From a virus: a stretch of DNA of 31,440 nucleotides. How positions within the stretch are numbered: the first letter of the stretch is position 1; each line of letters starts with the position of its first letter. The stretch spans positions 1 to 31,440 of IMG/VR virus record IMGVR_UViG_3300010413_000155; one strand, given 5' to 3'. Below are positions 1-31,440 of the stretch, piece by piece. A model generated the notes under the pieces. The model worked only from the letters and a program-made list of their open reading frames with translations. It did not search any database and was not told the DNA's origin. The position numbers were made by a program, and so were the translations under genes.

Positions 1-46
1 AGCCATCGCCATCGCCATAGCCATCGCCAATATCTATCTTGCCCAT
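1..46 (-). CDS. Gly/Asp-rich protein, N-terminus only (cut by window edge)
   Basis: An ATG at 46 opens a frame that runs off the left edge. The visible residues are MGKIDIGDGYGDGDG, a Gly-Asp/Tyr repeat. It overlaps the end of the upstream DUF6948-like gene by 13 nt. Glycine-rich GDGYGDG-type proteins are, from memory, often found next to DUF6948 genes in phages. No function is proposed. Too little is present to judge length or fold. Confidence 0.5.
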   Translation of the reverse strand, partial: MGKIDIGDGYGDGDG

Positions 47-399
47 ATTGCAACCCCTTGTATTGATTCTCTTGCCAACTCAGTACAAGGTATGATTTCA
101 ATAGCTTCAGTCAACACTATTGAATCTACAGCACATGGGAATTTACAGTTTTCGGGCTTCTTTACCCCTTCCATAGCTAGTTGTGATAGACTTGCAGCCC
201 CATCCCAGTACCACAATCGCCTTGCCTCTATCATCTCAACCTCTTTGCCATCCCTACTCTTTACATATCCAGCAAATACCCCTGCCGAATATGTCCTCAC
301 GATGCTGTAAATCAATCCATCCCTCTCTGCAATCTCCCTGCTTTCCTTTGGCACATACACCACCCCATTAATGTTTACCTCACAACTTTTCTTTACCAT
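34..399 (-). CDS. DUF6948-like phage protein
   Basis: A 121-residue protein. The central part (about residues 31-111) has the features I associate with phage DUF6948: an IVRTYSAGVFAG start, then ARRLWYWDGAASLSQLA, a CKFP stretch and a closing TEAIEIIPCTELA segment. Function is unknown in the family. The first 30 residues are an extra lead not typical of the short family members, so an internal start near residue 31 is conceivable, but no methionine lies there. The next gene overlaps its end, so it is part of a leftward operon. The family call rests on remembered sequence patterns, not on a search. Confidence 0.7.
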   Translation of the reverse strand: MVKKSCEVNINGVVYVPKESREIAERDGLIYSIVRTYSAGVFAGYVKSRDGKEVEMIEARRLWYWDGAASLSQLAMEGVKKPENCKFPCAVDSIVLTEAIEIIPCTELARESIQGVAIWAR

Positions 400-409
400 G
401 TCACCTCCT

Positions 410-598
410 TTATATTTCTACTACTCTACCCTTCGGTAGATTAATAACCCTCACACCCTTGCACTCCAAGTCTGCCTCTACATGAGTATGCCCTATTACT
501 ATGGTAGCCTCACGGTCTATGGCGTCTTTGAGTGCGTTTCCCCATACTAAACCTATGAATCGGTTAAACTTGAAGTCTTTAGGTTTTGGTTTTTTCAT
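410..598 (-). CDS. Small protein resembling the C-terminal end of a calcineurin-like phosphoesterase
   Basis: A 62-residue product. The second half reads IVIGHTH, then VEADLECKGVRVINLP, which resembles the last metal-binding GHTH motif and following strand of calcineurin-like metallophosphoesterases. The N-terminal catalytic motifs (DxH, GDxxD, GNHE) are absent, so it cannot be an intact enzyme. It may be a decayed remnant or a small protein reusing this end. Its ATG overlaps the TGA of the upstream zinc-ribbon gene (ATGA), so it is probably still translated. Function unknown. Confidence 0.5.
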   Translation of the reverse strand: MKKPKPKDFKFNRFIGLVWGNALKDAIDREATIVIGHTHVEADLECKGVRVINLPKGRVVEI

Positions 599-744
599 TG
601 TTCCTCATCTTCTTCTATTGGTAGTTCAGGCTCTTGGCAATCATACCCACCACAATTAGGACAATAAGTATATGGTGATAATCCAGTTAAATCCTTCCAG
701 TAAATTCCTGTTCTACCACATCTTCCGCATACCATCGTACTCAT
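595..744 (-). CDS. 49-aa zinc-ribbon microprotein
   Basis: Minus-strand ATG at 744 to TGA at 595-597. The product begins MSTMVCGRCGRTGIYW and carries two knuckles, CGRC (from Cys6) and CPNC (from Cys28), followed by an acidic tail ending EEDEEQ. This is a classical small zinc ribbon expected to bind one Zn ion. It could bind DNA or RNA or contact the host transcription apparatus, but the sequence does not say which. The stop overlaps the next start (ATGA), indicating translational coupling. A second ATG lies three codons downstream and is an alternative start. Confidence 0.7.
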   Translation of the reverse strand: MSTMVCGRCGRTGIYWKDLTGLSPYTYCPNCGGYDCQEPELPIEEDEEQ

Positions 745-755
745 TTCACACCCCC

Positions 756-1199
756 TTATGTGTTTGATTTGTTAACCATTCTTTCCCCATACCTATTTTT
801 ATATGCTCTACCCACAAATAAGTGGTCGCCTTTATATAGTGAGCATACAGGATGTGGTTTATCATTAAATAATAACCATAACCTTAAACATTCGTCTGTA
901 CACCCCTTAAAGGGGTCTGTTATTGTAAACCAATCCCTATCTTGGTCAGATAATATGGCATGTAATTCTCGATATGATTCTAATTCATTAATAGTAGCAC
1001 GTAGTTTATTCAACCTGTGCTGTGCCCATTTAGGTAATTTATCCTCATTACATTCCACCACATCCCTTAGTATTGAGCATTGGGCTTGGTATATGGCGTA
1101 ATCATCACAAGTGTTTATATTCCCACATTCTAAGGAGTTCTTTAGTTGTCTAAAACCTTGACATTCATCACCACAGGGATTCTTTAGATTTTCTAGCAT
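756..1199 (-). CDS. Cysteine-rich hypothetical protein
   Basis: A 147-residue protein with no family I recognise. The N-terminal third has five well-spaced cysteines (CGDEC, LECGN, NTCDDY, AQCSI), one follows at VVECNE, and three more sit in the C-terminal half (GCTDEC, PVCSL), so metal binding is possible. The middle (RLNKLRATINELESYRELHAIL) is strongly helical. The start has a GGAG-type site upstream and overlaps the end of the methyltransferase gene by 7 nt, placing it in the same operon. No signal peptide or membrane segment is visible. Confidence 0.65.
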   Translation of the reverse strand: MLENLKNPCGDECQGFRQLKNSLECGNINTCDDYAIYQAQCSILRDVVECNEDKLPKWAQHRLNKLRATINELESYRELHAILSDQDRDWFTITDPFKGCTDECLRLWLLFNDKPHPVCSLYKGDHLFVGRAYKNRYGERMVNKSNT

Positions 1200-1672
1200 A
1201 GTTTATTTCTCCATTTCTCCCAACATTGAGTAACAATACCAGTGCCAGGATACAAGTCGTAAAACTCATCATCTGGTTTCATACCTAATAATTCAAATAA
1301 CCAATAACAGAACCCTTCTGGTTTTGCCCCAACCAGCCCCTTCTTCAAAGTAATCCCATGTATATAATGGTCTTTAATAGTTTCTTCCTCTCGAGCTCGA
1401 GGCCTATTGTTTTTGAATATAACTGGCTCCCATGTGTAAGCAGGATTCACATTGGGTTTGAATGAAGTAAATGGTTTAACCCAAGAAGCAACACGAACAC
1501 CATCAGGACATAGACTAAGGATATATTTTAACGAGGGCGAACTAGCAGACAAAGCCCAAGCATCATACTCGAGCTCGAGGTTTGTTATTAATTCTTGATG
1601 GTTCACCTCTTGCTTCTCAGGATAGTGTTTAGCACATCCTATATATGGTGGGTCAGCATAAGCTACTTTCAT
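1193..1672 (-). CDS. Small DPPY-type adenine-N6 DNA methyltransferase
   Basis: A 159-residue protein. The catalytic motif DPPY is at residues 7-10 and a SAM-binding motif I-like FYDLYPGTG at about 137-145. This order (DPPY first, motif I last) is that of the beta class of amino-methyltransferases. The DPPY motif points to N6-adenine methylation. It is much shorter than typical Dam or restriction-linked enzymes and leaves little room for a separate target-recognition domain. No restriction endonuclease lies beside it, so protection of phage DNA or regulation is more likely than a restriction-modification pair. A GAGGTGAGGG stretch precedes the ATG. Target site unknown. Confidence 0.75.
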   Translation of the reverse strand: MKVAYADPPYIGCAKHYPEKQEVNHQELITNLELEYDAWALSASSPSLKYILSLCPDGVRVASWVKPFTSFKPNVNPAYTWEPVIFKNNRPRAREEETIKDHYIHGITLKKGLVGAKPEGFCYWLFELLGMKPDDEFYDLYPGTGIVTQCWEKWRNKLC

Positions 1673-1682
1673 CCCTCACCTC

Positions 1683-2054
1683 CTAGTTTAGCCCCAAAGC
1701 AGGATAACTCCACTCAGGCTCAAGAAATTTCACTGGGATATTATGTTGCATAGCGTACTTGATTTCGCTGGTAGTTGATTCCCCAATATAGCCACCTATG
1801 TTAATAACAAAGACTTCATCTGATAAGTCTATTTTCCTTTTATGTACTTCATCAACAATCTCTTTTACATCCTCTTGGTCGCCAATATGTGAATTGTCAC
1901 CTTCTGGGAATGGGTAGTTTGGTGGCAAAGCACACCAACTAAGCACAACATTTCCTTGCTTTGTGAAATTCCATTGAACCACAAGCATATCAGCAGTAAA
2001 CCTTGTTGAACCACAAAGACATATTACCTTAGTGCCATTAATCATGTTATTCAC
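1683..2054 (-). CDS. Nucleoside 2-deoxyribosyltransferase-like (Rossmann) protein
   Basis: A 123-residue protein opening with a beta strand and loop KVICLCGSTRF, followed by a helix, and ending with DEVFVINIGGYIGESTTSEI and a helix-strand IPVKFLE. This layout (CGSTRF near the start, GGYIGESTxxEI near the end) is typical of small proteins annotated as nucleoside 2-deoxyribosyltransferase-like or DUF4406-like. The Glu in GEST is the likely nucleophile position. A role in nucleotide salvage or in handling nucleotide signals is inference. The start overlaps the upstream gene by 8 nt. Confidence 0.65.
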   Translation of the reverse strand: MNNMINGTKVICLCGSTRFTADMLVVQWNFTKQGNVVLSWCALPPNYPFPEGDNSHIGDQEDVKEIVDEVHKRKIDLSDEVFVINIGGYIGESTTSEIKYAMQHNIPVKFLEPEWSYPALGLN

Positions 2055-2385
2055 CTCCTAGTTTAGCCGAGTATTCATTGGCTATTAATTGTAATATTTG
2101 TTCTGCATCCTTTATACAGTAGCCGCTATTAACCCGATGTATAAGGCAAGCAGTAAATACTTCTCTGCTATCAAACTCACATCCTTCACATTTACGCTTT
2201 GCTAAATTAACTATTTTATCTTTGAAGTTTGGTAAATCCTCCACCACCTCCCTTATATCCTTATCACGTTGGGCTGTGGCTATTCTTTGCCCTACTCCTA
2301 TACTATCCCAAGCAAAGCCTTTTAATTCTTCAAGTGCCTTGTCATAAACAACTATTATCTCATCATCTGAAAGTATCTCAAACAT
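2047..2385 (-). CDS. Hypothetical protein with a CxxC motif
   Basis: A 112-residue acidic, mostly helical protein. It has one CEGC knuckle at about residues 69-72 and two further cysteines (TACLIH, GYCIKD) that could complete a metal site. No family recognised. It lies downstream of erf across an 80-bp gap holding an inverted repeat, and its end overlaps the deoxyribosyltransferase-like gene by 8 nt. A purine-rich GGGGGAG stretch precedes the ATG. Confidence 0.6.
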   Translation of the reverse strand: MFEILSDDEIIVVYDKALEELKGFAWDSIGVGQRIATAQRDKDIREVVEDLPNFKDKIVNLAKRKCEGCEFDSREVFTACLIHRVNSGYCIKDAEQILQLIANEYSAKLGGE

Positions 2386-2403
2386 TACTCCCCCTTATAT
2401 AGT

Positions 2404-2466
2404 GGCCGGAGGTTGCAACCTACCTTCGCCCCCACAGCGTTTTCTTGTGGTGAACAGCCTCCGGCC
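2404..2466 (-). other. Inverted repeat with internal hairpins between erf and the next gene
   Basis: GGCCGGAGG and its exact complement CCTCCGGCC (9 bp) enclose about 45 nt. Inside are a CCACA/TGTGG pair and the 12-nt palindrome AGGTTGCAACCT, so the minus-strand RNA could form a branched fold of about 63 nt. The outer arm begins at the last base of the erf stop codon. There is no downstream U-run, so it does not look like an intrinsic terminator. It may stabilise the upstream mRNA or limit translation of the next gene. Confidence 0.5.
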
Positions 2467-3176
2467 TACTTAGCTTCCTCTGACAGTGCTGAGATAACCT
2501 TGCTTGCCTGATCTTTGGTCAGGCTACTCATGGATGCAGGCACGTTATCAAGCCCAAGGATCCTTGCCACCTTCTCATGCCTTGCGTAGTCATCGTCAAT
2601 CTCCATCTTGCCTAGCATGGTCTGGATAGCCCTCATCTGTGCCTGTGTTATCGGGGCAGGTATGCCCTCCTGCATCGGCACTTGGCCTGTGGGCTTTGGT
2701 TCTTCATCAAGGAAGGGATTGTGTTCCTGTTGTGGTTGTGACCTCTCCTGCTTTAGTGGAGCTTTCTTTTGCGTGGCGCTGGCACTGTTGCCATCTTCCT
2801 CATCTTCGGTTGCTATGTTCAACAGTGCAGACAGCGAATATCTACGCGCATAAGTGATGGCACTCCCCATAGACTGAGGGTCAGTAGCCTTTGGCTTTAG
2901 TTTACAGGTAGATATAATCCATTGCCCTGACTTGTGGAGCAACCTGCTTTCAACTATCGCCTTCTCGTCATCAGGGATAATGACCTGCGTAACAGCCAAG
3001 TTGTTATCCTTTAATGCTACCTTAGTACCATCGTTGATTGCTGCCAGATCAGCGTACTTCGACTTGAAGAATGGATTGACACACTTCCTTTCTATTGTCT
3101 TGAAGCTGCCCTGTGCTGTTGATAATGCCCCTGCTATTTCCCCAATCTCTTCTGACATATATTCGTTGTATTCCAT
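2466..3176 (-). CDS. erf: ERF-family single-strand DNA annealing protein
   Basis: A 236-residue protein that fits the ERF superfamily, whose members anneal complementary single strands during phage recombination and genome circularisation. The core (about residues 10-130) shows GALSTAQGSFKTIER, NPFFKSKYADLAAI, a strand pair around LAVTQVI, and the hallmark GSAITYARRYSLSALLNIATEDEEDGN. The remainder is a Pro/Gln-rich linker (about 131-165) and a helical C-terminal region (about 170-236) that in related proteins can mediate protein or ssDNA contacts. The ATG follows a GGGGTAATT stretch. No SSB or exonuclease is visible nearby. Confidence 0.92.
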   Translation of the reverse strand: MEYNEYMSEEIGEIAGALSTAQGSFKTIERKCVNPFFKSKYADLAAINDGTKVALKDNNLAVTQVIIPDDEKAIVESRLLHKSGQWIISTCKLKPKATDPQSMGSAITYARRYSLSALLNIATEDEEDGNSASATQKKAPLKQERSQPQQEHNPFLDEEPKPTGQVPMQEGIPAPITQAQMRAIQTMLGKMEIDDDYARHEKVARILGLDNVPASMSSLTKDQASKVISALSEEAK

Positions 3177-3178
3177 AA

Positions 3179-3373
3179 TTACCCCCTAAACTTCTGAATA
3201 TAATTCTCTGCCAGCCATTGTTGGATTCTTTTTATCGAATCTTCCTCACTATGTATTGGTGAGTTAGGGTCATACCACTTACGATAGTTATAGATTATTT
3301 CAGCCAATCCTCTCAGCGTCATCACAAACTGCTTGGCTGAAGCATCCCCCAACGTGCCGTATGCCTTAGGCAT
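3179..3373 (-). CDS. Small hypothetical protein upstream of erf
   Basis: A 64-residue, mainly helical protein (MPKAYGTLGDASAKQFV...). It contains several aromatic and basic residues (IIYNYRKWYDP) and no cysteines. No family recognised. The start overlaps the upstream gene by 8 nt and the erf start lies 2 nt past its stop, so it is translated with the erf operon. It could be an ERF partner by position only. Confidence 0.55.
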   Translation of the reverse strand: MPKAYGTLGDASAKQFVMTLRGLAEIIYNYRKWYDPNSPIHSEEDSIKRIQQWLAENYIQKFRG

Positions 3374-3521
3374 CTTCTTCCTCCCTCATGTCACATTCCA
3401 AGTCCTGCTCCAAGAAGCACAGCCCACCATCCATCTTGCAGTAGTAAAGGAACTCGTCACCATGCCCCTTGCTTACCTGGTGGATACATCTCCTGCCATC
3501 ATTTATGCTTAAAGTGCTCAT
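3366..3521 (-). CDS. 51-aa cysteine-containing hypothetical protein
   Basis: I chose the ATG at 3521 rather than an upstream one at 3566. It has a nearby AGAGGA site, and the longer form would add 15 residues lying wholly inside the preceding gene. The product (MSTLSINDGRRCIHQVSKGH...) has four cysteines (RRCIH, YYCKM, GLCFL, LECDM), a spacing compatible with a small metal-binding fold, and an acidic tail. No family recognised. It overlaps the preceding gene by 23 nt and the following one by 8 nt. Confidence 0.5.
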   Translation of the reverse strand: MSTLSINDGRRCIHQVSKGHGDEFLYYCKMDGGLCFLEQDLECDMREEEDA

Positions 3522-3690
3522 CCCATTCCTCTTTGGTAACAGTCTTGCCATTGATCGAATACACATTTTCAGGATAACCCTGCATTGCCCTGCGCATCAT
3601 GGCTTGGTCATAAGGAGAACCCATCTCACAAGCCCCATGCTTGTCTCCATAGGCTGTCTCTTCTCCACAGTATTTACATATCCCCATCAT
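3499..3690 (-). CDS. 63-aa protein with one CxxC knuckle
   Basis: Begins MMGICKYCGEETAYGDKHGACEMG. The CKYC knuckle plus a later Cys and His residues could form a small treble-clef or half zinc ribbon. The rest is helical and polar. A strong AGGAGGTCGAGTA site precedes the ATG at 3690, and the second Met is an alternative. It follows the leaderless zinc-ribbon gene by about 20 nt and is presumably transcribed from the same promoter. Function unknown. Confidence 0.6.
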   Translation of the reverse strand: MMGICKYCGEETAYGDKHGACEMGSPYDQAMMRRAMQGYPENVYSINGKTVTKEEWDEHFKHK

Positions 3691-3711
3691 TACTCGACCT
3701 CCTGCCTATCA

Positions 3712-3855
3712 TCAATTTCCCTTTGGTACATCCCAATAAGCAGACTTGCATCTCGGGCAGATCCGTACATCTTTTGGTATCTTGCGCGGTTGCCACTCAT
3801 GATTGCAACGCTGGCATGTTAATTTGTAGACGCTGATTCTTTGGATGGTTTTCAT
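3712..3855 (-). CDS. 47-aa zinc-ribbon microprotein, first gene of the left operon
   Basis: ATG at 3855 to TGA at 3712-3714. The protein has two knuckles, CQRC (Cys14-Cys17) and CPRC (Cys33-Cys36), with NHEWQPR after the first and KSAYWDVP after the second, a pattern I recall from many phage zinc-ribbon proteins. No Shine-Dalgarno sequence precedes the ATG. The -10 box of the upstream promoter lies only 7 nt away, so the mRNA is probably leaderless. A nearer upstream ATG in another frame stops after two codons. A small nucleic-acid-binding role is likely but unproven. Confidence 0.75.
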   Translation of the reverse strand: MKTIQRISVYKLTCQRCNHEWQPRKIPKDVRICPRCKSAYWDVPKGN

Positions 3856-3862
3856 GCCATGA

Positions 3863-3891
3863 AGTATACTCTATAGGTATACCTCTGTCAA
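3863..3891 (-). promoter_or_regulatory. Consensus promoter TTGACA-17-TATACT for the left operon
   Basis: On the minus strand TTGACA (3886-3891) is followed by exactly 17 bp and TATACT (3863-3868). A perfect -35, optimal spacing and a 5/6 -10 box make a strong sigma-70-type promoter. The expected start of transcription, about 7 nt after the -10 box, falls on or within a base or two of the ATG at 3855. Confidence 0.85.
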
Positions 3892-3932
3892 TCATCCTAA
3901 AGAAGTAGCGGTGATTAGTCCAAAAGGAGTAG

Positions 3933-4128
3933 TTAGGTTGAGTGGTTTTTCTCGGTTGTCAGTTTAGCTATGGTTTTCCCCAGCTTTCTGTTTTCATCCC
4001 ATAGCCTACTACATTCCTCATGTAGTTTAACATGGTCTAGTAGTAGCTCGCCATGCTTCTGTGCTTTGTCTTTTAACCTATTGAGTTTTCTTGTTTTGAT
4101 AAGGGTAAATATGGCACATGACGCCCAC
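3933..4128 (-). other. Open frame without a normal start codon, coiled-coil-like
   Basis: Downstream of the holin-like gene an open minus-strand frame of about 64 codons ends at TAA 3933-3935. It would encode a short hydrophobic start (CAIFTLIKTRK) and a helical, heptad-like stretch (LLLDHVKLHEECSRLWDENRKLGKTIAKLTT). It has no ATG, GTG or TTG in frame. An ATG at about 4120 lies in another frame and stops after 13 codons. It may need a frameshift, a rare start (ATA/ATC), or be a damaged gene. The rest of the 3856-4131 gap holds only the left-operon promoter. Confidence 0.35.
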
Positions 4129-4131
4129 CCC

Positions 4132-4470
4132 CTATACCTTCATTAATATATACTGCACTAAAAATAATATGATGGCTAACGCACCACCACCAGAGGTAAG
4201 GCGTATGGTCCATTCCTTTTTCAAACTCTTGCCATTACCATTAGCATATATAAGATTGACTTTGGTCTTAATCTCCCCGACATCGGCACGAACAGCCTTA
4301 AATTCCTCGTGCCCCTTCTCAAGTTCCTTAGTTACATGTGCCTTGCAACTCTCATGCTGTCTATTAATCCTGTCTACCGTGTCCTCAAAATACTTTTCGA
4401 GAGCCTTGTGCCTGTCCTCGTGTGCTATCCTCTGTGCTTTAAGAACTTCTATCTGTGCTTCCTGCGTCAT
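4132..4470 (-). CDS. Coiled-coil protein with C-terminal TM segment (holin/XhlA-like)
   Basis: A 112-residue protein. Residues 1-75 are charged and helical (EDRHKALEKYFEDTVDRINRQ and onwards), consistent with a coiled coil. Residues about 94-111 (GGALAIILFLVQYILMKV) form one membrane-spanning helix. A soluble helical N-terminus with a single C-terminal TM resembles XhlA-type holin partners and similar phage lysis or membrane-anchored proteins. No endolysin is visible beside it, so the lysis role rests on architecture alone. A strong AAAGGAGAAATG site precedes the start. Confidence 0.6.
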   Translation of the reverse strand: MTQEAQIEVLKAQRIAHEDRHKALEKYFEDTVDRINRQHESCKAHVTKELEKGHEEFKAVRADVGEIKTKVNLIYANGNGKSLKKEWTIRLTSGGGALAIILFLVQYILMKV

Positions 4471-4509
4471 TCATCATTTCTCCTTTCGGACTATTTGTGG
4501 CGCTTATCT

Positions 4510-4704
4510 CTAAGCCAGCATTGCTTCCTTCCTTAGATATTCAATGGTCTTTTGCCCCGAACCATGCGTAGTATCATGCCTGACACATATAGGGTAAGGG
4601 CATTGGATACACTTGCCCTCCCAATACTTGCAACCTTCGTCACCTATGATACGAAGCCCAGGATAGACCTCTATCCGATGCTCCCATATATGCTTGTTAG
4701 CCAT
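4510..4704 (-). CDS. 64-aa Cys/His-containing hypothetical protein
   Basis: I take the ATG at 4704. A TTG two codons upstream at 4710 is possible. The product has CKYWEGKCIQCPYPICV followed by RHDTTH, giving four cysteines within 17 residues plus His, so metal binding is likely. It overlaps the end of the 53-aa zinc-ribbon gene by 8 nt and precedes the holin-like gene. No family recognised. Confidence 0.6.
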   Translation of the reverse strand: MANKHIWEHRIEVYPGLRIIGDEGCKYWEGKCIQCPYPICVRHDTTHGSGQKTIEYLRKEAMLA

Positions 4705-4858
4705 TACCAAACTCTACCGGGACTGTGCGATAGCTTTGCTTACAGTCCAGACAATCCCTCTTGTACCATCCATAGACACCCTTAGTATTGAACGAGCCAC
4801 AGTGAGGGCATCTGCCACCGATCAGCCATCCTCTTATCCAGTTTATTAAGCGCTTCAT
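4697..4858 (-). CDS. 53-aa zinc-ribbon microprotein
   Basis: ATG at 4858, overlapping the TAA of the glycosyltransferase gene (TAATG), with GGAGGTATA directly upstream; stop at 4697-4699. It begins with a short hydrophobic/basic helix (MKRLINWIRGWLIGG) and then a zinc ribbon with knuckles CPHC (from Cys17) and CLDC (from Cys36). The ribbon resembles those of transposase/InsA-like or transcription-related proteins. The N-terminal helix might contact membrane. Function unknown. Confidence 0.7.
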   Translation of the reverse strand: MKRLINWIRGWLIGGRCPHCGSFNTKGVYGWYKRDCLDCKQSYRTVPVEFGNG

Positions 4859-5949
4859 TATACCTCCTTCATCTTTTTAGCAGAGTATTGCATATTCTTT
4901 TCTACCCTGTCTATCTCCGATGCAGGTAGTTTGCCGGACATTAATAACTCATCGCAATGGTAGTAGGATTCTTTATACTTGCCAGTCCAGTAGCAACATA
5001 CTGAGAGACTATCGGCTATTCTCCAATCATATATAGACCTGTCAACAAAGAGCCTTTCTTCAGGGAATGGTATACCTATCGCCATCATACCGAAAATATA
5101 TCCGAGATGGTATTCCTTCCTGTGCCTGTACCACTCCATGACCTGATACAAAGGCTCTGCCCGGGTCGGCCTGTACTGGTAAGCTTTGAGCAATTCATCA
5201 ACAGGTGATTCACCTAAGTTCTTCTTGGCTAATGCACCATAGTACATCGCCTGGTAAATTTCCTCATCCCATCCCCCCATCTCTACGCGCTTCTGATAAT
5301 ACTTGTAGGCCAGTTCCGGCACTCCAGCATCCCTGTATGACTGTGCAAGGTAGAATACATTGCGCTTATTATCTGGTTCCTTCTCAATCTCTGCCTCGAT
5401 ATTAACTGCATCCCTGAGAAACTTCTGCTTCTGTGATACCCCTTGCGACCTTGCCCCAGTGCCAGTAGTGAACGTCATCCATGCGCCTTCTAATATCTCT
5501 AACTTCCCATTGCCAGCCACATGGCTATGCACCTTCTCTTTCCAGTGCCACTCTGCCTTCTTGCCAAGAAGCATCGGGAGGTAGTATTCTGTATTCCCCA
5601 CCTTCATTTTCAATGAATACCCGTCAGCCGTAAGGTTTTCAAATGCCCCATTCGTGTGGTGCAGAGTGCCGTCAGCATCCATGATGAGCGCATAATCCCA
5701 GCGCCCATCTTCGTAGAATTTCTGTAGTGCCATCTCCCTGTTGTCTCTGGCACTTATCCACTCAGTATGAAATACCTCTCCTTCGATTCCATAACCATCC
5801 ATGATCCGCTTGATTGTTTCAGGAGTACCATCGGTAGAACCATTATCGTTAATGATGTAGTAATTAACCACGTCTTTCACGCTTTTGAGGCACGCTGACA
5901 TATTGTGTGCCTCATCCCTTACTATCATATTAAGGCATATCTTTGGCAT
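4858..5949 (-). CDS. Family-2 (GT-A) glycosyltransferase with C-terminal TPR-like region
   Basis: A 363-residue protein. Residues 1-95 form a GT2 fold: LNMIVRDEAHNM at the start, INDNGSTDGT in the nucleotide-sugar pocket (about 34-43), and the metal-binding DAD of MDADG (about 91-95). Residues about 190-350 are helix-turn-helix pairs (FYLAQSYRDAG, AYKYYQKRVEMGG, PLYQVMEWYRHR), typical of TPR-like repeats. The GT2-plus-TPR layout is known from bacterial, phage and giant-virus enzymes that glycosylate proteins or small acceptors. It lies beside the fibre genes with a second glycosyltransferase, so a virion or host surface acceptor is plausible. The RBS is weak (GGAGCG). Confidence 0.88.
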   Translation of the reverse strand: MPKICLNMIVRDEAHNMSACLKSVKDVVNYYIINDNGSTDGTPETIKRIMDGYGIEGEVFHTEWISARDNREMALQKFYEDGRWDYALIMDADGTLHHTNGAFENLTADGYSLKMKVGNTEYYLPMLLGKKAEWHWKEKVHSHVAGNGKLEILEGAWMTFTTGTGARSQGVSQKQKFLRDAVNIEAEIEKEPDNKRNVFYLAQSYRDAGVPELAYKYYQKRVEMGGWDEEIYQAMYYGALAKKNLGESPVDELLKAYQYRPTRAEPLYQVMEWYRHRKEYHLGYIFGMMAIGIPFPEERLFVDRSIYDWRIADSLSVCCYWTGKYKESYYHCDELLMSGKLPASEIDRVEKNMQYSAKKMKEV

Positions 5950-6044
5950 AATTACGCTCCATCTATTTCATCTGGTGTAACGCCATCAAAAATATCCTCC
6001 TACATCCTATTCATCCCCTGCTGTAGGGCTTTACTAGTTATTTA
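5950..6044 (-). other. Short gap with a possible remnant of a duplicated small gene
   Basis: No full gene fits here. One minus-strand frame reads MNRM, a stop, then EDIFDGVTPDEIDGA and a stop. The last part resembles the end of the gene just upstream (WYGITPEKEDELWGN), so this may be a decayed tandem copy. The sequence also supplies the weak ribosome site of the glycosyltransferase gene. Confidence 0.25.
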
Positions 6045-6251
6045 TTAATTTCCCCATAATTCATCTTCTTTTTCAGGAGTAATACCATACCAGTTCATAC
6101 GCACATCAAATTCCACTGACCCACTTGTGAGGGGAAACTGGAATTTAATACTATCTGGTTTAATAAAGCTAATCCCAGTAGCCTCCGCATCTCTAAATGC
6201 CTTCATAACATCAATCATTGTCGTTGTTATTACCTTTAAATCAAGAGACAT
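6045..6251 (-). CDS. 68-aa hypothetical protein between two glycosyltransferases
   Basis: A small protein (MSLDLKVITTTMIDVMKAF...) with an N-terminal helix and a beta-rich second half (IKFQFPLTSGSVEFDVRMNWYG). No family recognised. A strong AAGGAGG site lies inside the end of the upstream gene, whose stop is separated by 1 nt. Position suggests co-expression with both glycosyltransferases. Confidence 0.6.
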   Translation of the reverse strand: MSLDLKVITTTMIDVMKAFRDAEATGISFIKPDSIKFQFPLTSGSVEFDVRMNWYGITPEKEDELWGN

Positions 6252-6252
6252 T

Positions 6253-7077
6253 TTATTCCTCCTTTTCCCATTTTGGTTTTTGCATACGGTTTATATAATC
6301 AAATGATACCCTCATCCTATCCTTTAATGTTAATGGATTAGCTATGGGTATATTGGTTACGTAATCATCAAGATTCACTTCGGGATGTGCTGCATATTTC
6401 CCTGTTGCTAGTTCCATGTGCAAACATTGAACGTGGGTATCACATATTATCTCAACCCCGCAAGACTTGACGAGATTGTAAAACCAGTAATCTTGTCCTA
6501 TCTGTTTAATATCAGGTTCGTTCCAGCAACCTTCAGGAACTATACAACATAATGGCATTTCTGGATATTTTGATTTAACCTTCCTTAACACCTCACATGG
6601 AATTAAAGAGCAACCCATACCACATCCAACAATATTTCGTCTTAATCCAGTGTTAGGGGTAGGGTCAATGGGATACCACCTGTTTGCCTCGTCTTTCTGG
6701 CTAATCATAATACCACCAAACTTAATGTAGTAAACCCCCACTATAATAGCTTCTGGATGTTGTTTGCTCGTTTCTAGTAGCCTCATTCCTCCGTACCAAG
6801 GCAAAACTACATCTTCTTCAATACATAGGGCATACTTCGCATTATCATTCAATGCTTGCTCAAATAAGTAATTATAAGCTGTATCAACAGGGTTCCCGTC
6901 TATAGCATGGAATGACACACCTAATGCCGTTAAATCTATCATACGATTCATGTGAGATGTTAATTGCTGTGCAGGTAATTCATTAAAGGTACGTCTTGGT
7001 TGTAATATAGCTACCAAAGGGATGGTATTCTCTGATAGTTCCTTTGCTATTTTATATATTTCTTGTGATATATCCAT
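6253..7077 (-). CDS. Putative GT-A-fold glycosyltransferase
   Basis: A 274-residue protein. After an N-terminal strand (IPLVAILQPRR) comes a GT-A-like layout with the acidic motif CIEEDVVLPWYGG at about 84-96, in the position of the DxD metal site, and a GCGMGCSLIP loop followed by a helix, a pattern seen in phage glycosyltransferase-like proteins with an aspartate/glutamate pair. A later segment has QDYWFYNLVKSCGVEIICDTHVQCLHM, where the HxxCxH could be a further metal or sugar contact. The substrate is unknown. It follows the repeat-protein gene by 9 nt with an AGAAGGA site, and is co-oriented with the fibre genes. Confidence 0.7.
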   Translation of the reverse strand: MDISQEIYKIAKELSENTIPLVAILQPRRTFNELPAQQLTSHMNRMIDLTALGVSFHAIDGNPVDTAYNYLFEQALNDNAKYALCIEEDVVLPWYGGMRLLETSKQHPEAIIVGVYYIKFGGIMISQKDEANRWYPIDPTPNTGLRRNIVGCGMGCSLIPCEVLRKVKSKYPEMPLCCIVPEGCWNEPDIKQIGQDYWFYNLVKSCGVEIICDTHVQCLHMELATGKYAAHPEVNLDDYVTNIPIANPLTLKDRMRVSFDYINRMQKPKWEKEE

Positions 7078-7086
7078 TTTATCCTT

Positions 7087-7728
7087 CTAAAGTTTATTAA
7101 GATATGCTGATTTGCATACTGCATCACTAAATAAATTAGGCAGCAGAGTAACCTTATTCCCTACTGTTGCAGAACGTGGCGCAAAGCGGATGTCCCCATT
7201 AGGAGCAAGCACCCCACCAGAATAGGCAGTTGCAGCTGTATACACCAGCGAGTAGGTTGAGACTGTGCCTCCTGATGATATCTTCTGCCCTACTGTTGCA
7301 ACAAATGGCACAAAGTGGATGTCCCCATTAGGAGCAAGCACCCCACCAATATAGGCAGCTGCAGCTGTATACACCAGCGAGTAGGTTGAGACTGTGCCTC
7401 CTGATGATATCTTCTGCCCTACTATTGCAGAAAATGGCACAAAGTGGATGTCCCCATTAGGAGCAAGCACCCCACCAATATAGGCAGTTGCAACTGTATA
7501 CACCAGCGAGTAGGTTGAGACTGTGCCTCCTGATGATATCTTCTGCCCTACTGTTGCAGAAAGTGGCACAAAGTGGATGTCCCCATTAGGAGCAAGCACC
7601 CCACCAATATAGGCATCTGCAGCTGTATACACCAGCGAGTAGGTTGCTTTACCATAATCTATCATATCTATATCAAACTGAGGGAACAAACCATAAGCCT
7701 TTGGTACGCCATTTATAAAAACCCCCAT
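7087..7728 (-). CDS. Tail/fibre-associated protein built of four 43-aa propeller-blade-like repeats
   Basis: A 213-residue protein. After about 27 residues come four copies of a 43-residue unit with the pattern YSLVYT, AYIGGVLAPNGDIHFVP, VGQKISSGG. The GGVLAPNGDIHFVP core resembles blade motifs in bacterial beta-propeller or NHL/Kelch-like repeats (LAPNGKIYxIP). Four blades are too few for most propellers, so it may oligomerise. The C-terminal 30 residues (NKVTLLPNLFSDAVCKSAYLNKL) differ. It sits between the collagen-like fibre and a glycosyltransferase and is probably an accessory fibre or receptor-contact protein. Confidence 0.6.
   Translation of the reverse strand: MGVFINGVPKAYGLFPQFDIDMIDYGKATYSLVYTAADAYIGGVLAPNGDIHFVPLSATVGQKISSGGTVSTYSLVYTVATAYIGGVLAPNGDIHFVPFSAIVGQKISSGGTVSTYSLVYTAAAAYIGGVLAPNGDIHFVPFVATVGQKISSGGTVSTYSLVYTAATAYSGGVLAPNGDIRFAPRSATVGNKVTLLPNLFSDAVCKSAYLNKL
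7121..7648 (-). repeat. 129-bp tandem repeat array inside the repeat-protein gene
   Basis: The marker GAGTAGGTTG (read on +) recurs at 7250, 7379, 7508 and 7637, a period of exactly 129 bp (43 codons). Units differ at only a few bases, so the array expanded recently. The period is a multiple of three, so copy-number changes stay in frame. Confidence 0.9.
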
Positions 7729-7739
7729 AATAATCCTCC

Positions 7740-9716
<1,977 letters not shown>

Positions 9717-11162
9717 TTAATCCCCTCCAAGTATTAATGCCCACTTCAAAGCCTCTACTGTAATATCTTCAGGTAAACCAATTATACTGTCAGCAGGGAT
9801 TCCACCAAGCCCCATACCCAAGTTGTTTATATAATCTTCCATATCATTTACTGGTGACAGCCCACCTAACCTAATAGTTAAGCTATAAATTCTCCCTGGT
9901 TTGTAGTGGAAGTGCAAACCACCAGTAAGCCCAACTGCTGTTGTATTACCCCTGCCATCAACCAGAGATGTCTCAGTCCATACCTCCTGGCAGACATCCA
10001 TGATAGGCAGAAAGGCACTACCAGTAGACACATTAGATATTGCCCTCTCTACCCTAGCTTGCGCTATCTCGGCAGCCAAGGCATCGCTACTGACAAAATT
10101 ATATGTATCTACCCATGTCAGTTTCCCCATGTCTGGTGTCCATGCAGGAGAAGTAGAGGTATAAGAGCCAGAGTATGTGCCATCAGCACTCTCGACATCG
10201 CATTTCAATATACTCGGTAGCTCTTCTTGGTACGAACTATTCATCATCGAAAGATAACTCGCATTGGTGGGAGTGTTATACTGGTAAGACTTTGTGTTGT
10301 CATCAATTACCAGGTGCATCTTATCCAGCCTGCAAACAAGGTTATTCCTGTAGAGAGCAAGGATGCTGATAACCATGTAAGCGCCATTGGTTCCTGCATA
10401 GAATGTCATCTGTGGGCTGGTAGTGCTGATGTATTCTGCCGATGTATCCTCGATGTCCGTGCCAAGAGACAGCCCTGCAAGGCAGAGGACATAGTTAATC
10501 ATTGCCCTCCCAGTCATAGATTCTATTGTAGTATCATCGCTATGAGAACCTACGCCATCGTTCAGGCCCGTCTGGTTAAAGAACAAGTCTACTGGTGTTT
10601 TATAGTTTGATAGTATATTCCATAAGCCTTTGAAGTTGAGGATATAAGCATCCTCTGGCTCTACTGGCTGCGATGTCCACGCTTGACCTATCACCTTCAT
10701 GTACTGGTAATTATCAAAAATATAGTCAGTACCTTGATATGTGTAACCGCGCTTGATTCTCATAAACATATTGCGTGCATCATAGGAATCATAGGTACTG
10801 CCAGCATTATGGGCTTGGAGTGTGCCACTGGCGCTGAACGGGTCCTCGTTCCACTCAAGGTCAAGGATATTTGTCATAGTCCCGTACTGGTACTCGATGG
10901 TATAAAACTCTCCACTATCAAATATATCGTGGGCTACAGTAAGTTGTGTCTCACTATCTACTGACATAACCCATGTCTCGGTATCATCAGTACGATTGAT
11001 GACTGTCCATCCAACCTGCACCCCCCACGAAGAGAAGGCTGCTGTGCTATCTGTTAAAGTTCCACTCACTGTACTATCTGCTCTCCCCGAAAAGCGATAC
11101 CACAACTCCACTGGAATATGAGGTTGTATTTGATGAAATGGTGGCATTGGACAAGTTGACAT
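9717..11162 (-). CDS. Putative tail/baseplate structural protein
   Basis: A 481-residue protein with no family I can name. The first 29 residues carry the IPVELWYRFSGRAD segment also found at the C-terminus of the preceding protein. The body is beta-rich with many Tyr/Thr/Ser (YTIEYQYGTMTNILDLEW, YTYQGTDYIFDNYQYMKV) and a helical patch around ALAAEIAQARVERAISN. It ends with a Gly-rich loop and VEALKWALILGGD. Position between the propeller-like protein and the collagen fibre suggests a hub or fibre-base role. The start has AGAGGGG 8-9 nt upstream. Confidence 0.6.
   Translation of the reverse strand: MSTCPMPPFHQIQPHIPVELWYRFSGRADSTVSGTLTDSTAAFSSWGVQVGWTVINRTDDTETWVMSVDSETQLTVAHDIFDSGEFYTIEYQYGTMTNILDLEWNEDPFSASGTLQAHNAGSTYDSYDARNMFMRIKRGYTYQGTDYIFDNYQYMKVIGQAWTSQPVEPEDAYILNFKGLWNILSNYKTPVDLFFNQTGLNDGVGSHSDDTTIESMTGRAMINYVLCLAGLSLGTDIEDTSAEYISTTSPQMTFYAGTNGAYMVISILALYRNNLVCRLDKMHLVIDDNTKSYQYNTPTNASYLSMMNSSYQEELPSILKCDVESADGTYSGSYTSTSPAWTPDMGKLTWVDTYNFVSSDALAAEIAQARVERAISNVSTGSAFLPIMDVCQEVWTETSLVDGRGNTTAVGLTGGLHFHYKPGRIYSLTIRLGGLSPVNDMEDYINNLGMGLGGIPADSIIGLPEDITVEALKWALILGGD
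11077..11102 (-). repeat. 26-bp direct repeat, copy at the start of the 481-aa gene
   Basis: Identical to 11180-11205. It encodes the WYRFSGRAD segment near the N-terminus of the 481-aa tail protein. The offset is 103 bp. Confidence 0.85.
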
Positions 11163-11175
11163 TCATATCCCCTCT

Positions 11176-12417
11176 TTATTCTGCTCTCCCCGAAAAGCGA
11201 TACCAAAGTTCTACAGGGATGTAAGGCCAGATGCTCCTGAACGCTGGCATGGGGCAGGAAGAGGTTTCTTCTTCTGAAGCAGGAATAGGTGTAAATGCAC
11301 AACGCTTACCTGTCTCAGAAAGAGGATCATTGGCGTAGTCAAATCTTTCATATAATGCAGATGGGGATAAATCTGCATTATATTTCCATATTGCGTGATT
11401 AGCTCCTGCATCACCATGGTACCCAACAGCCTCATCACCATAAAAAGCAACCCCATGACAATCTGGCGTGCTACCAACCTCCCCTAACGTATCAGTCGTT
11501 GTTCCAAAACCAACACCAGATGTAAAGGTAAACGTTGCTAGATATGTATAGTGAGACACATAAGCCATGCAACCTAATACTGTGCTTTCACCACTTACTG
11601 AAAATGCAACAGCCCAACCATTATATGAAGTATTTACCCCAACAGCAGAATACTTAGAACCAAAGCCAGAACCAGAAGTAAATGGATACCCTGATTGAGC
11701 GGAAGAAGTGTTATCTGCAAGAATAATGTCTGTGTGCTGTGGTGAAAAAGATAAATCATACACGCTACGCCCCCAAGTAGGACTATAAGGATTGCCACCT
11801 GTATATTGATAAGGCGTAGTATACTTAGAACCAAAGCCAGAACCAGAAGTAAAAGGCCATGCTAGTAAATCATCTACATGCTGGTCTACACCTTGGCCTA
11901 TTACCCAATACCCACCAGTTGCAATATCATTATTACCACAGAACCCCACAGTATATGCCTCGCTGGATTGTGCTTCACCATATGGAGATAAAGGACTCGG
12001 TAATCCTTCAGGGTCAGTATATTTAACACCAAATCCTGTACCAGACGTAAAAGTATATACCTGAATCCAGGGGGAATAGTCACCAGAAACAGCGACATTA
12101 AATGAATTGCCGAAGTTATTTTCATTGCAAGCTACATCCCAATATTCCCATGTATTACCTGTTGCTGGGAGTGTAGCTGGATTACTGTATTTCGCCCCAA
12201 ATCCAGTGTCAACATCAAATGGATATGAACTTATATTTGGTGTAGTATCATGTGCTACAAATATAGTTGAATGATCTTCATCAAATGCAACACCACCACC
12301 AGCACCAGTAGGTAACGTAGATGGGTTACTATACTTTGCACCATATCCTGTTCCTAATACAAATGGAGTTGCCTGAACATATGGGGAACTGGTATTTGCT
12401 ATTGCAAAAGCTGGCAT
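11176..12417 (-). CDS. Beta-propeller-like repeat protein (receptor-binding candidate)
   Basis: A 413-residue protein with at least six repeats marked by F-x-x-G-x-GFG-x-KY (at about residues 19, 67, 123, 190, 245 and 300), each followed by a strand with VAF or LSFSP. Spacing of 48-67 residues fits propeller blades. Two repeats share over 30 bp of identical DNA near 11650 and 11822, so the array is young. The last 26 residues match the N-terminal region of the next protein. No signal peptide. A role as host-recognition tail protein is inferred from repeats and position. The stop of the upstream gene directly abuts the ATG. Confidence 0.65.
   Translation of the reverse strand: MPAFAIANTSSPYVQATPFVLGTGYGAKYSNPSTLPTGAGGGVAFDEDHSTIFVAHDTTPNISSYPFDVDTGFGAKYSNPATLPATGNTWEYWDVACNENNFGNSFNVAVSGDYSPWIQVYTFTSGTGFGVKYTDPEGLPSPLSPYGEAQSSEAYTVGFCGNNDIATGGYWVIGQGVDQHVDDLLAWPFTSGSGFGSKYTTPYQYTGGNPYSPTWGRSVYDLSFSPQHTDIILADNTSSAQSGYPFTSGSGFGSKYSAVGVNTSYNGWAVAFSVSGESTVLGCMAYVSHYTYLATFTFTSGVGFGTTTDTLGEVGSTPDCHGVAFYGDEAVGYHGDAGANHAIWKYNADLSPSALYERFDYANDPLSETGKRCAFTPIPASEEETSSCPMPAFRSIWPYIPVELWYRFSGRAE
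11180..11205 (-). repeat. 26-bp direct repeat, copy at the end of the propeller-like gene
   Basis: Identical to 11077-11102. It encodes the WYRFSGRAE segment that ends the 413-aa protein. Confidence 0.85.
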
Positions 12418-12798
12418 CTATCCCCTCGCTTGTGCAGCCCTGTCGTTTATTCTCTTTACAGCAGCATCAATCCTTTCCTGAGAAGGCAACTGCTTGCCAA
12501 GTTCCTCAAGTATCAGGTCATGCTCGACTATACGGGAGTTGGTCTGGTTAAGTATATTTGCCCAGTGCTTCTTAACCATGACCTCATGTGAATCGGTATC
12601 CTCCATCTGTATGTCGCCATGCTTGAATCTGAGGCGCTGTTGCTTCAGGTCAACTTGAGGATGCAGCTTCGTCAGCATCTTCTCATACCTATCCTTGTTC
12701 ATGTCATGCTGAAACTTATCCCGTTCATAAGCCATGTACTGCGTTACGATAATCTCATCCTGTTCTTCCTGAGTCATAAACTTGTATTCGTATGCCAT
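12418..12798 (-). CDS. Helical hypothetical protein of the tail module
   Basis: A 126-residue, highly charged helical protein (MAYEYKFMTQEEQDEIIVTQ... to the end DRAAQARG) with no cysteines and no membrane segment. It lies before the fibre genes, where chaperones or small structural proteins are common. A tail-fibre assembly helper is possible but not shown. A strong TAGGAGG site precedes the start. Confidence 0.6.
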   Translation of the reverse strand: MAYEYKFMTQEEQDEIIVTQYMAYERDKFQHDMNKDRYEKMLTKLHPQVDLKQQRLRFKHGDIQMEDTDSHEVMVKKHWANILNQTNSRIVEHDLILEELGKQLPSQERIDAAVKRINDRAAQARG

Positions 12799-12806
12799 GA
12801 TTCCTC

Positions 12807-13169
12807 CTATAGTTCTACCAAGACGTATTCCACTAATACGGCAGCAGTGTTGGCCTTGGCATAGATGGTTGCCGAGTTATGCCTCCACACAGCAATATCC
12901 CCTGCCAGCAGTTTAATGTCGTATACTCCAGTAGTGCTACCTACCTCTACATAGTTTGATGTATCAAGGTTCTTAATCATTATGTAGCCAGGTGTGCCAA
13001 GGCTTGTACCCTGAGTCAATTCAACTTCAGATGTAGCCACCGATTGCTGGCACTTCATGGCCACATCTCCAGCCACATCTATGGTCGCATGGTAAGAAGT
13101 AGGCGGTACTCTGACATTGTTTGACAGCGTACCACCGATACTGATTGACAGTTTCAGTTCATCAGACAT
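12807..13169 (-). CDS. Small beta-rich structural protein
   Basis: A 120-residue protein rich in alternating polar/hydrophobic strands (LKLSISIGG, ATIDVAGDV, GYIMIKNLDTSNYVEVGS, VLVEYVLVEL). The IMIKNLDTSNYVEVG segment followed by VYDIKLLAGDIAVWR resembles small beta-sandwich virion proteins found in the neck and fibre regions of podoviruses. Function unassigned. The start has ATAGGAGGGG upstream. Confidence 0.6.
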   Translation of the reverse strand: MSDELKLSISIGGTLSNNVRVPPTSYHATIDVAGDVAMKCQQSVATSEVELTQGTSLGTPGYIMIKNLDTSNYVEVGSTTGVYDIKLLAGDIAVWRHNSATIYAKANTAAVLVEYVLVEL

Positions 13170-13178
13170 AATCCCCTC

Positions 13179-13361
13179 CTATGTGATTGTTATAGTGATT
13201 GTGTCAGTCGTGTCTATCGGAGTGAGTGACGTTACTTTGGAATCATTCTCAAACCTCTTCTGTATCATCGCTGCTATATTATGAGCAATGATACCTGCAT
13301 TGGCCTCCGACATCGAATCCCCATCCGTAATTGTAATTGTGATAGTATTGTGCGTTGCCAT
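13179..13361 (-). CDS. 60-aa protein with TITITIT at both ends
   Basis: Begins MATHNTITITITDG and ends DTITITIT, with a helix in between (EANAGIIAHNIAAMIQKRFE). The two terminal strands could pair as a small beta sheet. The codons at the two ends differ, so this is not a simple DNA repeat. No family recognised. An AAGGAGGGAG site precedes the ATG. It is probably a small connector or structural protein by position. Confidence 0.55.
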   Translation of the reverse strand: MATHNTITITITDGDSMSEANAGIIAHNIAAMIQKRFENDSKVTSLTPIDTTDTITITIT

Positions 13362-13371
13362 CTCTCCCTCC

Positions 13372-14406
13372 TTAATCTACAGGCCAAATCCTAGTTGTCC
13401 TGTCTATTGAATATTTATTTATCTCGGCCATCGCTTCAGCCTTCAGTCTCCGGCCAAGCAGTTCGTATTTGTCGTACATGTTGGCCGATTGCATCAGTTG
13501 TTTGAAACTCTCACCAAAAGCCCTCGCCTGTCCGAGTAAAACATTGGCTACCTGCAAATCGGCTGAGACTTGATTCTGATAGGCGTTGGGGACTACACCC
13601 TCGGAGAAGTATCCCCTCGCTTGCTGAAGGTACATATTCGCTGCGCTGGCATATTCATTGGCACTGCGTAGATGCTCCATCTCAGGTTGGCCAACATTCA
13701 CGCTATTGTAAAAAGCCTCAGCATTGCCAGTTGATTCAATGATGTTTTCTATCATCGTAGCCATATTGCCAATAGCCGTTAATGCGTTGGTCTTGTTAGC
13801 ACCTATCAATGCAAGTCCTGATGCCAAGTCATTGCTTGCCCTGTCTATATACCCCTCAAGTTCTATTATCGCATCAAGCGCACCATCCAGTTTGGTTGTG
13901 TTGGCATTGAAGTCGTTAGTCCCCTTGATGTACTTATCCTCTGCTGCAATTCCGGCAGCCAGCCTGATAACCAGATCATCGAAACGGGTGGGCAAATCGG
14001 TTTCCGACCACACCTTGTAAACCCTCAACCTGGCCTCACCATCAGTTGACGGAGTGCTGGATAACTTCATGGTCAGGTATGTGGCATCGCCATTCTTATA
14101 GATACTGTAATTGCGGAAACTAAAGTCCTCTTCATCCTCGTTCCATGTATCTATGGGATACTCCACGCCATACATAGAGTGCAGGCTTTCCTCGGAATAT
14201 CCGAACACAAGAGTTCCCTCCGCTATACTGGACAGGTCAATCAGCCTGCTTCCGGCAGCCACACCGAACAACTCCGGAGAATCATTCGGCCTTTTCCTTG
14301 AGAATGTCCTCAATGCCTCATTGATAGCCGAAGTTACCTCCGTAGTAGAGAAGATAACATTTGAGCTATCCTGTAATATTGCCGCTACTTCCGTTGCGAA
14401 TGTCAT
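13372..14406 (-). CDS. Putative head-tail adaptor with long helical C-terminus
   Basis: A 344-residue protein. The N-terminal 170 residues resemble podovirus adaptor proteins: an early helix with EVTSAINEALRTFSRKRP, then beta-rich sections and LPTRFDDLVIRLAAGIAAEDKY, where the base contact with the portal ring is made in this class. The rest (about 171-344) is almost entirely helical (LEGYIDRASNDLASGLALIGANKTN...). This is longer than simple gp6-like adaptors. The family is inferred from pattern and gene order, downstream of the capsid genes. A GTAAGGAGTAGGCC site precedes the ATG. Confidence 0.6.
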   Translation of the reverse strand: MTFATEVAAILQDSSNVIFSTTEVTSAINEALRTFSRKRPNDSPELFGVAAGSRLIDLSSIAEGTLVFGYSEESLHSMYGVEYPIDTWNEDEEDFSFRNYSIYKNGDATYLTMKLSSTPSTDGEARLRVYKVWSETDLPTRFDDLVIRLAAGIAAEDKYIKGTNDFNANTTKLDGALDAIIELEGYIDRASNDLASGLALIGANKTNALTAIGNMATMIENIIESTGNAEAFYNSVNVGQPEMEHLRSANEYASAANMYLQQARGYFSEGVVPNAYQNQVSADLQVANVLLGQARAFGESFKQLMQSANMYDKYELLGRRLKAEAMAEINKYSIDRTTRIWPVD

Positions 14407-14416
14407 GGCCTACTCC

Positions 14417-15067
14417 TTACTTGTGTCTGCGCATGTGCAGTTTCATCCCCTGTTTCGTTCCAAACTCCCTGCCACACTTCTTACATATAAATGAAGGGGC
14501 TACATCTGCTGGCTGAACTGGCGCTGCCACCTGCTGCCCTACCATCAAGGACTTCCTGAAATCCCTCTCTTCCTGCTTCTCCGCCTCGATGCGTTCCTGC
14601 TCTATTGTTTCCCACTCTACAGGATGTCTTTTTTTCATGTGCTGAGTGACATTGAACTTGTTGCGGAGATTGGCTTTCCTGCATACTGGCAATCCCAACT
14701 CATTATAATACTCACGCATTGGAGAATCAGCATGAAGCAGGCATTTCGTTGTCCCCATCTTCGGGGCAAATGGCGGTTGCTTCGTGGTAAACCTCCGTGT
14801 GCCATCAGGGTTTTTAATCTTGAGAAGCATAACAAGATTGTTCCTGTTGGCAACGCTTCTCTCCCCTGTCTTTGTCTCGTATATGTATACCCACCCTGCG
14901 CTAATCATAGTAGACATCAGCATAGGTGCTGGCTGGTTCTCGTCCCCACGATGGATTACCCTGCTCTCATCCCCACCTGGCTCCGGCGCTTCCGTAGCCT
15001 GCTGTAGCATCTCTTCTATTAATACATCGTTCTCTTCAGTTAATGTCTCTGTCTGTGTGTCCCCCAT
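14417..15067 (-). CDS. C2H2 zinc-finger protein of the head module
   Basis: A 216-residue protein. The C-terminus is a textbook C2H2 finger: Cys195, Cys198, Phe202, Met208 in the core leucine position, His211 and His215 (C-x2-C-x12-H-x3-H). A second possible site lies upstream (CLLH near 109, then a Cys near 126 followed by QHMKKRH). The N-terminal 45 residues are acidic and probably disordered. Residues 55-100 are beta-rich (AGWVYIYETKTGERSVANRNN). Eukaryote-style fingers are uncommon in phage head operons. DNA binding, or a structural zinc in the virion, are both possible. Confidence 0.7.
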   Translation of the reverse strand: MGDTQTETLTEENDVLIEEMLQQATEAPEPGGDESRVIHRGDENQPAPMLMSTMISAGWVYIYETKTGERSVANRNNLVMLLKIKNPDGTRRFTTKQPPFAPKMGTTKCLLHADSPMREYYNELGLPVCRKANLRNKFNVTQHMKKRHPVEWETIEQERIEAEKQEERDFRKSLMVGQQVAAPVQPADVAPSFICKKCGREFGTKQGMKLHMRRHK

Positions 15068-15101
15068 AATAACCTCCTTAGTTATTAGTGCCCGTTTACA
15101 C

Positions 15102-15443
15102 TTAATTTAATTTGAAATGTTCCTTGACATCGAACCATTGCTTGTTCCATCTCATGTCGTCTGCCTGTTCACGGAGAAATCCTGCTGTTTCCTCTTGATA
15201 CACTGTCTTTCCTTCTATTACACCCCCTATTATTCTGAATTGAGAAGCCTTGAAATCCTCCGCAGGCCCTAAGTCCCTGATATGCTCATGCAGATGTCCG
15301 TTCCTGTATAGCCGGATAATCTGTAGTCTGCGCCATCTAGTGCCCTTCGGCTTAACAGGCATCACACGGTTGGTTTCAACCAGCTCCATGCACTTCTCGT
15401 CATCATGCACATAATCAGTACCTATTACTACTTCAGGTTCCAT
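15102..15443 (-). CDS. Hypothetical protein in the head module
   Basis: I chose the ATG at 15443 (MEPEVVIGTDYV) because AAAAGGAGGGCTG lies just before it. An upstream ATG at 15485 would add 14 residues with no good site. The 113-residue product is basic in the middle (RWRRLQIIRLYRNGH) and has an IIGGVIEGKTVYQEETAGFLREQ segment. No family recognised. It lies between the head-fibre-like gene and the zinc-finger gene. Confidence 0.6.
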   Translation of the reverse strand: MEPEVVIGTDYVHDDEKCMELVETNRVMPVKPKGTRWRRLQIIRLYRNGHLHEHIRDLGPAEDFKASQFRIIGGVIEGKTVYQEETAGFLREQADDMRWNKQWFDVKEHFKLN

Positions 15444-15498
15444 CAGCCCTCCTTTTTTAATGGGGGGATTAGAGGCTCCCCCCAAGCCTTTTGCGCCT

Positions 15499-15744
15499 TT
15501 ATGTCGCTACCAAGCTAAATGCTTGCATTGCGTCAATCAATGCGTTTGGAGCAGCCTTCTGGTCGGTGGCGCTGGTATCGGTAGAGTCAGTAATAGCAGC
15601 CACCTGCGTAGCAGGTGTGCCACCAAGAAAACTTATAGCAGCAGAACCACTTGAGTTCTTGGCACTCATTACCTCAACCCCACCTGCCCAAAACACCATG
15701 TCGCCAGTAGACTTCTCCTTCAACCATCCGTTCTTTAATCCCAT
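15499..15744 (-). CDS. Small head-fibre-like protein
   Basis: An 81-residue protein. The C-terminal half (TPATQVAAITDSTDTSATDQKA, then ALIDAMQAFSLVAT) matches the pattern of the trimeric base domain of small phage head fibres (ATxVAxIxDxT...Ixxxxx...LxAxGL). The N-terminus is WLKEKSTGDMVFWAGGVEVMSAKN. Such proteins decorate the capsid surface in trimers. The location just downstream of the capsid genes fits. An ATAAGGAGG site precedes the ATG. Confidence 0.55.
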   Translation of the reverse strand: MGLKNGWLKEKSTGDMVFWAGGVEVMSAKNSSGSAAISFLGGTPATQVAAITDSTDTSATDQKAAPNALIDAMQAFSLVAT

Positions 15745-15754
15745 ACATACCTCC

Positions 15755-16456
15755 TTATGCTAACATCGTGGATTCAACTTCAGCCCACACAAAGGTCGGC
15801 CTCCATTTGGAATCCGTTGTGCCTGTAGCGGTGTAGAAGTTCAGGGAAGTACCCTTATGCAGCACTATCGGGATGTTTGGATACAGTGGTATGGTTACTG
15901 CTGTCTGGTTGTTGTTCACACCTTCGATGTAAGTACCAGTACCTACCGCCTCCACCGATATGATGTTATCCGGCAGAGCAGTAGCCTGCCACAACACCAC
16001 ATTCTGAGCGCTGGTCACAGCACCAGAGGTAACGGTGTAGAGGAACTTAGCCTCACTTTCCCTTCCAGCCCCACCTAGAGCAGATAAGGCCACACCTGCC
16101 GTACCCGAGTTAGAAACAGGAGTATCAGTACCATTACTTACATAAGTAAGGTATCCATCAGGAGCAGCACCACCCTCTGTGGTAAGCTGTAACCGTACAT
16201 ACAGTGGGATAACAAGTAGCCCTGAAGTTGGGGCATGTAATACCCAAGTAGCTTTGGTATCATCAAGTGATGCCTCACCGTCAACATCGGTGGCCTCAAT
16301 CCCCATGCCTCCGATGTAGACCCTTCCGGCCAAGGCAAGCCTGTAAACCCAGGGAAGCGTTATGACTTCACCAAACTTGGAGGTACTTGCTTCTACATTG
16401 ACACCATCAGCACCAGCTACGCCCATAGACGCACGGACTTTAAACTCATTAGACAT
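15755..16456 (-). CDS. Beta-rich virion protein
   Basis: A 233-residue protein with many short strands and Thr/Ser/Gly turns (FGEVITLPWVYRLALAGRVYIGGMGIEATD, YVRLQLTTEGGAAPDGYLTYVSNGTDT, then IPLYPNIPIVLHKGTSLNFYTATG). The run IPIVLHKGTSLNFYTATG near the C-terminus looks like a jelly-roll edge. No family name can be given. The gene lies between the LamG-like and head-fibre-like genes, so a capsid-decoration or head-surface role is likely. An AAGGAGGTATGGA site precedes the ATG. Confidence 0.6.
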   Translation of the reverse strand: MSNEFKVRASMGVAGADGVNVEASTSKFGEVITLPWVYRLALAGRVYIGGMGIEATDVDGEASLDDTKATWVLHAPTSGLLVIPLYVRLQLTTEGGAAPDGYLTYVSNGTDTPVSNSGTAGVALSALGGAGRESEAKFLYTVTSGAVTSAQNVVLWQATALPDNIISVEAVGTGTYIEGVNNNQTAVTIPLYPNIPIVLHKGTSLNFYTATGTTDSKWRPTFVWAEVESTMLA

Positions 16457-16467
16457 TCCATACCTCC

Positions 16468-17196
16468 TTATACAGTCCAGTCCACATAGCCGACAGCCTT
16501 CATGTAATCAACTTCAAGTACGCTGGCAGCCGCAGACCTGTTTTCGATACCAAGACACATCCACCCGACATCTGCCGGAGTAACCACTGAGTTGACAGCC
16601 TTGATTAACCTGCCATTGAGATAGACTTCACCGTTTCCGTCAGTGCTGACGTACACACGGACTACATCATACTCATCATTGACAGCCGCTTCATTAGCTC
16701 TTGTGCCATTGGCATCCGCAGAGCTATTAACTGCCCCTCCGTCACCGAACACAGCCCTCCAGTCATCGGTTGTACCATCAGAGTCAAACTGCAATCCTAT
16801 GATTCCACCAGAACCATTGTAGGTCATGGTGGCAGTAGCGAACTCTGCTGGCATTACAGGAGTGGTCGCATCCAGTGTTTCAGACCATCCACAATAAACT
16901 GCCCCTGTGGTAATGTCAGCCATCTTGAACCTTGCCTCAAGGTAAACGCCCCCATCGGCAGGCTTAAACGGGCCAATCATCAGGAAACAGTTATCGTTGT
17001 CTGCTGTATCAGTTGTGATAGCCAACACACCACCTGGCTCATCCGTAGTGGCAGCGAAGCTACCCTCATTAACTGATACATAATTTACGCCATTACTGCC
17101 ACATGGCAGCATGGTCGTACCCATCGTTGCAGTTTCAAATCCCATGAAGTGATCTTCAACTACAATCTTCCCACATTCTCCAATATTAGTAGGCAT
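16468..17196 (-). CDS. LamG/concanavalin-A-like jelly-roll virion protein
   Basis: A 242-residue protein that reads as a LamG-like beta sandwich: EDHFMGFETATMG at the start, LAITTDTADNDNCFLMIGPFKPADGGVYLEARFKMAD, a central FDSDGTTDDWRAVFGDGG, and YDVVRVYVSTDGNGEVYLNGRLIKAV near the end. Such proteins occur in phage head operons near the capsid gene, where they may bind glycans or decorate the shell. The first 11 nt overlap the end of the HNH gene, and the ribosome site (AAAGGAG) lies inside the HNH coding sequence. Confidence 0.7.
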   Translation of the reverse strand: MPTNIGECGKIVVEDHFMGFETATMGTTMLPCGSNGVNYVSVNEGSFAATTDEPGGVLAITTDTADNDNCFLMIGPFKPADGGVYLEARFKMADITTGAVYCGWSETLDATTPVMPAEFATATMTYNGSGGIIGLQFDSDGTTDDWRAVFGDGGAVNSSADANGTRANEAAVNDEYDVVRVYVSTDGNGEVYLNGRLIKAVNSVVTPADVGWMCLGIENRSAAASVLEVDYMKAVGYVDWTV

Positions 17197-17728
17197 TCTT
17201 TATTCTCCTTTCTATGCCTTCTATTTGTTGTTCAAGTTCCCTAATTCTTTTTTGGTAAGGTTCAACAATGAGCCTCGGATTATGGTGATTTTTTGGCATT
17301 GCCTGAAGGTTAATGATTCTATTATCATCTTTAATCCCATTGAGGTGATGTACAATCCATCTCTCAGGCAACGGACCGTTTGCTTCTTCCCATACAAGTA
17401 TATGCTCTGCCCTATATGGATGGTTTCTCCCACGCTTTTCTTCTGTCCTAACATAGACATACCCACTATAGCGTGATTTACCACCTTTCCAATTTGGGTT
17501 TTTCTCCCTACGAAAGTAACCAGTGCGAGCCTTGTTATCACATTCTCTACATCTAGTAGACCTTCGCATAATCTTTTTCCCACAATCAACGCATTCTCCT
17601 GTATGCCTTTCCTCGTATCTTTGAAACCTATCTTTACCTTTAAGTTCCTTACACAGAGGACACCACTTAGCATCAGACCTTTTTGCCTCAAAGTACTTAC
17701 CACAACATTGACACAATACCGTTGCCAT
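17186..17728 (-). CDS. Free-standing HNH homing endonuclease
   Basis: A 180-residue protein. Residues 1-60 carry two or three Cys knuckles (CQCC, CPLC, then CVDC and CREC) for zinc. Residues about 85-150 form an HNH_3-type nuclease: GYVYVRTEE, YRAEHILVWEEANGPLP, HHLNGIKDDNRIINL and NHHNPR. The motif keeps the paired His of HHLNG and the Asn of DNRIINL. The C-terminal 30 residues are a basic coiled coil, probably for DNA binding. It sits between the capsid gene and the LamG-like gene, has its own promoter, and its end supplies the ribosome site of the next gene, so it fits the operon seamlessly. Confidence 0.9.
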   Translation of the reverse strand: MATVLCQCCGKYFEAKRSDAKWCPLCKELKGKDRFQRYEERHTGECVDCGKKIMRRSTRCRECDNKARTGYFRREKNPNWKGGKSRYSGYVYVRTEEKRGRNHPYRAEHILVWEEANGPLPERWIVHHLNGIKDDNRIINLQAMPKNHHNPRLIVEPYQKRIRELEQQIEGIERRIKNAY

Positions 17729-17748
17729 ACTATACCTCCTTTGTTTTC

Positions 17749-17777
17749 AGTATAGTTTGTTGGTTTATTTGTGTCAA
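17749..17777 (-). promoter_or_regulatory. Consensus promoter TTGACA-17-TATACT for the HNH gene
   Basis: On the minus strand TTGACA (17772-17777), 17 bp, TATACT (17749-17754). The expected start lies about 14 nt before the ATG at 17728, leaving room for the AAAGGAGGT site. Same hexamers and spacing as the promoter at 3863-3891. Confidence 0.85.
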
Positions 17778-17812
17778 TAACCCTAGATACCATCGTATTT
17801 ATCCTACCAAAC

Positions 17813-18182
17813 CTACGAAGTAGGGGCTGTTGCGTCAGATTTTATTTCCATCACCCACGAAGTGCCAGCGCGCATCCCATAGGCATACTCATCGTAGTGG
17901 AATACATCAGTTGCTCCACCACCGACATGCTCCTGCCGTACCATAACCAGCCTTGGAGCCATGCCCTGTACCAGAATTATGCCCATCTGTGCAAACACCC
18001 CACCGATGGCATCATCAGCACTGTCAATGGTAATGTTGCCATCCTCGTAAACTTCAACTCCGGCAATCGGGAGTTGGAAGCCTGTAGTGAACACACGCGC
18101 TGTCGGCCCCTCATTCAGCACATAAGTGCCGACACCAGCTACCAATTCATCGAATAAATCCTTGCTTACTGTTACTTGTTGA
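17813..18182 (-). CDS. Major capsid protein, exon 2
   Basis: C-terminal part of the capsid protein, joined to exon 1 at 18938-19479 by removal of the intron. It reads QQVTVSKDLFDELVAGVGTY, then FTTGFQLPIAGVEVYEDG, ITIDSADDAIGGVFAQMG and the ending YGMRAGTSWVMEIKSDATAP. The closing pattern (IxID...AxxAxF, then G...W...ITSDATxPT) is typical of HK97-fold capsid proteins of podovirus type. An open frame continues 5' into the intron for about 240 codons, but that stretch is antisense to the endonuclease gene and is not protein-coding on this strand. Exact exon start is inferred: with exon 1 ending in phase 2, T18182 preceded by G18183 keeps the frame. Confidence 0.8.
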
Positions 18183-18207
18183 CTGTAAAGTTTATCTCTG
18201 TTATAAT
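18179..18207 (+). promoter_or_regulatory. Consensus promoter TTGACT-17-TATAAT for the intron endonuclease
   Basis: On the plus strand TTGACT (18179-18184), 17 bp, TATAAT (18202-18207). The -10 box is perfect and the -35 matches 5/6. The start would fall near 18214, only about 13 nt before the ATG at 18227. The -35 box overlaps the proposed intron-exon border. Confidence 0.85.
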
Positions 18208-18937
18208 GTTTACAGAAGGAGGATGTATGCAATCTTTTAATGATATTAATGGTAATCCTATTGACCCAATTTGGGTAGCTGAATTCTGTGGATTCTTTAT
18301 GGGAGAAGGCACTATAGGCATCTATTGTTCTACAAGAAGCTATAGAGGTTCTAGGAATAGATATTATTTTCATGCTAGTGCTTCTATTACACAAAGAGAC
18401 GATTGCGGTGATGTGCTTAAAGAATTCTATGATAAGTTTGGAGGATGCCTTACATCTGCTGGAAGTGAAAATTTCACCAATCCACTTGCTTATAATTACA
18501 ATCGCAAACCTCAAATTACTTGGAGAGTTGGCAATCGTAATACTGTAAAACTTATCGTTGATATTCTTCGCACTTCTAAAATTAATCACAGCAAATCCAA
18601 TATCCTTGATGTCATGGATGAATTCCTTGCTTTGCCTAGAATAAGAGGTAAGCACATTTCTGATGATGAATTCAACATTATGAATGAATTGTACGAAAAA
18701 TCTAAAAGATTGCATCTTTATAACAAAACTTAACAGCGGGCTAGTCATTTCTGCATAGCCTCTATTGGTTCGTTTCCCAATAGTTCGGACTATATCTTTA
18801 CCCTTCTGCCAAAAGACAGGATGGGGTATGGAGTGCATAGTCTCTACACCTTCCTTATATAAGGCTCGGCTCGGTATTGGCATCACAGCGTTCACCGAAT
18901 TCTCTCCATTCCAAACACTCAATTCCTTGAGGTACAG
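18183..18937 (-). mobile_element. Group I intron in the major capsid gene (borders approximate)
   Basis: A self-splicing intron about 755 nt long on the minus strand. Conserved core elements are visible: a Q-like AAUACCGAGCCGAG, an R-like GUAGAGACUA (18838-18847) and an S-like AAGAUAUAGUCC (18787-18798), with P7 formed by GACUAU and AUAGUC. A 7-bp P9-like hairpin CTATTGG/CCAATAG lies at 18762-18783. The core occupies about 18735-18930, and the endonuclease gene fills most of the rest. The last base is taken as G18183. The 5' border is after U18938 or U18941; both keep exon phase. P1/P10 pairing could not be settled by eye, so allow about 20 nt of error. Confidence 0.85.
18227..18733 (+). CDS. 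Intron-encoded LAGLIDADG homing endonuclease (antisense to the intron)
   Basis: A 168-residue protein on the plus strand, the only confident plus-strand gene in the window. One LAGLIDADG motif is seen as WVAEFCGFFMGEGTIGI (about residues 16-32), with Glu of GEG in the catalytic position. The rest follows the LAGLIDADG_1 pattern: a beta region (YYFHASASITQR), VLKEFYDKFGG, TWRVGNRNTVKLIVDIL, then a C-terminal helical end. A single motif implies a homodimer cutting a near-palindromic site, expected at the intronless capsid junction. The ATG at 18227 has AGAAGGAGGA directly upstream. An ATG at 18176 lies before the promoter and is rejected. Confidence 0.9.
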   Translation: MQSFNDINGNPIDPIWVAEFCGFFMGEGTIGIYCSTRSYRGSRNRYYFHASASITQRDDCGDVLKEFYDKFGGCLTSAGSENFTNPLAYNYNRKPQITWRVGNRNTVKLIVDILRTSKINHSKSNILDVMDEFLALPRIRGKHISDDEFNIMNELYEKSKRLHLYNKT

Positions 18938-19479
18938 ACCAAGTTTTCACCAATCTGGAAGCCGTGCAGTACACATCTGTAAGGGGGTGGGCCGGGTTCA
19001 GTCGTGTTGCTGGAGATGTTATACTTCGCAGCAGCGATATAGCCACTGTTGAGAGTACCACCAGCACCGGGGCTTGCCGTTGTAGCACCACTGTCAAGTT
19101 CAGTCAGCCCATCCTTATCCTTCTTGCGTTGGATAGCGTTCTGAGCCAACTGCCCTATCTGTGAATACACATTGGCGGAAATCCTTGCCGCAACCCTGTC
19201 GGGTATCCTCGTCTGGATACCGACTTGCGTAGGCGTGATGGTGAGCAATGTGTCCGCAATCTGCTGTGGGTTGTTCAGTTCCGTAGTTTCAGCGATACCC
19301 TGAGCCTCCAACTGGGATAGCGAAATCTCGTTCCAGTCAAGCCCTGCACCTGTCCCCAACGTAACATTGTCCACAAGTTGAGACATGACACCATCAAACT
19401 CCCTGACTATTCTTGCTGACGCTATCATCTTAGGAAGGCTGTCAGTAAGAGAGCCAGTAACAGTCATACCTGTGGTCAT
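18938..19479 (-). CDS. Major capsid protein, exon 1
   Basis: N-terminal part of the capsid protein; joined to exon 2 at 17813-18182 it gives about 303 residues. It reads MTTGMTVTGSLTDSLPKMI, LDWNEISLSQLEAQGIAETTELNNPQQI, LTITPTQVGIQTRIPDRVAARISANVYSQIGQLAQNAI and ends near YRCVLHGFQIGENL. The E-loop-like section and long helix with RISANVYSQIGQLA are typical of HK97-fold capsid proteins, and the VLH segment corresponds to the family VLHP motif. Without splicing the frame stops at 18919 after six intron-derived residues or fewer. AAGGAGGAAGAAGG precedes the ATG. It follows the scaffold gene directly. Confidence 0.85.
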
Positions 19480-19491
19480 CCTTCTTCCTCC

Positions 19492-20193
19492 TTATTTAAC
19501 TAGCCCTAGCTTCTTAGCTCTGGCCATGTTCTGCTTGTCCAGTTTGAGCGTACCGTTCCCGATAAGCTCAATGAACTTCGCATCACTGTAACCTCCCCCA
19601 CTTGTCACACCAGTGTCCGGCTTGCCTCTCTCGGTCTGCTCATTCACAGTACCAAATTGTTTACAGAAGGATTCCATCTGCTCCCTGCTCCCGTCTGTCC
19701 ATTTGATAAGGTCCTCACGATTAGCCGTGAACTTCCCCTCCGCTAGAAAGGCATCCACATCCCTCGCCTTTATATAGGGTTTCAATTCCTCCCTCGCCTT
19801 ATCCACTTCCGCCTGTTGGGCCTGCAAATTCTTTTCCCTCTGTGTCAGGGTGGCTTCGCCTTCTCTCCTTGATTTGTCTTGCTGGTACTTCTGCCAGAAT
19901 CCAGGCTCGGTTTTCTCCCGTTCTCTTGCTTCCTCTTCAGCCCTTCTCTCTGCTTCTGCGGTACTCTTGGCTACACTAGCCTCCAATTCCGAGATGCGGT
20001 CAAGAGCCTTGGCTAAATTGGCCTCAGATTCCGAGAGTTTCTTTGCCCTCCCCTTGGATGCTTCGGCATCCTTTCGCAACTTCTCAAGTTCAAGGTTGGC
20101 ATCAGTCGTGGGTTCTTGCGCCTCAGTATTCACTTCGCCACTGTCGGTACTTGCCGTGCTTTCGCTAACAATGGTTGCGCTTTCGTCAGGCAT
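19492..20193 (-). CDS. Capsid scaffolding protein
   Basis: A 233-residue protein. The N-terminal 30 residues are acidic and disordered; residues about 35-130 form a continuous coiled coil (LELEKLRKDAEASKGRAKKLSESEANLAK..., REREKTEPGFWQKYQQ, REKNLQAQQAEVDKAREEL). The C-terminal part ends with a small basic helix (KLDKQNMARAKKLGLVK), as expected for binding to the capsid inner face. Position directly before the capsid gene is standard. Its start overlaps the end of the giant gene by 8 nt, with an AAAGGAGACA site inside it. No protease motif is visible. Confidence 0.85.
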   Translation of the reverse strand: MPDESATIVSESTASTDSGEVNTEAQEPTTDANLELEKLRKDAEASKGRAKKLSESEANLAKALDRISELEASVAKSTAEAERRAEEEAREREKTEPGFWQKYQQDKSRREGEATLTQREKNLQAQQAEVDKAREELKPYIKARDVDAFLAEGKFTANREDLIKWTDGSREQMESFCKQFGTVNEQTERGKPDTGVTSGGGYSDAKFIELIGNGTLKLDKQNMARAKKLGLVK

Positions 20194-23100
20194 TTACTGT
20201 CTCCTTTCTTAATTCCTTTCTTATTTCAGTGGGCGATATGCCCAGTCTGAGCATTTGATATATGTAAGTGGCGTACATCGGGTAGGCATCGAACAGCGCA
20301 GGGTAATGCTTCCTGTACCATTCAAGCGTCTTGTAGTCGGCATCGGATGGCTGTAGCTTCCCTGTCTCTGCCTCGTACTCAGTCTTTTGTTCGCCACTCG
20401 GCCACTTCTCATTAGAATATACAGGCTCTATCCTTCTCGGGGTCGAGCCAGTCTGCTGCATGATTCCCTCGGTAGGGGCAACAGTCCCACCTGCCTCTGT
20501 AGTGCCTGCTGTACCCCTCTCAAACTCGTATCCGGCAGGAGTATACCACTCACCTGGTAGAAGGCCACCATACGCATAACCAGCGCTAGTTGCAAGGCTG
20601 GCAGCAGAAGCTCCTACACTTCCTTTGCCACCACTACTACCACCACCGACAGGAGTTAAATCATCCCACTCCATAATATCCTGCACGGCAAGGAAGAAAT
20701 CATAATGGTTCCACAGCCATGACTTCCTTGCATTTCCTGTAAGCCCTGCCAGTTTGTATTCGACAAAGGTATCTACCCATTCTTCAGGGATGGCATTCTC
20801 GTAAGCCTCTCGATACCTCCTATCTCTAGCGTAGGTCGGGTTCTCAATGAGATATGCTTCTCTCTCCGACTTGCTCTTCAGGTCATCATAGACAGCATCC
20901 TCATTCGCATAAGTTACATCAATCTCCAGTTTTGCGATATACGCTTCCTTCGATGTGTACTTGCTATAATCTATCGGCTTCCACCTTTGTGTTTCCTTTG
21001 GAAGTTCATTCTTCATAAACTCGTTTAGTTCGGAATGGGTAAGCCTGAAATACCTAGCCTCTGCACTAACGCCACCAAACTCGGTTACAATATTTTGATA
21101 CTCTATATGCGTGTTTCTCATATCCTTCGGTATGCCCATCGTGTATGTATTATCAAGGAACTTCGCCTGTTGAAAATCAAAGTTATCAGGATTTGCCCAG
21201 AAAGCATCCCTCTCGTCTTTTGTCACAAGCGCATCATACTCATCAATCTTGTCAGCCCAATCTACCTGATACTGATAATGCGCCTGTAAAGTCTCATCAT
21301 CCATGATTCCTTCAGAATCAAGCACCGGTTTCCAGTCAACAAACGATGTTTCACCAACACCCCACTTCTCAAAGACATCATGTTTCATCTTATAAAGATT
21401 GGCCTCTGCACTTCCGGCACTATGTTCATTGACAATCTCTTTGTATTCCATCCACTGAGACATGAGGGTTTCTATTGGGTTATCGCCTAATGTTGCAAGT
21501 TCCGCTTCACTCAATCCTGAAATGAAAGCCTCTGTATCTTTAATATCTCGATACCATTCTCTCTCATAGGTGGCTATTCGGTAGGCATCTGCGTTTTCAT
21601 AGCCTGTTACTTTCCCTGCCCAAAACTTTTCTCTCTCGCTGTCAAGTTGGAGAGAATCATAATATTCATCATAGGCCGCCCAATCAATATTTATCTTCAG
21701 AACATTGACATTATCATCAGGCTTTTTCAAACCTGCCGAGTTCCAGTTCCCAGGCTGCGAAGCCCACTCAAAGAAATCATCATGGGTAAGCAGAAAATAT
21801 TTGGCCTCCGAACTACTTGCAGTAAACTCGTCAACTGTCCTGATATACTCAAAGTAATCTGGAGCTATAGCACTCGGAACCATCTTCTGTACCCAATCCT
21901 CAGATAGCCCAAGTTCATCCACCATCGTTTTTAACTTGTTATAAGCATCTTCTGTTAGTAGTTTAGATGTCTGCCCCCACAGGAACAGCATGGCATTTTC
22001 TGTAGGATGGCTCGTCAGCCATTCCTGCCTCGGGTTTACTTCCAGCTCAGGATGGTCTATAAGAAATTGCTCCTGTTCCTCTACTGCATCAAGAGCGTTG
22101 TAATCCCTGATTAATATGTATTGGTCTAGTGTAATCCTGCCATCATCATAGTAATCCTCGTAGGTATCGCCTACCCTTGGGTCTGTATTCACCTTATAGA
22201 GTTCTGTGTTGATATATTTATCATGTTCTTCCTTAATCTTCTTTGTATCAATTATGGACTTAACTATATCATTTGGCTTGTAAATTTCCTCATCGGCATA
22301 TCTGGCTATCTTGCCCCACAGCCATGCCATATCCTTAATCTCACCCTCATTACCATCAGGGTCAAGGTTGCCGAGTTCCTTAATCATCCGATTGAAATAG
22401 GTATCATCAATGTTAATAGCGTTTACACCAAGCATTTGAGATATTAAGTCCTCAAGTATCTTGTATTCCTTGCCTAGCCTTATGTCCTCAAGTACCTGCC
22501 CCATAGCCAAAGGCAATGTCCCCTCAATCTCATAGTATAATAACCTTCCAAGATTTTCAGGCCATCCACCTTTAACTATTTTGTATCCCCAATAATCTGC
22601 GTTTCTAATTAAGTCAAATTGCGTTCTTATTGCAGGATTCATTCTATTCATAATCCAGTTATACATACCACCAAAAGGCACAGGGAATGAACTGTAATCT
22701 TTGTCAGATACTTTAATTTTTTGAGGGAACATCATGCGGAATAAACCACGATAAGGCCCACCAAGCGGAATACGGAAGTCACCCACCATGAGACAAAGGA
22801 ACTTACCATTTCTAGGATTGGGATTGATGGCATCAAAGGCTGCTTCCCATGGGTCCTCGTCATCTCCTGCATTTATGGCAGCAGAGGTTGCACAAGCAAA
22901 CATCGCAAATGCTGCCCCTGTCATCATAACCTGCATTGACAACTTTTCTTTCGCAGTTAGTTGTTGACCTGTGAACATCTTAGCAAAACCTTGTGTAGTC
23001 TCATACATTAATTTCGCTGGTTCCATCATAAAGGAATACGATGTTGGTAAAGTCCTCAGAAGTTTTGCTCTTGCTGGTGATTGTCCCTCAAGAACTCTAT

Positions 23101-26100
23101 TTGCCATAGGGAATACTTGGCTAGTAATTGCATGGGCAGTTATCTCAGCATCCATCCTTGGCAATCCTGCGTTCATCAGTTGATTAGTTTTAGCTATCCA
23201 CATATTGTACTTATGCATACGAAGCCAACCAAACATACTGTCAACAAATTTGTCATAGATATGAATTTTCTTCAGCCACTCAGCACGATATTCCTCAACT
23301 GTATTACCGATTGTCATACCTTCAAGCGCTGCAAATCTTGAAATTCTTTCCTGATCTTCCATTGCTCTTTGAGTTATATAATCCTTAGAAAACGGATAGA
23401 GTGGATTTTTATTATTCATTATCCCTTTTACTTCAAGAGCAGTAACTTTTATGGTATTAATTGGGTCGAACAATAATCCTAGTACACCTTGAATTGATAT
23501 TGGCGAACCATCAGGCCCAAAAGCAATACGCCTTAACTGGTCAAAGAAATTAACAAGCGAGTTGCTTCTTGAATTTCTGCTACTCTCTATTACTGGGATC
23601 AAATCTTGCTTATAATATTTATTAGTGAAAGATATATTTTCCATACTAACATGATAATATGGTTTTAAGTTTGCAGTTTTCCATGATTTCTGTAACTTAG
23701 CCAAATCAGTTTTAACACTATCTATCTCGCTCTCCACAGCTTTTATATCCTTACCTTTATTCTTCCCACGAGATATTATTGGGTTAAGTGTTTCCTGTAA
23801 ATCAGTTAAGTCCTGATCTTCATAATCAGATTCAAGGAAAGTATCAATAGCCTCTGATTGTTTATCTTGCAATCTTGACAGTGTTCCTTTTAATGACTGT
23901 AGCTTTTTACGAAGCCCCATCATATTCTCATAAAGTTGTGGGTGCATCTCTTCCATTACTTCAAGTTTTGTTTTCCCATTTAGAACATCCCTTGCTACAT
24001 TCTTAGCAGCATAACGAGCCTTAAATGCATCCATCTGATCAATCAATATAGCTATATCCATTTGCGGGGTATATGGTTGGCCTAACTTCTGAGAGTGTAA
24101 TGTCCTATCTTTTGAAGTTTCATAATATCTAGTCTTACCTCTACCAGTTACTCCTGCCGTATATTCACTTCCCATCTTTTCAATTACATCTTCGCCTTTA
24201 TCTACATTGGGGAGAAAGGCCCCATTTGGTTTTGAATCAAACCTACCAATTCTATCCTTTTTATCTTTTATAAAATTCCTATTAACATAATCAAGCCAAT
24301 AATCGTAATGAGGATTAAGCATATTAATTACTTCTTGTTGCTTTGGCGAAATTACGTATCTATCTGGATTTTGGATTACATCCAGTAAATATCCTCTCTC
24401 TTGATATTCTTCGTGTGGGCCGATATATCTATTATCTGCTTGTTCTTTGCCATGTACCACATTTTTACCGAAAGCATCATATAACTTGGCTTTAATCTTT
24501 TCTCTACCAACATGTGATAGGGAATCAATATAAGCCTGTACCTGAGATTCTACATTCATAGATAAATGCACTACTCTTGTTTCAGGAGTATTCATTGATA
24601 ACTTTGGTTTCATAAATGCAAGCGCCTGTTTTAACCCAGGTAGTTTTGTTGATACTTTAGTCAAATCATTTGAAGGATTTAGTTCTATATTCTTATTTGA
24701 ATATTCAATAAGATTATCTCTATTCCAGCCTTTAGTTGGTTCTGCCTCATAGGAAGGTTTCGTAATCTTTGGTGGCTCTATTATATCAACCCCTTTGTCA
24801 TCCTCAGTCTTGACCTTCTTGATGGTATTCTTCTTCGGCTTGGTGACTTCAGGCTTCTTCCTTTTGCTCGAAGTTTCCTTTATCTCCTGCTCGGTCTTTG
24901 CCTTCGCCTGCGACTTCTTGACGTTCTCGATAACCTCTGCTTTAGCAACAGGCGCTTCCTCCAACTGCCTCTCCACAGTAGCCTGCTGTGCCTGCTGTGC
25001 CTCCGTAGGCGTTACACCCTCCATCGCCTCCTTCACCTGTGCAAACTGCTCGTTGGTGTAGTTCATCCACTTGCCACCTTTTATCTGAATGGCAGTGGTC
25101 TTGAGCGAGTTCTCCCTCAGTTCGGCAGGTGTCTCGGTAAGATTGGCAACATAGTCTATGACCTCTGGTTCAAACTGTGGGTTGGCTTGCTTGAAGGCAT
25201 CAAGGGTTTGTGGTTCGATTGTTGGCATTTGTTCCTTTTCAGCCTGAAGCATCTCAAGCCTTGTCGGCCTTTTACCAAAGGCTATATCCTGATACTGCTT
25301 TTGTAGGTTTGAAATCTCTACAGATAGTTCTGCCTCTCTATCACCCAATGTCTTATAATCCTCATCTGATGTTTTCCTATCAAACCTTTTTTCTCTAACT
25401 TCTCGTTTTTCCTCTTCTAACTTTGCTATCTCTTCCCTGATTGGGCGAAGTTGTATCTCGATAGGCTCTCTCATAAACCTATCTCGCTCAATCGCTGATT
25501 CGACTTCTGCTCTACGTTCAGCAGACCAAGGAGTTCCACGCAGTTGCAGGTTCTTTGTTACTAATGCAATATCTCCTGTATTAAGGAAGTTCACTGCATC
25601 TTGAATTGTTTGGAAGGGCAAAAACCCCTCCTTTATCCTATGCAATCCTTTATAATCTATCTTTGCTATTGTGTCAGTCATAAAAGACCTAAGTGCCTCT
25701 TCCTGCTCCTGCGTCTTGGAAACTGTATTTATCCATTTCTGGTAAGCATCAAACTTATCATTTATCTTTTGATTGGCAGATATAGAAATCCAGTATTCTC
25801 CTTCAGCAATACCTTGTACTGCCTCAACATCAAGCCCTATATCTTCCCCTTCAGTCTTTATTCTATTTAGTATTATCGTTTCTCTTTCAGTCGGAAGTTT
25901 CTTCAAGGTCACAGCAGGCTTGCCAATCGCCCCCAACTCCCCTGTTTCCACAACCTGCTTCAGCCCGACAAGTATCTTGGTAGGCAGGCCAATCTTGTCT
26001 GCCCTTCTCTGAAGCGTAGCCTGAATAGCCTCTCGTTGCCCCTGATTGACCGTCTGAGACATCAACCCAAGTTGCTCTATCATTGCAACCTCGATAGCCT

Positions 26101-28270
26101 TGTCTATGATTGCCTGCACTTCAGGGTCATCGGTAAGTTGGCTGAGTACATCGTTGACCGCAGAATCATAGTCCTGTCCTTCCCTGACCTTCGATGCAAT
26201 ATCCTTCTGTGCCTGCGTTAGCGCATCGCCTTTGAGATTCTTGAGAACATTGTTCTGGACAAGGGGGATTATATTCGCACCTGTCTGGTAGATACCGCCC
26301 ATCGCCATGCCGAGATAGACAACTGTCCTTACTTCCTCATCCGAAAGGTTCTTCTTTATCTGCCATGCCTTTATGTCCTGCCCCATCGCCTGACGCTGCC
26401 ATATCTCTTGGAAGTATTCTTCGCCACCTTCAGTACCAGCAGTTAAGACAAAACCTAATCCACGCCCAACAGTTTTCTGCACCACTCCCTTCGCCACTAG
26501 GCTTTCCAGTTCCTTGCCGTATCTGGTTAATGGCATGAGCATCGCCATAAACTCAGGAATATTTGTAGCAGTTAATTGCATATTATGTGCAAGGACATCC
26601 CAAGCCCTATTGCTGGCATCCTGCTCATCGAAGCCAGCGTCTATCGCCTGCTGGTAAGTTCCAGCAGCCTCGAACAATCCCTCGAAGGCTGTATTTGCCA
26701 CAGCGTACCCAGTTGCCTGCATGACATATCCAGTGAATGATGATAGCCTGGCACTGGTTCCCAATACCCCGAGTGCCTTTGTGGCAGTAGTACCCAAAGC
26801 AGCCAGTGGTGCTTGGAGGACTGTACCGAAACCTAAAGTGCCAGCCATAAGAAGTGCCTGTGTTGGAACCTGCTCAAGCAACTGCCAGCCTATGCCTTCT
26901 CCCACTCCCATGCCAGCCTGTATCCCCTGATCGGTTATCCACTTATTATAAAAGTCTACGTTCTCCTGCCCGAACTTCTGAATCGGCTCAATACCTGCCA
27001 TAGTGCCAGCCCATGACAACCCTGAGTTTACAAGGCTGGCTGTCGCTGCCGTACCGCGCTGAAGTACATCCCATGCAGTACCCCAAAATCCCTCATCATA
27101 TTCTCCGTAGAAGGCTGTCCTCAGTTCTTTGTCTGAATACTGAGGAAGGAGAAGCCGGGTTAAATCAATGGCATCTGCCTTGTTTGGGTCACGAGAGACT
27201 ATATCCAAAAATTGTTCTGGATTATCTTGCGCTATCTGTATCACTACTCCTGGGTCAGCTATTTTTGGAAACAGGTTTCTTACTTCCTGCTCCACGAAAT
27301 TGACAGCATCCTTCCAGTTAAAGGCATCCTTGACATCCTGATCTGTAAGCTCAGGTGCAGCAGTTTGAAGTACAAATTTAGTCTCGGTAGAGTACCCCTT
27401 GTCTGTGTACCAGTCAAGGAATCCTTGTGTATCAGAGACTAAGGCAGCCCTAATATCAGCGATAGCAGCATCGGCAGGTTTGTTCGCTATCTCCGGCACA
27501 TCCCAAAACACATAATCTATGGAAGCCTCAAGCACTTGCTCTGGATTGGTATATTTCTGCACCATTCCTTCAATACCAGTAACTTCGCTTATAGGGGCAG
27601 ATGGCCTCTGCTCTGGCCTATTTATATATCCAGTAACCCCACCTATACCGGAATAAGGTAGTTGTTGTGTTTGCCCTGCCAATAAATCCTCAAAGGTATA
27701 TTGCTGTTGTGCCTCCTGAATTGCTGCATAATATTGTTTGACATCCTCTGAAGTTAAACCAATCTCAAGGAGCAATGCCTCCCTTTCCTTTGCAGTGATA
27801 CCACCCTCTGAAGCAATCTGCTCTATCCTTGCAAACGATTCAATCTTTTCTGTAGAAATCGGCAAGTTATATCTCTGCTGATTGATATAAGTGTCCAGAG
27901 CCTCCCAGTTCCCGAGACTTTCCCCGTACTCAGTTCCTTCAGGGTCTACCAAATGAAGCCCAGTAGGTGTAGCAACATACTGCCAATCAACAGGATTCGG
28001 TAACTGGTTGAGAGCAGTGTTCAGTTCGGTATCACCGAGAGCAGTAATGTCCTCATAGGTCATAACCTGCGTAGTTTCAGGAGCAACCTGAGTAGACGTT
28101 CTTATATCAGGGACATCCTGATACCTCTCTGCCCATATTGCATCACGATATGCTTCCATTGAGGAATGATACTGCTCTTCAGTCCTAGCTAAATCAGCTT
28201 GCCAATCAGCCAAACTATCGTACTTGTCTCTGTCCCATACTGGAGGGACAAATGTTGGTTTAGTTACCAT
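20186..28270 (-). CDS. Giant polyvalent internal-virion-type protein (2694 aa, LPD38-like)
   Basis: One open frame of 2694 codons between the small head genes and the scaffold, about a quarter of the window. Visible parts: an N-terminal helical region; a hydrophobic Ala/Gly-rich stretch at about 457-503 (LLMAGTLGFGTVLQAPLAALG); coiled-coil segments; a Lys-rich linker at about 1123-1157; an LPD38-like region at about 1540-1950, including MSMQVM-type helix MMTGAAFAMFACATSAAINAG near 1780-1800, then GDFRIPLGGPYRGLFRMMFP and GGWPENLGRLLYYE; a C-terminal region with about four loose repeats (EAKYFLLTHDDFFEW-type and YD...SEREAF-type units, about 2050-2540); a Gly/Ser hinge; and a final helix. Phage proteins of this size are usually packed in the head and ejected with DNA. 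No polymerase, lysozyme or protease motif was recognised. Confidence 0.8.
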   Translation of the reverse strand: MVTKPTFVPPVWDRDKYDSLADWQADLARTEEQYHSSMEAYRDAIWAERYQDVPDIRTSTQVAPETTQVMTYEDITALGDTELNTALNQLPNPVDWQYVATPTGLHLVDPEGTEYGESLGNWEALDTYINQQRYNLPISTEKIESFARIEQIASEGGITAKEREALLLEIGLTSEDVKQYYAAIQEAQQQYTFEDLLAGQTQQLPYSGIGGVTGYINRPEQRPSAPISEVTGIEGMVQKYTNPEQVLEASIDYVFWDVPEIANKPADAAIADIRAALVSDTQGFLDWYTDKGYSTETKFVLQTAAPELTDQDVKDAFNWKDAVNFVEQEVRNLFPKIADPGVVIQIAQDNPEQFLDIVSRDPNKADAIDLTRLLLPQYSDKELRTAFYGEYDEGFWGTAWDVLQRGTAATASLVNSGLSWAGTMAGIEPIQKFGQENVDFYNKWITDQGIQAGMGVGEGIGWQLLEQVPTQALLMAGTLGFGTVLQAPLAALGTTATKALGVLGTSARLSSFTGYVMQATGYAVANTAFEGLFEAAGTYQQAIDAGFDEQDASNRAWDVLAHNMQLTATNIPEFMAMLMPLTRYGKELESLVAKGVVQKTVGRGLGFVLTAGTEGGEEYFQEIWQRQAMGQDIKAWQIKKNLSDEEVRTVVYLGMAMGGIYQTGANIIPLVQNNVLKNLKGDALTQAQKDIASKVREGQDYDSAVNDVLSQLTDDPEVQAIIDKAIEVAMIEQLGLMSQTVNQGQREAIQATLQRRADKIGLPTKILVGLKQVVETGELGAIGKPAVTLKKLPTERETIILNRIKTEGEDIGLDVEAVQGIAEGEYWISISANQKINDKFDAYQKWINTVSKTQEQEEALRSFMTDTIAKIDYKGLHRIKEGFLPFQTIQDAVNFLNTGDIALVTKNLQLRGTPWSAERRAEVESAIERDRFMREPIEIQLRPIREEIAKLEEEKREVREKRFDRKTSDEDYKTLGDREAELSVEISNLQKQYQDIAFGKRPTRLEMLQAEKEQMPTIEPQTLDAFKQANPQFEPEVIDYVANLTETPAELRENSLKTTAIQIKGGKWMNYTNEQFAQVKEAMEGVTPTEAQQAQQATVERQLEEAPVAKAEVIENVKKSQAKAKTEQEIKETSSKRKKPEVTKPKKNTIKKVKTEDDKGVDIIEPPKITKPSYEAEPTKGWNRDNLIEYSNKNIELNPSNDLTKVSTKLPGLKQALAFMKPKLSMNTPETRVVHLSMNVESQVQAYIDSLSHVGREKIKAKLYDAFGKNVVHGKEQADNRYIGPHEEYQERGYLLDVIQNPDRYVISPKQQEVINMLNPHYDYWLDYVNRNFIKDKKDRIGRFDSKPNGAFLPNVDKGEDVIEKMGSEYTAGVTGRGKTRYYETSKDRTLHSQKLGQPYTPQMDIAILIDQMDAFKARYAAKNVARDVLNGKTKLEVMEEMHPQLYENMMGLRKKLQSLKGTLSRLQDKQSEAIDTFLESDYEDQDLTDLQETLNPIISRGKNKGKDIKAVESEIDSVKTDLAKLQKSWKTANLKPYYHVSMENISFTNKYYKQDLIPVIESSRNSRSNSLVNFFDQLRRIAFGPDGSPISIQGVLGLLFDPINTIKVTALEVKGIMNNKNPLYPFSKDYITQRAMEDQERISRFAALEGMTIGNTVEEYRAEWLKKIHIYDKFVDSMFGWLRMHKYNMWIAKTNQLMNAGLPRMDAEITAHAITSQVFPMANRVLEGQSPARAKLLRTLPTSYSFMMEPAKLMYETTQGFAKMFTGQQLTAKEKLSMQVMMTGAAFAMFACATSAAINAGDDEDPWEAAFDAINPNPRNGKFLCLMVGDFRIPLGGPYRGLFRMMFPQKIKVSDKDYSSFPVPFGGMYNWIMNRMNPAIRTQFDLIRNADYWGYKIVKGGWPENLGRLLYYEIEGTLPLAMGQVLEDIRLGKEYKILEDLISQMLGVNAINIDDTYFNRMIKELGNLDPDGNEGEIKDMAWLWGKIARYADEEIYKPNDIVKSIIDTKKIKEEHDKYINTELYKVNTDPRVGDTYEDYYDDGRITLDQYILIRDYNALDAVEEQEQFLIDHPELEVNPRQEWLTSHPTENAMLFLWGQTSKLLTEDAYNKLKTMVDELGLSEDWVQKMVPSAIAPDYFEYIRTVDEFTASSSEAKYFLLTHDDFFEWASQPGNWNSAGLKKPDDNVNVLKINIDWAAYDEYYDSLQLDSEREKFWAGKVTGYENADAYRIATYEREWYRDIKDTEAFISGLSEAELATLGDNPIETLMSQWMEYKEIVNEHSAGSAEANLYKMKHDVFEKWGVGETSFVDWKPVLDSEGIMDDETLQAHYQYQVDWADKIDEYDALVTKDERDAFWANPDNFDFQQAKFLDNTYTMGIPKDMRNTHIEYQNIVTEFGGVSAEARYFRLTHSELNEFMKNELPKETQRWKPIDYSKYTSKEAYIAKLEIDVTYANEDAVYDDLKSKSEREAYLIENPTYARDRRYREAYENAIPEEWVDTFVEYKLAGLTGNARKSWLWNHYDFFLAVQDIMEWDDLTPVGGGSSGGKGSVGASAASLATSAGYAYGGLLPGEWYTPAGYEFERGTAGTTEAGGTVAPTEGIMQQTGSTPRRIEPVYSNEKWPSGEQKTEYEAETGKLQPSDADYKTLEWYRKHYPALFDAYPMYATYIYQMLRLGISPTEIRKELRKETVNA

Positions 28271-28420
28271 CTACTTCTTACTCTCTCCCATATAGCGCGC
28301 TCTTACTGACGCCTGAGCCTTTTCCTTAGTCTCGGATGAACCCACAACTTCGCCAGTATCCTTCTTGATTATCTTCCAGGGCTTCTCCCCATTGCCCCTC
28401 TTCACAACTGCGTATGGCAT
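28271..28420 (-). CDS. 49-aa basic hypothetical protein
   Basis: ATG at 28420, overlapping the TAA of the upstream gene by one base (TAATG), stop at 28271-28273 directly abutting the giant gene start (TAGATG). The product is MPYAVVKRGNGEKPWKIIKK followed by DTGEVVGSSETKEKAQASVRARYMGESKK. The pattern (strand, turn, strand, helix ending in RARYMGE) resembles very small phage proteins in which a KI-K-G motif precedes a helix. Function unknown; position suggests a virion or assembly role. Confidence 0.65.
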   Translation of the reverse strand: MPYAVVKRGNGEKPWKIIKKDTGEVVGSSETKEKAQASVRARYMGESKK

Positions 28421-28608
28421 TACCTTCTCCTGTCCCGAAACTGAAGGTTCTTCAGCCCATTCCCCTGATTCCTCGCAGCGAAGTTCTGTACCGCCTGCCT
28501 CAATGAAGTCGGCTGATTCATGCCAACACCCTGATTCAGCCTCTTCGCCCTTGCCATGCTTAACCCCTGCATTATGCGCTGGTCGGCAGTTTCCTTTGTG
28601 TACTTCAT
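28420..28608 (-). CDS. 62-aa basic hypothetical protein downstream of portal
   Basis: A small Arg/Gln/Asn-rich protein (MKYTKETADQRIMQGLSMARAKR... ending FRDRRR) with no cysteines. The start overlaps the portal stop (ATGA), indicating translational coupling. No family recognised. Basic, probably disordered, possibly a DNA- or capsid-contact protein. Confidence 0.6.
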   Translation of the reverse strand: MKYTKETADQRIMQGLSMARAKRLNQGVGMNQPTSLRQAVQNFAARNQGNGLKNLQFRDRRR

Positions 28609-30290
28609 CCTACCATGACCTCCTGATTCTTAGGTGGCTCTGCGTATCTTATCGCTCCCGATTGCTTCACTTGCTCTCTCTGTGCGATGAAGGCGCTCGG
28701 TTGCCTCTGTTCCTGTGGTTGAATAGGTTTCGCTCCTGCCACTTCGCCGGACATCAACTGCTCGAAGGATATGTCGAGTTTATCAAGGATAATCTCTACT
28801 GCTGTCTCGTCATCCCTATTAAGGTATCCGTGAACGGCCTCCCTCATCTCCAGTTCGGGTATCATCATCCTCGTCTTTTCCATGAATATCTTTGCCACTT
28901 CTCCGTCAGGGTCATCTATCTGCAAGTCATCCCTCAGAATGGTGTCAAGGGAAACCCCGAGTTCCTTCTTGGCAGCCGCCAGATGGAGTTGAGCCAAGTC
29001 CTTTTCAGGCAGGTTCGGCAGGTTCCTCACATTGAGGGTGTAGTTGCCATCGAGTTTGCATTTGGCCATATCGTAAGTATAAAGACTTCCTGCCAAGTCG
29101 TATGGGATGCCGCCTTCCCTGTACTGCTTTATCAGCATCCAGTAAGTATTCTTGTTGAGATTGGACATGGCCATCATTCTCGGCACATAGATAATATCAC
29201 CAGCCCCCTTAATCATCAGCATGGCAGAGCCGGAAAGCTCAAACGGAGTTTGCCCGTAATCAAGGAACGGGAGCGTTGCCCTCTGAACACTGACCTCGTA
29301 CTGCGATAGAAGATACTGGGTTGCAGCCTTGATGTCACCGACAGGGATGAGTTTGTAACCGCCACCGCGCTTGACCACAGTCACCTTGCCAGGCTCTATA
29401 GGATATTTATTCTTCCTGACCTGCTCCCTCTCCCCTTCAGGATCATCACTCTCGTACTGGTAAGCCCCCTCAATAGAAAGCCTCGTATAAGTCATCAGGA
29501 TGGTGAGAAGTTTGTTCAGGACAGGATACATATTCCTGACAGGCCCCATGACACTTTCCCCGATGGTCTGCTTGTACTTGCCGTTAGTTAAAATAAAACC
29601 ACCGACAGGAACGATTTGCCCTACAAACGGAACGTAACCGAGTTTGTGGTTCCATGGAGTAAGTTTTTCAGCGTCAACCCAAACATATTGGTAGTCCTTA
29701 TCCCAAAGAGTTTCTACTTTCCCCTCGTCACCGGAGATTTTCTTGCCATATACTTCCTCTATCTCGTCAGCATCCTTGTATTCCGTAGTGCAAACCCACC
29801 TGAATCCATCCTTGCCAGCAGAATACTTGACATATCGTGGGTCATACCACTGGATGTCAGGGATATACTTGCCGCCCTGCTCCATGACCAGCACCCTTCT
29901 GATTGCCCTGCCCCTGACTACGAGATGCCCTGCTGCCGCTTCCCTGTTCGGCAGAATCTCAGCCCTCTGCAACCTCTCTTCGGCCAGTTCCATATTCGCC
30001 CTGATAAACTTCTCTATAGGAGTAGCTTTGGAATCCGGCATTTTTACCTGGTCAACGCCTTCCTCAATAGTAATCTGCTCCTTGGCAAACTTGACCGTAT
30101 CTATAACCCTGTCAGCGAAATATCTTGCGGCATTGAGAGTGACGTAATCCCTCGATTTTATAATCTTGCCCTCAGTGGTCGGCCACTGGTACGGCTCCAT
30201 CAAATATAAATCCTCGTCTGTCTGCCATCTGGCATCTAAATCGCCCCAGTTAAACTTGTCTATCTTAGCCTTATATTCGTCTGGTCCCAT
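28605..30290 (-). CDS. Portal protein
   Basis: A 561-residue protein of the size and layout of a podovirus-type portal, the dodecameric ring through which DNA enters and leaves. Recognisable parts are an N-terminal NAARYFADRVIDTVKFAKEQI, a wing/stem section (EAAAGHLVVRGRAIRRVLVM, IQWYDPRYVKYSAGKDGFRWVCTTEY), MGPVRNMYPVLNKLLTILMTYTRLSIEG, the stem-region helix SVQRATLPFLDYGQTPFELSGSAMLMIKGAG, and a Pro/Gln-rich C-terminal tail. It follows the terminase by 14 nt and is coupled to the next gene. AGGAGTGGCGT precedes the ATG. Confidence 0.85.
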   Translation of the reverse strand: MGPDEYKAKIDKFNWGDLDARWQTDEDLYLMEPYQWPTTEGKIIKSRDYVTLNAARYFADRVIDTVKFAKEQITIEEGVDQVKMPDSKATPIEKFIRANMELAEERLQRAEILPNREAAAGHLVVRGRAIRRVLVMEQGGKYIPDIQWYDPRYVKYSAGKDGFRWVCTTEYKDADEIEEVYGKKISGDEGKVETLWDKDYQYVWVDAEKLTPWNHKLGYVPFVGQIVPVGGFILTNGKYKQTIGESVMGPVRNMYPVLNKLLTILMTYTRLSIEGAYQYESDDPEGEREQVRKNKYPIEPGKVTVVKRGGGYKLIPVGDIKAATQYLLSQYEVSVQRATLPFLDYGQTPFELSGSAMLMIKGAGDIIYVPRMMAMSNLNKNTYWMLIKQYREGGIPYDLAGSLYTYDMAKCKLDGNYTLNVRNLPNLPEKDLAQLHLAAAKKELGVSLDTILRDDLQIDDPDGEVAKIFMEKTRMMIPELEMREAVHGYLNRDDETAVEIILDKLDISFEQLMSGEVAGAKPIQPQEQRQPSAFIAQREQVKQSGAIRYAEPPKNQEVMVG

Positions 30291-30304
30291 ACGCCACTCC
30301 TATC

Positions 30305-31440
30305 CTATCTGAAAACGAAACTCATTATGTTGCCTTTTCTGCCGATAGTGCCTGTGTTGGAGCAGGCGAACTCCCTGGCGGACATCAAATGACTCCACTG
30401 GTGCGTTGTCTTTTCAAGGAAACTCCCTGGCCTTTCCTTGTCCTCGATATACCTGTAGTTCCTCTGCTCCTTAATCCCATTGAGGCTGTCCTTTGTCCAG
30501 AAATGGTGATACTGGTTCACCCTCTGAATCCTGTACCCTTTCCTCATGCCAGCCTTGTCAACTTCCTGGACATTATAGCCAAGCCTTCTCAGTTCCTCCG
30601 CGCTCTTCGGCTCATTGGCATCGGCATATATTGGCTCACGGCCTATCTTGAGAAGCGTCATCTCCCTTGCTATGTCCTCATTTGTCAACCCTGTCTTGTA
30701 AAGCAGTTCCTTCGAGTACAGGTTCTCCCCAACCACCACGCATTTTACCAATGCCGTTGGGTCCGAAGAGAACCCGTAGTCAAGGCCATAAACACAGGGG
30801 CCTTCCGGCAATACATCAACCTGCTCAAACTTGGGATATACCAGCCCTTCTATCCTGCCCATCAAGCCCAAGGCATGAACCCTGTAGAAATTCGGGTCCT
30901 TGTCCCTGTAGGATTCGATGGTTTCCATGATGCTCTTGCTTATCACATCTGGAGCATCCTTGTAGGTCAGGCCGTTGTAATAGACATTCTCGGGGTCATC
31001 CCACATTTCCTCATCATGGAACCAGAACTCTCCATACGGGTTCCAGTCTGCCATGACGAACATGCTCGTTCTGAGGTCTGCCTCCCTGTAAACATACATG
31101 GAGATATTATTCAACTCATTGAAAAGAATAATATGCCTTCTCGGGCCGCTGAACCTTTCGGGGTGGTCCCCTGAAATAAACTCCAACTGGCATCCGTTAG
31201 GCCATGTGTAGCAATACTTGGATTCCGACCAGCACCTGTCGTTCCAGTTCTCCCCCATTATCTCCTTGAAATCCCTCATTGCCCCTGTCCTCAAGTGGGG
31301 GAACGATTCTGAAACTACGGTGATAATCAACGGGTCCTGTTTCCAGTTTGAGGCTATCAGGACACACAACTGAACTTCGCTGTATGTCTTTGAAGAACTC
31401 GTACCGCCCTCAAGGAACACGCGCCTCTTTGAAAGCACAC
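30305..31440 (-). CDS. terL: Terminase large subunit (5' end beyond the window)
   Basis: The reading frame enters from the right edge, so the true start is missing; the first in-frame codon in the window is an internal GTG. A Walker A-like GGTSSSKT lies at visible residues 11-18, a Walker B IILFNELNNIS near 105, and the RNase H-like nuclease has DYGFSSDPT (about 220) and DANEPKS, then a HQWSHLMSAREFA end segment. ATPase plus nuclease domains make this the motor that packages and cuts DNA. Given the motif position, only a short N-terminal part (perhaps 20-60 residues) is missing. It is followed directly by the portal gene. Confidence 0.92.
   Translation of the reverse strand, partial: VLSKRRVFLEGGTSSSKTYSEVQLCVLIASNWKQDPLIITVVSESFPHLRTGAMRDFKEIMGENWNDRCWSESKYCYTWPNGCQLEFISGDHPERFSGPRRHIILFNELNNISMYVYREADLRTSMFVMADWNPYGEFWFHDEEMWDDPENVYYNGLTYKDAPDVISKSIMETIESYRDKDPNFYRVHALGLMGRIEGLVYPKFEQVDVLPEGPCVYGLDYGFSSDPTALVKCVVVGENLYSKELLYKTGLTNEDIAREMTLLKIGREPIYADANEPKSAEELRRLGYNVQEVDKAGMRKGYRIQRVNQYHHFWTKDSLNGIKEQRNYRYIEDKERPGSFLEKTTHQWSHLMSAREFACSNTGTIGRKGNIMSFVFR

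Follow-up and report, generated by a model that had tools for sequence, protein, structure and literature searches.

Mobile group I introns of the T4 td/nrdB/nrdD type carry their endonuclease genes on the sense strand, unlike the intron described here. Otherwise they resemble it as interpreted below, in being mobile, in residing in phages, and in placing the expression of their endonuclease genes under dedicated control (PMC2988022). Antisense genes within group I introns have been reported for Didymium rDNA (I-DirII and I-DsqI; PMC3073962, PMC9548176), where they are expressed as separate transcripts, as is proposed here, and where I-DsqI likewise is inserted in P9.2. These differ from the present case in residing in eukaryotic nuclear rDNA, in encoding His-Cys endonucleases (that of I-DsqI in a group IE intron), and in that the separate transcripts are RNA polymerase II products with spliceosomal introns.

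The closest precedent is the major capsid gene of mycobacteriophage LittleE, the splicing of which was shown by RT-PCR and N-terminal protein sequencing, with the intron judged most likely to be group I and found to contain a LAGLIDADG reading frame on its bottom strand (Pope et al. 2013, PMC3706429). The viral DNA analysed herein (the window, 31,440 nt in its entirety) shares with LittleE the host gene, a group I intron of approximately 0.8 kb, and a LAGLIDADG-type endonuclease gene on the opposite strand. Since the LittleE capsid intron already shows an antisense LAGLIDADG gene, the locus described here is a second member of this type of arrangement, at another capsid site, and is uncommon but not new. 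What is added is the exact anatomy of the locus, together with a candidate promoter, as well as the observation that the same plan recurs with an unrelated endonuclease family. In this way, a lone published case is extended to an architecture found in three capsid lineages with two endonuclease families.

The capsid gene and its group I intron

On the minus strand, a capsid reading frame begins with an ATG at 19479, breaks off, as the earlier note on this DNA had proposed, and is then taken up again as far as a stop at 17813. When the hand-spliced protein is searched against IMG/VR, 25 homologues are returned, all of them intronless, in which the frame is contiguous at the junction; their alignment across this point reads H.F[QH][IL]KD and sets the junction at HGFQI|KDLFDEL. 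Exon 1 (18953–19479, minus strand) thus extends from the ATG to HGFQ-I and ends in phase 2, an assignment based upon these homologues and upon relatives annotated as major capsid protein, with exon 2 (17813–18164, minus strand) opening with CAAGGATTTATTC and encoding KDLFDEL... to the stop, as determined by frame and by the intronless homologues. Removal of the intron generates the host frame as it exists in all 25, and the expected spliced joint at 18953/18164, predicted from sequence, is GGCTTCCAGAT|CAAGGATTT. Insertion has occurred at approximately residue 176 of 292, where several invariant residues of the capsid family adjoin the junction, whilst the LittleE intron is inserted close to where the mature capsid begins, in other target DNA.

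With regard to the identity of the host gene, distant relatives in Pelagibacter and Microcystis phages, identified by tblastn, bear annotations of capsid or major capsid protein. The AlphaFold model of the intronless capsid protein of L001 is of low confidence (mean pLDDT 49); when this model is used in Foldseek, the top 50 matches consist entirely of phage capsids or encapsulins of the HK97 fold, with E-values down to 2.7e-6. Annotation and modelling together support the assignment of an HK97-fold major capsid gene, as anticipated in the earlier note.

The intron itself spans 788 nt (18165–18952, minus strand; TGGTGAAAAC...AACAGTAAG). Its catalytic core, P1–P9, matches RF00028 from end to end (18766–18958, minus strand; model positions 1–253 of 253; E 1.9e-9), and the fold z-score for 18735–18958 is -2.48. 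The score of 43 bits lies below the RF00028 gathering score of 50, and therefore an Rfam scan at gathering scores returns no match, the family being found in E-value mode only. As a yardstick, the LittleE intron, for which splicing was shown experimentally, reaches only 30.7 bits (E 1.6e-4), less than the intron of the window. Default Rfam cut-offs, along with gene callers, can hence miss introns of this kind. At the 5′ splice site, CCAGAU|UGGU..., the last U of exon 1 stands opposite a G of the guide GGUCUG, and at the 3′ splice site, ...AACAGUAAG|CAAG, the last intron base is a G (omega-G); a P10 is also possible between the CAAG of exon 2 and the guide CUUG, this and the 5′ pairing having been read by hand. 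On sequence grounds, it is confirmed that the capsid gene is split by a minus-strand group I intron. The limits originally suggested for it (18183–18937, 755 nt) were 15–18 nt off when compared to those set by the homologues, the U.G of P1, P10 and omega-G. Similarly, exon 1 had been read through VLHGFQIGENL, of which HGFQI is indeed exon and 'GENL' is intron sequence.

Downstream of the core, the P9.1 hairpin (18739–18760, minus strand; GGCUA-UGCAGAAAUGAC-UAGCC) bears a recurrent loop, GCAGAAAUGAC, which reappears, on stems of different sequence, in LittleE and in many other introns of viruses and bacteria. The usual order in introns with this loop is a short P9.2 hairpin, then GUAACA, then the 3′ end; indeed, the P9.1 motif is followed within 80 nt by GTAACA or a close variant at 175 of 221 pattern sites, some of which are not introns. 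In the window, the P9.2 loop is occupied by the endonuclease gene, which adjoins the 3′ splice site. The 5′ strand of P9.2 (GCUGUUAAG; 18729–18737, minus strand) overlaps the endonuclease stop codon and pairs at 8 of 9 positions with the 3′ strand (CUUUACAGU; 18182–18190, minus strand), a score equalled by shuffled flanks at a frequency of 0.007 (0.04 for LittleE). The motif AGUAACA (18170–18176, minus strand) follows, stopping 5 nt short of the 3′ splice site; it is also present in LittleE and in two further capsid introns, L042 and L515, considered below. In LittleE, the antisense gene, gp14, similarly comes directly after P9 and is inserted in P9.2, with the P9.1 loop and the AGUAACA 3′ end common to both introns.

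A related situation is seen for Pelagibacter phage HTVC120P (MH598807), the capsid of which is also annotated as two pieces, with a 69 nt segment of the gap being 83 % identical to the core of the window. The gap differs in having no endonuclease gene, and an RF00028 search of the capsid region (L284 2461–2651) returns no match; judging by its similarity, it is probably an unannotated, endonuclease-less intron.

The antisense endonuclease gene and its proposed expression

The gene within P9.2 (18227–18733, plus strand) encodes 168 aa from an ATG at 18227 to a stop at 18733, and contains a single LAGLIDADG motif, FCGFFMGEG, with its acidic residue intact (GEG). Its product matches phrog_5046 (E 2.4e-5) over the N-terminal half of the profile, where the LAGLIDADG motif sits, as well as Pfam LAGLIDADG_1 (residues 21–124, E 0.031, sub-threshold) and, weakly, I-MsoI (E 0.0065). 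PHROGs labels phrog_5046 as 'HNH', yet LittleE gp14, a LAGLIDADG protein according to its authors, matches the same profile at 1e-39. Direct comparison of the two endonucleases yields 23 % identity over 98 aa, with the C-terminal part not shared. No close relatives are found in IMG/VR or GTDB genomes, with one weak match in phage records, and a single-sequence AlphaFold model (pLDDT 38) is too low in confidence for use. The plus-strand location and LAGLIDADG type given in the earlier note are retained, the latter being supported by matches that are weak.

Upstream of this gene, and inside the intron, is the promoter-like sequence TTGACT-17-TATAAT with an extended -10 (18179–18207, plus strand), an 11/12 match to a sigma-70 consensus, which in itself is no proof of a promoter. 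The window contains four such 11/12 sites versus 0.8 expected, with 0.05 expected in intron-like sequence. A Shine–Dalgarno sequence, AGAAGGAGG (18214–18222, plus strand), can be read 4 nt before the ATG. Near the 3′ intron end of the window, L042 and L515 there is in each case a TTGACT or TTGATT at 17-nt spacing from a -10-like hexamer (11/12, 9/12 and 9/12, respectively, the last two being weak), and LittleE differs in that a consensus sigma-70 promoter is absent upstream of gp14. As promoter-like and ribosome-binding sequences belong to the gene itself, it is plausible that endonuclease expression is separate from late capsid expression, as the earlier note suggested.

Taken as a whole, the locus is very probably a mobile capsid intron that would self-splice, and that carries in P9.2 a separately expressed antisense homing endonuclease. 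The element occupies a conserved stretch of a phage major capsid gene, the codons for HGFQI|KDL, with the core, P1–P9, predicted to fold from the first ~215 nt of the intron, which would then leave the late capsid mRNA by guanosine-initiated self-splicing. For the endonuclease, on the opposite strand, a sigma-70-type promoter and a ribosome-binding site within the intron would drive expression; we propose that this would keep ribosomes off the folding intron and make the timing of the endonuclease independent of late transcription. As with other members of its family, the enzyme would cut intronless capsid genes of co-infecting phages, upon which repair would copy the intron in. With the splice sites located exactly and a promoter candidate in hand, antisense expression of an intron endonuclease in phages becomes testable.

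It is unlikely that the intron splices but that its endonuclease is a decaying or silent passenger, with mobility lost. The lack of close relatives, which means that purifying selection on this copy is not demonstrable, would sit comfortably with such a scenario, as would a Pfam match that falls under the cut-off; however, the frame is open for all 168 codons, the acidic GEG residue is preserved, and the gene is preceded by a strong Shine–Dalgarno sequence and, suitably spaced, a promoter-like site that matches at 11/12 positions.

The separately expressed homing endonuclease remains the favoured interpretation when transcription beyond the gene is considered. On the plus strand, the gene points towards the core, which lies ~35 nt past its stop, and no terminator-like site is found in this interval, so that the endonuclease transcript could continue into the ribozyme as antisense RNA. 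If transcribed early, such an RNA might extend through the core and exon 1, delaying capsid splicing or translation and acting as an early/late switch. Terminators can be missed, however, and LittleE splices with the same orientation, so that a regulatory role of this nature is rather improbable. The notion that there is no intron, with the capsid gene either broken (by assembly artefact or as a pseudogene) or expressed as two pieces, finds some comfort in a sub-gathering Rfam score and in support for splicing that comes from sequence, but is scarcely credible: the group I core is complete, the frame is restored exactly and at a conserved motif, the splice sites show the correct chemistry, and the 3′ domain has elements in common with the LittleE intron, for which splicing was shown experimentally.

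A further property of this region is that the exon-2 frame is open through the intron for 260 codons, creating a 369-aa shadow ORF (17813–18922, minus strand) that could be reported by gene callers in place of exon 2 and the endonuclease. TTA, CTA and TCA codons are absent from the endonuclease gene. Selection for an open frame opposite the endonuclease (0 stops; chance ~0.001 under window-gene codon usage) was considered and is not supported, because LittleE, L042, L515 and L098 have stops there; codon bias suffices to account for it, as the HNH gene of the window is also without TTA and CTA, and has a single TCA.

Endonuclease orientation in other viral introns

A motif survey of IMG/VR provides 241 distinct viral group I core sites, amongst which ~24 sense endonuclease frames, picked by motif and not each confirmed by profile, compare with 2–3 antisense ones inside introns. 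The antisense ones from the survey are those of L042 and L098, and L515 was reached by following L042. This agrees with the earlier note in that phage intron endonucleases are usually sense-encoded and antisense placement is unusual. Two of the antisense cases did not come from an unbiased survey, and L144 and L093 are uncounted, each having an endonuclease-like gene beside a group I core with placement inside the intron not established. In L144, this is a 326-aa gene (4211–5191, plus strand; phrog_15137) that stands, in antisense orientation, next to a 92-bit core located in a tRNA cluster. L098, on the other hand, has neighbouring group I introns (6142–7072 and 4487–5403, both minus strand) with homologous endonuclease genes in opposite orientations: a sense gene at 6161–6850 (minus strand) and, inside the second intron (74 bits), an antisense gene at 4556–5200 (plus strand) that is HNH-type by PHROGs.

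A comparable arrangement is that of the metagenomic viruses L042 and L515 (IMG/VR 3300025087_001774 and 3300029268_001913), in which a group I intron, scoring 67 bits in the former and 75 bits in the latter, again interrupts a capsid gene and an antisense endonuclease gene again lies in P9.2, between P9.1 and AGUAACA. They differ in that the endonuclease is HNH rather than LAGLIDADG, and in an unrelated insertion site, EMRKYD|KYREIEKKM, for which L506–L514 are intronless homologues and PF25209 identifies the capsid. The antisense genes of L042 and L515 display 58 % amino acid identity, with differences of 67, 49 and 135 at codon positions 1, 2 and 3, respectively, a pattern that, as read from the alignment, indicates that the antisense frame is under selection.

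One may tentatively suggest, although we consider it somewhat doubtful, that capsid introns repeatedly evolved to carry antisense genes in P9.2 (a LAGLIDADG gene in the window and in LittleE; an HNH gene in L042 and L515), with the complement of the 3′ intron end supplying a promoter, the gene thereby being expressed separately from transcription of the late capsid gene, and convergent transcription perhaps restraining capsid splicing early in infection. The stronger idea, that antisense orientation is required in capsid introns, was rejected: sense endonucleases adjoin capsid-like exons (sub-threshold Pfam) in L183, L237 and L242, and antisense placement is therefore an option rather than a requirement.

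Genes flanking the capsid locus

The scaffold-like and capsid genes are immediately preceded by a gene for a protein of 2694 aa (20186–28270, minus strand), within a record of 31 kb. Directly behind the capsid gene there is a free-standing HNH_3 endonuclease gene (17186–17728, minus strand), which has its own 11/12 promoter-like site (17777–17749, minus strand), one of the four in the window. A full-length relative (63 %) occupies the same place in L005. Most other relatives have only a shortened gene of ~70 aa, in which the C-terminal part is kept and the HNH motif is partly degraded; by their sequences, these shortened genes represent decay or domestication of a capsid-linked endonuclease.
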